From NCBI GenBank assembly GCA_004299845.1, contig CP036201.1, positions 1,798,001-1,862,000 on the forward strand: a DNA stretch of 64,000 nt, read 5' to 3'. This stretch comes from Verrucomicrobia bacterium S94 (GTDB taxonomy: Bacteria > Verrucomicrobiota > Kiritimatiellia > Kiritimatiellales > Pontiellaceae). The notes below the pieces were generated by a model, which saw nothing but the letters and a program-made list of their open reading frames with translations, was not told where the DNA came from and made no database searches. This document shows, piece after piece, positions 1 through 64,000 of this stretch. A program made the position numbers and the translations under genes. Position 1 is the first letter of the stretch. The number at the start of each line of letters is the position of its first letter.

Positions 1-1329
1 AATCCCCGGAATTTCATCCAGCCGCGATTCCATAATCCGCCGGCGGCGCAAATCACGATGATAGGTAATCGCAAAACGATGCGCCTCATCACGCAATCGA
101 GTCACCACAGTCAGCGCCGCCGAATTGCGCGGAAGCACCAGGCTGCCCGAGTTTTCTTCATAATCCCAGACGATCTCTTCATAGCGTTTGGCCAGACCGA
201 CGATTGGCAGGTCATCCAGTCCCAGCAAGCGCAATTCAGCCTTCGCGGCGCGCAACTGTGTGATCCCTCCGTCTACCATCACCAGCCCCGGCATCGCCTT
301 CTTTTCACGCTGAAGCCGCGAATACCGCCGCCGCACCACCTCGGCCATCGACCGCGGGTCATCCGCCCCTTCCACCGTTTTGATCCGGAAACGGCGATAA
401 CGGTTCGGATACGGCACTCCGTCCACCGCACACACCATACTGGCCACCGAATTCGTTCCCGAAATATTCGAGATATCGAAACACTCAATGACACGCGGCT
501 CCGCCGGAAGCTTCAACCGCCGCTGTAACTGCTTCAGCCCTTCGCGTGCCTCATCCTGCTTCATCTTCGGCGTTTTACGCACCTTTGCCCGCTCACGCAC
601 GGCATGATTCAAATGCAGCAGCATATCCCGCAACGCCGCAGCCTCTTCAAATTTAAGCTCCGCCGCCTTCTGCTCCATCTCGGAGCGGAGCTCTTTCAGC
701 ATTTCCATCCGCTCACCGCGAAGGAAAGCACAGGCCTCCTCCACCCGCCGCCGATACTCCTCGGGTGACACCTTTCCGATACAGGGAGCCGAACAGTTGG
801 CAATGATATCATCGTTGCAGTGTTTATAGGTTTCTTCATCCGGAATACGCGGGCGACACCGGCGCAGCCCGAATTTCCGTTCCAGAAACTCCACGGCCAT
901 TTTAGCCGCCATTCCCGAAGTATAGGGCCCGAAATATTCCGCTCCGTCCTTCTTTTTTATCCGGCATTTTTCAAGACCCGGAAACGGATGCTGTACATCG
1001 GCGCGAATCATCTGAAATCGCTTATCATCTTTCCAGAGCGTATTGTAGTGCGGCCGGTACTCTTTAATCAGCCTGCCTTCGGTCAGAATCGCCTCCGCCT
1101 CGCTTTTGAGCACCACAATATCAAAATCCTCAATGGAACTGATCAGACTGCGGATTTTCGGCTGGGCGGTACGGCGCGTATGCGAACGGAAATAACTCCG
1201 CACCCGTTTCCGCAGCGAAGCCGCTTTCCCGATATAAATAATTTTCCCATCGCGGTCGCGCATCAGATAACAACCCGGTTTATCCGGCAGTTTTTTCAGT
1301 TTTTCCTGAATGGTTTGCGAAAATTCCAT
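1..1329 (-). CDS. uvrC: UvrC excinuclease subunit C (3' end beyond window)
   Basis: UvrC makes the dual incision of nucleotide excision repair with UvrA and UvrB. The minus-strand frame stays open from the ATG at 1329 to the window edge (443 codons). The N-terminus shows the GIY-YIG nuclease pattern: PGCYLMRD, then KIIYIGKAASLRKRVRSYF. A central UvrB-interacting UVR-like stretch with KAAELKFEEAAALRD follows. The RNase H-like nuclease domain begins at VIECFDISNISG and continues with MVDGG and ITYHRDLR. The protein stops at the left edge, so the C-terminal helix-hairpin-helix is not visible. Identification is secure from the domain order. Confidence 0.95.
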   Translation of the reverse strand, partial: MEFSQTIQEKLKKLPDKPGCYLMRDRDGKIIYIGKAASLRKRVRSYFRSHTRRTAQPKIRSLISSIEDFDIVVLKSEAEAILTEGRLIKEYRPHYNTLWKDDKRFQMIRADVQHPFPGLEKCRIKKKDGAEYFGPYTSGMAAKMAVEFLERKFGLRRCRPRIPDEETYKHCNDDIIANCSAPCIGKVSPEEYRRRVEEACAFLRGERMEMLKELRSEMEQKAAELKFEEAAALRDMLLHLNHAVRERAKVRKTPKMKQDEAREGLKQLQRRLKLPAEPRVIECFDISNISGTNSVASMVCAVDGVPYPNRYRRFRIKTVEGADDPRSMAEVVRRRYSRLQREKKAMPGLVMVDGGITQLRAAKAELRLLGLDDLPIVGLAKRYEEIVWDYEENSGSLVLPRNSAALTVVTRLRDEAHRFAITYHRDLRRRRIMESRLDEIPGI

Positions 1330-1453
1330 ACCCAATAGATATAACAAGCCACCCTCTAACGCAAAACAACTTCAATCCGCAGGCATCAAACCCTGCCGAT
1401 AAGGCTTGTACCGAAAGCCACATTGCATAAGCTTAATTTTTAAGGAATTTAAA

Positions 1454-2458
1454 ATGGAACTGCTGAAAAATATCCTCAACGAAATCTGGCTCGTCACCAC
1501 AGAAATGGCGCCCTATCTCCTGTTCGGCTTTCTTATGGCGGGTATTCTGTCGCAACTGATCTCGCGTAATTTTGTAAAACGCCATCTCGGCGGCGGAGGA
1601 CTTGCAGGCTCCGTAAAAGCCGCCCTCGTCGGAGTTCCGATGCCCATCTGTTCCTGCGGGGTCATCCCTTTTGCCGCACTGTTGCGCAAGCACGGGGCCA
1701 GCCGTGGCGCCACCGCCTCGTTTCTGTCTTCAACACCACAAACCGGTGTTGATTCGCTGATGGTAACCTACGCCCTGCTCGGCTGGGTTTTCGCGGTATT
1801 CCGCGCTCTGGCAGCTTTTCTTTCCGGCATTCTCTGCGGAATTGCCGTCGAAGCCGTTCCAACCTCTGACAAGGATAAACCGGAGGAAGAGGAAAAAACC
1901 GAGGTAACCGACAAGCGCGATCCAATCCTCCTTCGCATGCTCAGATACGGTTTTATTACCCTGCCCGGAAAAATTGCCCAGGCCATGCTGATCGGCATCG
2001 TGATCTCCGGCGTCATCAGCGGAATTATTCCCGATAACTTTTTCGCCGACCGCCTGGGGCATTCCCCCTTTGCAATGATTCTGATGCTCTTCATCGGCAT
2101 CCCGCTCTATGTCTGCTCCTCAGCCTCGGTTCCGATCGCACTGGCCTTCATTAAAGCCGGCCTTTCCCCGGGAGCCGCCCTCGTCTTTCTCATTACCGGT
2201 CCGGCAACCAATGCAGCCACACTGACTACACTCTGGCAGATCATCGGAAAAAAACAGCTCATCGTCTTTCTCATCACCCTTTCCTTATGTGCTCTGGCAG
2301 CAGGATATATCATGAATTTATTTTCTCCTGCACTGGGTATTCAGGAACAGGTTTGCCACATGCACGAATCGGCTTCCCCCCTGAGCGCTGTATGGACAAT
2401 ACTGCTTCTGGCGGTGTTGATCAAAAGTATCATTCCTTCCCGCTCAAAAAATACGTAA
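1454..2458 (+). CDS. SO_0444/ArsP-type permease (putative metal or organo-metalloid efflux)
   Basis: This is a polytopic inner-membrane permease of 334 residues. It belongs by eye to the DUF318/ArsP_1 group, which includes SO_0444-type Cu/Zn efflux permeases. Visible hallmarks are the paired halves with VPMPICSCGVIPFAALLRK in the first, IPLYVCSSASVPIALAFI in the second, and TGPATNAATLTTLW near the end. The CSC and CSS motifs sit at matching places in the two repeats. A charged cytoplasmic loop (DKDKPEEEEKTEVTDKRD) joins the halves. The start at 1454 is preferred over an upstream ATG at 1406 because it follows TAAGGAA and gives a normal membrane-protein N-terminus. The substrate is not determinable from sequence. 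Confidence 0.8.
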   Translation: MELLKNILNEIWLVTTEMAPYLLFGFLMAGILSQLISRNFVKRHLGGGGLAGSVKAALVGVPMPICSCGVIPFAALLRKHGASRGATASFLSSTPQTGVDSLMVTYALLGWVFAVFRALAAFLSGILCGIAVEAVPTSDKDKPEEEEKTEVTDKRDPILLRMLRYGFITLPGKIAQAMLIGIVISGVISGIIPDNFFADRLGHSPFAMILMLFIGIPLYVCSSASVPIALAFIKAGLSPGAALVFLITGPATNAATLTTLWQIIGKKQLIVFLITLSLCALAAGYIMNLFSPALGIQEQVCHMHESASPLSAVWTILLLAVLIKSIIPSRSKNT

Positions 2459-2568
2459 TTACCTATCCGAAACACGGAATATCAGGGATTGGCTCTAAAA
2501 ATGCGTTGTCGGAACCCCTGTTGTTCCCTATTATAAGAGTGAGTCATGCGTTCTAGGGTTGGAATCGA

Positions 2569-3231
2569 ATGAGTAAGTTGAAATGCAGTATTATGGTCAT
2601 AGATGATCATCCGATTATCCATGACGGGTTGAAAACGTTATTGGCAACCGAGAGCGATATGGAAATATCCAGCACCGCCTCATCGGCTGACGAAGCGCTG
2701 GAAAAATTATCTAACATCAACGTAGATATCGCCATCGTCGATCTGTCACTCGGCGGAACCGATGGCACCTACCTGATTCAGCAGATCAGAAAGCTTTATC
2801 CGGATCTTAAGATTCTGGTTTATACCATGTCTGAAGAAAAGCTCTTTGCAGAGCGTTCGGCCACAGCCGGAGCACATGGTTATGTCATGAAAACTTCTCC
2901 GCCGAATACACTGAAAAAAGCGATTAGGACTGTTTTTTCCGGTGAACTCTATTTTACTGAAGACACGATTAATCGCATCAGAAAAAAATCCGAAGGCTAC
3001 ACAGACGCACCGCGAACGCTGCTCGACAACCTCTCCAACCGGGAAATGGATATTTTCAAACTGATCGGAGAAGGGCTCGATACCGCCCTGATCAGTGAAC
3101 GGCTCAATATCAGTCGAAATACAGTCGACACCCACCGGATTAACATCAAAAACAAACTTGAGCTGCCTAACGGAAAAGCTGTTGAACGCCTGGCCTACGA
3201 AGTCATTCAGCAGGGGCGGATGCCGAACTGA
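2569..3231 (+). CDS. NarL/FixJ-family response regulator (orphan)
   Basis: A two-domain response regulator of 220 residues. The receiver domain (about 1-125) has the acidic pair IDDH at 11-14, the phosphoacceptor Asp58 in IAIVDLS, Thr86 in VYTMS and Lys108 in YVMKTS. The C-terminal LuxR-type HTH (about 150-215) reads LSNREMDIFKLIGEGL, then ISERLNISRNTVDTHRINI. It should bind DNA when phosphorylated by a HisKA_3 (HPK7) kinase. No kinase gene is adjacent. The kinase cluster at 54.8-58.8 kb is of the right type and is a candidate partner by inference. The ATG follows GGAATCGA, a weak ribosome binding site. Confidence 0.9.
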   Translation: MSKLKCSIMVIDDHPIIHDGLKTLLATESDMEISSTASSADEALEKLSNINVDIAIVDLSLGGTDGTYLIQQIRKLYPDLKILVYTMSEEKLFAERSATAGAHGYVMKTSPPNTLKKAIRTVFSGELYFTEDTINRIRKKSEGYTDAPRTLLDNLSNREMDIFKLIGEGLDTALISERLNISRNTVDTHRINIKNKLELPNGKAVERLAYEVIQQGRMPN

Positions 3232-3237
3232 ATAAAC

Positions 3238-3260
3238 ACACATTGCTGCCCGCAATGTGT
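3238..3260. terminator. Hairpin between regulator gene and rnpB
   Basis: A perfect 9-bp stem (ACACATTGC at 3238-3246, GCAATGTGT at 3252-3260) with a 5-nt loop lies between the stop of the response regulator and the 3' end of rnpB. It is placed to end transcription from both sides. There is no long T run, so its strength is uncertain. Confidence 0.5.
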
Positions 3261-3269
3261 ATTCAGAAA

Positions 3270-3610
3270 ACAGGCAGGGCGGTAAGCCGGATTCTGTTCA
3301 CCCGAAGGTGTCGATCATTTATCTATGCGATCTACCCGGAACCTTAAACAGAGCGGGCCGCTCCTAAGTCCCCTATTTGATCTTGCTCCGGACGGGGTTT
3401 ACCCTGCCACGGTCGTTACCTTCCGCGCGGTGGGCTCTTACCCCACCATTTCACCCTTACCCCGCGAACGGGGCGGTATATTTTCTGCGGCACTTTCCAT
3501 CCCATGCGATCTGGCACATGGATTCCCGCGTTAACCCCGGGACGTCCTGCCCTGTGGAGTCCGGACTTTCCTCCCCGCATATGCGGAGCGACCGATACAC
3601 CCTGCCTGAA
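3270..3610 (-). ncRNA. rnpB: RNase P RNA, bacterial type A
   Basis: This is the catalytic RNA that matures the 5' ends of tRNAs. On the minus strand the conserved GAGGAAAGTCCGGACTCC box lies at about 3557-3574 and the 3' element GAATCCGGCTTACCG at about 3279-3294. The ends CAGGCAGGG (about 3600-3608) and CCCTGCCTG (about 3271-3279) pair as helix P1. Spacing and length (about 340 nt) fit a type A RNA. End positions are set by the P1 pairing and may be off by a few bases. Confidence 0.93.
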
Positions 3611-3677
3611 AATTAAAACTGATTCCTGAAAAAGAGCCGAAATTCACCGAAAATGAATTACGTCTCTCTCACCTATG

Positions 3678-4394
3678 CTATCCACCGTACGGCGGATTGT
3701 AGACAATACGCCCACAAAAGTTACACCCTACAATTTTTGTCGGGTTACGCGCATCGTTGATTACCTGCGGCGGAAGCTTCATATGACATCCGCCACAGTA
3801 TCCGCCCTCTTCCACCAGAACAATCGCCACATCTTTTTTGTTCTGCAGTATACGCATATATTTTGCGAGGAGTTTCCTGTCGCAGCCTTCTGCCATCCGG
3901 TTGCGTTCAACCTTCATTTTCTCGACCTTCTCTTCGAGATAGGCCTTGCGCTCATCGAGTTCCTGCAGCTCATCGGCAATACCCTCGCGTTCATGGCTCA
4001 GCCGTTCTTCGCATTCAGCCACAATCGCTTTCCCCGCTTCAAGATCCTCCATCAGCTTGATCTCTTTTTCCTCAAGCGCTTTGATCTCATCCTCAACAGC
4101 ACCGATCTCTTTCACGAACGCCCGATACTGCTCGTTCGTCTCCGCATCCATCTGCTGGTTTTTGTATTTGGTGACCCGTTCCTTGAGTGCTTCCACCTCC
4201 AGCTCCTGCTCCTTCAGCGTAGCTTCGGTGTGCTTTTTACTGTCGAGCGCCATTTCGAGTTTCTTTTTCGAACCGCTCAGCTGCGCTTCAATATCGCTTT
4301 TACGCTTTGGAATATCGCGAATCTCCCGCAGGAGTTTGATCAGTTTACGATCCTTCTTCTGAAGGGCAAAAATAGGTTCCAACGGATGCGACAC
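3678..4394 (-). CDS. C4-type zinc-ribbon coiled-coil protein (CT398/CdsZ-like)
   Basis: A cytoplasmic protein of about 238 residues. It has a long charged coiled coil followed by a C-terminal C4 zinc ribbon with CGGCHMKLP and later CNFCGRIVYNP. This architecture is that of the DUF164/zf-RING_7 family, whose chlamydial member CdsZ (CT398) binds sigma-54 and type III secretion components. Here the function is only inferred from family. The frame opens with a TTG at 4400 directly on top of AAGGAGG. The GTG at 4394 has 6 nt between AGGAGG and the codon, so 4394 is taken as the start. It precedes rnpB on the same strand. Confidence 0.82.
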   Translation of the reverse strand: MSHPLEPIFALQKKDRKLIKLLREIRDIPKRKSDIEAQLSGSKKKLEMALDSKKHTEATLKEQELEVEALKERVTKYKNQQMDAETNEQYRAFVKEIGAVEDEIKALEEKEIKLMEDLEAGKAIVAECEERLSHEREGIADELQELDERKAYLEEKVEKMKVERNRMAEGCDRKLLAKYMRILQNKKDVAIVLVEEGGYCGGCHMKLPPQVINDARNPTKIVGCNFCGRIVYNPPYGG

Positions 4395-4506
4395 AGGCAA
4401 CCTCCTTAAATTTTCTAAAAAACAAGCTTCGTAAAGTACCCATTCAGTTTTCCCAAGTCAAAGCGATTGACTATTTTTGTCACCGCCGTCTTTTCCGGGA
4501 AAACTC

Positions 4507-4537
4507 AATAAAAAAGTCCCGGCCAAAGCGGGACTTA
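4507..4537 (-). terminator. Intrinsic terminator of pyrE
   Basis: The stem AAGTCCCG (4514-4521) pairs with CGGGACTT (4529-4536) around a 7-nt loop. On the minus strand the hairpin is followed by CTTTTTTATTG, a good T run just after the pyrE stop. Confidence 0.8.
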
Positions 4538-4545
4538 TCATAATC

Positions 4546-5121
4546 TTATTTACTTCCGGGATGTACCAGTTCCAATCCCGCTTTACAGAGCGGGCAATCC
4601 GCGGGATCATATGTCACCGGTTCAATGTCAAGCAGACTGATCAACGGCGCATCAAACGCCGCCTTTCCGCCGCTGCGATTCACCAGAATACCGATCGCGG
4701 AAACCACGCCCCCGTTTTCTTTAACAATATCAATGGTTTCCTGCACCCGGCCGCCGCGCGTCACCACATCTTCGGCAATAACGAACCGTTCACCCTTTTC
4801 AATCCTGAAACGACGCAGCCTGAGAGCATTGTCTTCTTTTTCCACAAAAATAAAACGGACCCCCAACGCCCGGGCCACATCATGACCGATGGTAATTCCG
4901 CCCATAGCCGGAGCAATGACGGTATCCACTTTCAGATCGGCCAGTTCAGCTTTCATTTTTTCCACCAGCGCTTCGCAGAGCTCCCCGGAAATACGCGGAT
5001 GCTGCAATACCAGCGCACACTGGAAAAACTGATTGCTGTGAAGGCCGGAACGCAACTCAAAATGGCCCTCAAGCAATGCATTGGTTTTTTTAAAAATACC
5101 GAGCACTTCTTCCTGAGTCAT
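4546..5121 (-). CDS. pyrE: Orotate phosphoribosyltransferase
   Basis: PyrE (191 residues) joins orotate to PRPP to form OMP in pyrimidine synthesis. The PRPP-binding motif reads FVIAEDVVTRGGRVQETI, and the earlier loop has IFVEKEDNALRLRRF, which supplies the catalytic Lys/Arg. The C-terminus (DPADCPLCKAGLELVHPGSK) is the short extension seen in type PyrE/KPRT-like proteins. GGGAGAAGTT precedes the ATG. The gene is monocistronic, with hairpins on both sides. Confidence 0.92.
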   Translation of the reverse strand: MTQEEVLGIFKKTNALLEGHFELRSGLHSNQFFQCALVLQHPRISGELCEALVEKMKAELADLKVDTVIAPAMGGITIGHDVARALGVRFIFVEKEDNALRLRRFRIEKGERFVIAEDVVTRGGRVQETIDIVKENGGVVSAIGILVNRSGGKAAFDAPLISLLDIEPVTYDPADCPLCKAGLELVHPGSK

Positions 5122-5201
5122 AACTTCTCCCTGAACTGTTAATCAATAATGGTGCTACTTTTTCATATTCTGCCCGATGTCGTCCATCCTGATTAAATGA
5201 A

Positions 5202-5240
5202 AAGGACGCCCGACGTAAAATCAGGGCGCCCTTTTTCCGA
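5202..5240 (-). terminator. Terminator after nrfA
   Basis: The arms AAGGACGCCC (5202-5211) and GGGCGCCCTT (5224-5233) form a 10-bp stem with one mismatch. Read on the minus strand it follows the nrfA stop at 5262 and leads into CCTTTTCATTT. On the plus strand it is followed by TTTTTCC, so it may work in both directions. Confidence 0.65.
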
Positions 5241-5261
5241 ACGACTCAGCCGAACGGAAGT

Positions 5262-6698
5262 TTACTTACGGATCAGCTTAAGCGCCTCAACCTGTCCCTG
5301 ACGGGCATAGTCCGCCGCTTCTGCCAGAATCCGTGCCGCTTCCTGTGGCGCATGGAAACCCATCGAATTTTCGGCGGCGATATAGTCGAGGCGCCACTGC
5401 GCCTTACGCTGAAATTCAAGAGCCGCAGCAAGCTCCTCTTCCGTCACCCCGGATTCTTTTGCCTCCATCACCGCATCCATCAGGTCATTCAATGCTTCAC
5501 CGCCACGCAGCAGCAACTTATAGTTTTTCTGCTGGATAGAATCCACAAGATCCAGAATCTCCTGTTCCGATTTACGGTGACAGGTCTGACAGGCACGATT
5601 CACATTCAGCAACGGACTGCGTACCCAGTGATCAGATACTTTCGATGCGCCGTCACGCATATAAGGCATATGGCAGTCGGCACAGGAAACTCCACTTCGG
5701 GCATGCACACCCTGACTCCACAGTTCAAATTCGGGATGCTGTGCTTTCAGAATCGGAGCTCCGGTTTCTTTATGTTTGTAATCATAAAACCGCTCTCCGC
5801 TCGTAAGTCTGGTTTCATCCCAGAATTTTTCCTCACTATCCATACTCAAGCCGTTGCCCCACGGAAAGGTAAGCGGGAAATCAGAGGAACAGTAGTATTC
5901 GACATGGCACTGCCCGCAGACAAATGAACGCATTTCATTGCGGGTAGCATCCACATTCGGATCATACGGCGTTTCACGTCCGCTCTCCCTCCAGATATCG
6001 ATCGACGGAATAGCCGGCACCGGGGCATCCGAATTCGCCAGACGCCGGATACCGTCGATGAACCCCGGACGTGTTACCCGAATGGCCATCGTTTCCGGAT
6101 CATGGCAGTCCACACAGGAAACCGGATGCGCATGCCCCATATCATGAGCCATTTCGTTCAGTTCCCAATACGACATTGCATGCGTCTTTTTCATACCGGC
6201 CATAGCATCGCCGTCGCCCAGTTCACGGTAAACCGGCATAATTGAAGCATGGCAGTGCAGACAGGAACCCGACTGTTTCGCCTTGTGCCGGTCGGTATGC
6301 TCCTGATCATAAAGCATATAGGCATGGCCGCGGCGGTCGCGATAGTCGATAGAAAATGCATACCCGAGAAACATGCGCTTAAGCCAGTGATATTCCGGCC
6401 GGTCGATTTTCTGCTCAGGAAGTGCTTCGCTGCCGCCGTGCCCGCCAAACGTTGTTTTTGTGGAAAGCGCCGTACGCTTGTAACTGTCGTACTGTTTCGG
6501 CCAGTTTTTACCCCAGACCGCCGGATCCGTTGTCTCCTCGGTCACTTCCACCAGACGCAGATACTGCTGACGGGCCTCCACTTTCCGCTCGGTGATATTG
6601 GTCAGCAACGCAACAATCAGAGCCGAAAGAATGGCTACGGCCACCACAATGATAATATAAATTCCGGACGCACCCTGTTTTTTCACTTGTTTACTCAT
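5262..6698 (-). CDS. nrfA: Cytochrome c nitrite reductase NrfA, CxxCH heme-1 variant
   Basis: The periplasmic pentaheme enzyme that reduces nitrite to ammonium (478 residues). A single N-terminal membrane anchor lies at about 12-32. Five heme motifs are visible: CLHCH (146-150), CVDCH, CGQCH, CADCH and CQTCH. The active-site signature CGQCHVEYY and the calcium-site run [10 protein letters not shown] are present. The first motif, which is CxxCK in E. coli and Wolinella, is CxxCH here; this variant is known in some NrfA lineages. The frame opens upstream, but the ATG at 6698 with GGGAAAGTT is chosen. That start overlaps the nrfH stop by 8 bp, fitting the membrane-bound NrfHA complex. Confidence 0.95.
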
Positions 6699-7200
6699 AA
6701 CTTTCCCTTTCTTTTTCCACACCTCGATCCGCTCCGCCGATACCGGTGGGTAAAACCCCATGCCCCACCGATGCGTGACAATGAATGCAGCTCACCGCAT
6801 CAGGATCCGTAATATCCCTTCTGAACATCTCATGTACCATATCCTCATGACACGCCACGCAGTTGTGCTGCAGAATCCGCTTGTTTTTCCCCTTGATCAT
6901 AATGGGCTCGTGAAAATTCTGCGTGGTAAACGCTTTCGAGTGATGCCAGCCGTTTTCCGCTTTTGCGATGTATTTACCGATGAAATCATGCGGCAGATGA
7001 CAGTCGACACAGGTGGCCTGTGCATGATGACTGGACTTCACCCACGAATCATACTGCGGCGTCATAATATGGCAGTTCACGCAGGCCTTCGGATCAGAAC
7101 TCATATAGGAAAGCCCCTCGGCATATCTCATAGTAAACGCGCCTGTTCCGACCAGAATGCCCACCATCACCGCAAGAACCACCGCTCTTTTTTCTAACAT
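6691..7200 (-). CDS. nrfH: Cytochrome c nitrite reductase small subunit NrfH
   Basis: NrfH passes electrons from menaquinol to NrfA and anchors the complex in the membrane. It is a NapC/NirT-family tetraheme protein of about 169 residues. It has one N-terminal membrane helix ([17 protein letters not shown]) and four heme motifs: CVNCH, CVDCH, CVACH and CIHCH. Two start codons, at 7206 and 7200, follow GAGGGGAG. The second has an 8-nt spacing and is preferred; the first would leave only 2 nt. The gene is transcribed with nrfA. No FNR-like palindrome was seen upstream. Confidence 0.93.
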
Positions 7201-7428
7201 CCTCATTACTCCCCTCTGAACCGCCATTACAGCAGTCGGATAAAAAGACGACCATTCCCATCGCCTTTTCAAGGTTTAGCACCATGGCCGACCCGTTAAG
7301 CCTTTGGAAGGAATAAATCCGATTCGGCCATATTTAAATTCAATCCGAATAACATGATGACAATTCCGCTTGCTTCCAACCTCCGGAAAACGTAAGAGAG
7401 TCAACCTTTTGAGCCTCATCTATTAATC

Positions 7429-8712
7429 ATGAATACACTGCAAACCTATTTCGTTAACGTACTCGGCTGCAAAGTCAACCAGTATGACGCCCAGCAGATT
7501 GAACAGCTGCTCGAACGCTATGGCCTGAAAAAGGCGGAACAGTCCGACGACGGCGACATCATCGTTGTGCATACCTGCGGCGTTACCGCAGCTGCCGCCC
7601 AGAAATCGCGCCAGACCATCCGCAAAATGCAGCGGAACAACCCCCTGGCTCATGTCTTTGTCACCGGCTGCGCCGCCGACATCGAACTCACAGACGTCGG
7701 ACAGGACCCCGTATTCCGTGTGCCCGCCGGAGCCGACTGGATTCAGCGCCTCGATCAGCAGCTCAGCGAACTGGCCATGCCCGAAAAACACGGGATGGAG
7801 AACATCGAGACCGACACCTTCACCATTTCCCGTTTCGGTGACCACACCCGCGCTTTCTTAAAGGTGCAGGACGGCTGCGACATCGGCTGTTCCTTCTGCA
7901 TCATTCCACAGCTCCGCAAAGAACCGCGCGACAAAGCCATCGAAGACGCCGTCCGCGAAGCCACCGCACTTACCGAAGCCGGCTACCGCGAAATTGTCGT
8001 CACCGGCGTCAGCGTCGGCCTCTATGGCCGCGGCCGCGGCTCATCGCTTGCTGAAATGCTGCGCAACCTCGTGAAAGTTCCGAACATTGGAAGAATCCGC
8101 CTTTCCAGTCTGCATCCCGGTGAACTGACCGATGAATTACTGGAGGTATGGTCCGCCAACAAAAATATTATGCCGCACCTCCATCTTTCACTGCAGTCCG
8201 GCTCCAACGCCGTTCTGCACGCCATGCGTCGCGGGTACACCGCAGAGGAATACTACGACGCCGTCATCCGCGCCCGCGCCGTGCTCGACAATCCGGCCTT
8301 CACCACTGACGTCATCGTCGGCTTCCCCGGCGAAACCGACACCTATTTTGAGGAATCCTACGATTTCTGTAAAAAAGTCGGTTTTTCACAGATGCACGTC
8401 TTCACCTATTCGCCGCGCCCCAAAACAATCGCGGCCAGAATGGGCAATCAGGTCAACGGCGCCATCGCCATGGAACGCAGCGAAAAACTGCGCGAACTGG
8501 GCGAAACCATGGCCGTTAACTATCACCGTCTGTTCCGGGAACTGGAAGTCGAGGTGCTCGTCGAGCGCGTCAAAGACGGCATTGGAAGCGGATATACCCG
8601 ACATTATATCCCGGCAGAATTCCCCTGTTCGGAAGATCAGCAGAACTCGGTTCTACGGGTGCGGGTTTCCGAAACAACATCAAACGGCATTTCGGGTGTG
8701 ATTAGTCTTTAA
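7429..8712 (+). CDS. mtaB: tRNA t6A37 methylthiotransferase MtaB-type
   Basis: A radical-SAM enzyme (427 residues) that adds a methylthio group to t6A37 of tRNAs reading ANN codons. The N-terminal UPF0004 domain has the three cluster cysteines Cys14 (LGCKVNQYD), Cys50 (HTCGVT) and Cys81 (TGCAA). The radical-SAM motif CDIGCSFC has Cys150, Cys154 and Cys157. A short C-terminal TRAM-like part follows. The GCKVNQYDAQ start is typical of MtaB rather than MiaB, whose equivalent is GCQMN. It is divergent from nrfH across a gap of about 228 bp. Confidence 0.88.
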   Translation: MNTLQTYFVNVLGCKVNQYDAQQIEQLLERYGLKKAEQSDDGDIIVVHTCGVTAAAAQKSRQTIRKMQRNNPLAHVFVTGCAADIELTDVGQDPVFRVPAGADWIQRLDQQLSELAMPEKHGMENIETDTFTISRFGDHTRAFLKVQDGCDIGCSFCIIPQLRKEPRDKAIEDAVREATALTEAGYREIVVTGVSVGLYGRGRGSSLAEMLRNLVKVPNIGRIRLSSLHPGELTDELLEVWSANKNIMPHLHLSLQSGSNAVLHAMRRGYTAEEYYDAVIRARAVLDNPAFTTDVIVGFPGETDTYFEESYDFCKKVGFSQMHVFTYSPRPKTIAARMGNQVNGAIAMERSEKLRELGETMAVNYHRLFRELEVEVLVERVKDGIGSGYTRHYIPAEFPCSEDQQNSVLRVRVSETTSNGISGVISL

Positions 8713-8744
8713 CAGAGTCCCCGGCATTTTTATATTTACCGCCT

Positions 8745-9623
8745 ATGACCGACCCTCAACTGGACCAAAAAATACGCGACTGGCAGGACCGGCTTCTCAG
8801 CCGTTCCGTTCGGCGCACCCTGAAATGCAATCGGATGATCAAGACGTTAGGAAGTGTATCCTCGTTCCAGTGTCTGGAAATCAGCGAAGGCGATGGAGCC
8901 ATCAGCGCCCGCTTGCGCGCCCTCGGCGGAAGCTGGAAAACCGCTGCACCGACCCGCCCGGCATCGGACTCACTCAAACACAGTCTCTCCGAAAATATCA
9001 GCTATATTCACAATGGCAGGCTCCCGTTTGAAGATCAGTCCTTCGACCGGCTCGTGATTGTGGATGCGCTGAAATATATTGACGATGATTATACCTTCAT
9101 TCGTGAATGCCACCGTGTTCTGCGCAACGACGGATGGGTGGTCATTTCCGAAACCAAACGCGCCCCTGCCAGTCTGACCGCACTGCTGCAGAAGCTCGCC
9201 GGAACCAACCCAGCTGCACGCGGCGCTGTACGCAACGGCTATAAAGCCAATGAACTGTTTGATCGGTTGAAAGACGGTTTCGACGTTCCTGAAACCATCA
9301 TCTATTCCAACGGACTGCTCGAAACCGCTTCCGCCATCGGCTCCCTGTTCCGGAAAAGAACCCTGCCCATACCCTACTGGCTGATCCCGGAACAGGTTCC
9401 GCCTGCCATCGAAAAATCCTACAGAACATGCAGCACCCAGGCCGCCCTGTTCCTGCCGCTCGCCAAACTGTTCGCGTTGTTCGAATTTATTCCAGGGCAC
9501 CAACTCCTGGTCCGCAGCCGACGGCGTCACTGGCGCCCGCGCCTGCAGCCCAAACTCATCGACGGCCGCTCGATTGCCGAAGCCGCCATTAACACCAAAA
9601 TAGGAACTGCGGCACCGTTTTGA
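8745..9623 (+). CDS. Class I SAM-dependent methyltransferase, unknown substrate
   Basis: A 292-residue protein with a Rossmann-type methyltransferase core (about 40-140). Visible pieces are FQCLEISEGDGAISARLRAL (motif I region), SFDRLVIVDALKYIDDD (post motif I/motif IV) and HRVLRNDGWVVISETKR. The second half (about 150-292) is less typical and ends in a basic tail (RSRRRHWRPRLQPK). The core resembles type-11 methyltransferases acting on small molecules or lipids. The stop overlaps the TTG start of rnc, so the two are probably translationally coupled. No specific function can be given. Confidence 0.7.
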   Translation: MTDPQLDQKIRDWQDRLLSRSVRRTLKCNRMIKTLGSVSSFQCLEISEGDGAISARLRALGGSWKTAAPTRPASDSLKHSLSENISYIHNGRLPFEDQSFDRLVIVDALKYIDDDYTFIRECHRVLRNDGWVVISETKRAPASLTALLQKLAGTNPAARGAVRNGYKANELFDRLKDGFDVPETIIYSNGLLETASAIGSLFRKRTLPIPYWLIPEQVPPAIEKSYRTCSTQAALFLPLAKLFALFEFIPGHQLLVRSRRRHWRPRLQPKLIDGRSIAEAAINTKIGTAAPF

Positions 9624-10333
9624 TCCTTTCTCCCTACAAAACACTGGAACAGGCCATCGGCTATCGCTTCAAAAAGAAAGCCGTACTTGAGCTTGCCCTC
9701 ACGCACCCGTCGTACCGCTACGAAAATCCCGAAACCGAGGACGACAACCAGCGGCTCGAATATCTGGGCGATGCCGTGCTCAGTCTGATGGCGGCCGAGT
9801 ATCTTTTTGAAAACAATCCCGATGCGCGCGAAGGTGATATGTCTAAACTGCGCAGCCGACTGACACAGGATCGCAAACTGGCGCAGATCGGGGCGAAAAT
9901 AGGGATCAGCGAATTTATCCGCCTGGGTGTCGGCGAACGCAAAAACGGCGGTGCAGAACGGGCCTCCAACCTCGCCGATGCTGTTGAAGCCATCATCGGC
10001 GCGGCATGGATCGACGGCGGAGCCAAAGCCACCAACAGAATTTTCAGAAAAATCTTTGTTCCGGAACTCGGAAAACTACAGTCCGCTCCTGTGAAAGCCA
10101 ACCCCAAAGGCGCTTTGCAGGAATATGCCCAGAGCCACGGCCACCCCATTCCGGAATACGAAACCATTGAGGCCGAAGGACCCGAACACGACCGCACCTT
10201 CACGATTGAGGTTTCGGCCTGTGGAAAAAAATGGAGTGCCAAAGCCGGAAGCAAACGCGAAGGCGAACGTCTCGCGGCTTTCCAGGCTCTGGAAGAGCTG
10301 AATCGCGCCGCAGAAAAAAAAGGCGAAAACTAA
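9620..10333 (+). CDS. rnc: Ribonuclease III
   Basis: RNase III (237 residues) cuts double-stranded RNA in rRNA and mRNA processing. The signature RLEYLGDAVLSLMAAEYLF and the second metal-binding box NLADAVEAIIGAAWIDGG are both intact. The C-terminal double-stranded RNA binding domain runs from NPKGALQEYAQ to RLAAFQALEEL. The start is a TTG at 9620 that shares bases with the TGA of the upstream methyltransferase (TTGA). The stop overlaps that of the convergent oppF by 3 bp. Confidence 0.94.
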   Translation: MILSPYKTLEQAIGYRFKKKAVLELALTHPSYRYENPETEDDNQRLEYLGDAVLSLMAAEYLFENNPDAREGDMSKLRSRLTQDRKLAQIGAKIGISEFIRLGVGERKNGGAERASNLADAVEAIIGAAWIDGGAKATNRIFRKIFVPELGKLQSAPVKANPKGALQEYAQSHGHPIPEYETIEAEGPEHDRTFTIEVSACGKKWSAKAGSKREGERLAAFQALEELNRAAEKKGEN

Positions 10334-11097
10334 AGCGCAGGAACCGCTGAAAGCAGCTTCCGGGTATAGGCGTGCTGCGGATGATCAATCACCTCTTCGA
10401 CATTGCCCATCTCCACAATCTCGCCGTTAAACATCACAGCCACACGGTCACAGACATTGCGGACAACAGCCAGATCATGACTGACAAAAAGAAACGCCAG
10501 GTTCATCTTCTCCCGCAACTCCAGCAGCAAGGCTAAAATTTCCGCCTGTACAGAGACATCCAACGCGGAAACCGGCTCATCGGCAACCAGCAGATCCGGA
10601 TTCAGTGCCAGCGCCCGGGCAATACAGATCCGCTGACGCTGCCCCCCGGAAAATTCATGCGGATACCGCCACGCCCAGACCGGATTGAGGCCCACCGCCT
10701 CAAAAAGCTCAGTCACGCGCCCGCGCCGTTCCGCCACATTCGCCCCGATTTTATGCACATTCAGAACATCCACAATCGCATGGCCGACTTTCATACGCGG
10801 ATTCAGCGAACCATAAGGATCCTGAAAAACCATCTGCACTTCCTGCCGATAGGTTTTCAGCGCTTTTCCCTTTAGCGATGCCACATCAATGCCCTTGAAA
10901 TCTATTCTTCCGGACGTCGGATCCGTAATACGGATAATCGCTTTACCGAGCGAACTTTTTCCGCAGCCGCTTTCCCCCACCAGACCGAAAATTTCGCCCG
11001 GTTTAATCTCAAACGTCACGTCCTTTACGGCATGAACAGCGCTATCGCCTTTGCCGTAAATGATATTCAGATTTTCAACTGTAAGCAGATTTTCCAT
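10330..11097 (-). CDS. oppF: Peptide ABC transporter ATP-binding protein, OppF/DppF type
   Basis: One of two nucleotide-binding subunits of the importer (255 residues). Walker A is GESGCGKSS, the signature is FSGGQRQRICIARALA and Walker B is LLVADEPVSALDVS. The C-terminal MGNVEEVIDHPQHAYTRKLL is typical of the oligopeptide branch, although the usual cysteine iron-sulfur tail is absent. It is the last gene of the operon and its start overlaps the oppD stop by one base. Confidence 0.9.
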   Translation of the reverse strand: MENLLTVENLNIIYGKGDSAVHAVKDVTFEIKPGEIFGLVGESGCGKSSLGKAIIRITDPTSGRIDFKGIDVASLKGKALKTYRQEVQMVFQDPYGSLNPRMKVGHAIVDVLNVHKIGANVAERRGRVTELFEAVGLNPVWAWRYPHEFSGGQRQRICIARALALNPDLLVADEPVSALDVSVQAEILALLLELREKMNLAFLFVSHDLAVVRNVCDRVAVMFNGEIVEMGNVEEVIDHPQHAYTRKLLSAVPAL

Positions 11098-11894
11098 TAG
11101 GGTTTCTTCGGCCGCAGCCGCGGCACAGCAGCCATTAATTGTTTGGTGTAGTCATCCTGCGGATCATCGAGCACCTGACGGGTTCTTCCCTCCTCAACAA
11201 TACGACCTCGCTGCATCACACAGACGCGGTCTGCAAGATCGGAAACAATACCCAGATTATGGGTAATCATCAGAACCGAGAGCCCGACCTTATCACTCAG
11301 CTCATTTAAAAGGTTCAGAATTTCGCGTTGCACCGTCACATCCAGTGCCGTCGTCGGCTCATCGGCCACCAGCAGTTCCGGCGAACACGCCAGGGCCATG
11401 GCAATCATGCAACGCTGCAGCTGACCGCCGCTCATCTCATGCGGATAGGCCTTGTCCAGCCGGGCCGGAAGATGAACCAGATCCAGCAGTCGCGCAATTT
11501 CCGCTTTACGGTCCACATCATTCCGATGCAGCTTCAACGCCTCTTCAATCTGCCAGCCGATGGTGAAAACCGGATTAAAGGAAACCATCGGTTCCTGAAA
11601 AATATATGAAATCTGACGCCCCCGGATCCTACGCAGTTCGGCATCCTCGAGCGCAAGCATGTTCCGACCGCCGAATAAAATCTCACCGCCGGCATAAACG
11701 GCCTGACGCGGGGCCAACCGGGTCAGCGACAGCGCGCTGATACTTTTTCCGCTGCCCGACTCGCCGACCAGCGCCAGCGTTTCGCCGTGAGCAATCGAAA
11801 ACGATACGCCATCAACAGCTTTTACCAGCTCATCGCCATGCCCGAAATGAACGCTCAGATCTCTTACTTCTATGATGGATTTGGAATCAGTCAT
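11097..11894 (-). CDS. oppD: Peptide ABC transporter ATP-binding protein, OppD/DppD type
   Basis: The partner ATPase of OppF (265 residues). Walker A is GESGSGKSISALSL, the Q-loop reads FQEPMVSFNPVFTIGWQ, the signature is MSGGQLQRCMIAMALA and Walker B is LLVADEPTTALDV. The FQEPM and NPV.TIG motifs separate the D-type from the F-type subunit (FQDPYGSLNPRM). It overlaps the oppC end by 8 bp, consistent with a tightly coupled operon. Confidence 0.9.
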   Translation of the reverse strand: MTDSKSIIEVRDLSVHFGHGDELVKAVDGVSFSIAHGETLALVGESGSGKSISALSLTRLAPRQAVYAGGEILFGGRNMLALEDAELRRIRGRQISYIFQEPMVSFNPVFTIGWQIEEALKLHRNDVDRKAEIARLLDLVHLPARLDKAYPHEMSGGQLQRCMIAMALACSPELLVADEPTTALDVTVQREILNLLNELSDKVGLSVLMITHNLGIVSDLADRVCVMQRGRIVEEGRTRQVLDDPQDDYTKQLMAAVPRLRPKKP

Positions 11895-12765
11895 TGAGTC
11901 GCGGGTCCAGCGCGTCGCGTAATGCGTCGCCTAACAGGTTAAAAGCCAGCACCAAAAGAAACAGCGCAAGCGTCACAAAGGTCATTTCCCACCACATGCC
12001 CTGCCAGAGACGCATGCGGGCATTGTTGATCATGAGGCCCCACGACGGCTGATCCTGCACACCGATCCCAAGAAAACTGAGAAAAACCTCAGTTCCGACC
12101 GCTGCCGGGAAACGCAGCGAAAAGGTCACAATGATCACATGCGAAATGTTCGGCAGAATATGCTTAAACATAATCCGCCCGGAACTCAGACCCAGTGCTT
12201 TGGCGGCCTGCACATAGGTCTGTTCCTTATGTTTCATGACCTCCCCGCGAATCAGACGGCAGATGCCGACCCATGTCGTCAGCCCGATGCCCAGATAAAT
12301 ACCCAGCAGTCCTTTTCCAACCACCATCGCAATGGCCAAAATAAAGAGAAGCCCCGGCATGGAGGCAAAGGTGGAATAGAGCCAGACCACAAAATCATCC
12401 ACTTTCCCACCGAAATATCCGGCAATACACCCAAAGAACACACCGATCGGAATGGCAATGAGCGACGTAATGATGCCGACTTTATAGGCAATACTCACGC
12501 CCTGAATCAGCCGCGACATCACATCGCGCCCCAGTCCGTCGGTTCCCATCCAATGCTCGGCGCTCGGCGGCTGAAACTGCAAATCCAGATTGGTCTTCTG
12601 ATACGCCGGAGTAACGTCGCGGAATTCGTACACCTGATAGACGATCTCACCGTAAACCGCCAGCAGCGTGAACATCACCACCAGCCCGAGACAGACCATG
12701 GCCATCCGGTTCTTTTTCAACCGCCGCCAGGCATCGCCCCATAAACTGTTTGATTTTTCAGCCAT
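11887..12765 (-). CDS. oppC: Peptide ABC transporter permease, OppC/DppC type
   Basis: A permease subunit of 292 residues. It has the N-terminal OppC_N helix (MAMVCLGLVVMFTLLAVYGE), the HWMGTDGLGRDVMSRLIQG motif of C-type permeases and a BPD_transp_1 core. The EAA loop is visible around YVQAAKALGLSSGRIMFKHILPN. It ends with LLGDALRDALDPRLND, normal for this family. The ATG at 12765 lies 5 bp after the oppB stop. Confidence 0.9.
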   Translation of the reverse strand: MAEKSNSLWGDAWRRLKKNRMAMVCLGLVVMFTLLAVYGEIVYQVYEFRDVTPAYQKTNLDLQFQPPSAEHWMGTDGLGRDVMSRLIQGVSIAYKVGIITSLIAIPIGVFFGCIAGYFGGKVDDFVVWLYSTFASMPGLLFILAIAMVVGKGLLGIYLGIGLTTWVGICRLIRGEVMKHKEQTYVQAAKALGLSSGRIMFKHILPNISHVIIVTFSLRFPAAVGTEVFLSFLGIGVQDQPSWGLMINNARMRLWQGMWWEMTFVTLALFLLVLAFNLLGDALRDALDPRLND

Positions 12766-12769
12766 TGTT

Positions 12770-14043
12770 TTATTTCAGTTTTACGCGCGGATCAGCCGCA
12801 GCGTAGCAGATATCCGTCAGAAGGTTCGACACCACAAAAAGCAGCGCCCCGATCAGTACAATCGCCCGGACTACATCAATATCCGCCGAAAGAATGGCAT
12901 TGATGCTCAGATACCCCAGCCCCGGAATTCCGAAAAAACTTTCCAGCAGCAGCGAACCGGTGTAAAGAAACGGAATCGCAATTACCACATTGGTGATAAT
13001 GGGAATCATCGCATTTTTCAGCACATGCACAAAAAGAACGCGCGGTTTGGATACCCCTTTGGCGAACGCGGTGCGCACATAATCCTTGTACATTTCATCC
13101 AGCATGATCGTCCGGTAAAAACGGATATTCGAGCCCAGCCCGCTGATCACACCAATGAGAACCGGGAGAAACAGATATTTTGCCGATTCGTATCCCCACA
13201 CCGGGAACCAGCCGAATTTGTAGGCGAAAAAATACTGCCCCGCCACAATGAAAACCAGATAGTTGATGCTCATCAGTGCCACGGAAAAAATCACCAGAAA
13301 CCGGTCGATAAACGTGTCGCGGAAATAAGCACAGACCAATGAAAGACTGATGGATACCACGATACCGATAATAAAAATGGGAATAGTCAGAGAAAGCGAC
13401 GGAAGCACCCCGTCCCGCAACAGCTTGGCCACCGGCTGTTTAAAGCCTTCTGAAAAACCGAGGTCGCCGTGCAAAAGCTGGCGAATATAAAACGTCAACT
13501 GGGAATCGAATGGATTCCGGTTGATCTTGCGCAGTTTCAGCTGCTGGATTTCCAGCGGTTTTTCCAAAGTCCGGAAACCGCCGTCCTCATCCCCGGGAAA
13601 ACGGATATTCACCTTTTTCCACTCTTTGGAAGCGAGCTTCTGCCCCGCCAGAACACCCCCCCACGATAGCGGATCGTCCAAATATAATCCTCTTCGGCAT
13701 CCAGTGCGAAAGCAATCAGATTCACCGTGGTTCCGGGCTGAATGACAACCGTTCCGCTCTCCGCAGAATAGGTAATATTCGACCAGCTGCGCCAACGCCC
13801 TGCCCCTTCGCTTAGGTCCTGGTCCTCATAGGCGCGTGTTTTTGCGCGCGTCCCGAAAAAGAGCGGTTTATTCAACCCTCGCTGTTCATCAAAATTCTCC
13901 AGCGTCTGAAGTGACACTTTTTTACCCAGTGCAATGGCGGCCAGGTCACCGCCCACCACGTTGAAGAGAATGAAAGTCAGCAGGATCACCCCGATCACGG
14001 TCGGGATCATCTGAAGGATACGTTTGACGATATACTTAAACAT
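12770..14043 (-). pseudogene. oppB: Peptide ABC transporter permease OppB/YejB-type, frameshifted at G7
   Basis: Two overlapping frames encode the two parts of one permease. The first (from ATG 14043) gives a first helix MFKYIVKRILQMIPTVIGV and a long periplasmic loop. The second carries the rest of the loop, LLRDGVLPSLSLTIPIFIIG, and the EAA loop YVRTAFAKGVSKPRVLFVHV, and ends in ADPRVKLK. The switch falls at seven G on the coding strand (C run at 13656-13662). One extra G would join the frames as IRYRGGGVLAG and give about 424 residues. The large loop after helix 1 resembles YejB. The gene could be a true mutant, a slippage-expressed gene or a homopolymer error. All other operon members are intact. 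Confidence 0.85.
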
Positions 14044-14046
14044 CCG

Positions 14047-15927
14047 TCACTCCCGCCCCGTCATATCCAGCTTTTTATTGCCATACGATTCCATCCAGGC
14101 TTTGCGAATCTCCGGATTACTGCGCCTGTATTTCCCCATACCGTAGGGATAATCATGCGGAATATAATTTTCAATCCAGCGGTGTTTTACGGCAAAACTC
14201 ATCGGCTGGAACTGGAAAATCCACGGAGCATCCTCAACAATGATTCTCGCCATCTGTTCATAGAGTGCCGTGCGTTCCGGCGAATCGGGCATAATGCGGA
14301 CTTTTTCGTACAACCGGTCAATTTCAGGGTTCCGATAGTTCGAATGATTCGGACCGGGCGATGCATTTTTACTGTAGAAAAGCTGCAGGAAATTTTCCGC
14401 ATCGGGATAATCCGCCACCCACGCGAGCCGGAAGGTCTGGGCCTGACGCCGGTTCATTTTTTCGATAAAGGCCGGCCATGTATTATAATTGGCCTTCAGC
14501 ACTACACCGATCTTTTCAAACATATCTGCCAGCAGCGCCGTTGACTGGCGCGTATTTGAATCCGCACTGCCCATCTCAATACTGATTTCCAGGCGACGAC
14601 CGGTTTTCTGATCAATCCCGTCCGGATAGCCCGCTTCTGCCAGCAGTTTTCTGGCCTTCTCCAAATTGAACCGATAAGGCGAAGGCTCCTTCAGTTCTCC
14701 TGCCAGTGGCGACGGAATGGGACCTTCAACAGGATAGAGCCGGTTATTCATAAACCGGTTCATCACATCAAATTCATAGGCGCAGCTGAGTGCCTGGCGC
14801 AGTTTTCGGTTCCGCATGTTCTGCTCAGGATCATCCACTTCACCCACCACCGGATCATCCCAGTTGAATCCCAGATAATAAACTGCGGTGTACGGGGAGG
14901 AAATCAGCTCAATTCCGCGATCAGCCAGCGATGAACTCAGACTTTTGTCCGGCATCACCACCGCATCCCAGTTGTCGGGCGAAATCGAGGAAGCCCCGAG
15001 CTGTCCGGCCAGAAACATCATCCAGGACGTCGTCGAATCATCGATAACAAACTGGACCACCCGGTCATTGAACGGAATCGGTTTCCCCGCATCCTTCAGC
15101 AGACCGGCCGCTGCCTGCTCCGGTGTTCCTTTCGACGGATACCGCTCCACGCGGCCCGTCTCCTCCCATTTCGGACTGCGATAAAATTCAATGCGGGAAT
15201 TCCGCCGCCATTCCACCAGTTCATAGGGCCCTGTTCCCACAGGATTGTTCACGAATTCCTTCCCGTAGAACTCCACTGCTTCATGCGGAACTACAAAGGC
15301 ATAGTGCATCGCCAGAATATAAAGCAGTTGAGGATACGGTTCGAGCAGGGTGATCTGCAGCGTGTAATCGTCCAGGGCTTTCAGTCCCTCAACCTCCATG
15401 GAATAGTCGGTCGGCGCTTCGCCCTTCGACGCTTCATGGAAGGCATCGATCCCTTTGATACGGTTATTAAACACCCAGAAGCCGGACGATGCATTTTTCA
15501 CATCAGCCACACGTTTGAAGGAATAGACAAAATCACCGGCTTTAAGCTCGCGCCCTTTGCCATCCGGGAAACAGGGATTATCGTGAAAATAAATACCCTT
15601 GCGGATTTTGAAGGTATACACCAGTCCGTCGTCAGAAACCTCAGGCATTGATTCCGCCAACGCCGGAATCACTTTATACGGCCGGGCCAGATAGTCGTAT
15701 TCCAGCAACCCCTCATAAATCTTTGAAATCGCCATCGACGAAGACACTTCGCCGCTGATCGCCGGGTCCAGCCCGCGAATGCGTGAGGTCTGTCCATACT
15801 GAACGGTCTCTCCGGGCTGCAGCGGAAATCGGCTCTCTTTGCCGCCACACCCGAAAAGCAGAAAACTCCCCGTCAATACCGCAACTGCGGCTGAGAGGAG
15901 TCTTTCCACTGGAGGCTCAAATGCCAT
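14047..15927 (-). CDS. oppA: Extracellular peptide-binding lipoprotein, OppA/DppA family
   Basis: A solute-binding protein of 626 residues. It has a lipoprotein signal peptide with lipobox LLFGC and a lipidated Cys at about 27. It then has the SBP_bac_5 fold: IRGLDPAISGEVSSSMAI, GLVYTFKIRKGIYFHDNP, NPVGTGPYELVEW, and YPDAENFLQLFYSKNASPGP near the hinge. It delivers oligopeptides to the OppBCDF permease encoded next. It lies 21 bp after the secG stop and is probably read from the tpiA/secG side. Confidence 0.92.
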   Translation of the reverse strand: MAFEPPVERLLSAAVAVLTGSFLLFGCGGKESRFPLQPGETVQYGQTSRIRGLDPAISGEVSSSMAISKIYEGLLEYDYLARPYKVIPALAESMPEVSDDGLVYTFKIRKGIYFHDNPCFPDGKGRELKAGDFVYSFKRVADVKNASSGFWVFNNRIKGIDAFHEASKGEAPTDYSMEVEGLKALDDYTLQITLLEPYPQLLYILAMHYAFVVPHEAVEFYGKEFVNNPVGTGPYELVEWRRNSRIEFYRSPKWEETGRVERYPSKGTPEQAAAGLLKDAGKPIPFNDRVVQFVIDDSTTSWMMFLAGQLGASSISPDNWDAVVMPDKSLSSSLADRGIELISSPYTAVYYLGFNWDDPVVGEVDDPEQNMRNRKLRQALSCAYEFDVMNRFMNNRLYPVEGPIPSPLAGELKEPSPYRFNLEKARKLLAEAGYPDGIDQKTGRRLEISIEMGSADSNTRQSTALLADMFEKIGVVLKANYNTWPAFIEKMNRRQAQTFRLAWVADYPDAENFLQLFYSKNASPGPNHSNYRNPEIDRLYEKVRIMPDSPERTALYEQMARIIVEDAPWIFQFQPMSFAVKHRWIENYIPHDYPYGMGKYRRSNPEIRKAWMESYGNKKLDMTGRE

Positions 15928-15948
15928 TCAGTAAGGCACTTAACCTTG

Positions 15949-16338
15949 TTACTCTGCAACAGATGCAGGCATTTCGGTCTGGGGAACAACCGGAGCCGGC
16001 TGCGTAGCCGGCACCTCTGTTTCCAATCCCTGAACCGGTGCAGGCTGAACTGCAACCGGCTGAACCGGATCACTCTGCACATTGTCCATCAGCGTTTTAT
16101 CTTTCTGGGCGAACATAACACCCAGCGCGAGCGACGTTCCCATGAAAACCACACCGAGAACCACAGTCGCTCTGGACAGAACGTTACCTGCACGTGCACC
16201 GAACAGCGATTCACCGGCACCGGCACCGAATGCCAGCCCCAGTCCTTCGCTCTTCGATTTCTGCAACAGCACCAGGCCGATCAGCAACAGACAGCTGAGA
16301 ACCAGTACAACAATCAGAAGTGCCTTAAGAACTAACAT
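15949..16338 (-). CDS. secG: Preprotein translocase subunit SecG
   Basis: SecG (129 residues) is the small membrane subunit of the SecYEG channel. Two membrane helices flank the conserved LLQKSKSEGLGLAFGAGAGES loop. The helices are about 3-24 and 55-75. The C-terminal tail is Pro/Val/Gln-rich (PVQPVAVQPAPVQ) and longer than in E. coli, as in many non-proteobacterial SecG. It follows tpiA, a common bacterial order. Confidence 0.92.
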   Translation of the reverse strand: MLVLKALLIVVLVLSCLLLIGLVLLQKSKSEGLGLAFGAGAGESLFGARAGNVLSRATVVLGVVFMGTSLALGVMFAQKDKTLMDNVQSDPVQPVAVQPAPVQGLETEVPATQPAPVVPQTEMPASVAE

Positions 16339-16453
16339 AATTTTTCCTCTATTCCTTTGGTCCAGGGTTTTCCGGTCAAAGCTGAAGCCTCTCCACTGAA
16401 AAGCGTTCAGGCTTCGACATTCAGACCTTCAACCACGCGGCACTGCCGCGACT

Positions 16454-17209
16454 TTACATAGCGGCTTTAACGATTCCGGCAAACGATTCTGCGTCAAGTG
16501 CAGCACCGCCAATCAGACCGCCGTCAATATCCGGCTGTGCCAGCAGTTCCGGAGCATTGCCCGGTTTCATGGAACCGCCATACTGAATGCGAACCGCATT
16601 GGCCGCTTCTTCACCAACCATATCCTTCACCGTTGCTCGGATGAACGCATGTACTTCCTGCGCCTGTTCGGCAGAAGCCGTCTTTCCAGTACCGATGGCC
16701 CAGACGGGTTCGTAGGCAATCACCAGTTCGGTATAAGCTTCAGCCGGAACGTCTTTCAGACCTTCACGAACCTGAAGTTCAACCACCTTCTCCATGTTGC
16801 CGGACTCACGCTCTTCCAGCGTTTCACCCACACAGAGAATCGGGCGTAGATTCTTTTCCAGTGCCTTGAGCACCTTCTTATTGATCCATTCGTCGGTTTC
16901 CTTGTAATACTCGCGGCGTTCACTGTGTCCGAGAATCACATAACGAACAAAAAGTTCTTTCAGCATGGAATGACAGATTTCACCGGTGTATGCGCCTTCA
17001 TCTTCGGAAGACATATTCTGGGCGCCAACGGCGATTTGCGTTTCGGATACGATATCGCTCACTGATTTGATTGCGGTAAACGGAGGACACAGCACCACAT
17101 CCACTTCCGTGCAGTCGGCCAGTTCACGCTTCACGCCGTTCGCCAGTTCAACGGCCTCTTCAACCGTTTTGTTCATCTTCCAGTTACCGGCAATAATCTT
17201 CTTTCTCAT
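16454..17209 (-). CDS. tpiA: Triosephosphate isomerase
   Basis: TpiA (251 residues) interconverts dihydroxyacetone phosphate and glyceraldehyde 3-phosphate. All active-site parts are visible: GNWKMNK (Asn/Lys), ILGHSERREYYKETDE (His electrophile), VIAYEPVWAIGTGKTAS (catalytic Glu, mobile loop) and the phosphate loops IQYGGSMKPGNA and GLIGGAALDAE. The length is standard for the family. The ATG at 17209 follows GGAGATGTTTAG. Confidence 0.96.
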   Translation of the reverse strand: MRKKIIAGNWKMNKTVEEAVELANGVKRELADCTEVDVVLCPPFTAIKSVSDIVSETQIAVGAQNMSSEDEGAYTGEICHSMLKELFVRYVILGHSERREYYKETDEWINKKVLKALEKNLRPILCVGETLEERESGNMEKVVELQVREGLKDVPAEAYTELVIAYEPVWAIGTGKTASAEQAQEVHAFIRATVKDMVGEEAANAVRIQYGGSMKPGNAPELLAQPDIDGGLIGGAALDAESFAGIVKAAM

Positions 17210-17666
17210 CTAAACATCTCCGTTTCGTTGAAATTTATTTCGTTAACACCCAGTTTTGCTCAAAAAATGAACGGGGAATCTAGCGAAACCCGGCTCAATA
17301 GGCAAAGGTGAAAATCAACGAAAAAGACCGGGCCTTTCCACAGGATTAAAGCCTGAGAACACTCCGGAGCACAACCCGATCAGCTTATACCTCTGCGATA
17401 CCGAATTTAAAATCCATACACCCCACCGAACTGATCACGCAAGGGAGATTCGATAAAACGGATGATTCCGTTCCCATATACTATATCCCATAATGATCAC
17501 TTCCTACTGAACAAAATACACAACCCCAAACATAACCCTTTAATATAAAGCATATTAAACCATCTGTGATGCGCAATATGCAACTTGACTGACCCAACTG
17601 TTTATGATCTCATTTAAAGAACATGGATTTGATTATATTAAATCATTAAAATGGAGGAGAAATGAC
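17210..17666. other. Gap without gene, between tpiA and the PEP-CTERM gene
   Basis: A 457-bp divergent intergenic region. I see no supported ORF, tRNA or repeat in it. The half near the PEP-CTERM gene is AT-rich. A TTGACT at 17585-17590 and a TATGAT at 17603-17608 are too close together (12 nt) to be a convincing promoter. Confidence 0.5.
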
Positions 17667-18493
17667 ATGAAAAAAACAATAACAGCAGTCGCCGTTATGT
17701 TGGCTTGCGGAACTGCAATGTCGGCACTTTATTCGACAAGCTTCGACAGTCCGACCTATACCTCCGGAAATCTCTCCGGTCAGGACGGCTGGGTAGCACA
17801 GACGCAATGGCAGGTAGATGGCGCCGGAAATGTAACAAATACTTCCGGTGCTTTTATTCGTGCCCATAATACAAATGTTCTGGGATCTACCGCGATTAAT
17901 GAAGTAATGACGCTGACATCGGTCCTTACACTGGGTACATACACCACACCCTCAGCGGACATAGCCTCCTGGGAAGAAGGTATCTTCACACACGCAATGT
18001 CTCATCAACAGGGAAGTGCCTCATTTGCGGCCGATCTCGCAGTAGGCCTGCATTATAATGCCAGCACCGGCAACCTCGAATTACGCGCAGCGCAGGGGCA
18101 GAAATAAGCGGTACTTCATCAGCAGTTATCGGTACCGCATCCGCTTTGGGAGAAACAACCTACACCTTCACCACTGTTTTCACAAAAACAGCGGCAGACA
18201 CATGGACCGTTTATGCGGATCTGATCAACGACGGAAGCTCAGTAGGATCGGTCAGTTACACTGCTAACGGAGAGACGGCAGATCTTGATGCCGACACGGA
18301 TGGCGGCGGAATCCTCGGTGGATTTCAGGCTCTGCCGGCCGGCGGCGGTTCAGGCGGAATTGCCACAGCTCCATTCGGACCGACCACAGTCAGCGACTTT
18401 TCGATCGAAGTCATTCCGGAACCGGCCACTCTTGGCTTGGTCGCAGCCTTCGGCGGAGCAGTGCTTTTTATTCGTCGGCGCTTTTCGCTCTGA
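17667..18493 (+). pseudogene. PEP-CTERM exported protein, frameshifted
   Basis: The 5' part (ATG 17667 after GGAGGAG) encodes a signal peptide (MKKTITAVAVMLACGTAMSA) and a beta-rich, Ser/Thr-rich domain, and stops at 18105. The matching continuation lies in another frame: AEISGTSSAVIGTASALG, then a region ending in the sorting signal IPEPATLGLVAAFGGAVLF and RRRFSL. The frames would join with one extra G in the G4 run at 18095-18098. With that correction it is a 275-residue exosortase substrate anchored through its PEP motif. Related exosortase genes are at 32.4-34.2 kb. The role of the mature protein is unknown. Confidence 0.8.
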
Positions 18494-18513
18494 ACATAAT
18501 TCGGGAGTTACTG

Positions 18514-18545
18514 AAGCCGAGGTCGTCACCTCGGCTTTTTTTATT
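18514..18545 (+). terminator. Intrinsic terminator after the PEP-CTERM gene
   Basis: A perfect 10-bp stem (AAGCCGAGGT at 18514-18523, ACCTCGGCTT at 18528-18537) with loop CGTC is followed by a T run into 18543. Confidence 0.9.
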
Positions 18546-18680
18546 CCTTTTAAAACCGGAATCCTCCATCTTTCTCCATCTTTTCCCCTGTAAAATTTTC
18601 AACGGAATTCCCGGACATTCCGACATATTCCATGTAACGTCTCCAACTGATTTATAATAACCAAGGACGGGAACCCTGTT

Positions 18681-21470
18681 ATGGAAAAAAAACTCTTTCT
18701 CATCGACGGCATGGCCATCATTTTTCGCGCCTATTTCGGCTTCATCCGCAACCCGCGCATCAATTCCAAAGGCGAAAACACCTCCGCCGTATTCGGTTTC
18801 GTCAACACCCTGCTTGACCTTATTCATACCTATGAACCCACTCATATCGCCGTTGCGCTCGATGCATCCGGCCCCACCTTCCGCCATGACGAATACCCGG
18901 AATACAAAGCCACGCGCGACGAAACACCCGAAGGTATCCGCACCGCAATTCCTCGGATTAAAGATCTGCTGCAGGCCTTTAATATCCCGATGCTCGAATA
19001 TCCCGGTTTCGAAGCCGACGACGTAATCGGCACACTCGCCCGCCAGGCCGAAAAAGAGGGCTATGACACTTATATGGTCACGCCCGATAAAGACTACGCC
19101 CAGCTCGTCGACGAGCACACCTTCATGCTCAAACCCGGCCGCAGCGGCGGCGACGCCGAGCTCCTCGATGTCAAAAAAATCCTGGAACAGTGGGACATCT
19201 CCAACATCGAACAGGTCATTGATATTCTCGGCCTAGCCGGCGACACCGCTGACAATATTCCCGGCGTTCCCGGCATCGGCCCCAAAACCGCCGTCAAACT
19301 CATCAAACAGTTCGGCTCCGTTGAAAATCTACTGGAAAATACCGATCAGCTGAAAGGCAAACAGAAGGAAAAAATCGAAGCTAACAAAGAACAGGCTTTG
19401 CTCTCAAAACGCCTCGTTACCATCAAATGCGATGTCCCCGTCAAAGAAGATCCGGCCGGGCTGATTATCGGGAAACGCAACGACGATGCCCTCAAACAGA
19501 TTTTCACCGAACTCGAATTCAAGAGCATGATCAAACGCCTTTTCGGCGAATCCCCCACGCCCTCTTCCGTTGCCGTTGCGGCCGCTTCCTGCGGACAGGG
19601 CGATCTCTTCGAATTCGCCGCAGCAGAACACCCTGAAATGACGGAATCCGTGCCGGGATTTAAAACCATCAAGGATGTAAAACATAACTATCACCTCGTA
19701 ACTACTGCTGCCGAACGCGCAGAACTGGCCGAAAAACTTTCGGGAGTTCGGGAAATCTGTTTCGATACCGAAACCACCGGTCTCGATGTCCGTACCGCCG
19801 AACTGATCGGCATTTCCTTCTGTATACAACCCGGCGAGGCCTGGTTCGTCACCCTCCCCCCGGATACGGAACAGACCAGACTGGCTCTAGCCCCCTTTCT
19901 TCCAATCCTCGGCAATCCGGATGTACGGAAAATAGGTCAGAACCTCAAATATGATATCAGCGTCCTGAAGTGGAACGGCTTCGAAATCAAAGGGGAACTG
20001 CTCGACACTATGCTCGCTCACTATCTCATTGATCCCGATCAGAAACATAATATGGATCACCTCGCCGAATCCCTGCTCAACTATTCCCCCATTCCGATCG
20101 GGGCCTTGATCGGCGAAAAAAAATCAGAACAGAAACCGATGCGCGAAGCCGATCCCGACCAGCTCTGTGAATATGCCTGCGAAGATGCCGACATCACCCT
20201 CCAACTCTGGCACAAACTCAAACCGATGCTGAAAGAGCGTGGCCAGGAGCGCGTGTTCTACGAAATCGAAACACCCCTCCTTCCGGTACTCGCACAAATG
20301 GAATACAGCGGCATTAATCTCGATGTTCCGAACCTGGAGAAATATTCAGAAAAACTCGGAGAAAAAATAAACTCTCTGGAAAAAGGCATTTACACCAAGG
20401 CCGGCATGGAATTCAACCTCAACTCCCCCAAGCAGCTCGGAGAAGTTCTCTTCGATGTGCTGCAGCTTGTGGAAAAACCGAAAAAGACCAAAACCGGACA
20501 GTATAAAACCAACGAAGAGGTTTTATCCGAACTCGCCCGCGATCATGAAATCGCCCGCATGGTGCTCGAATACCGCGGCCTCACCAAACTCAAATCCACC
20601 TACGTCGATGCCCTTCCCAAAGACGTTTTCCCAAAAACCGGAAGAATTCACACCACCTTCAGCCAGGCCATTACCACCACCGGACGGCTCTCCTCGGTAA
20701 ACCCCAATCTGCAGAATATTCCCATCCGCACCGAAGAAGGCCGTGAAATCCGCCGCGCATTTATTCCCCGCGAAGGCTTCACCCTGCTCGCCTCCGACTA
20801 TTCCCAGATTGAACTGCGCATCATGGCCGAACTCTCCGGCGATGAAGGACTTCGCGAAGCCTTCATCCACGGTGAGGATATTCACACCGCCACCGCCGCC
20901 CGCGTTTTCAACGTTGATAAAAACGACGTCACCCGCGAAATGCGCTCCAAAGCCAAAATGGTCAACTTCGGCATTATCTACGGCATCTCCGCCTTCGGCC
21001 TTTCCCAGCGCCTCGGCATTCCTCGCAAAGACGCGCAGGAAATTATCGGACAGTACCGCGCCAACTATCCCGGCGTGCAGGACTACCTCGACAAAACCAT
21101 CGAATTTGCCCGGAAACATGAATATGTCGAAACCATCACCGGCCGGCGCCGCTACATCCGCGACATCAACGCCAAAAACCAGATGGTCCGTTCCGGCGCA
21201 GAACGCAACGCCATCAACGCCCCCATTCAGGGCACCGCCGCCGACATGATCAAAATCGCCATGATCGCCATTCAGAACATGCTCGAGGAAAAACAGACCC
21301 AAACCAAACTCCTGCTTCAAGTCCACGACGAACTCGTCTTCGACCTCGCCCTCAACGAAGCCGACGAACTCATTCCCCTCATCGAAGAAAAAATGCGCTC
21401 CGCCATCCCCATGGAAATTCCCATCCTCGTCGAATCCGGCACCGGCAACAACTGGTTAGAGGCGCATTGA
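18681..21470 (+). CDS. polA: DNA polymerase I
   Basis: PolA (929 residues) fills gaps in repair and Okazaki fragment processing. The 5'-nuclease domain (about 1-290) starts LFLIDGMAIIFRAYFGF and has YPGFEADDVIGTLARQAE and VTPDKDYAQLV. The 3'-5' exonuclease domain keeps ICFDTETTGLDV with the metal-binding Asp and Glu, so proofreading is probably active. The polymerase motifs are A (LLASDYSQIELRIMAELSG), B (RSKAKMVNFGIIYGISAFG) and C (QVHDELVF). The gene is complete and follows a strong terminator. Confidence 0.96.
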   Translation: MEKKLFLIDGMAIIFRAYFGFIRNPRINSKGENTSAVFGFVNTLLDLIHTYEPTHIAVALDASGPTFRHDEYPEYKATRDETPEGIRTAIPRIKDLLQAFNIPMLEYPGFEADDVIGTLARQAEKEGYDTYMVTPDKDYAQLVDEHTFMLKPGRSGGDAELLDVKKILEQWDISNIEQVIDILGLAGDTADNIPGVPGIGPKTAVKLIKQFGSVENLLENTDQLKGKQKEKIEANKEQALLSKRLVTIKCDVPVKEDPAGLIIGKRNDDALKQIFTELEFKSMIKRLFGESPTPSSVAVAAASCGQGDLFEFAAAEHPEMTESVPGFKTIKDVKHNYHLVTTAAERAELAEKLSGVREICFDTETTGLDVRTAELIGISFCIQPGEAWFVTLPPDTEQTRLALAPFLPILGNPDVRKIGQNLKYDISVLKWNGFEIKGELLDTMLAHYLIDPDQKHNMDHLAESLLNYSPIPIGALIGEKKSEQKPMREADPDQLCEYACEDADITLQLWHKLKPMLKERGQERVFYEIETPLLPVLAQMEYSGINLDVPNLEKYSEKLGEKINSLEKGIYTKAGMEFNLNSPKQLGEVLFDVLQLVEKPKKTKTGQYKTNEEVLSELARDHEIARMVLEYRGLTKLKSTYVDALPKDVFPKTGRIHTTFSQAITTTGRLSSVNPNLQNIPIRTEEGREIRRAFIPREGFTLLASDYSQIELRIMAELSGDEGLREAFIHGEDIHTATAARVFNVDKNDVTREMRSKAKMVNFGIIYGISAFGLSQRLGIPRKDAQEIIGQYRANYPGVQDYLDKTIEFARKHEYVETITGRRRYIRDINAKNQMVRSGAERNAINAPIQGTAADMIKIAMIAIQNMLEEKQTQTKLLLQVHDELVFDLALNEADELIPLIEEKMRSAIPMEIPILVESGTGNNWLEAH

Positions 21471-21663
21471 TTATCCCGACATGAAAAAGCGGATTCAAAG
21501 AATTCTTCGATCCAAGTATAAAGACGAACTAGCCTGATCTATTCACGCGCCCGGTATTGAGTTTGTTTTTTTGCGTTGGATGGGTGCTGGCAGGCCGCAA
21601 ACGATTGATGCCTGCTTGTTTTTTTCGGAGTTTGATCGGATTCGGGCAGACCTCCCCCTTACC

Positions 21664-23127
21664 CCTGTATTTTATTTGCGCAGGGGACCGCCGGTCTGCC
21701 GCCTATCCTGTATTTGCGAATACGGATGTTTTCAGGGTCGTGATTTCTGCAAAGGCCTGGGGCATATGCAGCTTGATGCGGGTCTTTCCGTTCTCCACAC
21801 GAACGCCGATTTTAAGCAGCTTCAGGCGAATGGTTTTAAATTCTGCGCGACACAGCCGCGTCCCCTTGAGCCGCACGCTGCGCAGGTGATGCATTACGAC
21901 ATAGGCGGCCGAGTGCAGGAACAGGCGAAACTGATTGGCGGTGAAACGGTGGCAGCTCGTGCGGTCCGAGAGCAGGCCGTTCTTGTGATCCTTGATCATC
22001 AGCTCCATGGCCCCGCGACCACAGTAGACCGTCTCGTAAAGATACTTCGCCCCGCTGTTCTCGAACGATGTGACGATGAAGCGCAGATCCTCCCCGTTCG
22101 CATTGACCAGTACCCGGCAGATCACGCGGCGCGCCCGGCTCCAGGTACGGGCCTGATAAAAGGCGGATGCAAAAACACACGCTTCACGGCCGGTACATTC
22201 ATGCTTTTTGCGTGCGTCAGCAAGGGCCTGTGCAAACTGTGCTTTTAAACGCGAGTTCGTCTGGAGTCCGGTGACAAAGTCCACTGATTGTGCCTCCAGC
22301 CAGTCCATGACCACGGGCTTCGTGTGGTGCGAGTCTGCACGGAAGATCAGGCGGGTGCATGGAAAGGCCGCCCGGATACGTTTTACCACCCGCTTGAGTA
22401 CGCTGATAATTTCCCGGTCCGTCGGCGTCTTGCCCGGGCGAAGCACTGTGGTGATCAGCTTCCCGCTGAGTCCGTCGTACAGGTGAAACGGCATGAAGCA
22501 GTATTCATCCTCGAAGGCATTGAACAAGGCCATCTGCTGCCGGCCATGGACATGGTCGGCGGTGGGATCCAGATCAAGCACGATGGCCTCCGGCGCATGA
22601 TCAAACGATGCAATGAACTGATCCACCAAGGCATACCCCATCCGGAGCAGCTCCCGGACAGACACGCGGTTTTCGAGCCGCGACATAGTGGGCTGCGAGG
22701 CGAGCGCACCGTCTTCGGGAAGACGGCCCGCCGCCATTTTGAACAGCGGATCGTCGCGCAAGGCGTCACAATCATTCGCGTCTTCGTAGCCGCAGCAGAT
22801 CCGGACAACACGCTGGGTCAACAACTCCTCCATCGTATGGTCGACATACGACGGATGGCGGGGATCGTGCAACGCCCCGGCGAGCGAGCGGATGATTCCG
22901 GTCTCTTCGAGCACCTCGCGAACAAGCATCAGCCCGCCGTCCGAGCTGACCAGGGGTTCGTCAAAGACAGCCGTGAGTTTACGGTTTTTAAGAGGTGAGA
23001 AAGGGAGCAGTATCTGTTTATCTTTATCCATTGTCGGCCTTGGTTGTTTTTTGCCGGGAAGCAATTCGCAATGTATTCTATTTGCGTGCATTGCGGCAAC
23101 CAAGGCCGTTTTTATGAATAATTCAGG
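21664..23127. mobile_element. IS1380-family insertion sequence (ends tentative)
   Basis: The element contains one transposase on the minus strand. Possible terminal inverted repeats are CCTGTATTTTATTTG at 21664 and, reading inward from the other end at 23127, CCTGAATTATTCAT. They match at 8 of the first 10 positions. The flanks TACC and TTAG are not a clean target duplication, so the exact ends remain uncertain. Confidence 0.5.
21703..23031 (-). CDS. IS1380-family transposase
   Basis: A full-length DDE transposase of about 442 residues from ATG 23031. It opens with SSDGGLMLVREVLEETG and HTMEELLTQRVVRICCGYED, the standard IS1380/DUF1612-type N-terminus. The catalytic region shows IVLDLDPTADHVHG, LIFRADSHHTKPVVMDWLE and the C-terminal HRFTANQFRLFLHSAAYV block. 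An upstream in-frame ATG at 23103 exists, but MDKDKQILLPF is the usual start. No frameshift is seen, so the element may still be active. Confidence 0.9.
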   Translation of the reverse strand: MDKDKQILLPFSPLKNRKLTAVFDEPLVSSDGGLMLVREVLEETGIIRSLAGALHDPRHPSYVDHTMEELLTQRVVRICCGYEDANDCDALRDDPLFKMAAGRLPEDGALASQPTMSRLENRVSVRELLRMGYALVDQFIASFDHAPEAIVLDLDPTADHVHGRQQMALFNAFEDEYCFMPFHLYDGLSGKLITTVLRPGKTPTDREIISVLKRVVKRIRAAFPCTRLIFRADSHHTKPVVMDWLEAQSVDFVTGLQTNSRLKAQFAQALADARKKHECTGREACVFASAFYQARTWSRARRVICRVLVNANGEDLRFIVTSFENSGAKYLYETVYCGRGAMELMIKDHKNGLLSDRTSCHRFTANQFRLFLHSAAYVVMHHLRSVRLKGTRLCRAEFKTIRLKLLKIGVRVENGKTRIKLHMPQAFAEITTLKTSVFANTG

Positions 23128-23222
23128 TTAGCTCCATCGAGTATTAACCCAAGAAGCCGAAGGCGTTCAAACGCCATGGACGGACTCCATGTTAGGGCGA
23201 CAAGCTCATGATAGTTTGCCAT
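23112..23222 (-). pseudogene. Possible 5' gene fragment cut by IS1380
   Basis: A short frame from ATG 23222 reads MANYHELVALTWSPS and continues MAFERLRLLGLILDGAN before crossing the putative IS end and stopping. Its composition looks protein-like, but I do not recognise it. It may be the start of a host gene interrupted by the IS1380 insertion, or chance. Confidence 0.25.
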
Positions 23223-23471
23223 GATAGACGCGCTTTTCTTATGGGCGTCTGACATATTTTCGCTTATGCGTATTCCGCCACATCGTTTTTCATTTTGAGT
23301 TACCCCTTGTTCTTTATGTTTCTACCGCATGATATTACAAAGTCTCTGATAGAGTTGCAATAATGCCGCATAAAAAACAAGCAGGATGTCAGTCCTGAAT
23401 GGTGCTAAGTTAAGCGAAAAAATAAAGGTAAATAAGCTTCGGAAATACTGCCGAAATGATACCAAAAGTTT
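23128..23471. other. Gap without gene between IS1380 and the dispersed repeat
   Basis: An AT-rich stretch between two mobile features. A 6-bp stem (AGACGC...GCGTCT, about 23225-23251) is the only small structure noted. Apart from the short fragment ending at 23222 I see no supported gene. Confidence 0.4.
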
Positions 23472-23604
23472 AAACTATCCGGTATAAATTTGATCTCTCG
23501 CAGAGGCGCTGAGGACGCAGAGGAATTCAGTTATAAATGGTTCCGCGCTCTCTGCGTCGCTGCGCGGAATAACGCTGTCGTTAAGACCGGAATGTTTTAG
23601 TAAA
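23472..23604. repeat. Dispersed repeat, copy 1 (133 bp, CGCAGAG-type)
   Basis: This copy starts AAACTATCCGGTATAAATTT, has an inner GC-rich part with GCAGAGGCGCTGAGGACG and CTCTGCGTCGCTGCGCGG that can fold back imperfectly, and ends GACCGGAATGTTTTAGTAAA. It matches 48478-48603 over its whole length apart from small indels. The outermost parts are an imperfect inverted repeat (ACTATCCGGT against ACCGGAATGTTTTAGT). Its structure is MITE-like or that of an intergenic structured repeat. Confidence 0.85.
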
Positions 23605-23735
23605 CGGTATGAGTTCGTTTTCGTTATGCTTCGTTATGCGAAACACAACTCCTATTTACCCTTCGGACAGGCACCCTGCATCCTGGAAATCCATTTATAC
23701 AAGACATAGAAGAACTTATTGTAGAAGCCCAGCAA

Positions 23736-24827
23736 CTAGTGTCCTGATTCATAAATAGGTTTATTTAACTTCGTTCTTGCCCGATTGATTTTTTCCAGGA
23801 TGTCTTTGCCTTTGGCAACCCAGCGATAGGGCTTGGGGTCAGCGTTCCGGGCCAAGATGTATTTTTTTATGCTCGTCTCTAATTTTCTGACGCTTGTGAA
23901 GCTTCCATCACGGATGCACTCACTGGTGATATCGGCAAAGAAACGCTCTACAAGGTTCATCCACGAGCTTGAAGTCGGCGTAAAGTGAACATGAAAGCGG
24001 GGATGCTTTGACAACCATTTGCTTACCTCCTTGTGCTTGTGGGTGCAGTAGTTGTCGACAATCAGATGCAACTCTAATTCTTTCGGGGTCTCCCGGTCGA
24101 TCTGCTTAAGGAAACGCAGCCATTCCGTATGAGTGTGCCTCTGTTCTGTTCGCTCGATTATAGTGCCTTCGATATAGTCGAGGGCTGCGAACAATGTGGT
24201 TGTTCCATGGCGGGTATAATCATGGGTTTTGGTTTGAATGTGACCGACACCCGGCGGAAGACCGGGCTGGGTTCTTTCCAGTGCCTGGCACTGACTCTTC
24301 TCATCGCAGCAAAGCACTAACGCCTTTTCCGGTGGATCGAGATAAAGGCCAATGATATCCCAGAACTTTTCCTCAAATCGGGGATCATTCGACACCTTAA
24401 AGGTTTTGATCAAATGCGGTTTGATCTGGTTGCTGTTCCATATCCGACGAACGCTCGTAGCCGAGATTCCAGACTCCTTGCTCATGCTGCGGGTGCTCCA
24501 GCGGGTCCGCCCTTCGGGAGGTTGCATGGCTTTTGTTATAACCATCTCAACTTTCTCCGGCGGGAGAGAAGGTTTGCGTCCTCGACCGGGAGCATCGCAA
24601 AGCCCATCAAGTCCCTGCTCCAGAAACCGACGGGTCCACTTGGAAACAATCACATGGCTGATATCAAGTTCGGCGGCTACATCCTGTTGTTTTTTACCCT
24701 CGGCCCGCAGCAGTATAATGCGAGCCCGCAAGCAATCTCGCTGGGATGTTTTTCCTGAACGCACTCGACGCTCGAGTTCATTGCGCTCGTCGTCATTGAT
24801 TTCTATTTGAAGAATTGGTCTACCCAT
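23736..24827 (-). CDS. IS630-family transposase
   Basis: An intact DDE transposase of about 363 residues. It has an N-terminal helix-turn-helix (QQDVAAELDISHVIVSKWTR) and the triad in VLCCDEKSQCQALERTQPG, HLIVDNYCTHKHKE and SSWMNLVERFFADITSE. An upstream in-frame ATG at 24839 gives MMVC before MGRP; the start used here is MGRPILQIEIN. The frame runs through the left inverted repeat and its stop codon TAG (23736-23738) uses the flanking target TA. Confidence 0.92.
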   Translation of the reverse strand: MGRPILQIEINDDERNELERRVRSGKTSQRDCLRARIILLRAEGKKQQDVAAELDISHVIVSKWTRRFLEQGLDGLCDAPGRGRKPSLPPEKVEMVITKAMQPPEGRTRWSTRSMSKESGISATSVRRIWNSNQIKPHLIKTFKVSNDPRFEEKFWDIIGLYLDPPEKALVLCCDEKSQCQALERTQPGLPPGVGHIQTKTHDYTRHGTTTLFAALDYIEGTIIERTEQRHTHTEWLRFLKQIDRETPKELELHLIVDNYCTHKHKEVSKWLSKHPRFHVHFTPTSSSWMNLVERFFADITSECIRDGSFTSVRKLETSIKKYILARNADPKPYRWVAKGKDILEKINRARTKLNKPIYESGH

Positions 24828-24883
24828 GCAAACCATCATGCCATAACCTTTTATAATGTAAACTTAATTGCGGCGCACTACAC
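23739..24883. mobile_element. IS630-family insertion sequence
   Basis: A 1145-bp element bounded by TA on both sides (23737-23738 and 24884-24885), the target of IS630/Tc1-type elements. The ends start GTGTCCTG (left, 23739) and GTGTAGTG (right, read inward from 24883). Further similarity follows around AATAGGTTTATTTAA and AATTAAGTTTACATTA. It carries one intact transposase. Confidence 0.82.
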
Positions 24884-25003
24884 TAGAGCAAGCTCAATAT
24901 CGGAAGCTGTACAGACGATGAAATTACGTAACAAAAAAACCTCCCTTCAGCCCGACATATTCGCACTCCCTCGCTTGACTCTTCCATATGGTAAATCCAT
25001 ACA

Positions 25004-25543
25004 CACATAAAAACGACATTAAACATTGATGACGGAAGCGGCGCGTTTGACGGGTATCAAGGAAAAGACCACGTTGGTCCGATAAGGGCTGGAAGCGTTG
25101 ATCGCGCAGGAAAGCGCACGTCGCCTGGCCGCGCTCGGCGGAACGGAAAATGACCTTAAGCCGGTGCCGCGCAGCCGGAGTGCCGCCTGATGGTTCTGGT
25201 CGATACGTCCGATCGATCACCTGAATTCCGGGAATAAAAAACTGACCGCTTTGCTGAATGATGGTGAAGCGGCAATCCATCCGTTCGTCATCGGAGAGCT
25301 GGCCTGCGGGAACCTGAAAAACCGTCAGGAGATTATTTCACTGCTCCACGCCTGCCCCACCTTAATAAGGCGGAGGACGACGGAATTCTCTTTTTTATCG
25401 AAAAGTACCAGCTGATGGGGCTGAGCATCGGCCTGATCGATATTCACCTACTGGCCTCCTGCAAACTGGGTAACGTGAAACTCTTCACCAAAGACAAGCG
25501 ACTGAATGCCGCTGCCGAAAAGCCGGAATTGAAACACAGGTAG
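25004..25543 (+). pseudogene. Decayed vapBC toxin-antitoxin pair
   Basis: The antitoxin remnant starts with a degenerate KTTLNIDD (about 25011), then shifts to MTEAARLTGIKEKTTLVR. An in-frame TAA replaces the next Glu codon, followed by GLEALIAQESARRLAALGG. The VapC part begins at ATG 25190 overlapping the antitoxin stop (TGATG) and reads MVLVDTS. It then loses a few bases where VW would be expected and goes on as IDHLNSGNKKLTALLNDGE and HPFVIGELACGNLKNR. A second frame change leads to ILFFIEKYQLMGLSIGLID and FTKDKRLNAAAEK. Both genes are clearly inactivated. The family assignment rests on the PIN-domain residues D, E and D. Confidence 0.85.
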
Positions 25544-25545
25544 AC

Positions 25546-26052
25546 TCAAACCCCGAGGAACTTTCCGAAAAAGGACTTTTTCTTTTTTTGCTTTTCCAGA
25601 CGCTCAAGCTGTCTGCGGGTCTGCTCATCTTTTTCAGCCTGTTTTTTCCTACGCTCTTCAGCTTCCAGCCGGCGTCGTTCCATATCCCGCCGCTTGGCTT
25701 CGGCCCGCTCTTTTTCCCGCCGGTTTTTTTCCTCCCGCATGAGCTGGGCCTGATTTTTTTTCTTCACCTTCCGGCTCACTTTTTTCTTTTTCTTTACAGA
25801 AGCCGGAGCCTGCCCGGCACCGGCTTTTCCGGCTGAGGAATCGGCTTTCGGCAGACTGTCCAGAAAGGCAAGGTGCTCATTGAGCACACTGCGTTTCGGC
25901 TCCGGTTTATGAATCGTTGGCAGACTGTTTAGAAACGAAAGGGTATCATCCATACCACTTTCTCGCGGTTTTGCACTTGTATCAAATGAATCAGATCTAT
26001 CTTCAACTGTTCCTGCACCCGATGACTCGGGAATCCCATTTTCCAACTTCAT
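25546..26052 (-). CDS. Basic coiled-coil protein of unknown function
   Basis: A 168-170 residue protein without a recognised domain. The first half contains two similar short segments, DDTLSFLNSLPTIHKPEPK and NEHLAFLDSLPKADS. A very basic stretch (VKKKKKVSRKVKKKNQ) follows, then an Arg/Lys/Glu-rich single helix of about 55 residues and an amphipathic tail KKSFFGKFLGV. This could bind nucleic acid or membranes, but that is only inferred from composition. Two starts two codons apart are possible (26058, 26052). It ends 2 bp from the vapC remnant. Confidence 0.6.
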   Translation of the reverse strand: MKLENGIPESSGAGTVEDRSDSFDTSAKPRESGMDDTLSFLNSLPTIHKPEPKRSVLNEHLAFLDSLPKADSSAGKAGAGQAPASVKKKKKVSRKVKKKNQAQLMREEKNRREKERAEAKRRDMERRRLEAEERRKKQAEKDEQTRRQLERLEKQKKKKSFFGKFLGV

Positions 26053-26058
26053 TTTCAA

Positions 26059-26278
26059 ACCTTGTTACATCTAAAAAAACCAATATTAAATTTGAGGTAT
26101 TCCGGCGTCGATACCTAAAAGGCACAGAAATAAGCAACCCCCAGCCATTTCCCGCACCACTTTGCCGCAGAAGACTCTCAGCCCTGTACATTTTCATAAA
26201 CGCAGAAGAAACTGAGGCTTCACCGCTAAGCGTTCAGGTTTTTCTGTTCATATGGCCAGTCGGCCACCGACTCCAACA
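26059..26278. other. Intergenic stretch upstream of the coiled-coil gene
   Basis: A 220-bp region between the hybrid kinase stop and the coiled-coil gene start. No supported gene, terminator or repeat was seen. Confidence 0.4.
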
Positions 26279-28039
26279 CTAAACCTGTTGCACATGCCGG
26301 CCGAGTACTTCAATCAGTCGTTTGCGGCTGATCGGCTTGGAAAGATAAGCCGTCATACCGGCGGCAGTACATTTTTCGATATCCTCTCTCATGGCACTGG
26401 CGGTGAGCGCAATGATGGGTACATCACAATAAGGCGCCGGCATTTTCCGTATTTTTCTCGTACTTTCAAAACCATCCATCACCGGCATTTCGCAGTCCAT
26501 CAGCACCGCATGGTATTCGATTTTCCGAACCTGAAGCACGGCATCGCGTCCGTTTTCAACCGTATCAACACGGCATCCGGTTTTCAACAGAAGATCCTCT
26601 GCCACTTTCCGGTTCAGGCGATTATCCTCTGCCAGCAGAATATGCATATTTTCAAAGTGCAGCTGATGCGGACCACTCTTTTTCGGACGATCTGAAAGAC
26701 CGGTCGGTGAAGCCACTGGAAGCAGCAGATTAAAGTAAAAGGTTGTGCCCTGCCCGGTCGTGCTGCTGACACCGAGTATACCGCCCATCAGCTCCACCTG
26801 TCGCTTACTGATGGCCAACCCCAGAGCGGCGTCATCCGGCTGGGATTTCACAAATTCGCCGGTATAGACAAATTTTTCAAAGACCCACTTCTGTTTCTCC
26901 GACGGAATACCGATACCGGTATCTACAACCTCAAAATAGACCGAAGCACCGGTATCACTGATGGACCGGCATTCCACCAGCAGACGGACCGATCCGGAAT
27001 CCGTAAAGGCGAACGCATTGGCGAGCAGATTTCCAAGTACCTTCTCCAGCATTCCCCGGTCGCCTATAAGAAGTTCCGGAACATTATTTTTGCAGGCACA
27101 CTCCAGATAGATCCCTTTCTGTACGGCATCCCGGCGGAACCGTTCCTCCAGCTCCGTACACAATTCACGCATATCAAAACGTTCTGACAGCGTTTCCATC
27201 TGCCCGGATTCAATTTTTGCGATGTCGAGAACGTGGTTCAGCACCTCTTGAAGCCGTTGCGAAGAACCTTGGATAATCTCCAGATACTCCTTCTGCTTAG
27301 CAATCGGAAGCTTCTCATTCAGCAACTGCCCGGCCCCGACAATATTATTCAGCGGTGTCCGGAGATCGCGGCTCATAGCGGCCAGAAATTCACTTTTAAG
27401 CTGACTCGACCGCTCCGCCTCCTGCCGGGCCTGATGCGCCATTTCGAGCGCCTCTTCCGCCATCTGCCGCGCAGCATGAATTTTATTATCAGCCTCTTTC
27501 CGGCCGCTGATATCCCGCACATGGATTTCCAGATGACGGATACCATTCACCTGCTGCAGACACGGCACCATTTCCACATCCAGCATCCGGAACGCATCGC
27601 TCTTTATCATGGTTTCCCAGCGAATCGGGCGGCCTGCAAACCACTCCGATAATTTTCCTGCGAGTTCCCCCTTCTGCTCATCGGAAACCAGATCATAAAT
27701 CCGCTGGGCGGTAAGCGTCTCCGAATCGGTATGGAGCAGTTCCACGGCTTTCCGGTTGGCCGCCTTCAGCCGCCCGTCCTTTTCGGCGATCAGAATCGCA
27801 TCCGATGAATCTTCAAACAACTGCAGCACCCGATTCCGGCTTTTTTCATAACGTTGTTCCGCCTCTTTCGCCTTTGCCCGAAACAGGACATTCGCATAGA
27901 GGGATGCGCCCAGAAGGATCAGGACAAAAAATAAAACTATAATAACCGCTGTACTCATAAACACCCGCAATCCATTAAGACGTTTAAAACTTAGAGCACC
28001 CGGCATGCCAAATAGACCGCACCTGCCCCGAAGAAACAT
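26279..28039 (-). CDS. Hybrid histidine kinase-like protein lacking the phosphoacceptor His
   Basis: A 586-residue membrane protein. A single TM helix lies at about 30-50 (AVIIVLFFVLILLGASLYA). A PAS domain follows (about 65-175, FEDSSDAILIAEKDGRLKAA), then a coiled segment and a HisKA domain. The HATPase has DTGIGIP and LGLAISKRQVELMGG, and the C-terminal receiver has the acceptor Asp in VLMDCEMPVMDG. The H-box reads MSRDLRTPLN, where the family has MSHELRTPLN. Arg224 (codon CGC, 27368-27370) therefore replaces His. The ATPase and receiver motifs look intact. It may act as a phosphatase, a trans-kinase or an inactive sensor. GAGG precedes the ATG at 28039. Confidence 0.9.
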   Translation of the reverse strand: MFLRGRCGLFGMPGALSFKRLNGLRVFMSTAVIIVLFFVLILLGASLYANVLFRAKAKEAEQRYEKSRNRVLQLFEDSSDAILIAEKDGRLKAANRKAVELLHTDSETLTAQRIYDLVSDEQKGELAGKLSEWFAGRPIRWETMIKSDAFRMLDVEMVPCLQQVNGIRHLEIHVRDISGRKEADNKIHAARQMAEEALEMAHQARQEAERSSQLKSEFLAAMSRDLRTPLNNIVGAGQLLNEKLPIAKQKEYLEIIQGSSQRLQEVLNHVLDIAKIESGQMETLSERFDMRELCTELEERFRRDAVQKGIYLECACKNNVPELLIGDRGMLEKVLGNLLANAFAFTDSGSVRLLVECRSISDTGASVYFEVVDTGIGIPSEKQKWVFEKFVYTGEFVKSQPDDAALGLAISKRQVELMGGILGVSSTTGQGTTFYFNLLLPVASPTGLSDRPKKSGPHQLHFENMHILLAEDNRLNRKVAEDLLLKTGCRVDTVENGRDAVLQVRKIEYHAVLMDCEMPVMDGFESTRKIRKMPAPYCDVPIIALTASAMREDIEKCTAAGMTAYLSKPISRKRLIEVLGRHVQQV

Positions 28040-28098
28040 AAAACCTCACTCAATGCCTTTTTGACAAAACGACACGGATCGAGCATAGATAACCGATT

Positions 28099-29076
28099 AT
28101 GACGAAAAATCCCCGCCTTCCCATCTGGCTATCCGCATTCGGTTTCCCTGGCCTTGGACAATTTATCCAGAGGCGCTGGATCGCCGGAATTCTGTTTTCC
28201 GGCGGTTTTCTGACCGGTTTTTTCTGGGTTCTGCTGCTGGCGATTCAGAATATAATTAAACTCTATTCTATGGCCTTCGATGAAACGATGACCGATCCCC
28301 AACCGGTTTCGATTTCCGCATTCGGCCGACCGCTCCTGCTGGTGACGGTCGTCTATCTGGTCAATCTGTTCGATGTCTTTATCGCCCAGCAGAGAATCGC
28401 CACCCGGCAGCACGAAGAAGAATTCCTGAAAGCCCATGCCCCTCCGATTCATGAAATATTTAAAACCCTGTTGAACCATTACGGCGAGCAGCATTGGTGG
28501 CCGGCCGAATCGCGGCTGGAAATGATGATCGGGGCGATCCTGACCCAGAATACCGCCTGGAGCAACGTGGAAAAAGCGCTTTCCAATCTTCGGAAAAACA
28601 ACGCACTCGATTTCCGAAATCTGGAAAAAGTTCCTGCGGAACAGCTCACTCAATGGATTCAACCGGCAGGCTTCTTCAATCAGAAAGCGGCCTACCTGCA
28701 GGAAATGATTTCCAACATCCGGAACAGATTTGACGGCTCGCTCGACGTACTTTTTGCCTTAGAAAAATCCGAACTCCGCAAAGAGCTGCTGAACTGGAAA
28801 GGCATCGGCAAAGAAACCGCCGACTGCATCATCCTCTACGCAGCCGCAAAACCGGTCTTTGTCGTCGACGCCTACACCCGGAGAATCTGCAGCCGGCACC
28901 ACTGGATCGACGAAAAAACGAAATATGACGAAGTCGCGGACCTGTTTACCCGCAACCTTCCGGAAAACGTCCAGCTCTTCAACGAATTCCACGCCCTGAT
29001 TGTTCAAACCTGCAAAGACCACTGCACCGCCCGCAAACCCAACTGCAAAGACTGCCCACTTAAAAAATTTCTATAA
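28099..29076 (+). CDS. MagIII/EndoIII-like DNA glycosylase fused to an N-terminal membrane module
   Basis: A 325-residue fusion. Residues 1-100 form a two-helix membrane module: SAFGFPGLGQFIQRRW, a TM at about 28-52 and another at about 79-97. Residues 110-325 are an HhH-GPD glycosylase with ILTQNTAWSNVEKAL and the hairpin WKGIGKETADCIILYAA, then catalytic Asp257 in FVVDAYTRR. The lyase Lys of Nth is Glu239 here, as in monofunctional MagIII-type enzymes. The C-terminal cluster region has Cys305, 309, 316 and 319, but the usual last Cys five residues on is missing. No credible internal start would separate the modules. Confidence 0.82.
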   Translation: MTKNPRLPIWLSAFGFPGLGQFIQRRWIAGILFSGGFLTGFFWVLLLAIQNIIKLYSMAFDETMTDPQPVSISAFGRPLLLVTVVYLVNLFDVFIAQQRIATRQHEEEFLKAHAPPIHEIFKTLLNHYGEQHWWPAESRLEMMIGAILTQNTAWSNVEKALSNLRKNNALDFRNLEKVPAEQLTQWIQPAGFFNQKAAYLQEMISNIRNRFDGSLDVLFALEKSELRKELLNWKGIGKETADCIILYAAAKPVFVVDAYTRRICSRHHWIDEKTKYDEVADLFTRNLPENVQLFNEFHALIVQTCKDHCTARKPNCKDCPLKKFL

Positions 29077-29137
29077 TCCACAGATTACCCATATTAGAGG
29101 ATTCTAAATCCAGGTCATCCGTGAAATCTGTGGATAG

Positions 29138-30562
29138 TTATCCGTCAAGCTTCTGCTTGAGCATCTGCATCACAGCACCGGGGTTGGCTTTGCCGCGACT
29201 GGCCTTCATCACCTGCCCCATCAGGAAGTTGATGGATGCCGCATTGCCGGCTTTATATTCCTCAACCGGTTTCGGATTATTGGCAATGGCTTCATTGGCC
29301 CAGTTTTCAAGTGCGGAATCGTCAGAAACCTGTGCCAGTCCTTTTTCATCCATAATCTGCTTCGGATCGCCGTCGTCATTGAAGACGGCTTCAAAGATCT
29401 GTTTCCCCCCGCCGGTACTGATGGTTTTCGCGTCAATCAGCGCAATAATTTCGGCCAGTTTTTCCGGCGTCACTTTACAGTCTTCGATAGAAGAATCCGT
29501 TTCCGACAACAGCCGCAGCATCTCTCCCATGATAAAGTTGGAAACCGCTTTGGCATTTTTCGTGTGCGTCATCGTTGCTTCAAAATAATCGGAAGTGGCC
29601 TTATCGGCCGTCAACACGCCGGCATCATATTCCGGCAGCCCCAGCTCTTTCACATACCGTTCACGACGCTGCGCCGGAAGTTCCGGAAGTTCGGAACGCC
29701 ACTGCTCCACCTGTTCCGCCGTGATTTTCACCGGCATCAGATCCGGTTCCGGGAAATAGCGGTAGTCATGCGCGTCTTCCTTTGTACGCTGAACGAAGGT
29801 TTCACCGCGGTCCGGGTTATAACCCCGCGTCTCCTGCTCCACTTTTCCTCCGGCTTCAAGCACCGCAATCTGACGCTCGATTTCGTATTCGATGGCATCT
29901 TTAATGAACGCAAAGGAATTCATGTTTTTAATTTCCACCTTGGCACCGAGTTCCTCCTGGCCGACCGGGCGCACCGAGACATTCACATCGGACCGCATCT
30001 GGCCTTTTTCCTGATCGCAGTTGGAAATACCGCCATACTGCATGATCTGCTTCACAGCCGTCATATAGGCCAGCGCATCTTCCGAGGAATGCATACAGGG
30101 ATTGGAAACGATTTCCATCAGTGCGGTTCCGGCGCGGTTGTAGTCCACCAGCGACGCCCCGGAAACGTGCGTGTTTTTCGCCGCATTTTCCTCCTGATGA
30201 ATCCGTTCAATGGTGAACGTTTTCATTTCACCGTTCACTTCAACGGTAATTTCACCCCCGAGACAGATCGGCTCATCGGCCTGGGTGATCTGATAGTTCT
30301 TGGCCATGTCCGGATAAAAATAGTTTTTGCGGTCCCATTTACTGTAGGGATTGATTTCGCAGCCCAGCAGCAGCCCTGCCTTGCAGATCAGCTCAATGGC
30401 GTGCTCGTTCATCACCGGCAGTGCACCGGGATAGCCCAGACAGACCGGGCAGACATGCGTATTCGGCTCCGCGCCGTATTCATATTTGCAGGAGCAGAAC
30501 ATTTTCGTTTCCGTCTTCTGCATGATGTGGGTTTCGAGACCGATTGTTGCTTCGTATTCCAT
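29138..30562 (-). CDS. gatB: Asp/Glu-tRNA(Asn/Gln) amidotransferase subunit B
   Basis: GatB (474 residues) binds misacylated tRNA and activates its carboxylate in the GatCAB amidotransferase. Family marks include YEATIGLETHIMQKTETKMF, CPVCLGYPGALPVMNEHAI, KWDRKNYFYPDMAKNYQITQ and the C-terminal YqeY-like tail ending GAVMQMLKQKLDG. Metal-binding Cys pairs (CSCKY and CPVC) are present. It is the last gene of gatC-gatA-gatB. Confidence 0.95.
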   Translation of the reverse strand: MEYEATIGLETHIMQKTETKMFCSCKYEYGAEPNTHVCPVCLGYPGALPVMNEHAIELICKAGLLLGCEINPYSKWDRKNYFYPDMAKNYQITQADEPICLGGEITVEVNGEMKTFTIERIHQEENAAKNTHVSGASLVDYNRAGTALMEIVSNPCMHSSEDALAYMTAVKQIMQYGGISNCDQEKGQMRSDVNVSVRPVGQEELGAKVEIKNMNSFAFIKDAIEYEIERQIAVLEAGGKVEQETRGYNPDRGETFVQRTKEDAHDYRYFPEPDLMPVKITAEQVEQWRSELPELPAQRRERYVKELGLPEYDAGVLTADKATSDYFEATMTHTKNAKAVSNFIMGEMLRLLSETDSSIEDCKVTPEKLAEIIALIDAKTISTGGGKQIFEAVFNDDGDPKQIMDEKGLAQVSDDSALENWANEAIANNPKPVEEYKAGNAASINFLMGQVMKASRGKANPGAVMQMLKQKLDG

Positions 30563-30594
30563 GATGAATGATCCGTGAGTCGTGATACGTAAAA

Positions 30595-32058
30595 TTAAAG
30601 TTCCGGCTTCTGTTTATGCCATTCCGTCGTCTGCTCATAAGCATGGCCGATTTTGAGAATGGTTTCCTCCTGAAAAGCATCTCCGATGATCTGCAGCCCG
30701 ATCGGCATGCCGCCGGTGGAAAACCCGCACGGCAGCGACAGCGCGCAGTTCCCTGCCAGATTGACCGGTGTCGTCAGAATATCGTCAAGATACATCTTCA
30801 GCGGATCATTCGTCTTTTCACCTTTTTTATAGGCCGGCGTCGGCGTGACCGGTGCCAGAATGGCATCGCACTGTTTAAACACTTCGGTAAAATCGTTGCG
30901 GATCAGTGTACGGACTTTCTGCGCCTTTTTATAATAGGCATCATAATAGCCGCTGCTCAGCACATAGGTGCCCAGGATGATACGCCGCTTCACCTCCGGA
31001 CCGAAACCGGCCGCGCGCGTTTTCCCATACAGGTCCGCCGGATCTTTCCCATCAATCCGCATGCCGTAACGGATACCGTCAAAACGGGCCAGATTGGCAG
31101 ACGCTTCAGCCGTGGCGATAATGTAATATACGGCAATCGCATATTTGGCATTCGGCAGACTGACATCCACAATTTCCGCCCCGAGACTTTTGCAATGCTC
31201 AACCGCATCACGCACGCATTTTTCAACTTCCGGATCCATGCCTTCCACGAAATATTCTTTCGGCAGTCCCAGTCTCATCCCCGCCAGCGACGTATCGCCG
31301 GTAAGTTTTTTTCCAAATTCCGGAACGTCCATCTCGATGGATGAAGAATCCATTTTATCGTGCCCGCAGATCGCTTCCATCAGCATCGCGGAATCTTTCA
31401 CTGTTTTAGTGATCGGTCCGATCTGATCCAGCGAGGAAGCAAAGGCCGTGAGACCGAAACGCGAAACACGGCCATAAGTCGGTTTCACACCGACACAGCC
31501 GCAGAAGGCCGCCGGCTGGCGAATCGAACCACCCGTATCAGAACCGAGCGAAGCAATCGCTTCATCTGCCGCCACACAGGCCGCCGAACCGCCGGACGAA
31601 CCGCCCGGCACATGCTCGAGATTCCAGGGATTGGATGTTTTACCCAGAGCCGCATTTTCAGTGCTCGATCCCATGGCAAATTCATCCATGTTCACGCGTC
31701 CGAGCAGAATCGCACCGGCCTCGCGTAACCTGGCAATCACCGTTGCGTCATACGGCGCCGTATAACCTTCAAGAATTTTTGAAGAGCAGGTGCAGGGCTG
31801 CCCTTTTACATTGAGCAGATCCTTGATCGCCACCGGAATGCCAAGCATGGGCAGCTTTTCACCCGCCGCACGACGCTCGTCGGCCGCACGGGCCTGGGCC
31901 AGCGCATCTTCACGGTTGAGGGTCAGATAAGCCCCCACTTTATCATCGTTGGCATCAATGGATGCCAGCACATCGTTGACAATTTCGACCGAGGTGCACG
32001 CACCCGCAGCCAGTTTTTCGGACAGTTCTGAAAGGGTAAGTCTATGTAGATCAGCCAT
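30595..32058 (-). CDS. gatA: Asp/Glu-tRNA(Asn/Gln) amidotransferase subunit A
   Basis: GatA (487 residues) is the amidase that frees ammonia from glutamine. The Ser-cisSer-Lys triad is visible in GIPVAIKDLLN (Lys), PGGSSGGSAACVAADEA (cis-Ser) and GSDTGGSIRQPAAFCG (nucleophile Ser). The length fits the family. It starts 8 bp after the gatC stop. Confidence 0.96.
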   Translation of the reverse strand: MADLHRLTLSELSEKLAAGACTSVEIVNDVLASIDANDDKVGAYLTLNREDALAQARAADERRAAGEKLPMLGIPVAIKDLLNVKGQPCTCSSKILEGYTAPYDATVIARLREAGAILLGRVNMDEFAMGSSTENAALGKTSNPWNLEHVPGGSSGGSAACVAADEAIASLGSDTGGSIRQPAAFCGCVGVKPTYGRVSRFGLTAFASSLDQIGPITKTVKDSAMLMEAICGHDKMDSSSIEMDVPEFGKKLTGDTSLAGMRLGLPKEYFVEGMDPEVEKCVRDAVEHCKSLGAEIVDVSLPNAKYAIAVYYIIATAEASANLARFDGIRYGMRIDGKDPADLYGKTRAAGFGPEVKRRIILGTYVLSSGYYDAYYKKAQKVRTLIRNDFTEVFKQCDAILAPVTPTPAYKKGEKTNDPLKMYLDDILTTPVNLAGNCALSLPCGFSTGGMPIGLQIIGDAFQEETILKIGHAYEQTTEWHKQKPEL

Positions 32059-32066
32059 GGGAATTC

Positions 32067-32363
32067 CTACTGGTCGATAATTTTGGGGACACGAATCTGA
32101 CCGTCGGCAACGGACGGAGCATTGGCCATGACCTCCTGGTGATCCAGGCTGGTGCCGACCTCGTCTTTACGGAAAACATTGAAAACCGGAATGGCGTGTG
32201 CCGTCGGTTCAACATTGGAAACATCGAGCTCATTCAGCTGTTCAACATAGTGCAGCACCTGTTCGAGCTGGCCATGAAACAGATCTTTTTCTTCTTCGGT
32301 CAGATCAATGCAGGCCAGTTTCGCAACATACCCCACATCTATCCCGTTATTTTCTTCGGACAT
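32067..32363 (-). CDS. gatC: Asp/Glu-tRNA(Asn/Gln) amidotransferase subunit C
   Basis: GatC (98 residues) wraps around GatA and stabilises the complex. The pattern VGYVAKLACIDLTEEEKDLF, the YVEQLNELDVSNVEPTAHA loop and the C-terminal VPKIIDQ are typical. The ATG at 32363 with GAGGAAAATT is chosen over an upstream in-frame ATG that would add 20 residues across a terminator hairpin. Confidence 0.93.
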   Translation of the reverse strand: MSEENNGIDVGYVAKLACIDLTEEEKDLFHGQLEQVLHYVEQLNELDVSNVEPTAHAIPVFNVFRKDEVGTSLDHQEVMANAPSVADGQIRVPKIIDQ

Positions 32364-32380
32364 AATTTTCCTCAATTTCC

Positions 32381-32415
32381 AAAAATAAAGCCCGCAGTAT
32401 AAATAAACTGCGGGC
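32381..32415 (-). terminator. Terminator between epsI-like gene and gatC
   Basis: A perfect 9-bp stem (GCCCGCAGT at 32390-32398, ACTGCGGGC at 32407-32415) is followed on the minus strand by TTTATTTTT. It separates the exosortase pair from gatCAB. Confidence 0.85.
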
Positions 32416-32441
32416 ACGCGCAACTTCCAAGACTTGGAAGA

Positions 32442-33236
32442 TTAATCGCCATAGGCCTTTTTCCGCATACTTTCAGTGAGAATATACGGATACATCTCCT
32501 GAATGAAACTGATGAGATCCTTTTCGTACGCCGTCCCTTCAGCCTCCCGCTCGCCCTGTACGGCAATATAGGCCCAGCGATTGGCCTTCGACCGGACAAC
32601 ACGGTCCCAGGCCAGCCAGAACATCCGGGCATAATGCGATGGCGTTTCGTGGTCCTGCCCCACAAACCAGTAGGCATAAAATGAATAGTATGGTTTTTCG
32701 CCCTCTTCCGTCCGAAAAGTACGCGAGGTTTTAATGACCCGCACCGTCAGCGGATCGCGCCCTTCAATCGGCACTTCAAGATTATATTCCCCATCGAGGG
32801 TATTTCCCTGCCCTTTAAGACAGCGCTGCGGACGGTGAATCGAATCGCGCGCGGTTCCCGAAAGAACAATCGAAGTGAAAAGCCGAGTTCCGGCAGCATT
32901 CGTATAGGCGGACTTTACAAATTCCGTATCCTCCGGCAGCTGCTCTTTTTCAGCCCGGGCCATATTGTAAAGGGTTGCCCCGCATTTCGGACAAATATCC
33001 GGAATCTCAAGTTCGCTGACATAAAACGATGCATCACGGTAATCTTTGGCGCACGCATCAGGGTTATGACAGAATTTCAACTGATTCCCATGCCAGTTTT
33101 TCACTTCCTGCGGGAGTTCCATTTTCACCCCCGGAACAAAGTCGAGCTCCACCCCCACCGTAAAAGCAAGCGCAAACACCGCCACCGTCATCAGAATGAC
33201 AACCGTCAGGAACGGTTTAAATAGGCTTTTTTCCAT
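32442..33236 (-). CDS. Exosortase-associated EpsI-type protein with a four-Cys insert
   Basis: A 264-residue membrane-anchored protein (TM at about 9-27) whose domain lies outside the cytoplasm. The EpsI-type motif IHRPQRCLKGQG is at its centre, followed by the usual beta-rich tail and WLAWDRVVRSKANRWAYIA. Between anchor and motif is a segment with FCHNPDACAKD and ICPKCGATLYN. Its four Cys could bind a metal, which is unusual for this family as I know it. The start overlaps the exosortase stop by 31 bp. EpsI-type proteins are encoded with exosortases and are thought to help surface-protein or polysaccharide export. Confidence 0.8.
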   Translation of the reverse strand: MEKSLFKPFLTVVILMTVAVFALAFTVGVELDFVPGVKMELPQEVKNWHGNQLKFCHNPDACAKDYRDASFYVSELEIPDICPKCGATLYNMARAEKEQLPEDTEFVKSAYTNAAGTRLFTSIVLSGTARDSIHRPQRCLKGQGNTLDGEYNLEVPIEGRDPLTVRVIKTSRTFRTEEGEKPYYSFYAYWFVGQDHETPSHYARMFWLAWDRVVRSKANRWAYIAVQGEREAEGTAYEKDLISFIQEMYPYILTESMRKKAYGD

Positions 33237-34180
33237 GATACAAAGAGTTCCTTATAATTTACATCCAGTAGCTTTCCGAAACCGACCATCAGGCTGATCG
33301 CTACGGTAAACAGCACATAGCCTGACCAGTCATGATGCAGCGTGGTACCGAATTCCTGCCCGGTAGTGATCGACACCAGCGCAATAGAGATAATACGGCC
33401 GATGTTACCTGCAACCGCAATCGGAATGCAGCAGAGAAAAAGCAGCCATTTCTTCACAAAGGTTTTCTGAGTAAAATAGGCATAAACCGCCGTCAGTGCC
33501 GTCATAGCCAGCAATGACCGCAACCCCGAACATGCGGCCTCCACATTCAGCTGGAAATAATCAGAAATCAGCTGCGTACCGACCCGCTGCACCTGAATCC
33601 CCATATCGGTGAGAATGTTGTGCCCCATCGTTGTCGCGACCCGCTGCAACGGCCCGGACAGCGCATCCAGAAAGTTAAGCGGAACACAGAAAATCAGATA
33701 CGAACACGGAAAAATCAGCAGTTTCGCCACTTCCCAGCCATAAAAATAAAACGGGATCCCCCAGATCAGACCGATCAGTGCCATCAGCGACAAACGCGGC
33801 TGCTGCATTTTTGCACCCAGCCAGTGAATAAAAAGAGAACCGATTACTACAACCAGTCCCCAATAAGAGCTCCTCTTCTTCGCCGCAAAAAAATCCTCCC
33901 GCTTGTACCAGATCACACCCAGACTAACAAACGGGATCAGATAGCCGTGCGAATAGTCCGCACCGAACGAAATTTTATCTCCCCAGCGGGCAACCATCCA
34001 GACAAACGCCGACTTACTGTCCACATTCTCAACCGTATTTCCAAACAGATGAAACAGCACAAACAGCATGCCGATGATCACCGACGCAAAGCCGATATTC
34101 ATCAGCTCCGTCTTCGACAGCGCCCCCAGACGCCAACGGTCGCTCCAGATCAACGCATTTGAGGTTTTAACTTCTTCCAT
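33206..34180 (-). CDS. Exosortase/archaeosortase-family transpeptidase
   Basis: A polytopic membrane protein of about 324 residues that cleaves and anchors PEP-CTERM proteins. The three catalytic residues sit in family motifs: Cys in VEAACSGLRSLLAMTAL, Arg in VAGNIGRIISIALV and His in LHHDWSGYVLF. About eight TM helices are visible. The ATG at 34180 (GGGAACCTGATT before it) is preferred to that at 34216. The frameshifted PEP-CTERM gene at 17.7-18.5 kb is the only substrate visible in this window. Confidence 0.92.
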   Translation of the reverse strand: MEEVKTSNALIWSDRWRLGALSKTELMNIGFASVIIGMLFVLFHLFGNTVENVDSKSAFVWMVARWGDKISFGADYSHGYLIPFVSLGVIWYKREDFFAAKKRSSYWGLVVVIGSLFIHWLGAKMQQPRLSLMALIGLIWGIPFYFYGWEVAKLLIFPCSYLIFCVPLNFLDALSGPLQRVATTMGHNILTDMGIQVQRVGTQLISDYFQLNVEAACSGLRSLLAMTALTAVYAYFTQKTFVKKWLLFLCCIPIAVAGNIGRIISIALVSITTGQEFGTTLHHDWSGYVLFTVAISLMVGFGKLLDVNYKELFVSWKKAYLNRS

Positions 34181-34358
34181 AATCAGGTTCCCATGCAATA
34201 TTCGCCAGTTTCGCAATCTATACCAAAAAACTCCGGAAACTCAAGAACCGTTGCTCCCCCCCTTTCCTCCAACCAGTCGCTGCCGGCGCAAATCCAGCCT
34301 CGAAAACCTCTTCGATTCCCTCACCCCCCGTCCTGTTCATTTTTTTACAAAAAACGGC

Positions 34359-34386
34359 TTGCAAAGAAAACGGCCGTGCATACTAT
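34359..34386 (+). promoter_or_regulatory. Likely promoter of tRNA-Gly
   Basis: TTGCAA at 34359-34364 and TACTAT at 34381-34386 are spaced by 16 nt. They lie 22 nt before the mature 5' end of tRNA-Gly, a fitting position for a housekeeping promoter. Confidence 0.5.
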
Positions 34387-34408
34387 AGGCGCTCCTTTCG
34401 AGGGAAAC

Positions 34409-34483
34409 GCGAGCGTAGCTCAGTGGTAGAGCCCCACCTTGCCAAGGTGACTGTCGTGAGTTCGAATCTCATCGCTCGCTCCA
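34409..34483 (+). tRNA. tRNA-Gly (GCC anticodon)
   Basis: The acceptor arms GCGAGCG (34409-34415) and CGCTCGC (34473-34479) pair fully. The anticodon stem-loop CACCTTGCCAAGGTG carries GCC. GTTCGAATC forms the T loop, and CCA is encoded at 34481-34483. Confidence 0.96.
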
Positions 34484-34487
34484 GTTT

Positions 34488-34523
34488 AAACCCGGTTTGC
34501 ACCGCAAACCGGGTTTCTTTTTA
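34488..34523 (+). terminator. Terminator after tRNA-Gly
   Basis: A perfect 13-bp stem (AAACCCGGTTTGC at 34488-34500, GCAAACCGGGTTT at 34504-34516) with a 3-nt loop is followed by CTTTTTATTTT. Confidence 0.92.
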
Positions 34524-34576
34524 TTTTGAAGGTTGCAATTTAAACCGGATTTACGGATTTTATCTCCCTTTATGGC

Positions 34577-34653
34577 ACCCCGGTAGCTCACCTGGACAGA
34601 GCGACGGATTCCTAATCCGTAGGTAGGAGGTTCGAGCCCTCTCCGGGGTACCA
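34577..34653 (+). tRNA. tRNA-Arg (CCT anticodon)
   Basis: The acceptor arms ACCCCGG (34577-34583) and CCGGGGT (34643-34649) pair, with A as discriminator base and encoded CCA at 34651-34653. The anticodon stem ACGGA/TCCGT encloses loop TTCCTAA, giving CCT (reads AGG). The last 42 nt are antisense to the end of murC. A T7 run follows at 34656-34662. Confidence 0.94.
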
Positions 34654-35928
34654 GTCTTTTTTTGCCCATTCAGCGATCTGTTCAATATCGCCGGCACCGA
34701 TGATCAACAGCAGGTCGCCTTCACAGAGCTCTTTTTGAATCACACCCCATGCGGCTTCCAGAGATGGAAAATAATGGAGCCGGTTTTTCCAGTCTTCAGA
34801 AAACCACTTCATTAAGTCCTCGGTGGTGCCGCCGGACAATGGCTGTTCGGAGGCGGCATAAACCGGGACGAGCCAGAGTTTTTCCAGTCCCCGGAAGCTG
34901 CGCGGATAATCTTTTCCGAGAGCCAGGGTGCGCGTGTAGCGGTGCGGCTGGAAAATACCGAGCAGCCGTTGAGGGCTGAGTTCCTGCGCGGTCTGAATGA
35001 GAGCGGCAATCTCGGTCGGATGATGGGCATAGTCGGAAACAATGCGGATTCCATCCTGATTGAACACCGTTTCAAACCGCCGTGCAACGGGCCGGATATT
35101 TTCCAATGTCCGGAAAATCTCGGCATCGGTTTTCCAACGACTGGAAACCGCGCGCGCGGCCGAGGCATTCCATTGGTTGTGGATTCCGGGAATCGGAAGC
35201 TTCAGCCCTGCCATTAAGCTGTAAGGTTCGCATTTGGGGTTTCCGGAACAGATGCGTGCGGCAACGGGATCTGCGGAACAGTAAAATACGGTCTTTTTGG
35301 TCTGCCGGATGAGCTTTTCGAAACACCCGATAAATGCGGCTTCGGAGTCGTGATGCTCCATATGATCGTATTCGATATTGGTAATGATCGCGTAGTCCGG
35401 CGAATACCCGGAAACCGTGCCGTCAGATTCGTCAGCTTCCACCACCATGATTTCACCGTCGCGGGCGACTGCACCGTCGAACCCTGCAATTTCCCCACCG
35501 ACAAAAAAGCCGCAATCGAGAATCTGGGCAATCATCGCTGAGGTCGTTGTTTTACCGTGCGTGCCGCTCACAGCAATGCAGATGCGGTTGCGCATCAGGG
35601 CCGGAAGGACTTCGCCGCGACGGGAAACCGGAATACCTTTTTCCAGCGCGGCCCTGATTTCGGGATGCCCATCCGGAACAGCAGTTGAACGGACTACCCA
35701 GTCGACGGAATCGGTGATGTGGGATTCCGCATGCCCGACAGCGATTTCCATCCCGTTTCCGGAGAGCCACCGGGTCTGACCATTCTGCTGCAGATCGCAT
35801 CCGGTTACGGTGAACCCCCGCTCTTTCAGCAGCCATGCAATACCGGCCATTCCGATACCGCCGATACCGAGCAGATGCACGTGTCCGCCCTGCTCTATCA
35901 GCTGTTCAGCCCGATCCACCGGACTCAT
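34612..35928 (-). CDS. murC: UDP-N-acetylmuramate--L-alanine ligase
   Basis: MurC (438 residues) adds L-Ala to UDP-MurNAc in peptidoglycan synthesis. The N-terminal Rossmann motif is HLLGIGGIGMAGIAWLL, the ATP loop is VSGTHGKTTTSAMIAQIL and later motifs include EADESDGTV, TNIEYDHMEHH and SDYAHHPTEIAALIQTA. The start ATG at 35928 follows GGAG within the murG end. The last 13 codons and stop (YPGEGSNLLPTD) are encoded on the strand opposite tRNA-Arg, so the natural C-terminus seems to be extended into the tRNA gene. Confidence 0.93.
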   Translation of the reverse strand: MSPVDRAEQLIEQGGHVHLLGIGGIGMAGIAWLLKERGFTVTGCDLQQNGQTRWLSGNGMEIAVGHAESHITDSVDWVVRSTAVPDGHPEIRAALEKGIPVSRRGEVLPALMRNRICIAVSGTHGKTTTSAMIAQILDCGFFVGGEIAGFDGAVARDGEIMVVEADESDGTVSGYSPDYAIITNIEYDHMEHHDSEAAFIGCFEKLIRQTKKTVFYCSADPVAARICSGNPKCEPYSLMAGLKLPIPGIHNQWNASAARAVSSRWKTDAEIFRTLENIRPVARRFETVFNQDGIRIVSDYAHHPTEIAALIQTAQELSPQRLLGIFQPHRYTRTLALGKDYPRSFRGLEKLWLVPVYAASEQPLSGGTTEDLMKWFSEDWKNRLHYFPSLEAAWGVIQKELCEGDLLLIIGAGDIEQIAEWAKKDWYPGEGSNLLPTD

Positions 35929-35929
35929 C

Positions 35930-37024
35930 TCAATCTCCACCCACTTTTTCAACAAGGTCGGCCAGCTGCTGTGCCGCATCGGACTGTCCCCGTTTTTTCA
36001 TGGCAATGGCCATACGCTCGAGTCGTCCGGGTTTTTCAGACACGCGGATGATATAATCGCGCAGCCAGGTGGTACTGATATCCTCCTGGGCCACCACATC
36101 AGCAGCCCCGGAATCCTGCAGAATCCGGGCATTGCCCATCTGATGATCACGCACAGCGTGGGGATAGGGAATCAGCAGGGCCGGAACCCCGAAAGCGGCC
36201 AGCTCAGCACAGGTTGCGGCGCCGGACCGGCAGATGGCGAGATCACTGTTCAAATAGACCTCCTCCATGTGCTGCACAAAATGATAAACTTCGGCTTCAA
36301 TTCCCGCTTTTTCATAAACTGCGGCAATGGGTTCGGTATCCTGCAGTCCGGCGATATGAATCACTTTTAGTGACACCCCTTTTTCAGCCACCAAGGCCAG
36401 CGAACGGGGAAGCTGCTCATTGAGCACCTGCGCACCGCGACTTCCGCCCATAATCATGATGCGCATCGGGCCGTCTTCCGCCCTGGGGATTCGCGGACGG
36501 TCACTGGCGGCCTGAATTTCCCGCCGAAGCGGCATCCCGGTACGGACGATATTGGAATGTTTGAGGTAATAGCTGGTTTTTTCGAAACTTACCGCCACCG
36601 TATCAGCCTTTCCCGCCAGCATGGAAACGGCACGGCCCGGCAACAGATTGGCTTCGTGAAGAACATAAGGGATATGCAGTTTACCTGCGGCCTTAACCGG
36701 TCCGAAGGAGGCATAGCTGCCCATCGCCAGAACCACATCCGGCGGTTTACGTTTCATTCTGGAAACAGCAAGCCGATAGGCCTTGAGTAACCGGAATACG
36801 GTCCGGACACTACGAAAGGAAAACCCGAACTGAAATCCCTCAGCGGGAATAGTGATGATTTCACCCTCCCAGCCCTTGACCGACTCGTGCTCAATGTCTT
36901 TTCCGGCGAGCCACAGCGTCACCTCGTGCCCACGCGAAGCCAGTTCATTCGCCGTGGCCAGGCCCGGAAAAATATGTCCGCCCGTACCACCGCATGCCAC
37001 CCCGATTTTCAATTTCCGCCCCAT
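35930..37024 (-). CDS. murG: UDP-GlcNAc:lipid I N-acetylglucosaminyltransferase MurG
   Basis: MurG (364 residues) converts lipid I to lipid II at the inner face of the membrane. The N-terminal glycine-rich loop VACGGTGGHIFPGLATAN, the later MIMGGSRGAQVLNEQLP and the UDP-GlcNAc-binding ICRSGAATCAELAAFGVP are all intact. Its stop is one base from the murC start, giving an operon murG-murC. Confidence 0.95.
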   Translation of the reverse strand: MGRKLKIGVACGGTGGHIFPGLATANELASRGHEVTLWLAGKDIEHESVKGWEGEIITIPAEGFQFGFSFRSVRTVFRLLKAYRLAVSRMKRKPPDVVLAMGSYASFGPVKAAGKLHIPYVLHEANLLPGRAVSMLAGKADTVAVSFEKTSYYLKHSNIVRTGMPLRREIQAASDRPRIPRAEDGPMRIMIMGGSRGAQVLNEQLPRSLALVAEKGVSLKVIHIAGLQDTEPIAAVYEKAGIEAEVYHFVQHMEEVYLNSDLAICRSGAATCAELAAFGVPALLIPYPHAVRDHQMGNARILQDSGAADVVAQEDISTTWLRDYIIRVSEKPGRLERMAIAMKKRGQSDAAQQLADLVEKVGGD

Positions 37025-37240
37025 TCAAACTCCCGTAAAAAAACAAGCGCAGGTTTTAGCACGCACCCCGACAGATTGACACGCTAATTTGTTAATGAAA
37101 GCTCGGAACAGTTCCCGATCATAAAAGTCTGTGTTGCCGGACAAACCACAGCATAAAGACCCATGGTTCGATTTCACTGATGAGTATGGCACGCTCAGAC
37201 ACCCCGTCTGCAGGAGCACGCGACCTGGCCGGAGGATTCT

Positions 37241-37720
37241 GTGACTGATTTTATTGATGCATTGGTATCCGGGGCTATAATCCGGCCAGTTATTACAGGA
37301 GATTTACGGATGGAAGAACTTGATCCCGTCAAACTGAAAGCCGAACTTGATCAGTTTAAGCGAGAAAAGGAAAAAATACGCCAGCTTATGGGACAGATCG
37401 GCGGCAAGGATGCGGAAAAGCAGGACCGATGGGTCAACCGTTTCTTTATTATTGCGATTGGTGCACTGGCCACCAACGACTTTGTGAATCATCTGCTTCA
37501 CATTCAGGAACCGCTGATTCCGCCGCTTTTCTCTCTCGAAATTGCCGTTCTGCTGGTCTCAATCAAAATCATCTGGATGATGCATAAATCAACCAAAGTG
37601 GAGCACTTTCAGTTCTGGATTCTCAATTCCATTGAATACCGGCTCAACGATGTGGCTAAACAATTACGGCATCTGGAAAACACCGTGGAAAAATATCATC
37701 ACGACAATAATTCCGACTAA
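37241..37720 (+). CDS. Small membrane protein with coiled coils, unknown
   Basis: A protein of 159 residues with an N-terminal amphipathic coiled coil (KLKAELDQFKREKEKIRQLM). Two membrane helices lie at about 66-88 (FFIIAIGALATNDFV) and 97-116 (SLEIAVLLVSIKIIWMM). A C-terminal helix follows. The GTG at 37241 with GGAGG is taken as the start. ATG 37310, also with a good GGAG, would give a 136-residue protein starting MEELDPVKL and is almost as likely. I do not recognise a family. Confidence 0.6.
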   Translation: MTDFIDALVSGAIIRPVITGDLRMEELDPVKLKAELDQFKREKEKIRQLMGQIGGKDAEKQDRWVNRFFIIAIGALATNDFVNHLLHIQEPLIPPLFSLEIAVLLVSIKIIWMMHKSTKVEHFQFWILNSIEYRLNDVAKQLRHLENTVEKYHHDNNSD

Positions 37721-37729
37721 AACACCCGA

Positions 37730-38578
37730 CTAATTCCGGAACGGAAGGACGGCATCCAGCGAAGACTCCCCGAGAATCCGCATCAGCAAACGGTCGACCC
37801 CCAGCGCAACACCGCCGGCCGGCGGCATATTCTCCAAAGCCCGGATAAAGGTCTCATCGATGGGATATACCGTTTTCCCCATTGCTTTTCGCTGCACGGC
37901 ACACGCTTCAAACCGGGCTCGCTGTTCAACGGGATCCGTCAGCTCGGAATAGGCGTTCGCCATTTCCACGCCATCGATATAAAGCTCCCATCGCTCCGCC
38001 AACAGCGGATAATCCGATTTCCGGCGCGACAGAGCCGCAGCCTCAACCGGATAATCTTTGAGCACCACCGGCCCGCTCATTTCCTTTATGGCCGGCTCGA
38101 CCTTTTCCACCAGGTCGATATCAAAACGGTCTTCATCATAATTCCCCGCCGGATCCCAGCCCGCAAATTCCAGAAACGCTTCGGAAACAGACAGAATTTT
38201 CCAATCTCTGGAAACGTCTTTCCAGACGCTGGAAATCAACAGTTTGGTTTCCTCCAGAATATCCATGTAATCCGCGCCGGCCTGATACCATTCCAGCATG
38301 GTGTATTCCGGATTATGCCATGGACCCCGCTCGCCGCTTCGGAAACATTTTCCGATTTCAAAAATGCGCTGATGTCCTGCAGAGAGCAGCTGTTTATGAA
38401 AAATCTCGGGTGAGGTACGCAGAAAATAGTCCCCGGAAGGTTCCGCATCAATATGCAGCTCCATACACGGAATTTTCAGCCGGACCGGCGTTTCCACCTC
38501 AGTGTAATCACGCGCATAAAAAAACGCCCGGATGCCGCGCATCAGGACGTCTCTGGCTTTGACCGGACAGGAATTCAT
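37730..38578 (-). CDS. epmA: EF-P--(R)-beta-lysine ligase EpmA
   Basis: EpmA/PoxA/GenX (282 residues) is a truncated class II lysyl-tRNA synthetase paralogue that attaches (beta-)lysine to EF-P. It lacks the anticodon-binding domain. Motif 2 is visible as FEIGKCFRSGERGPWHNPEY followed by TMLEWYQAGADY, and motif 3 as GGVALGVDRLLMRILGE. The ATG directly follows the efp stop (TAGATG), so the enzyme and its substrate are made together. EpmB is not in this window. Confidence 0.93.
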   Translation of the reverse strand: MNSCPVKARDVLMRGIRAFFYARDYTEVETPVRLKIPCMELHIDAEPSGDYFLRTSPEIFHKQLLSAGHQRIFEIGKCFRSGERGPWHNPEYTMLEWYQAGADYMDILEETKLLISSVWKDVSRDWKILSVSEAFLEFAGWDPAGNYDEDRFDIDLVEKVEPAIKEMSGPVVLKDYPVEAAALSRRKSDYPLLAERWELYIDGVEMANAYSELTDPVEQRARFEACAVQRKAMGKTVYPIDETFIRALENMPPAGGVALGVDRLLMRILGESSLDAVLPFRN

Positions 38579-39145
38579 CTACCCTTTGGCCACGCGGTCG
38601 GCATAGGTTCCGGTCCGTGTATCAATCCGGATCATATCGCCTTCATTAATGAAGATCGGAACGTTGATTTCATACCCGTTGGCAAGTTTCGCCGGCTTCA
38701 TCACATTGGTCGCAGTATCGCCCCGGGCCCCGGGCTCCGTTTCCGCAATTTCCATTTCCACAAAATTGGGCAATGTGATATCCAGCGCACGGTCATTGTG
38801 GAACAGAATCTCCACTTCCATATCGTCCACAATAAAATATTTCAGATCTCCCAGCAGCTCTTCGTTCAGAATGACTTCTTCATAGGTCTCGTTATCGGAA
38901 AAAACAAAATTATTCCCGTCGATATAGGAAAAAGTAAAATCGCGCGACATCAGCGATGCCTTATTCACCTTATCCACCGAACGGTAGGTTTTATCAAACG
39001 TATTGCCGGAAATCAGATTTTTGATTTTGCACCGGTAGAGCGCCTGGCCTTTCCCGGGTTTGGAAAATTCAAAATTTGTGATCATGCACGGATCGCCGTC
39101 GATCTCGATTTTCAGGCCTTTTTTCAGGTCGGATGCACTGTACAT
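38579..39145 (-). CDS. efp: Elongation factor P (lysylation type)
   Basis: EF-P (188 residues) relieves ribosome stalling at polyproline. The modification loop reads SKPGKGQALYR, with Lys32 equivalent to Lys34 of E. coli, the residue modified by EpmA. The three beta-barrel domains and the C-terminal signature region ending IRIDTRTGTYADRVAKG are complete. The start ATG 39145 follows AAGGAACATAATA. Confidence 0.96.
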   Translation of the reverse strand: MYSASDLKKGLKIEIDGDPCMITNFEFSKPGKGQALYRCKIKNLISGNTFDKTYRSVDKVNKASLMSRDFTFSYIDGNNFVFSDNETYEEVILNEELLGDLKYFIVDDMEVEILFHNDRALDITLPNFVEMEIAETEPGARGDTATNVMKPAKLANGYEINVPIFINEGDMIRIDTRTGTYADRVAKG

Positions 39146-39363
39146 TATTATGTTCCTTGGTTGTGTAAACTTCAAAAAGGCCGCGCATTATGCAGAAACC
39201 CCTCCGGCCTGCCAAGTGTCTAATTCACGATTTCACAGACGTTCTTGAATAAAAGTGAGAAAAATATGGCGATTTCAACTCAAAGGCTTTATTTATGTAG
39301 AAAAAGTGGACACGATAGAATTAGGATGCAGTGATCAAATACCAGATAAGGAGACGATCAAGG

Positions 39364-40086
39364 ATGAGAAATACACTTACAACATTGATTTGCGCCACTA
39401 TTGCCACCACCGGCCTCCTGCAGGCCGAAGCCGCCAAGAAAAATGATCCCGACAAAAAAGAGGTTCTGAAAGAACTCCAGGAAATCGGAGAACCCCACTA
39501 TCAGGAACGGATGAAAGTCTACGATGTCTGTTCACTGGAATTTGAAGGGAAAGACGGCGAAGAGGATTATTACCATGTTTATTCAGGCACACTGAAAAAG
39601 GGCGGATATCATATCATCATCTATAACAATGTTCCGGAATATCTCGGATACTATCTGGTTGATTTCGAAGCCACCGATTATGAAGAAGGTGCGGTTCTAC
39701 TCGATTCAGGTGACGGAAGCACCTATTTCACACTGCCGATCCCCCCGTCAGGACCTGCTGAGACAGTCCGTGTAGACGGCATTCCGACCAAATTTGTGAA
39801 AAACCCGAAGCTTGAAGCGAAGAAAGACGGCTCGGTTATTGCGGCTGACGGAGGTATTCCGGCGCTCCCGAAAAAAGAAACTTCCGCCTCGGGAGAAGTG
39901 ATTGATTACCGCGACTGGAGCATCACCATGAAAGGTCGCACCCTCACCGTCAACGCCCTTTTCGTTAAAGTTGAAAAAGGCCAGGTTACCCTGAAGAGCT
40001 CTAAAAACGGTCGTGAAACAACGATCCCGGGAAGCGCGCTTTCCGACGAAGACAAGGAATACATCCGGCGTATCACTGCCAAATAA
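39364..40086 (+). CDS. Secreted protein with C-terminal SHD1-like domain
   Basis: A 240-residue exported protein. A signal peptide (MRNTLTTLICATIATTGLLQA) is followed by a segment of unknown fold and an SHD1-like domain at the end: RDWSITMKGRTLTVNALF, VKVEKGQVTLKSSKNG and SDEDKEYIRRI. The Trp, Ala-x-Phe and Asp-Tyr-Ile positions fit the SLA1 homology domain 1 family, which is frequent in Planctomycetes and Verrucomicrobia. The start follows GGAGACGATCAAGG. A strong terminator ends the gene. Confidence 0.72.
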   Translation: MRNTLTTLICATIATTGLLQAEAAKKNDPDKKEVLKELQEIGEPHYQERMKVYDVCSLEFEGKDGEEDYYHVYSGTLKKGGYHIIIYNNVPEYLGYYLVDFEATDYEEGAVLLDSGDGSTYFTLPIPPSGPAETVRVDGIPTKFVKNPKLEAKKDGSVIAADGGIPALPKKETSASGEVIDYRDWSITMKGRTLTVNALFVKVEKGQVTLKSSKNGRETTIPGSALSDEDKEYIRRITAK

Positions 40087-40110
40087 ATTCCTGCTCCACT
40101 GGAAAAGCGG

Positions 40111-40142
40111 AAGCCGCCCGAACGAATCAGGGCGGCTTTTTT
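40111..40142 (+). terminator. Intrinsic terminator after the SHD1 gene
   Basis: The 9-bp stem AAGCCGCCC (40111-40119) / GGGCGGCTT (40130-40138) is followed by six T, just before the deoC ribosome binding site. Confidence 0.9.
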
Positions 40143-40158
40143 ATGAGGAGAACAGACG

Positions 40159-40842
40159 ATGAACTACACCATGGAACAGGTTGCCGCAACGATCGACCAC
40201 GCCGTACTGAAACCGAACCAGACCGAACAGGATGTACGCTGCAATGCGCAGCTGTGCATTCAATACGGTGTGGCCAGTATGTGCGTACGGCCCTGCGATG
40301 TCAGCCTTGCCGCCGACCTGCTGAAGAATTCAAACGTAATGGTTTCCACAGTGCTCAGTTTTCCCCATGGTGCAGATACAACATCCATAAAAGCCGCTCA
40401 GGCCCGGCAGGCTCTTTCCGACGGCGCGCAGGAAATTGATATGGTCATGAATATCGGCGCATTTCTCTCCGGAAAATATGATGCGGTGCGGAAAGATATT
40501 CAGGCTGTTGTTGAAATTGCACATGCAGGTAATGCCTCGGTAAAAGTGATTCAGGAGAGCTGCTTTCTGACGCTGAAAGAAGTCGCCACAGCCTGCGAAC
40601 TTTCACTGGAAGCCGGAGCGGATTTTGTTAAAACATCGACCGGTTTCGGCCCCTCCGCCGCTACACCGGAAATAATCGACGTTATGGTAAAAACAGTTGG
40701 CGGAAAAATGGGCATAAAAGCCTCGGGCGGTATCCGCACCTGGGAACAGGCAGTTGGCTTTCTGAATCAAGGTGCTTCCCGCCTGGGGATCGGTTCTACA
40801 GAAACTGTACTGCACGGTGGAATCTCCGAATCCGCCTATTAG
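40159..40842 (+). CDS. deoC: Deoxyribose-phosphate aldolase
   Basis: DeoC (227 residues) splits deoxyribose 5-phosphate into glyceraldehyde 3-phosphate and acetaldehyde. The Schiff-base Lys158 lies in FVKTSTGFGPSAAT, the second active-site Lys in MGIKASGGIRT and the Asp in QEIDMVMNIGAF. GAGGAGAACAGACG precedes the ATG. Confidence 0.95.
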   Translation: MNYTMEQVAATIDHAVLKPNQTEQDVRCNAQLCIQYGVASMCVRPCDVSLAADLLKNSNVMVSTVLSFPHGADTTSIKAAQARQALSDGAQEIDMVMNIGAFLSGKYDAVRKDIQAVVEIAHAGNASVKVIQESCFLTLKEVATACELSLEAGADFVKTSTGFGPSAATPEIIDVMVKTVGGKMGIKASGGIRTWEQAVGFLNQGASRLGIGSTETVLHGGISESAY

Positions 40843-40868
40843 CTGCACTCCGCTGTATTTAAGCGGAT

Positions 40869-41561
40869 TTACGATGCAATTTTTTCAGAAACTTCGACGG
40901 ATACCCGGTTGACTTCCGCCTCCTGCGCAGTGAATGAAAATTCGATTTTATCAGCCCCGAAAGCGCGACTGATCGATTCCAGCGTATTTTTCGCCGACTT
41001 CTGAACTTCGGACTGAATATTATTGATCAGTTCCAGCGCCTGCTTCTGAGCATGTCTTTTTGCCGCATCCACCAGGTTGTTTTTATCCTGTTCCTTGAAT
41101 CCGCCGCTCAGGAAACCATTGAGCAGATCCGGCAGCAGCCAAGGCAGCAGTTTCGAGCCCTGTTCATCATAAAAACGAATATCACGGATATTCACCTCAT
41201 AATCACAAGGCGGCATACTGACAGCATAGATCCCCTCACTTTTCTCGTTAATTTCAAAGAGCGGACTCTGCAGGTTGTAGCGAAAATCGATTTCAAACTC
41301 GAAAATCATAGCCATTTTTTTACCGCTGAGCACCCAGCCGAGATAACGGTTTCCGAACTCGCCCCAGGTATGATCGGTCTCCGTCACAATCTCTTTAGTC
41401 AGTACTTTATATACGGACAGCTGTCCAATGGCCTTCAACTGCTCGATGCTGGAAAAAATTCGGACTTCTTTCGCCGGAACTTTCTTCCGGGTTCTGCTCC
41501 AGATCCACAGCGCCGCCGCCAGAATGAGCATCACCGCCATACCTATAAAAAATTCTGTCAT
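40869..41561 (-). CDS. DUF4230-like membrane-anchored protein
   Basis: A 230-residue protein with one N-terminal TM helix (FFIGMAVMLILAAALWIW). An outer domain contains LSVYKVLTKEIVTETDHT, then FEFEIDFRYNLQSPLFEI and the helical LVDAAKRHAQKQALELINNI. The overall plan fits DUF4230, a family without known function. It lies 41 bp downstream of the frameshifted EEP gene and may be in one transcript with it. Confidence 0.6.
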   Translation of the reverse strand: MTEFFIGMAVMLILAAALWIWSRTRKKVPAKEVRIFSSIEQLKAIGQLSVYKVLTKEIVTETDHTWGEFGNRYLGWVLSGKKMAMIFEFEIDFRYNLQSPLFEINEKSEGIYAVSMPPCDYEVNIRDIRFYDEQGSKLLPWLLPDLLNGFLSGGFKEQDKNNLVDAAKRHAQKQALELINNIQSEVQKSAKNTLESISRAFGADKIEFSFTAQEAEVNRVSVEVSEKIAS

Positions 41562-41602
41562 CTATTCACCTCAAACCACAGAAGAGTATGGCTTTATCCG
41601 GG

Positions 41603-42342
41603 TTAAGTACAGGCTTTCTTCCCGATCTCGAAATCCAGTACCAGCGGAAGATGGTCGGAAAGTTCCACCCGAGGCATATCAAACTGATTCACAGTAATTT
41701 CCGGACTGTGAAGAATGAAATCAAGATGACGCTTCGGTTTCCGGCTGGGATATGACGGCTGCATATTAACATCCGCATTTTTAAGTCCACTGGCCGACAT
41801 GAACAGCCGTATTTCATCCTCACCGGCAAATGCATTGAAATCACCAGCTACAATATGCGGTCGGTTGGTATTTTTGATCATATCATACAGATTCAGAATC
41901 TGCCGCTGCCTCGTTTTAAAACTGAGTGCCAGATGAACCAGAAAAAAGGTTATCTCCTCCAGCTCCAACTCCATTACAAGTTTTTTCATACCTTTATCAA
42001 AGTAATGAAATTTCTCTTTATGAATGACCTCTTTGGCCAAAAAGGCATTTCCCTGTTTATTATAGATCGGCACTTGCTGCCACCGGGAATTCTGAGCATA
42101 TTTTGATCGATACGAATGAAAATGGCCCAGCTGTTCAGCAATATGCTCAACCTGGCATTTTCTACCATGCCGGTAGGATCCGTTATCCACTTCAACCAGA
42201 CCGATGACATCAGGATTTTTTTCCTCGATAAAGTGTATGATTGCATCCAGATGGTGTTTCGTGCCCCGAGCAGACCGAGCAGAGGAAACTTTTTCTGGTT
42301 TCCATGTGTTCCATAGCAGATGTTATACAGAAGAAATCTCAT
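41603..42342 (-). pseudogene. Endonuclease/exonuclease/phosphatase-family protein, frameshifted
   Basis: The ATG at 42342 opens MRFLLYNICYGTHGNQKKF in one frame. The conserved continuation is in another: GTKHHLDAIIHFIEEKNPD, VIGLVEVDNGSY, IVAGDFNAFAGEDEI, RHLDFILHSPEI and LSDHLPLVLDFEIG. The last three are the catalytic Asp-x-Asn, the Asp and the Ser-Asp-His of the EEP fold. The frames meet at a G4 run on the coding strand (C run at 42264-42267) and would join with one more G. It could hydrolyse a phosphodiester or phospholipid. It is divergent from the cardiolipin synthase gene 91 bp away. Confidence 0.78.
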
Positions 42343-42433
42343 GCCATAACTGTAGTCCATTGGATTCCGAAGGCAACCCCGTACAACGAATTTTCCCTGT
42401 TCATTTCCTCCGTACGCACATAGGATCAACCTT

Positions 42434-43930
42434 ATGAACGAAACTCCTTCCGACCTCACATTCTGGGTAGTGTTCAGTACAGCACTGCACATTTGTGCAT
42501 TTATCGGCGTCACACTCCATGCTCTGCAACGGCGGCGGTATGCCAGTGCTACGGTTCTCTGGATTTTCCTGGCCTGGTCCTTCCCGCTCATCGGCCCGCT
42601 GCTCTATCTTTCATTCGGCATCGACCGTGTTTCAACAAAAGGACTCGAACGGCAGCTCACCAATCAGCTGCTGATAAAAAAACGCGATGCCCGGCTTGCT
42701 GAAAAAACACCGTTTCGCGCCTGGCATCTTGACTATCGAACTCTATCCGATGCGATTGAAAACCGCATGAGCCGGAAACTGAACCACGTCATCGATGCCA
42801 TCATCCCCGAACACCCTCTACTCTCCTCCAATGCCGTATTCCCGCTGGCCAGCGGTGATGCCGCCTATCCGCTGATGCTGCAGGCTATCCGCTCAGCGCA
42901 GCACCACATTCACATGCAGAGCTTTATTATTCATCGCGACGATACCGGCCGGAAACTGCTTGAAATTTTAAAGAAAAAGGCCGAAGAAGGCGTAAAGGTC
43001 CGCCTGCTTTTTGATCGTTTCGGCTCCACCCACGCCTATCTCAGCGGCATGTTCCGGAAGTACCGGAAAATCCCGAATTTTGAAATCTGTGGATGGACTC
43101 AGGCCAACCCGCTGAAAGCCCAGTTTCAGATCAACCTGCGCAATCACCGGAAAAATCTGGTGGTCGATGGTCGGGTGGCTTTCTTCGGCGGCGTGAACAT
43201 TGCTTCGGAAAACCTGACATCCAATGGCCGGAAGGCCATTCGCGATTACCATTTTAAAGTGGAAGGGCCGATGGTTCATGAGCTGCAGTTTTCCTTCCTG
43301 AGCGACTGGTTTTTCATGACACGTGAATCCATCGATGATCTTCTGCATGCTGATCTTTTTCCAAAGATTATCTCCTGCGGCAATGTAAACGCACGCTTGA
43401 TTGACAGTGGTCCTTCGTCGGAACCCGGCCTGCTGGCCGAGGTGTTTTTCAACGCCATCGTAGAGGCTCAGGAACAGATTCTGATTGTATCGCCATATTT
43501 TGTTCCAAGCTCCGACATCATCCAGGCTATCCGTTCCGCCGCCCGGCGCGGCGTCGATGTTCGCATTGTTTTACCGAAAAAGAACAATCACCGTTACGCC
43601 GGCATGGCCGCCAAAGCACTCTATGAGGATCTGCTTGAAACCGGCGTACGCATATTTCACCGCAATCCGCCTTTCATCCACGCCAAAGCCATGGTGATCG
43701 ACACCTCGGTAGCACTGGTCGGCACAGCCAACATCGATATCCGCAGTCTGGAACTGAATTATGAAACCACTGTACTTTTCGAAGAACAGACCGCCGTCAC
43801 CGCCATCAAACGCATGATCAGGGAAGATATTGATGACAGCACAGAAATTAAACTCAATGAATGGCTGAAGCGTCCGCCTTTACAGAAACTCGGTGAAAAT
43901 CTCTGCTCCCTCATGACGCCCGTTCTGTAA
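42434..43930 (+). CDS. cls: Cardiolipin synthase (phospholipase D family)
   Basis: A 498-residue membrane enzyme that makes cardiolipin from phosphatidylglycerol. Two N-terminal TM helices (about 12-30 and 38-58, the latter ending FPLIGPLLYLSFGI) are followed by two PLD domains. The HKD motifs are NHRKNLVVDGRVAFFGGVN and IHAKAMVIDTSVALVGTAN. The length and plan match ClsA. Confidence 0.92.
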   Translation: MNETPSDLTFWVVFSTALHICAFIGVTLHALQRRRYASATVLWIFLAWSFPLIGPLLYLSFGIDRVSTKGLERQLTNQLLIKKRDARLAEKTPFRAWHLDYRTLSDAIENRMSRKLNHVIDAIIPEHPLLSSNAVFPLASGDAAYPLMLQAIRSAQHHIHMQSFIIHRDDTGRKLLEILKKKAEEGVKVRLLFDRFGSTHAYLSGMFRKYRKIPNFEICGWTQANPLKAQFQINLRNHRKNLVVDGRVAFFGGVNIASENLTSNGRKAIRDYHFKVEGPMVHELQFSFLSDWFFMTRESIDDLLHADLFPKIISCGNVNARLIDSGPSSEPGLLAEVFFNAIVEAQEQILIVSPYFVPSSDIIQAIRSAARRGVDVRIVLPKKNNHRYAGMAAKALYEDLLETGVRIFHRNPPFIHAKAMVIDTSVALVGTANIDIRSLELNYETTVLFEEQTAVTAIKRMIREDIDDSTEIKLNEWLKRPPLQKLGENLCSLMTPVL

Positions 43931-43990
43931 ACGGATTGATTTTTACGGCGGCTGAAATACTATATCCGGAAATCCTGAAGGCACAAATCC

Positions 43991-45268
43991 ATGGCTGAAG
44001 TGAAACTTGACGATGCACCTGAGAGCGCCCTGCCCTATTTCAACAAGGGCATGCAGGCCCTTAACAGGAATAACCATGCCTACGCCATGGATATGTTTGA
44101 GACCGTTCTTTCCATCGAACCCCGCCTGCTGAGCGCACGCCGCAAACTCCGTACAGCAGCTGTTCAATATACAAAACAGAATCCCGCCGGCAAATTGAGT
44201 CTGGCCAGAAACCTGCCCCTCTTTATGAAAGCTTCGGGGCTCCTGAAAAAACAGCCGGAACAGGCGGTCGAACTTGCGGAAAAACTGCTCAGAACGGATC
44301 CCCTTAATCTCAAATATGCCAACCTTCAGGCCGATGCCGCCGAAGCGGCGGGGCTCCCCGAAATTGCGATTCTTACACTGGAAATCATCAGCCAGAACCA
44401 GCCTTCAGATACAGCCTTACTCACTCGGCTGGCCCGGCTGTATCAGCAAACCGACCAAACCGATATGGAATTCGAGTGCCGCGAAAGAATCGCAAAACAG
44501 AATCCCGGCGATGCGCAGGCCGCCAAAGCACTTAAAGATGCTGCGGCCCGTCTCACGATGGGAAAAACAGGATGGCAGAAAGCGGCACCTCCGACCGCCT
44601 CCACACCGACCATCCAGGAACAGCTGAAACAGGATCCTGATAATCCGGACCTGCAGCTGGCCCGTATCGATCAATTGATCCGCGAACGTAAATACGACCG
44701 CGCCATCCAAACGCTGGAAGCATTCTCTTTGCAACACCCGGAAAATACAGGCGCAGAAAAGAAACTGTTTGCCGTTCGCGAACTGGAACTCTCGGCGCGG
44801 CTGGCCGCGGCTGAAGATGAGGAGGATGAAGATGCAGTCACTTCACTGCGACAGGAGCTGATCAACCTGCAGATCCATTCTGCACGCCGGGAAACCGAAC
44901 GCTACCCGAATGACCTGCAGCTCAGGTTTGAACTCGGAAAACGTTACTACAATGCGAGACAGCTGAACGAAGCCATTCAACAGTTTCAACTGGCACAGAA
45001 CAACCCCCACCGCAGAATCAGGGCACTGATATATCTGGGCAAAGCCTTCAGCGTAAAAGGTCAGACCGACATCGCCACCGAGCAGTTTGAAAAAGCGCTG
45101 ACTGAACTGCCGGACATGAATGAAACACGAAAAGAAGTGTTGTACGAACTGGGGGTACTGCTTATGCAAACCGGTTCAGCTGAAAAAGGGGCCAGCCTGC
45201 TGAAAGAAATCTATGCCGTAGACATTGGATACCGCGATGTCGCCAAACGTATTGAAAACCCTGCTTAG
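43991..45268 (+). CDS. Tetratricopeptide-repeat protein
   Basis: A cytoplasmic protein of 425 residues built mainly of TPR-like helical repeats. Clear ones are PYFNKGMQALNRNNHAYAMD near the N-terminus, ILTLEIISQNQPSDTALLTR in the middle and RIRALIYLGKAFSVKGQTD near the end. There is no signal peptide. It follows the cls gene by 60 bp. A role as a protein-binding scaffold can be assumed, but the partner is unknown. Confidence 0.75.
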   Translation: MAEVKLDDAPESALPYFNKGMQALNRNNHAYAMDMFETVLSIEPRLLSARRKLRTAAVQYTKQNPAGKLSLARNLPLFMKASGLLKKQPEQAVELAEKLLRTDPLNLKYANLQADAAEAAGLPEIAILTLEIISQNQPSDTALLTRLARLYQQTDQTDMEFECRERIAKQNPGDAQAAKALKDAAARLTMGKTGWQKAAPPTASTPTIQEQLKQDPDNPDLQLARIDQLIRERKYDRAIQTLEAFSLQHPENTGAEKKLFAVRELELSARLAAAEDEEDEDAVTSLRQELINLQIHSARRETERYPNDLQLRFELGKRYYNARQLNEAIQQFQLAQNNPHRRIRALIYLGKAFSVKGQTDIATEQFEKALTELPDMNETRKEVLYELGVLLMQTGSAEKGASLLKEIYAVDIGYRDVAKRIENPA

Positions 45269-45280
45269 GCCGACCCCAAT

Positions 45281-45312
45281 GTCTGATTACCGTAAATTCA
45301 CAGTAATCAGAC
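45281..45312. terminator. Hairpin between convergent genes
   Basis: A perfect 10-bp inverted repeat (GTCTGATTAC at 45281-45290, GTAATCAGAC at 45303-45312) lies between the TPR gene and the convergent lipoprotein gene. It lacks a T run, so it is only a probable terminator. Confidence 0.5.
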
Positions 45313-45342
45313 CTCTTCACACCTCTGACGGGTCACAACCGA

Positions 45343-45666
45343 TCAATTGATCCGTGTATGACGAACAGTAAAATCAGGCAGTGGGCCGCGTGAGTTAAAC
45401 TTCTTCTGCACTTCCACCTGTTCTCCTGTTCCCCGTATATTTTCACATCCCGGAACCAGCTTCCATACACGACTCTCAGGATCTTCGTAATAAATTGCGT
45501 AGGTGTACCCCACTTCGGTACTGATCGCAAACGTCACAATACCATCACTGTTCTGGGCAACACCCAGTTTCGGCCGGTGCTCCGGAACTTCCGGAGCTGA
45601 GGCACAACCCCAGAAACATGTAAGTGCGGATAGAAGAAAAAGTACCGTAAGCATTCTGTGTATCAT
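45343..45666 (-). CDS. Small lipoprotein of unknown function
   Basis: A 107-residue protein with a type II signal peptide (MIHRMLTVLFLLSALTCFWGC). The lipobox Cys is at about 21 and the residue after it is Ala. The short mature part has Tyr/Thr-rich beta segments (YTYAIYYEDPESRVWKLV). ATG 45666 follows GGGGAG, which overlaps the stop of the upstream gene; an in-frame start at 45711 is less likely. No family is recognised. Confidence 0.65.
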   Translation of the reverse strand: MIHRMLTVLFLLSALTCFWGCASAPEVPEHRPKLGVAQNSDGIVTFAISTEVGYTYAIYYEDPESRVWKLVPGCENIRGTGEQVEVQKKFNSRGPLPDFTVRHTRIN

Positions 45667-45670
45667 CGCG

Positions 45671-46450
45671 CTACTCCCCGGTTTCTTTTTCGGAAGAAGC
45701 CTCAACTTCATCCGGACTTAAAACTACGGCTTCCGGCACATCATTGGTCAATGGATTCATGAGCATGGCATCTTCCGGCGTTTCCATTTCCGGCTGTTCC
45801 ACGGCATCAACAGCATTGGTTTCAACCGCAGCATCCGCTGAAACCACTGCAGCTTCCGTCACTGGGGGCAGCGGATGTCGCACAGCCTGCCAGAATCTCA
45901 GATCATCAGCCGCTACCGGCTTGTTTTTGAGATTTTCGCTGAAACTCCTGTGATACCAGGCGACATTCAACCCCTCGGGATTGATGACCTCCATGGACAT
46001 TTTATAATTCTCACAGAACCACTTCCAATCCTTGTATCTGAAGTCATAATACCGACCGGTTAAATGCAGCAGCGGCCGCATTTCCGTAGTCGTAATTTTA
46101 TAGACAGCCGGGCACCAGCTCTCAGACGGCAGCAACGAATCGGTCAGCTCCCCCTTTGCATCGACAATCAGCGCCGAATCCGGTCCCGTACGGAAAAAGT
46201 CGCCGGCTTTGAAAGCATCAACCGTAATATTGACCCATTCCTTTCCCGTCCAGCCATGCAGAGAAGCTTCGCTTCCTCTGATCTTATAACTGACCAGCAA
46301 TGTGGGATAGCGGTTAGCCAGATCAAGCCCCACGCGAACCACATTATCCTCGCGCGGAACCATGACCAACGTAATTTCATCCTTGCGCGATGCCAATGCC
46401 GAAGCGGCAGCCATCAAAACAACCAATCCTGCAAAAACCGTCTTTCTCAT
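45671..46450 (-). CDS. Secreted protein of unknown function
   Basis: A 259-residue protein with a clear Sec signal peptide (MRKTVFAGLVVLMAAASALA). The central part is globular (YPTLLVSYKIRGSEASLHGW, DFRYKDWKWFCENYKMSM). The last 65 residues are acidic and low in complexity (Ala/Val/Glu/Pro). GGAGATAAAAG precedes the ATG. It lies between ferritin and the small lipoprotein in one direction with short gaps, so the three may be an operon. No function can be assigned. Confidence 0.65.
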   Translation of the reverse strand: MRKTVFAGLVVLMAAASALASRKDEITLVMVPREDNVVRVGLDLANRYPTLLVSYKIRGSEASLHGWTGKEWVNITVDAFKAGDFFRTGPDSALIVDAKGELTDSLLPSESWCPAVYKITTTEMRPLLHLTGRYYDFRYKDWKWFCENYKMSMEVINPEGLNVAWYHRSFSENLKNKPVAADDLRFWQAVRHPLPPVTEAAVVSADAAVETNAVDAVEQPEMETPEDAMLMNPLTNDVPEAVVLSPDEVEASSEKETGE

Positions 46451-46468
46451 CTTTTATCTCCGTAATAA

Positions 46469-46978
46469 TTATGCGGGCAGCGGAGTCGGCGCCGGGCGGC
46501 CGGCCAGCTGCTGATCGATCATCATCAGACCGCCTTTATCCTCACCGACCATACGCAACGGGGAAACAATATCGTTCACATTGGCTTCCTCTTCCACCTG
46601 CTCAGAAACATACCACTGCAGAAACGTCTGTGTTGCATAATCACGCTCTTCAACAGCCAGATCCATCAGTCGATGAATCAGATTCGTCACAAACTGTTCG
46701 TGTTCCAGCGTTTTCTCAAAAATATCCAGCGGCGAACCATATTTCTGCGGAGGCTGCTCAATCGCTTTCAGCGTAACAATACCCCCCTGATTCTGAATAT
46801 AATCGTACATTTTGGTCACATGCATAATTTCCTCTTCGTACTGCATGCGCATCCAATGTGCAAACCCGGGCAACCCTAGACTGTTGCTGTAGGCCGACAT
46901 GGCCAGATACATATACGCCGAATAGAACTCTTTGTTAACCTGTTCATTCAGTGCGTCCTGCATTTTTTTTGAGATCAT
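46469..46978 (-). CDS. ftnA: Ferritin (non-heme, FtnA type)
   Basis: An iron-storage protein of 169 residues. The four-helix bundle carries the ferroxidase ligands in NEQVNKEFYSAYMYLAMSAY (Glu), QYEEEIMHVTKMYDYI (Glu, Glu, His) and FLQWYVSEQVEEEANVNDIV (Glu, Gln). No heme-binding Met is expected for this class. It lies 48 bp after folD on the same strand. Confidence 0.93.
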   Translation of the reverse strand: MISKKMQDALNEQVNKEFYSAYMYLAMSAYSNSLGLPGFAHWMRMQYEEEIMHVTKMYDYIQNQGGIVTLKAIEQPPQKYGSPLDIFEKTLEHEQFVTNLIHRLMDLAVEERDYATQTFLQWYVSEQVEEEANVNDIVSPLRMVGEDKGGLMMIDQQLAGRPAPTPLPA

Positions 46979-47026
46979 ACTATGGCTCCTTCATCTGGTT
47001 GGTTGTTATTTACACCCCTGTAAAAA

Positions 47027-47914
47027 TCAGTCAATCCCGTTTGCTCGTTTCGCCGATTCAACGGTATTGAATAAAAGCATGGTAATTGTCATCGGCCCTA
47101 CCCCCCCGGGAACCGGCGTAATCTTTGATGCAATCTGACTGACCGCCTCAAAATCAACATCACCTACAAGCCGGTATCCGCGCTCGTGCGAAACATCCTC
47201 CACCCGGTTGACCCCGACATCAATAACCACCGCGCCCGTCTTCACCATATCCGCCGTAATTGTATTCGGCCTGCCCGAAGCCGCAATAATGATATCCGCC
47301 TGTTTCACATGCGAAGCGAGATCTTTTGTGCGGGTATGGCAAAGCGTGACGGTAGCATTCGCCCCTTCTTTTTTCTGCAGCAGCATATTGGCCACCGGTT
47401 TCCCGACGATATTGCTGCGGCCCACCACAACCACATGCGCCCCCTCGGTTTCAACCCCGCTGCGCATCAGCATCTGCACCACTCCATGCGGTGTGCAGGG
47501 CAGAAATGCCTTTTCGCCAATCATCATTTTACCCACATTCATCGGGTGGAATCCGTCGACATCCTTATCCGGATCAATCGCCAGCAGAACAGCCGATTCA
47601 TCAATATGATCCGGAAGCGGAAGCTGCACAAGAATGCCGTTGATTTTCGGATCATTATTCATACGCTCCACCACCGCCAGAACGTCCTCCTGCGAGGTTT
47701 CTGCCGGCAGCCGGTTGTCATCCGAAAAAATACCAATGGCTTCACACGCTTTTTCTTTTGCAGAAACATAGGATTTTGACGCCGGATCTTCGCCCACAAG
47801 AATCACCCCCAGCCCCGGGACAATACCCCGTTCCTTCAAAGCGACCACTTCTGCTTTCAGTTCCGCGCGGATATCCGCAGCAATCTGTTTCCCGTCAATA
47901 CGTTCTGCAATCAT
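47027..47914 (-). CDS. folD: Methylenetetrahydrofolate dehydrogenase/cyclohydrolase
   Basis: FolD (295 residues) interconverts methylene-, methenyl- and formyl-tetrahydrofolate. Signatures visible are SYVSAKEKACEAIGI (catalytic Lys), GILVQLPLPDHID, VVVVGRSNIVGKPVANMLL (NADP site) and the C-terminal TPVPGGVGPMTITMLLFNTV. The neighbouring gcv genes to the right feed the same folate pool. Confidence 0.96.
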   Translation of the reverse strand: MIAERIDGKQIAADIRAELKAEVVALKERGIVPGLGVILVGEDPASKSYVSAKEKACEAIGIFSDDNRLPAETSQEDVLAVVERMNNDPKINGILVQLPLPDHIDESAVLLAIDPDKDVDGFHPMNVGKMMIGEKAFLPCTPHGVVQMLMRSGVETEGAHVVVVGRSNIVGKPVANMLLQKKEGANATVTLCHTRTKDLASHVKQADIIIAASGRPNTITADMVKTGAVVIDVGVNRVEDVSHERGYRLVGDVDFEAVSQIASKITPVPGGVGPMTITMLLFNTVESAKRANGID

Positions 47915-47937
47915 TTAAATCAATTCTCCTGTATGCT

Positions 47938-48333
47938 CTATTTAATAAAATGAATACACAGCGGATACCGGAACTCCCGACCTTCACTCGCCTTCACGGC
48001 ACCGATAATCGGGCAGACAAACCCGAAAACAGCCAGCGGAAGAAGCAGTAGCAAACCGATCACCGTCAGCGCCAGGACAACCGCATACAACAGCAGGCTG
48101 AGCTGGAAGTTAACCGCCTCTTTACCCTGCGTATCAATAAACGCACCGCAATCACGCTTCATCAGCCAGATCACCAGCGGAATCACAAACTGCGCCAGGA
48201 CATAAGGCAGCAGATAGCCGCCGATTGCGGCGAGATGACAGGCCATCGCCCAGTTGCGCTCACTTGCATCGGGGCTGAACCGATGCGGCGGCCTGACACC
48301 ATCATCCCTGTTCCTGAAATCCTCATCATTCAT
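47938..48333 (-). CDS. DUF4870/Tic20-like small membrane protein
   Basis: A 131-residue protein with three hydrophobic segments. The pattern ERNWAMACHLAAIGGYLLPY, WLMKRDCGAFIDTQGKEAVNF and QLSLLLYAVVLALTVIGLLL is that of DUF4870 proteins. Their function is unknown. It is the first gene in front of folD (23-bp gap). Confidence 0.8.
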   Translation of the reverse strand: MNDEDFRNRDDGVRPPHRFSPDASERNWAMACHLAAIGGYLLPYVLAQFVIPLVIWLMKRDCGAFIDTQGKEAVNFQLSLLLYAVVLALTVIGLLLLLPLAVFGFVCPIIGAVKASEGREFRYPLCIHFIK

Positions 48334-48477
48334 TTTTCCATCCGTTTTTCAGCCGGAATAGACAATACCGTCGCCCCACCCGCGCCGCAAACCCGATTTC
48401 CCTTTTTTCCGCAAACTGAACATCCGTTCGCCTGAAACCGCCATTCTTTTAAGCACTTAAAAGCTACTCCGAACATT
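48334..48477. other. Short gap upstream of the second dispersed repeat
   Basis: No gene or structured element was seen in these 144 bp between the DUF4870-like gene and the repeat. Confidence 0.4.
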
Positions 48478-48603
48478 AAAACTATCCGGTATAAATTTGA
48501 TCCCGCGCAGAGGCGCCGAGGACGTAGAGAAATTCAGTCATAAACGGCTCCGCGCTCTCTGCGCGGAATAACGCTGTCGTTAAGACCGGAATGTTTTAGT
48601 AAA
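48478..48603. repeat. Dispersed repeat, copy 2 (126 bp)
   Basis: This copy has the same orientation and ends as copy 1 at 23472-23604. It starts AAACTATCCGGTATAAATTT and ends AAGACCGGAATGTTTTAGT plus AAA. It is about 7 bp shorter in the inner GC-rich palindromic part. The IS1182 element starts at 48605, at the 3' boundary of the repeat. Confidence 0.85.
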
Positions 48604-48604
48604 G

Positions 48605-50213
48605 CAGTCTGTCGGACTTATCTATTTTAGATTTAAGGCACCTACGATAGACTGGTTTAGTCTTAACGGATTAGACTTATGGCTACTCGACTCAAAAACC
48701 TCGACCGCAATACCCCGATGCTTTTACCGCCGGATCTTCGCGACTGGATTCCTCAGAACCACATCGTTCATTTTCTGATTGATGCCGTGGAACGGCTTCC
48801 GAGCGAAAACTTCCACGTCAACCGGCGGGGAACCGGCGACGAGCAGTATCCACCGCGCATGATGCTGACCCTGCTCATCTATTGCTACGCTACAGGCCGC
48901 TTCTCCTCGCGCGTGATTGAGGAGGCATCCTGGTCGGATGTCATCGTTCGTTATATCTGCGGGGGCGACCTGCATCCCGATCACGACACCATCTGCACGT
49001 TCCGCCGTACGAATCGCGAGCTGTTCGAAAAGGCTTTCGTGCAGGTGTTGCTTATGGCGCAGGAGACCGCCGGGCTCAAGAAGGTCGGCACCGTGAGCAT
49101 CGACGGCACCAAAATCAAGGCCAATGCCAGCAGGCACTCCGCCGTCAGCTATAAATACGCAGGCGAGCAGATCGAACTGCTGCGCCGGGAGGTTGAGCAA
49201 CTCACGGCCAAAGCCGAACAAATCGACAACGTTCCGCTCGACGACGGGCTGAGCATTCCAGACGAAATCGTCCGGCGCGAAGACCGAATCAAGAGCTTGG
49301 AGCAAGCCCGCTCCATCATCGAGGAGCGTTACAAAGAAGAACACCTGCAGAAACAAGCGGACTACGAAAAGAAGAAATCCAGGCGCGACGACCAACGTAG
49401 AAATGGACGCAAACCGCGCGGCAAGGAGCCCCAGCCTCCATCGGAAACGCCGCCCGACCACAAGCAGTACAACTTCACCGATCCCGAAAGCCGGATCATG
49501 AAAGCCGGGAACGGAAACCACTTCGAGCAGGCCTATAACGCACAGGCCGCAGTCGATACCGAAACCTATCTGATCGTCGGCCAGCTCGTCACCGACGCAC
49601 CCAACGACAAGCAGCAACTCAACCCCGTGCTCGAAAGCATCCCTGCCGAGGTTGCCGATCCGGAAAACGTTCTTGCCGATACCGGCTACTACAGCGAAGA
49701 CGCCGTCAGGAAAGCGGAGGCCAACGCTGGTCCGAGCGTTTATTGCGCCATGGCCAAAAGTGGACACCACGTCAGCGTCGCCGATCTTGAAAAACAATCC
49801 ATCGCCCTTGCGCCGCCGCCGGACGCATCCGCAAAGGAGCAGATGGCCCACCGCCTCAATACGCCCGAAGGCAAAGCACTCTATAAAAAACGTAAGCAGA
49901 CCGTGGAGCCCGTCTTCGGGATCATCAAGGAAGTCCTCGGCTTCCGCCGGTTCTCTATGCGAGGGAAAGAGAAGGCCGAAACCGAATGGAGCCTCGTCTG
50001 CCTCAGCTACAATCTAAAGAAAATCTTCACCCTATCGGGAAGGTGCGCCCCGGAACGACCGCTCCGAACCGCAAAACAGCACGCCAAGGCCTTGGCGCGA
50101 CCTATTCTCGCGTTTTCCCGGGTTAAATCCTGCATCGAGATGAATTATTTGGCTTCAGCAGAAAAGTCTTTCGTAGTTTTGCAGTCAGGCAGTGTTTTAA
50201 CTCCGACAGGCTG
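48605..50213. mobile_element. IS1182-family insertion sequence with AAAG target duplication
   Basis: The left end CAGTCTGTCGGACTTA (48605-48620) and the right end TAACTCCGACAGGCTG (50198-50213) are inverted repeats matching at 14 of 16 positions. The 4-bp direct repeat AAAG flanks both ends (48601-48604, 50214-50217). The ends are therefore well defined (1609 bp). One intact transposase fills the element. Confidence 0.92.
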
Positions 50214-50214
50214 A
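48679..50214 (+). CDS. IS1182-family transposase
   Basis: A 511-residue DDE transposase. The N-terminal DUF772 part reads YPPRMMLTLLIYCYATGRFS and HPDHDTICTFRRTNRELFEK. The catalytic core has VSIDGTKIKANASRH (first Asp), VLADTGYYSEDAVRKAE (second Asp) and VEPVFGIIKEVLGFRRF (Glu). A charged coiled insert lies at about 175-265. The final TGA (50212-50214) uses two bases of the IS end and the first A of the target duplication. Confidence 0.94.
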   Translation: MATRLKNLDRNTPMLLPPDLRDWIPQNHIVHFLIDAVERLPSENFHVNRRGTGDEQYPPRMMLTLLIYCYATGRFSSRVIEEASWSDVIVRYICGGDLHPDHDTICTFRRTNRELFEKAFVQVLLMAQETAGLKKVGTVSIDGTKIKANASRHSAVSYKYAGEQIELLRREVEQLTAKAEQIDNVPLDDGLSIPDEIVRREDRIKSLEQARSIIEERYKEEHLQKQADYEKKKSRRDDQRRNGRKPRGKEPQPPSETPPDHKQYNFTDPESRIMKAGNGNHFEQAYNAQAAVDTETYLIVGQLVTDAPNDKQQLNPVLESIPAEVADPENVLADTGYYSEDAVRKAEANAGPSVYCAMAKSGHHVSVADLEKQSIALAPPPDASAKEQMAHRLNTPEGKALYKKRKQTVEPVFGIIKEVLGFRRFSMRGKEKAETEWSLVCLSYNLKKIFTLSGRCAPERPLRTAKQHAKALARPILAFSRVKSCIEMNYLASAEKSFVVLQSGSVLTPTG

Positions 50215-50223
50215 AAGGCAATA

Positions 50224-50253
50224 AAAAACCCTCCCGAATCCGGAAGGGTTTTC
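50224..50253 (-). terminator. Terminator of the Cys/Lys-rich peptide gene
   Basis: On the minus strand AACCCTTCCG and CGGGAGGGTT form a stem around GATT (one bulged or mismatched pair) and are followed by TTTTTATTG. It lies 20 bp after the peptide gene and directly beside the IS1182 right end. Confidence 0.8.
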
Positions 50254-50273
50254 GAAAATCGAAACAGAATGGA

Positions 50274-50480
50274 CTATTTCTTAGAGCATTCTTTCTTGCT
50301 GGAGCACGCTTTTTTGTCAGCGTCGCATTTTTTATCCGCATCTTTTTTGCAGGATTTATCAGCCGAAGCGCATTCTTTCTTCGCTTCTTTTTTGGCCGTG
50401 CAGCCGCAGCTGTCACAAGCAAAAGCGGACGTTCCCGCAACAAACAATGCAACCAGTGCAATACTCAGTACTTTCTTCAT
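50274..50480 (-). CDS. Cys/Lys-rich exported peptide
   Basis: A 68-residue protein. A Sec signal peptide (MKKVLSIALVALFVAGTSAFA) is followed by a 47-residue mature part with eight Cys and about eighteen Lys. It opens CDSCGC and goes on with KEC, KSC, KKC, KAC and KEC at 6-8 residue steps. The composition suggests binding of thiophilic metals or a disulfide-rich peptide; this is inference, and no family is recognised. AAGGAGAG stands 6 nt before the ATG at 50480. A longer frame opens 33 codons upstream without a ribosome binding site. Confidence 0.75.
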   Translation of the reverse strand: MKKVLSIALVALFVAGTSAFACDSCGCTAKKEAKKECASADKSCKKDADKKCDADKKACSSKKECSKK

Positions 50481-50783
50481 GTTGAACTCTCCTTGATTTA
50501 GTTTAACCAACTGAAACAGGTAAGACCCGTTCTGCCGAATTCCGTTCAATAATATTACAAATATTATCGGATTTATCACAAATATCCTGTGATCAGGTTA
50601 AATACAGCAGGATTCCTTCCAATCTCCAGATTTTTTCATATCGCTCCCCGCCGGAAAATCCGGTCACAGCACATCCAATTTTCCCGGCTCCATCGCCTCG
50701 GAATTCCTAGAAATACGAAATACCTCTCATTTTCCGCCTTAAGCAGCGGCACCCGGTCCTCGACCCGTCAAAAGCACTTCCCA
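50481..50783. other. Intergenic region upstream of the Cys/Lys-rich peptide gene
   Basis: These 303 bp hold no supported gene. The part next to the peptide gene is AT-rich and contains the inverted repeat listed separately. The part next to gcvPB shows no clear terminator. Confidence 0.5.
50549..50567. promoter_or_regulatory. Perfect 8-3-8 inverted repeat, possible operator
   Basis: ATAATATT-ACA-AATATTAT is a perfect palindrome with a 3-nt spacer, 69-87 bp upstream of the Cys/Lys-rich peptide start. Its size and position fit a dimeric repressor or activator site. The binding protein is unknown. Confidence 0.45.
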
Positions 50784-52232
50784 TCAGGAAAAGCTGAGCC
50801 GCATATCGCGGGCGGCCTTCACCTCATCCAGACGACCGACGGGCGTCGTAACCGGCGCATTACGCAATTGATCCGGATCCGTTTCGGCCAGTTCAAACAG
50901 CTCCTTCATCACCTCAGCAAATCGGTCCAGCGTATCGCGGTCCTCCGATTCTGTCGGTTCGATCATCAACGCCTCGGAAATATTCAGCGGGAAATAGACG
51001 GTCGGCGGATGAATCCCGCGATCGATCATCCCTTTGGCAATATCCAGCGTGTGGATCCCATACGGTTTCAACACATCCCCGGAAAAAACAAATTCATGCA
51101 TGCAGCGGCCTTTGTACTTTTCACCGAACAGCGGGCGAAGCTTTTCCTGGAGATAATTCGCATTCAGCACCGCCCGGTTACTGGTTCCCAGCATGCCGTC
51201 ACGCCCGAGAGCAAGTAAATAAGCATAGGCCCGGACAATAATTCCGAAGTTTCCATAGAACGGCGCAATATAGCCGATACTCTTCGGTTCATCATAATTC
51301 AGGGTAAATGTACCGTCCTTCGTTTTTTCGACGCGCGAAACCGGAAGATACGGACGAAGCTTATCCACCACCCCTACCGGCCCGGCACCCGGGCCGCCTC
51401 CGCCGTGCGGCGTGGCAAAGGATTTATGCAGATTCAGGTGGCAGATATCAAAGCCCATATCGCCCGGGCGATACCGCCCCATAATCGCATTGAAGTTTGC
51501 GCCGTCGTAATACATCAGGCCGTCCACATCATGCACCGCCGAACAGATTTCCTTAATACGCGGATTAAAAACCCCCAGCGTATTCGGACTCGTCAGCATC
51601 ACCCCCGCCGTTTTTTCATTCAGCGCCGCCATAAACCGATCAAAATCCATCACCCCATCTGCATCCGACGGAATCGTTATCACCTTATACCCCGCCACCT
51701 GCGCACTGGCCGGATTGGTGCCATGGGCCGAATCGGGAATGATAATATGATCCTTACCGGCATTTCCCTGATCCTTATGGTATGCCGCCATAATCATCAC
51801 CCCCGTCAGCTCACCGTGTGCACCTGCCATCGGCTGCAGTGTGAATTCATCCAGCCCCGTCACCTCGGAAAGCAGCCGTTCTGTATGGTACAGAATGGCC
51901 AGCGATCCCTGTGTCAGCAGACCACCGCCGCGCAGCTGCGGCCAGAGCGGATGCACCTCCGTCAGCTCAGGAAGATTAGCCGCAGCCTCACACGCTTTCG
52001 GGTTATATTTCATGGTGCACGAACCCAGCGGATAGAAATGGGTGTCTACCGAAAAATTCAGTCTCGAAAGCGCTGTAAAATGGCGCACCACTTCCGCCTC
52101 CGAAACCTCCGGCAGCTCTGCCGGTTCACTGCGCAGGTATTTTGCAGGAATCTCCTCCGTCTCCGAAATTTTCAACGAAGACATCCGGATTCCCGGGCGA
52201 CCTCTCGAGGATTTTTCATAAATCGTTTTCAT
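50784..52232 (-). CDS. gcvPB: Glycine dehydrogenase (decarboxylating) subunit 2
   Basis: GcvPB (482 residues) is the PLP-binding half of the P-protein of the glycine cleavage system. The PLP lysine lies in CHLNLHKSFATPHGGGGPG. Other marks are YPLGSCTMKYNPKACEAAAN, PMAGAHGELTGVMIMAAYH and PDSAHGTNPASAQVAGYKV. It pairs with subunit 1 encoded 12 bp upstream. Confidence 0.95.
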   Translation of the reverse strand: MKTIYEKSSRGRPGIRMSSLKISETEEIPAKYLRSEPAELPEVSEAEVVRHFTALSRLNFSVDTHFYPLGSCTMKYNPKACEAAANLPELTEVHPLWPQLRGGGLLTQGSLAILYHTERLLSEVTGLDEFTLQPMAGAHGELTGVMIMAAYHKDQGNAGKDHIIIPDSAHGTNPASAQVAGYKVITIPSDADGVMDFDRFMAALNEKTAGVMLTSPNTLGVFNPRIKEICSAVHDVDGLMYYDGANFNAIMGRYRPGDMGFDICHLNLHKSFATPHGGGGPGAGPVGVVDKLRPYLPVSRVEKTKDGTFTLNYDEPKSIGYIAPFYGNFGIIVRAYAYLLALGRDGMLGTSNRAVLNANYLQEKLRPLFGEKYKGRCMHEFVFSGDVLKPYGIHTLDIAKGMIDRGIHPPTVYFPLNISEALMIEPTESEDRDTLDRFAEVMKELFELAETDPDQLRNAPVTTPVGRLDEVKAARDMRLSFS

Positions 52233-52244
52233 TTTCAGATTTCC

Positions 52245-53594
52245 TTAGGCCTTAAGAGTGCTTTCCAGCTTAGCAACCAAGATATCGATCTCTTCCTTGG
52301 TCCGCTTTTCGGTAAAGGAGAGCAGGAGAACATTGTCCATATCCTCATAATAACGACCGACCGGAAAACCGGCGGCGATGCCCTGATCAATCAAAGCACT
52401 GACCACTTCCGAGGCATCCTTCGGCAGACGCACCGCAAACTCATTAAAAAAACGGCGCTTGAATGCCGGCTCGACGCCGTCGATCTTCGTCAGTCGGTGC
52501 CAGGCGTAGGACGCACGGTCCATACAGTCGCGGCCGACTTCGCGGAAGCCCTCGCGGCCGATGAGCGACAGATAGATAATGGCCCGCAGCGCGCAGAGCT
52601 GCACATTCGAGCAGATATTCGACGTCGCTTTTTCACGACGGATATGCTGCTCGCGCGCCTGCAGCGTCAGCACATAACCGCGACGCCCCTGCGCGTCTTC
52701 GGTTTCACCGACAATACGACCCGGCATTTTACGAACCAGTTTTTTACGGGTGGCCATAAAGCCCAGATACGGTCCTCCGAAGTTGAGCGGAAGCCCGAGG
52801 CTCTGACCTTCTCCGGTCACAATATCCGCTCCCATCGCGCCGGGCGTTTCCACGTGCGACAGCGCCATTGGATAAACCGACAGTATCGCCAGCGCGTTCA
52901 CGGCATGGATTTCCTCGATCAGATCGGAAAGATTGTCGAGACAGCCGAAAAAGTTCGGATGCTGCAGCACCACAGCCCCGACAGAACCGTCGAGCACACC
53001 TTTATAAATTTTCCGATGCGCAATACCGGTCGGAGAAAGTTTTACCTCTTCATAATCGACCGAAAGATTCTGCGTATAACAACGGAGCATTTCGCGATAG
53101 ATCGGGTTCACCCCTTCATCGACCAGCACCTTGTTCCTCCGCGTCTGCCGCAAAGCCATCATGATGCCTTCAATCAGAGCCGTCCCGCCGTCGAACAGAG
53201 AAGCATTAGCGACTTCCATACCGGTCAGCCGGCAGATCGCCGTCTGATATTCAAACGCCGCCTGCAACGTGCCCTGCGAAGCTTCGGGCTGATACGGCGT
53301 GTAGGCGGTATAAAATTCGCCGCGACTCGCCAATGCATTTACGGCCGCCGGAATATAATGATCATAAAAACCCGCTCCGCAGAAATTCACAAGACCGGTT
53401 GCATTTTTTGATGCGATTCTACGGATATGCTGCATCATCTCCATTTCAGAGAGTCCGTTGGGAATATTTAATTCGCCGACTTTCAAATCGTCCGGAATCA
53501 TCTCAAACAGATCATCATAATTTTCAATACCAAGCGCCTCGAACATCGCCTGCTGATCCAGCTCACTCGTTGCGCAGAATGGAGTCTTTTTCAT
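52245..53594 (-). CDS. gcvPA: Glycine dehydrogenase (decarboxylating) subunit 1
   Basis: GcvPA (449 residues) is the non-PLP half of the two-subunit P-protein. It begins TPFCATSELDQQAMFEALG, a normal start for the family, and contains CGAGFYDHYIPAAVNALASR, YTPYQPEASQGTLQAAFEYQ and GEGQSLGLPLNFGGPYLGFM. The ATG overlaps the gcvT stop (ATGA). Confidence 0.95.
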   Translation of the reverse strand: MKKTPFCATSELDQQAMFEALGIENYDDLFEMIPDDLKVGELNIPNGLSEMEMMQHIRRIASKNATGLVNFCGAGFYDHYIPAAVNALASRGEFYTAYTPYQPEASQGTLQAAFEYQTAICRLTGMEVANASLFDGGTALIEGIMMALRQTRRNKVLVDEGVNPIYREMLRCYTQNLSVDYEEVKLSPTGIAHRKIYKGVLDGSVGAVVLQHPNFFGCLDNLSDLIEEIHAVNALAILSVYPMALSHVETPGAMGADIVTGEGQSLGLPLNFGGPYLGFMATRKKLVRKMPGRIVGETEDAQGRRGYVLTLQAREQHIRREKATSNICSNVQLCALRAIIYLSLIGREGFREVGRDCMDRASYAWHRLTKIDGVEPAFKRRFFNEFAVRLPKDASEVVSALIDQGIAAGFPVGRYYEDMDNVLLLSFTEKRTKEEIDILVAKLESTLKA

Positions 53595-54676
53595 GATATC
53601 CTTGCCGTTCCCTCTTTATAAAACGGAAGCTCAACCACTTCGGCGGGAAAACGCCTGCCGCGGATTTCAACATCAAGTATCTTCCCTACTTCGGAATATT
53701 CAGGTTTCACGTACGCCATAGCAACCGCTCTCCCGAGACTCGGAGCGAGCGATCCGCTGGTCACAATGCCGATTTCCCGGTCACCGGAAAATACAGAATT
53801 CCCTTCCCGGGCCGCACGTTTTGAACTGAACTTCAGGCCAACCAGCAGATTCCGCGGAATTTCCAGATCCTGCATCACACGTTTCTTTCCGATAAAATTC
53901 TTGCTTCGATCAATAAACATACCGCGCGACATTTCGACCGGAGATCGTGATTCAGTGAGTTCGTGTCCATAGAGCGCATACCCCATTTCAAGACGAAGCG
54001 TATCGCGGGCACCAAGCCCGCAGGGTTCACAGAAGGGATGGGCCACGAGTTTTTTCCACAGCCGGACAGCAGCCTCGTTCGGCAGATACATTTCATAGCC
54101 CAGTTCACCGGTATAGCCGGTCCGGCTTATAATGGTCGACGCTTCCCATGCCTGAAACTCTCTGAACCGGAAATAGTCAAGCTCCGGAAGCGTGCAGCCG
54201 AACACTTCTTCGAGTACATCGCGCGATTCCGGCCCCTGCACATCCAGTTTCGCGGTTTCGGCAGACAGATCGACAAAAATCGTTTCTGCGGACAGATGAC
54301 GCTGAATCCATTCCGCATCCTTTTCAGCCGTTCCGGCATTCACAACGAGCATATAGCGCATTTCATCCAGCCGGTAACAGGTCAGATCATCAATCACTCC
54401 TCCGGCGTCATTCAGCATGAATCCATAACGGACCTGCCCGATGTTCAAAGACCGGATATTGCAGGTGAGCAGATTTTCCAGATCCCGGAGTGCGGTTTTC
54501 CCGTAAAGTTCAAATTCACCCATGTGGCAGATATCGAATACCGAAGCATGATTCCGGGTATGATCGTGCTCTTCGAGAATACCCGCATACTGAATCGGCA
54601 TATCCCATCCGCCGAATCCACCCATACGGGCGCCTAATTGCTGATGCTGCGCATGCAATGGCGTATTTTTCATCAT
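53591..54676 (-). CDS. gcvT: Aminomethyltransferase (glycine cleavage T-protein)
   Basis: GcvT (361 residues) moves the methylene group from the lipoyl H-protein to tetrahydrofolate. Visible marks are GGWDMPIQYAGILEEHDHTR, CHMGEFELYG, NDAGGVIDDLTCYRL, DVQGPESRDVLEEVFG and RTGYTGELGYEMYLP. The start is set at 54676 (MMKNTPLHAQHQQLGARMGG) because the 42 codons further upstream lie in the divergent promoter region. Only a weak ribosome binding site is present. No gcvH gene lies in this cluster. Confidence 0.92.
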   Translation of the reverse strand: MMKNTPLHAQHQQLGARMGGFGGWDMPIQYAGILEEHDHTRNHASVFDICHMGEFELYGKTALRDLENLLTCNIRSLNIGQVRYGFMLNDAGGVIDDLTCYRLDEMRYMLVVNAGTAEKDAEWIQRHLSAETIFVDLSAETAKLDVQGPESRDVLEEVFGCTLPELDYFRFREFQAWEASTIISRTGYTGELGYEMYLPNEAAVRLWKKLVAHPFCEPCGLGARDTLRLEMGYALYGHELTESRSPVEMSRGMFIDRSKNFIGKKRVMQDLEIPRNLLVGLKFSSKRAAREGNSVFSGDREIGIVTSGSLAPSLGRAVAMAYVKPEYSEVGKILDVEIRGRRFPAEVVELPFYKEGTARIS

Positions 54677-54784
54677 TGCAACACCATACAAAAAGATCTG
54701 AAACGCCGCAAACAAATAGGGTCCTATATAGACTTTCTCACGATTTGCTTTCGTAATAACATGGATCAGATTAATGTGGGTCGA

Positions 54785-55816
54785 ATGAGGATGAATGCGC
54801 ACGGATTAAAATATGCTCTGGCATACAGCTTACTCTGGATCGGTTATATTGCCGCGACCTTTCTACTTTTTCCCCGCTTTAATATTTCATGTATACTTCC
54901 TGTGGTCCCTCTGATCGGACTCGGGGTCTGGTTTTTCGGGGTAACTGCCGGCCTTTGGCTAACCCTGTTTTCCCTGTTTCATAATTTTGTGCTTACGGGA
55001 ATCGTGTATGCGAATCAGATTACGTATTATCAATACACGTTAAGCGGCTGTATCTTAATGATCGCCCTTTCCTATTTTGTCGGCCATCTGCGTACCATCC
55101 AGACTGAATTGAAAATAAAACATGCGGAACTGGACCATCTTGTGAAACTTCGCAGTCGTCAGCTGGATAAGCTGACCTCCGAACTTCTCTCCGAATCGGA
55201 AACCTTCAAAAACCACTTCGGCCAGGAACTCCACGACAGCGTGGGACAGCAGCTCACCGGCATACAGCTGCTGAGTTCATCTGTAACCGAGCAACTGCTG
55301 AAGGAACGAAATCGGAACGCCGCGCTTTCCGATCGCATCCTGTCGCGCGCGGCCAAGGTGCATATACAGATCCGGAAGATTTCACGTATGCTCTTTCCGG
55401 TCAGAATCAGTTCTACCGGCCTTATTCCCGCACTCAACGAACTCTCCTCAACACTGAAGGATATCAAGAAGGCTGAACTTCATATCGACTGCACCAGCAT
55501 TGATCTGACTCTCCAGGAGGACACAGCCCTGCAATTATACCGTATATGTCAGGAAACCACCCTGCACACCATTGATCATTTGAACGCAACACATGTCGAA
55601 ATCAGCATCAGAAAAAGTACGGACTGTATCCGAATACGTATTGCCTATAACGGAAACCGGTCACATCCCGAAAGAACGTCCCCCGATATCGCTCAGCTGA
55701 TTCGCTATCGACTGGCAAGGATTCAAGGGATCCTGCTTCAGGCAGACCTCAATCCGGCACATGCGCTGGAGTTCGAGGTCCCCCTCGATCCTGTATATTC
55801 CGAGGCGGCGGCATGA
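54785..55816 (+). CDS. Four-TM sensor kinase-like protein, H-box intact, ATPase degenerate (K1)
   Basis: A 343-residue member of the HisKA_3 (HPK7) kinase class. Four TM helices (about 8-100) without a sizeable outer domain lead into a coiled coil and the DHp helix GQELHDSVGQQLTGIQLL with His150. The region MLFPVRISSTGLIPALNEL follows, as in active relatives. The ATPase domain has decayed: the N-box reads QETTLHTIDHL with His261 where Asn is needed, the G1 box is AYNGNRSHP and the G2 lid is DIAQLIRYRLARI without glycines. It can probably accept but not make phosphate. An earlier start at 54761 is possible. It is divergent from gcvT and overlaps K2 by 4 bp. Confidence 0.85.
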   Translation: MRMNAHGLKYALAYSLLWIGYIAATFLLFPRFNISCILPVVPLIGLGVWFFGVTAGLWLTLFSLFHNFVLTGIVYANQITYYQYTLSGCILMIALSYFVGHLRTIQTELKIKHAELDHLVKLRSRQLDKLTSELLSESETFKNHFGQELHDSVGQQLTGIQLLSSSVTEQLLKERNRNAALSDRILSRAAKVHIQIRKISRMLFPVRISSTGLIPALNELSSTLKDIKKAELHIDCTSIDLTLQEDTALQLYRICQETTLHTIDHLNATHVEISIRKSTDCIRIRIAYNGNRSHPERTSPDIAQLIRYRLARIQGILLQADLNPAHALEFEVPLDPVYSEAAA

Positions 55817-56820
55817 GAAGCCTGACCACAATCGCATTCTGGACTCTCTTTGCCGGACAATGCATCTTCAGCTTTACCATGTTTGAACAATGGAACTCAA
55901 ATGTATTGATTCCATTCATGATTTTTATCGCCGCAGCCACCTTGCTGTTCGGAAAAAACCAAGCACTTTTGTTTTATCTGCTGATATTTCTCATCCTGAT
56001 CGGCATCTATGAAACTCATGCTGATTCTGTTGTATATTATGAAGATAAAGCCTCCGGCACCGGAATTGCCCTGCTGATCATATTCTCCGTCTCCTATTTA
56101 AAGGAGAAGGTTGACGGCATCCGGGAACTGAACCGGGAGCTAGACAGTCTGGTCAGGAAGCGCGACCGGGAACTGACCCGACTGACTGATGAACTCCTCG
56201 AAAATGCGGAAAACAGGCGCAGGATACTGGGGCAGGAGCTCCATGATGGTATCGGACAGCAGCTCACCGGCATTAAACTGCTCTGTTCCTCTCTGGAACT
56301 TCAGCTGAAGCAGGAATCGACCACTCCGGCCGGACTGGCTCACCAGCTGTCCGAAAAGGCATCAAATGCTCATGATGACATCCGCATGATCGCCCGCACA
56401 CTGTTCCCGGTACGCATTGCACACGTCGGTCTGTATGCCGCAATCGATGAAATGATTGCCTGTTATTCCGAACTGCACCGAAAATACATGCGGGTGATTG
56501 AATGTTCCGACATGCGCAGGATGACCGAACCCCTTGCTCTCCAGCTCTACCGGATGTGCCAGGAATGCTGCACCTTCCTTCTGGAACACAGCAACGCAAA
56601 CTCAATCATCATTACCTTAAGAACCGAAAACGGCTGTTATGTCGTCGAGATCGAACACGACGGACAGGTCAACATAAAGGATGAAACACGCTCCATTTAT
56701 AATCTTATCCGGTACCGGGCCGACAGAATAAAGGGCTCCCTGCGAACAACAGTAAACGATATTTCAAAGCGTTCTGTCATTTATTTTAAAGTTCTGGAGC
56801 CCTTGAATCAAACTCATTAA
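55813..56820 (+). CDS. Four-TM sensor kinase-like protein, H-box intact, ATPase degenerate (K2)
   Basis: 335 residues with the same plan as K1. TM helices occupy about 5-95, a coiled coil follows, and GQELHDGIGQQLTGIKLL carries His144. The N-box is QECCTFLLEHS with Phe255 instead of Asn. G1 keeps only HDG (282-284), and G2 reads SIYNLIRYRA (294-303), where active relatives have GMGLxxMRxRA. The start ATG overlaps the K1 stop (ATGA). Its cytoplasmic half is nearly identical to that of K3, while the membrane half differs. Confidence 0.87.
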   Translation: MRSLTTIAFWTLFAGQCIFSFTMFEQWNSNVLIPFMIFIAAATLLFGKNQALLFYLLIFLILIGIYETHADSVVYYEDKASGTGIALLIIFSVSYLKEKVDGIRELNRELDSLVRKRDRELTRLTDELLENAENRRRILGQELHDGIGQQLTGIKLLCSSLELQLKQESTTPAGLAHQLSEKASNAHDDIRMIARTLFPVRIAHVGLYAAIDEMIACYSELHRKYMRVIECSDMRRMTEPLALQLYRMCQECCTFLLEHSNANSIIITLRTENGCYVVEIEHDGQVNIKDETRSIYNLIRYRADRIKGSLRTTVNDISKRSVIYFKVLEPLNQTH

Positions 56821-56838
56821 TCCTTCAGGCATGAACCG

Positions 56839-57840
56839 GTGATTTGTAGACAACATATTATACTTTCATTAGCGTGGACCGGATATATTGCATTTTCATT
56901 CAGAATGTATCCTGTTTTAAATGTTAATGTTGCAATCCCGAGTTTTGCGCTGGTTGCCATAACATCCTGGATACTCGGCACCAAAGCCGGACTGATTTCC
57001 ACATTGCTCAGTATGATATACCACGCTTATCTACTGAGTTTTCTCTTTAGCGATCAGTTTCTATGCTATCAGACCAAACTCACCAGCCCTTTACTCTATA
57101 TACTGATCTCTTTTACAGCGGGATATCTTCGCCGGAATCATGACGGCATCCGGGAACTGAATCGGGAGCTTGACAGTCTGGTCAGGAAGCGCGACCGGGA
57201 ACTGACCCGACTGACCGATGAACTCCTTGAAAATGCGGAAAACAGGCGCAGGATACTGGGGCAGGAACTCCACGACGGTATCGGACAGCAGCTCACCGGT
57301 ATTAAACTGCTCTGTTCCTCTCTGGAACTTCAGCTGAAGCAGGATCCGGCCACTCCGGCCGGACTGGCTCACCAGCTTTCTGAAAAGGCATCAAATGCTC
57401 ATGATGACATCCGCATGATCGCCCGCACACTGTTCCCGGTACGCATTGCATACGTCGGTCTGTATGCCGCAATCGATGAAATGATTTCCTGTTATGCGGA
57501 ACTGCACCGAAAATACATGCGGGTAATTGACCGCTCTGAAATGCACGGACTGTCCGAGCCTCTCGCCCTTCAGCTCTACCGAATATGCCAGGAATGCTGC
57601 ACCTTCCTTCTGGAATACAGCAATGCAAACACAATCATCATTACCCTGCGATCCGGGAAAGACCGTTATATTGTCAGGATCGAGCACGACGGACAAGTCG
57701 ACATAAAAGACGAAACGCGCTCTATTTACAATCTTATCCGATACCGGGCCGACAGAATAAAAGGCTCCCTGCGGACCGCAGAAAAAGATATCTCAACGCG
57801 TTCTGTCATTTACTTTGAAACCCCAATACCCACACACTGA
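56839..57840 (+). CDS. Four-TM sensor kinase-like protein, H-box intact, ATPase degenerate (K3)
   Basis: 333 residues starting at a GTG (56839). The ATG at 56831 is out of frame and stops at once. Four TM helices lie at about 5-97. Then GQELHDGIGQQLTGIKLL with His145 follows. The ATPase part matches K2 with N-box QECCTFLLEYS (Phe for Asn) and lid SIYNLIRYRA. From about residue 102 to 230 the protein is almost the same as K2, and the DNA there is about 95% identical by eye. The ribosome binding site is weak. Confidence 0.85.
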   Translation: MICRQHIILSLAWTGYIAFSFRMYPVLNVNVAIPSFALVAITSWILGTKAGLISTLLSMIYHAYLLSFLFSDQFLCYQTKLTSPLLYILISFTAGYLRRNHDGIRELNRELDSLVRKRDRELTRLTDELLENAENRRRILGQELHDGIGQQLTGIKLLCSSLELQLKQDPATPAGLAHQLSEKASNAHDDIRMIARTLFPVRIAYVGLYAAIDEMISCYAELHRKYMRVIDRSEMHGLSEPLALQLYRICQECCTFLLEYSNANTIIITLRSGKDRYIVRIEHDGQVDIKDETRSIYNLIRYRADRIKGSLRTAEKDISTRSVIYFETPIPTH

Positions 57841-57847
57841 AACAGAA

Positions 57848-58849
57848 ATGAAAAAATTCGGAATCAAAACCTATCTGGCAACATGGACCCTCTATATTCT
57901 CTTTGCATTCTCCGCCTTTCCACAGCTCACCATAACCGTCATGCTGTTCTCCATTCCCCTGACGATGCTCGGCGGATGGATTTTTCTGTATCGCGGAGCT
58001 CTTATTACCACAGCAATAACCATCCCGGTCCATTTTCTCTTATTGACCACATATTCCAACGACCCTGAACTTATCCTCGAGAGCTTCAACCCCTTCGGCA
58101 TCATTTCCCAACTGATTTTCTCATGCGGAACCGCACTGCTTCGCTCCACCCAACTGGAATACAAACGCCTCAACGAATCTCTGGAGGAAATCGTCCACGA
58201 ACGCACAAAAGACCTGGAAAAACTGACCCAGTATCTGATCGATGCGCAGCAGCTGGAAAGCCGCGAACTTAACGCCAGTTTATTAAAACAACCCTACAGT
58301 GAACTCAAATCCATGCTGGCAACCAGTGAACTTCTAAAACAGCGACTGAAGGAAGCCAACCATCCCCGACTGTCCGATGCGGAAGAAATTTCCAGCATCA
58401 TCAGCTCATGTATCTCACAATTACGGGCTATGGATGAGAATACGCTGAACACCATGCCCCACGGTGAAGACCTTAGAACCAGCCTTGAAAATCTAAAAAA
58501 ACAAAGTGAACAGCTTTATGACGTGGAATTCAGAATCGAAGACCATCCCGCCTGGGCAACGATAGACGACAGCAAAATACGCTTTCTCAGCGAAATCATT
58601 TTCGAAGCGGTATCCAATGCCCTCCGTCATGCCGACCCCAAACAGATCATCGTCGGCATCATGCAGGATTCCTCGGCAACAACCGTATTCATCGAAAATG
58701 ACGGAAAACCGTTCTCATTCACTACCCGGGAAGGAATGGGACTTCCGCTCATGCGGTTTCGTGCTTCAAAAATCGGAGCAGAACTATCCATCGACCCTTC
58801 ACATACACTTTCCACCCGGGTTACATGTAAATTCGCGTCAAATAAGTAG
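57848..58849 (+). CDS. Four-TM sensor kinase-like protein, ATPase intact, His replaced by Asn (K4)
   Basis: 333 residues with the same membrane plan (four TM, about 8-98) and coiled coil. At the H-box the sequence is SRELNASLLKQPYSEL, with Asn142 where the family has His (RELHD). In contrast the ATPase domain looks functional: N-box FEAVSNALRHAD (Asn257), G1 IENDGKPF and G2 lid GMGLPLMRFRASKIGA. It could supply the kinase activity for K1-K3 in mixed dimers. ATG 57848 is taken as start; an in-frame ATG at 57815 overlaps K3. The gene ends 56 bp before cstA. Confidence 0.87.
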   Translation: MKKFGIKTYLATWTLYILFAFSAFPQLTITVMLFSIPLTMLGGWIFLYRGALITTAITIPVHFLLLTTYSNDPELILESFNPFGIISQLIFSCGTALLRSTQLEYKRLNESLEEIVHERTKDLEKLTQYLIDAQQLESRELNASLLKQPYSELKSMLATSELLKQRLKEANHPRLSDAEEISSIISSCISQLRAMDENTLNTMPHGEDLRTSLENLKKQSEQLYDVEFRIEDHPAWATIDDSKIRFLSEIIFEAVSNALRHADPKQIIVGIMQDSSATTVFIENDGKPFSFTTREGMGLPLMRFRASKIGAELSIDPSHTLSTRVTCKFASNK

Positions 58850-58905
58850 TTAATAGTCAAAAAAGCTTTTCCCACCGAGTTGAATGCCGCTAAAACGGGT
58901 TCACT

Positions 58906-60597
58906 ATGAATTCACTGGTTATTGCAGCTGTAGCTGCCGTTCTATACATCATCGCATATTATACTTACGGACGCTTTCTGGGCCGTAAAATTTTCAGAGT
59001 CGATCCCACGGCCAAATGCCCCAGCGAAACCCATCACGACGGCATCGATTTTGTAGCCACCGACAAAACCGTCCTTTTCGGACACCATTTCACCTCCATC
59101 GCCGGTACCGGCCCCATTGTCGGCCCGGCAATTGCCGTCATCTGGGGATGGGTTCCCGCACTGATCTGGATTCTGGTCGGCTCTATCTTCATGGGAGCCG
59201 TCCACGACTTCGGATCCATGATGATTTCATTGCGCCATGAAGGCCGCACCATCGGCGACATCGCCGGAACCGTGATCAATCCTCGCGTAAAATCACTCTT
59301 CATGCTCATCATCTTTTTTGCGCTATGGCTCGTCATCGCCATATTCGGCGTCGTCATCGCCGCGGTTTTTGCCATTTTTCCTAAATCGGTTATTCCGGTA
59401 TGGCTGCAGCTGCCTATTGCCGTCTGGCTCGGATTCATGGTGTACAAAAAAGGGAAATCGCATATCACCTACGGTATCATCGCAACAATTCTCATGTATG
59501 CCACCATTGTTCTCGGTGCCGCTTTTCCGATCAATATGCCTGACGCCTTCGGCATGAGCAGTGTCGGTATCTGGGTGATTGCCCTGCTGATCTATGCCTA
59601 CGTGGCCTCCACCCTCCCCGTCACCGTACTGCTGCAGCCGCGCGACTATATCAATGCTTTCCAGCTCTGCATCGCAATGGGATTGCTGCTTCTGGGCATC
59701 ATCGTAACCCATCCGCCCATGATTGCTCCTCCCACCAATCTCGATGCCGAAGGCGCCCCCTCCCTTTTCCCCATTCTTTTCATCACCGTGGCCTGCGGCG
59801 CCATTTCCGGGTTCCACTGTCTGGTCTCCTCCGGCACCTCATCCAAACAATGCGATGCCGAAACCAGCGCCCAGCCGATCAGTTACGGCGGCATGCTGCT
59901 CGAGGGCATGCTGGCCATCATCGTTATCATCGCCTGCGCCGCCGGAATCGGGCTCGGCCTGGAAAAAGACGGCACCCTCTACACCGGGGTTGCCGCCTTC
60001 AATCACCAGTATTCCAGCTGGGCCGCCGCCGGCGGGCTGGGCGCTAAAATCGAAGCCTTTGTGACCGGGGCCTCCAACATGATCTCCGGCATCGGCCTGC
60101 CCAGAGACGTTGTACTGACCCTCATGGGTGTTTTTGTTGCCTCCTTTGCCGCCACCACACTTGACACCGCCACACGCCTTCAGCGTTACATTATTTCCGA
60201 AATCGCCGAAACCGTGAACGTTCCGGCCATCGGGAAAACACACCCCGCCACCTTTATCGCCGTAGCCACAGCTCTCGCCCTTGCTTTCTCCAGCGGCGGC
60301 GGGAAAGGTGCTCTCGCACTATGGCCGCTCTTCGGCGCCGTCAATCAGCTGCTCGGCGGCCTCGCCCTGCTGGTCGTTACCGTCTGGCTCGCCCGCAAAA
60401 AAATAAACATCATCTTCACCGCTCTCCCCATGGTCTTTATGATTGCCATGACGGTATGGGGCATGAGCATTAATCTTCTCTCCTATTACACCGGCGAAAA
60501 GTGGTTGCTATTCGTCATCGGAAGCATCATCACCGTTCTCCAGACCTGGATGATCATCGAAGGTATCGTCGTACTCGCCAAACTCAGACGAAATTAG
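58906..60597 (+). CDS. cstA: Carbon starvation protein CstA-type transporter
   Basis: A 563-residue polytopic transporter of the CstA family, whose E. coli members take up pyruvate or peptides. Family marks are [80 protein letters not shown] and [16 protein letters not shown]. It is shorter than E. coli CstA (about 700), as many bacterial homologues are. It directly follows the kinase cluster on the same strand, which suggests a shared regulatory theme. Confidence 0.94.
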
Positions 60598-60683
60598 TCT
60601 GCATTCCGTATTGCCTATGTTTTCCAAACTCTGGAACACTCCCTTCTCCACGCAATACAAGAACAGGAAACGGAGCTCGGTTC

Positions 60684-61226
60684 ATGGAACATTTATATAA
60701 AGAAATTCTCAACAATATTGGCGAAGACCCTTCCCGCGAAGGACTGATAGACACCCCGAAACGCGCGGCAAAAGCCATGGAATTTCTCACTAAAGGATAT
60801 CATCAGAAGCTGGAGGATGTCATCAACGATGCCATTTTCACCGTTGAAGACAACCATATGATTATTGTCAAAGACATCGAACTCTACAGCCTCTGCGAAC
60901 ACCATATGCTTCCCTTTTTCGGCAAATGTCACATCGGCTATATCCCTGAAGGCAGAGTCCTCGGCGTCAGTAAACTGGCCCGTATCGTCGATCACTTTGC
61001 CCGACGCCTCCAGATTCAGGAACGCCTGACCAACCAGGTTGCCACCACTCTCATGAGCACAGTGAACGCAGAAGGTGTCGGCGTTGTGATCGAAGCGCAG
61101 CACCTCTGTATGATGATGCGCGGTGTTGAAAAACAGAATTCCTGTATGGTCACCTCCGCCATGCTCGGCAGCTTCCGCCGAGAACAGACCACCCGGAACG
61201 AATTTCTTAAACTCATTGGAAAATAA
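60684..61226 (+). CDS. folE: GTP cyclohydrolase I
   Basis: FolE (180 residues) makes dihydroneopterin triphosphate from GTP, the first step to folate or pterins. The zinc ligands are in [19 protein letters not shown] (Cys, His) and [11 protein letters not shown] (Cys). The ATG at 60684 with GGAG is used although the frame opens earlier. The N-terminal part is shorter than in E. coli. Confidence 0.95.
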
Positions 61227-61334
61227 TTCTTTAAGCAACAACTTTAGAAAATCATTTTCTTATATCGAAAAATAATCTTTATCCGGGCTTAACTTTTTGT
61301 AACAACCTCCTTAAATAATTTCGGAGGATCTACG

Positions 61335-62660
61335 ATGAAGTACCCGTATTTTGCTGCACTTATTCTAGGGTGCTCACTTTCTTTGCAGGCCGGAACACAG
61401 CTTTCTTTTGAAACAGAAACGAAAACCCGCATCGATTATGAGGGTCACAAAACGAATATAGTTCATGCGGGTTCTCTATCGGTCTATCTGGGGGCCGATG
61501 TAATCGACATGGCCGCAAAAAACGACATCAGAATCTACGACTATAAAACCCGAAAAATCCACACCTCCTCCGGAAACGGCTTCCAGCAAAGTTCCCTCTA
61601 TAGCGACATCGGCTTCCGTTCCGCCGAATTTCGAAACCGGCTTAAAATCGGCGATATGCTGGCCGCAGCCGGTATGCAGGAAAACCCGATGGATCGGGTT
61701 CTGATGGAACATCTTTTTTCAATGCGATCCGGAAAAGCGGCAGAATTAAAACGGCAGAACAGGAAAACGGAAATCCAGATAAGCCATAACGCAAAACCGC
61801 TGCTCTCTTACAGCACCAACGGGATATCAGCTCAAAACCAGCTGAAGGCACCCTTTTTCGTTTTCCTTCGAATCAGATTCGGAATTCATCCCGATATCAT
61901 CGACGAACTGACCACACTGGATTATATCCCCGAACAACTGATCATCAATCAGTACAACACCGGGCAACAGGAGGAAATCAGCCTCAAACTCACCGAAGTC
62001 AGTACAGATGCCCGCCGCCCGGAACGGGATCTGCAGAAAAACCGGATTTCCAATCCCGCTTCCGTTTACGTTCCGGCTCAGAAAGCCATGCAGATGAGCA
62101 GGTCCGACTATGATGCCGCATGCACATCTCTCTTAACCCGCGCCTCCGAACACGCAGGGGAAGGTGAAATGCTGGACGCCGCATGCCTGTTTTTAAGCGC
62201 CGGACTTGCAACCGGTATACAGGATATGCCCGCCGCCTTTTTCGACTGGAAGGAAAGCATCATCGCCGACCCGGATGTGACAGCCATGTTTTCCGCACTC
62301 TCCCCCCGGTCAGAGGAAGAAGCTGAAAAAGCCCTTGAAACCCTGGATAGACTCTATAACAAAACCGCTGACGGAAAATTCACACTCCTGATCTTTAAAG
62401 CCAACATCCTTGAATCACTGGGAAAACCCGAAGAAGCGACCGAATGTTTTATCAAAGCACTCGGTCAGGAACCGGCCATTGTCGGCGCATGGAAAGACCT
62501 TGGCAACATCTACTACAACATGTTCAACACACAGGAGGCATGGACATGCTGGGATACCGCACGCGCGCTCAATCCGCAACATCCCTTCCTCAAGGAAATC
62601 CGGGAACTCGAACGATCCCTCGAAAAACAAAACCCCGGTTTCTTTCCGCCTTCCCCGTAA
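61335..62660 (+). CDS. Secreted protein with C-terminal TPR-like repeats
   Basis: A 441-residue exported protein. A signal peptide (MKYPYFAALILGCSLSLQA) is followed by a beta-rich N-terminal half of unknown type. A helical second half has repeats such as ILESLGKPEEATECFIKALG and GAWKDLGNIYYNMFNTQEAW. It may act in envelope protein assembly, but there is no direct evidence. TCGGAGGATCTACG precedes the ATG. Confidence 0.65.
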   Translation: MKYPYFAALILGCSLSLQAGTQLSFETETKTRIDYEGHKTNIVHAGSLSVYLGADVIDMAAKNDIRIYDYKTRKIHTSSGNGFQQSSLYSDIGFRSAEFRNRLKIGDMLAAAGMQENPMDRVLMEHLFSMRSGKAAELKRQNRKTEIQISHNAKPLLSYSTNGISAQNQLKAPFFVFLRIRFGIHPDIIDELTTLDYIPEQLIINQYNTGQQEEISLKLTEVSTDARRPERDLQKNRISNPASVYVPAQKAMQMSRSDYDAACTSLLTRASEHAGEGEMLDAACLFLSAGLATGIQDMPAAFFDWKESIIADPDVTAMFSALSPRSEEEAEKALETLDRLYNKTADGKFTLLIFKANILESLGKPEEATECFIKALGQEPAIVGAWKDLGNIYYNMFNTQEAWTCWDTARALNPQHPFLKEIRELERSLEKQNPGFFPPSP

Positions 62661-62852
62661 CCGCACCCTTGAAAGAGCATCATCGATAAAATCCGGCCCT
62701 TTTCACACTTTCATATACAGAATCCGTACTTTTCAATATTTATCTTCCGCATTCACAGCCCCTTTCTCTTCCGGAATATCCCGTGTCTGAATGTCCACAC
62801 ACAAATGCGTAAATAATTTCCAATCTCAGGAAAAATGAGAGATCATCGCTGA

Positions 62853-63047
62853 ATGATCACACTCACAAAAGTTTCCTATGTTCACGAAGCCGATTTTCTG
62901 CGAATGAGACTCGAAGAAGCTGGTATCGAGTGTTTTATTCCGGACGAAAATTTAGCCGCTATTTATCCGCTTTACTCCGGGGCCATTGGCGGAATCCGCA
63001 TACAGGTTCATGAGAAAGATCTGGAGCGGGCAAGACAGCTCCTTTAA
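62853..63047 (+). CDS. DUF2007-like small protein
   Basis: A 64-residue protein with the DUF2007 pattern: VSYVHEADFLRMRLEEAGIE, an Asp-Glu turn, GGIRIQVHEKDLERARQLL. The family is annotated as putative signal transducing and related to the PII-like fold; the role is unknown. Confidence 0.75.
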   Translation: MITLTKVSYVHEADFLRMRLEEAGIECFIPDENLAAIYPLYSGAIGGIRIQVHEKDLERARQLL

Positions 63048-63157
63048 AGCCAGCCAACCCGTGGCAAAAAACTGCATGCATTTTACGGAATGCCGCATTT
63101 CGGGCTCGGTTTCATTTGCTATCTTTCAACCTTTGTAAAACCGGATTAAGGAATGGG

Positions 63158-64000
63158 ATGATGAAACACGCTCTGATTTTTACCGCCCTGCTGGCCACAG
63201 CCGGACTCGGCCGGGCAGCCGGCGATGAACGGCCGAACATTATCTGGCTGATGGCCGAGGATATGGGAACCGATCTGGAATGTTACGGCATGCCGGCCGT
63301 CAGAACACCGAACCTCAATAAAATGGCCGAAGAGGGTATTCTTTTTAAGCACGCCTACGTCGCCAACCCCATCTGCTCACCAAGCCGCTCCTCCATGATG
63401 GTCGGCTGCAACCAGACACTCTTCGACGCTCATCACCATCGCTCCAACCGCGACAAACCGATTCCGGAACCCTATAAACCGTTCACAGTTTTTCTGCGAG
63501 ATGCCGGCTATACCTGTATTCTCGGCAGCGAATATGTTCTCAGCAACGGCCGTAAAATCGACTGCAATTTCAAGCATGAACCAACCGGACCTTACGATGG
63601 AGTTGAGCACTTCGGCCTCTTTGACAAACTGGATGTGGCCACGCCTGAAGATCAGCCGTTTTTCCAGCAGATTCAGCACAAAGTGACGCATCGCGGTGAC
63701 TGGTGGAATAAAATCCGCAAGGAATCCAAACATCCGGTTTCCGTTGATGACGTGGTTCTGCCGCCCTGGATTGCGGATACGCCGGAAACGCGTTACGACT
63801 GGGCCGCCTATCTCGATACCGTTGAATATATGGACAACGAGGTCGGTATTATCCTTGAGGATTTAAAAACCAAAGGACTGGATAAAAATACCATCGTTGT
63901 TTTCATCGCCGACAACGGCCGCTGTAATCTCCGCGGCAAAGGCTATCTCCACGATACCGGAACCCATGTTCCCATGATTGTCTGGGGACCGGGACTCATT
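63158..64000 (+). CDS. Sulfatase, formylglycine type (cut by right edge)
   Basis: The frame is open from ATG 63158 to the window end (281 codons). A signal peptide (MMKHALIFTALLATAGLGRA) is followed by the alkaline-phosphatase fold start RPNIIWLMAEDMGTDLECYG and the Cys-type sulfatase motif ICSPSRSSMM, whose Cys is converted to formylglycine. Further marks are FLRDAGYTCILGSEY and VVFIADNGR. It should desulfate a carbohydrate or other ester outside the cytoplasm. The substrate cannot be read from this part. A second ATG at 63161 is equally possible. Confidence 0.9.
   Translation, partial: MMKHALIFTALLATAGLGRAAGDERPNIIWLMAEDMGTDLECYGMPAVRTPNLNKMAEEGILFKHAYVANPICSPSRSSMMVGCNQTLFDAHHHRSNRDKPIPEPYKPFTVFLRDAGYTCILGSEYVLSNGRKIDCNFKHEPTGPYDGVEHFGLFDKLDVATPEDQPFFQQIQHKVTHRGDWWNKIRKESKHPVSVDDVVLPPWIADTPETRYDWAAYLDTVEYMDNEVGIILEDLKTKGLDKNTIVVFIADNGRCNLRGKGYLHDTGTHVPMIVWGPGLI

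Follow-up and report, generated by a model that had tools for sequence, protein, structure and literature searches.

Histidine kinases are usually homodimers that perform all of their functions themselves. DesK is a membrane sensor that works with a NarL-type regulator, and DesK/DesR and VraS, both of the HisKA_3 class, are the closest solved structures for both halves of the split pair described here, from which they differ in carrying every function in one homodimeric protein. Two neighbouring kinases of Mycobacterium tuberculosis, Rv0600c and Rv0601c, are said to divide the ATP-binding and acceptor roles between them and to share one regulator; they belong to another kinase class than the proteins reported here and, to our knowledge, form a single pair, and we know of no conserved one-to-many layout for Rv0600c/Rv0601c-TcrA. 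That these kinases cooperate has been stated (PMC9274095). In Rhodobacter sphaeroides, the acceptor and the catalytic ATPase lie on two proteins, CheA3 and CheA4, of which the acceptor half is also the phosphatase and neither works alone (PMC3591291). According to theory, the response of a split bifunctional kinase can show ultrasensitivity or bistability, and about 3.7% of HisKA proteins have no recognisable ATPase domain (PMC3591291). Another split kinase with a response regulator, Hik36/Hik43 of Synechocystis, is of the CheA-like (PilL) type, with an HPt domain and a CheA body, and its genes are not all together (PMC7656254). The kinase descendants Spo0B, ChpT and PhyT keep the acceptor histidine beside a dead ATPase domain, are fed by receiver domains, and have no acceptor-less kinase next door (PMC5898713). 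Split histidine kinases are already known, in other words, a precedent that the original prediction for our locus had overlooked.

Here we describe four consecutive genes, K1 to K4, which we read as a split kinase of the DesK/NarL-type (HisKA_3) class, with K4 phosphorylating K1, K2 and K3 in heterodimers. We hold this reading with good confidence, short of certainty, since the heterodimer, the transphosphorylation and the pairing with a regulator are all inferred, without biochemistry. Like CheA3/CheA4, the four proteins place acceptor and catalytic ATPase on separate chains, the acceptor half would double as phosphatase, and neither half is expected to work alone; like Hik36/Hik43, they would form a split kinase whose likely regulator is encoded elsewhere. 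However, CheA3/CheA4 are cytoplasmic, have the CheA architecture (P1-P5) and pair one acceptor with each catalyst through domain loss, whereas K1-K4 are HisKA_3 membrane sensors that keep the full domain layout, have lost motifs, and reach up to three acceptors per catalyst. Hik36/Hik43 also differ in not being HisKA_3-class membrane sensors. The P1-P5 layout is not met at this locus, where Pfam gives HisKA_3 or HATPase_c only and no CheA domains. What sets the locus apart is the HisKA_3 class, the membrane sensors on both sides, the loss of motifs instead of whole domains, the strict conservation across a family, and the one-to-many layouts. No split kinase of the HisKA_3 class turned up in a literature search; subscription papers were mostly outside its coverage, and absence remains unproven.

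The genes lie head to tail on the forward strand at 54785-58849 of the window, by which we mean the whole 64,000-nucleotide stretch of DNA that was analysed, part of a single-contig 4.1 Mb genome whose nearest named relatives belong to the Pontiellaceae/Kiritimatiellales and include Pontiella sulfatireligans F21. K1 (54785..55816, 343 aa), K2 (55813..56820, 335 aa, joined to K1 by an ATGA overlap) and K3 (56839..57840, 333 aa, with a GTG start and an 18-nt gap after K2) are acceptor-type (H-type) membrane sensors, and K4 (57848..58849, 333 aa, after a 7-nt gap) is their catalytic-type (A-type) partner. The original prediction had these coordinates and this packing right, and it numbered the acceptor histidines correctly as His150 of K1 (codon 55232-55234), His144 of K2 (56242-56244) and His145 of K3 (57271-57273). 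Its statement that all three proteins have lost the N-box asparagine, in place of which stand His261, Phe255 and Phe256, together with the glycine lid, was likewise borne out. Pfam scores HisKA_3 above the cut-off in K1-K3, where HATPase_c is matched only in part and below threshold. In K4 it detects no HisKA_3, and the HATPase_c match (E 4e-5) falls 2 bits short of the curated cut-off.

The acceptor position of K4 was set by a gapless alignment of the coiled coil and the first DHp helix (LTDELL...LHDGIGQQL against LTQYLI...LLKQPYSEL). The asparagine that had been proposed to replace the histidine, in the motif RELN, is Asn142 and lies 4 residues out of register; the residue at the acceptor position is Leu146 (58283-58285), and across the A-type proteins that position holds Leu, Ile, Tyr or Cys. 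The N-box and the lid of K4 had also been described as intact. The N-box Asn257 (58616-58618) and the glycine lid (Gly296/Gly298, 58733-58741) are indeed present, but the G1 box reads N-D-G-x-P and is non-canonical, with Asn284 (58697-58699) for Asp and Pro for the second Gly. A HisKA_3 domain with its acceptor histidine, the mark of the DesK/NarL-type class, is found in K1-K3 and in 26/26 H-type proteins and not in K4. No protein of the four joins a functional HATPase_c to HisKA_3, the former being lost in K1-K3 and kept in K4 without the acceptor. The four-TM plan thought to be common to all four fits the AlphaFold helices of K3 and K4, but simple hydropathy gives only 2-4 TM segments per protein.

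When K4 and K1 were used as queries against 29 genomes of the window's family, the Pontiellaceae, the cluster was present in 20. Both genes could be read in one stretch in 18 genomes besides the window's own, and the pair of G014 is split over two contigs; in G004, all that is seen of the cluster is part of an H-type gene at the end of a contig. Every intact cluster has exactly one A-type gene directly downstream of 1-3 H-type genes, and its position is conserved, between gcvT and, usually, cstA. The idea that one catalytic subunit serves several sensors can apply only to the five of these 20 genomes with two or three intact H-type genes (G000, G002, G003, G019 and G020), as the others have a 1:1 pair.

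The division of motifs was tabulated for 26 full-length H-type and 20 A-type proteins from these 20 genomes, with 38 control kinases (13 from the same genus and 25 more distant). The acceptor histidine is present in 26/26 H-type and 0/20 A-type proteins, the lid glycine in 0/26 and 20/20, and the N-box asparagine in 2/26 and 20/20; the controls have the histidine and the asparagine in 38/38 and the lid glycine in 37/38. Pfam separates the two sides in the same way: HisKA_3 is recognised in all 26 H-type proteins and HATPase_c in only one, and HATPase_c in 19/19 A-type proteins and HisKA_3 in only one (E 0.009). The complementary loss of motifs is real and more than chance, and the requirement for a split kinase, that the acceptor histidine and the ATPase motifs reside on separate, conserved, co-inherited proteins, is met. 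It had been stated in advance that an orthologous cluster containing a member with all motifs, or a conserved alternative histidine in K4, would refute the proposal. No such member exists among the 20 genomes, in none of which does an A-type protein retain the acceptor motif. A conserved alternative acceptor in K4 was rejected as well, as no conserved histidine lies near the acceptor site of the A-type proteins and the only fully conserved one is the N-box His261. Searches of the phylum (289 genomes) and the order (43 genomes) recognised no split pair outside the family, with the proviso that distant sensors would be missed; matches there cover almost only the transmitter part and not the four-TM region. 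Within the sampled genomes, the system looks confined to the Pontiellaceae.

The H-type proteins have kept more than their histidine: 25/26 also have both the D and the Q that belong to the HDxxxQ phosphatase motif. Since the H-type keeps this motif and the A-type has lost the acceptor motif, we expect the former to be phosphodonor and phosphatase and the latter to be kinase only. AlphaFold models of K3 and K4 (pLDDT 82.8 and 79.7) both match DesK and the ATPase domain of VraS, from which we infer that the ATPase domain of K3 keeps its fold despite the lost motifs; residual nucleotide binding by H-type proteins cannot be excluded. An acceptor histidine, DxxxQ and an ATPase-like domain that is folded yet dead are also what a phosphotransferase would have, and degenerate kinases of that sort exist (PMC5898713). 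K1-K3 could, like Spo0B, ChpT or PhyT, be given phosphate by a receiver domain, or serve solely to dephosphorylate a regulator, and never receive it from K4, which would then have a separate role such as tuning through heterodimers. We think this unlikely. A phosphorelay needs an upstream receiver, and the cluster contains no receiver gene, although distant donors are not excluded; one genome, G018, has one NarL-type regulator and one HisKA_3 protein, in a count that does not include receivers of other families. A phosphotransferase leaves unexplained why an ATPase-intact, acceptor-less homologue that co-evolves with the H-type proteins is always the next gene. Unlike Spo0B, ChpT and PhyT, K1-K3 have four TM helices and K4 as a constant neighbour.

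A weak point of the split-kinase reading is the G1 box of K4. Its asparagine is found in 19/19 full-length A-type proteins, as against Asp in 37/38 control kinases, and it allows K4 to be seen as a weak or dead pseudokinase that merely modulates K1-K3, the signalling partner being a complete kinase elsewhere. Against such a role, no A-type protein departs from the N-box asparagine, the lid glycine pair or the first G1 glycine, K4 is under the tightest constraint in the cluster (dN/dS 0.085), and the same asparagine occurs in the working kinases VanS and ThkA; we regard it as very improbable. VanS combines the Asp to Asn change with loss of the second glycine in the G1 box and binds ATP with low-millimolar affinity, and in ThkA an Asn-adenine contact has been observed (PMC10017428). 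With these precedents, the possibility that the asparagine leaves K4 unable to bind ATP was rejected (PMC10017428). Because VanS carries the same two changes and ThkA makes this contact, K4 should still be active and may bind ATP weakly; its affinity may be low, judging from an asparagine where the adenine-binding aspartate should be.

Selection and co-inheritance bear on whether the cluster has a joint function at all. Between G000 and G002, dN/dS is 0.19 for K1, 0.18 for K3 and lowest for K4; for the dead ATPase domains in K1 and K3 the values are 0.23-0.29, relaxed yet not free. Both halves are under purifying selection. The H-type and A-type distance matrices show a correlation of 0.91, or 0.88 with gcvT distances removed, and 0/2000 permutations reached as high; as a sign that the two proteins form a complex, such co-evolution is indirect. 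This comparison relies on gcvT as its only control because the cstA distances ran against both halves and were unusable, which suggests that the cstA copies in it are mixed or badly framed. In a tree of the transmitter parts, H-type and A-type proteins stand apart from canonical kinases and the H-type forms one group (89/86); a single origin of the A-type is not ruled out by this tree. Decay of copies does occur in the family, with a truncated K2 orthologue in G002 and a truncated H-type copy in G021, and the whole cluster might be thought a set of degenerating duplicates without joint function. Yet at least one intact H-type and at least one intact A-type gene are present in 19/19 fully read clusters, under purifying selection and with complementary motifs, so ordinary decay is already contradicted and we give it next to no credence.

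That K4 supplies catalysis and K1-K3 the acceptor is the supported best fit to these data, inferred and not shown. What the sequences do establish is that the motifs are complementary, that they are conserved, linked and inherited together, and that a regulator co-occurs with them. In the mechanism that we propose, K4-type proteins would bind ATP as the sole catalytic subunit, and K1-K3, with their phosphoacceptor histidine and DxxxQ residues, would serve as both phosphodonors and phosphatases. A K1-type sensor and K4, which both have a coiled coil and four TM helices, would heterodimerise through the coiled coil and DHp, and the ATPase domain of K4 would phosphorylate the histidine of its partner. 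From the partner, the phosphate would pass to a NarL-type regulator, for which the orphan at 2569-3231 is the likeliest candidate; when not engaged by K4, the partner would dephosphorylate that regulator. As the division is kept in all 20 genomes with the cluster, the sensors probably work only together with a K4-type partner.

The orphan regulator (2569..3231, forward strand, Response_reg + GerE) is not adjacent to K1-K4 and lies about 52 kb from K1. Its orthologues share 55-86% identity and score at least 248 bits, against at most 141 bits for the next group. They are present in 20/20 genomes with the pair and absent from 6/9 others (Fisher p about 2e-4, uncorrected for shared ancestry); the remaining occurrences are in G004, with its H-type fragment only, and in the incomplete G010 and G024, in which no pair was detected. 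The one HisKA_3 protein of G018 is H-type, and the single clear NarL-type regulator of that genome is orthologous to 2569-3231; a second GerE match is a partial domain only and resembles a separate group found in several genomes. G008, G015, G023 and G014 each have two HisKA_3 proteins and two NarL-type regulators, and since the other kinase and regulator sit side by side, the H-type is left with the orphan. The regulator at 2569-3231 is thus the likely target of K1-K3, a pairing reached by elimination in draft genomes and without biochemistry. In most genomes that have it, the regulator gene sits behind an ArsP_1-family permease gene (1406-3231 for the two), and this permease may be a second target. 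The nearest complete kinase of the genome (L091:7824-9967; 483 aa, HisKA_3, all motifs) adjoins a NarL-type regulator of its own and is conserved in many relatives.

In genomes with more than one H-type sensor, a single K4 would be shared among them. Truncated remnants of H-type genes, a 167-aa K2 orthologue in the nearest relative G002 (L069:10660-11160) and an additional 96-aa fragment in G021, indicate that acceptor copies are gained and lost and that K4 stays single. The DNA of K2 and K3 (55813-57840) is about 95% identical over the stretch that runs from the coiled-coil end through DHp, and shows no relationship between the two TM regions; this fits a recent swap in which gene conversion or fusion placed different sensor domains on a common transmitter. 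We lean slightly towards a hub with one catalyst and many sensors, in which K4, itself a sensor, would phosphorylate two or three different acceptor sensors, forming an AND gate of two membrane sensors, and new inputs would arise through sensor domains duplicated or swapped on a shared transmitter, as K2/K3 suggest. The increase from a single acceptor sensor to three for one catalyst shows how a bacterial pathway could acquire further inputs while its number of kinases stays the same. A natural pair with the full layout in both halves, in which the ATP half is cleanly separated from the acceptor half, opens cis/trans phosphorylation, heterodimer specificity and the division between kinase and phosphatase to direct testing in a DesK-like kinase.

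What the sensors perceive can only be guessed from the neighbourhood. A cstA-family transporter gene (carbon starvation / pyruvate) follows K4 on the forward strand after 56 nt (58906..60597) and is a conserved neighbour in most clusters. By analogy with BtsS-BtsT of E. coli, the operon might sense carbon supply, for example pyruvate, and control cstA, a guess that rests on this analogy and the conserved neighbourhood alone and that we consider possible and somewhat doubtful. The cluster does not belong to the BtsS/LytS class of pyruvate sensors, which control CstA-family transporters with a LytS-type kinase and a LytTR regulator; it has a HisKA_3 kinase and a GerE regulator instead. On the other side lies the divergent conserved neighbour gcvT (53591..54802 on the reverse strand as the longest ORF, with a start likely near 54673), followed by gcvPA/gcvPB. 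Between gcvT and the first H-type gene, a conserved block of about 60 nt at 54672-54745 (CGCCGCAAnnGGAATTTGATCTTATTAG, forward strand) recurs in most clusters and is probably the gcvT 5' region; Rfam gave no match for the block or the region upstream of the cluster, where a search for a conserved dyad also came up empty. Further out, the reverse-strand ORF at 50274-50579 encodes a small, secreted-looking protein of about 70-100 aa, rich in Cys and Lys and without an NCBIfam match, and the window carries three insertion-sequence transposases, of the IS1182, IS1380 and IS630 families, at 48679-50214, 21703-23103 and 23736-24839.
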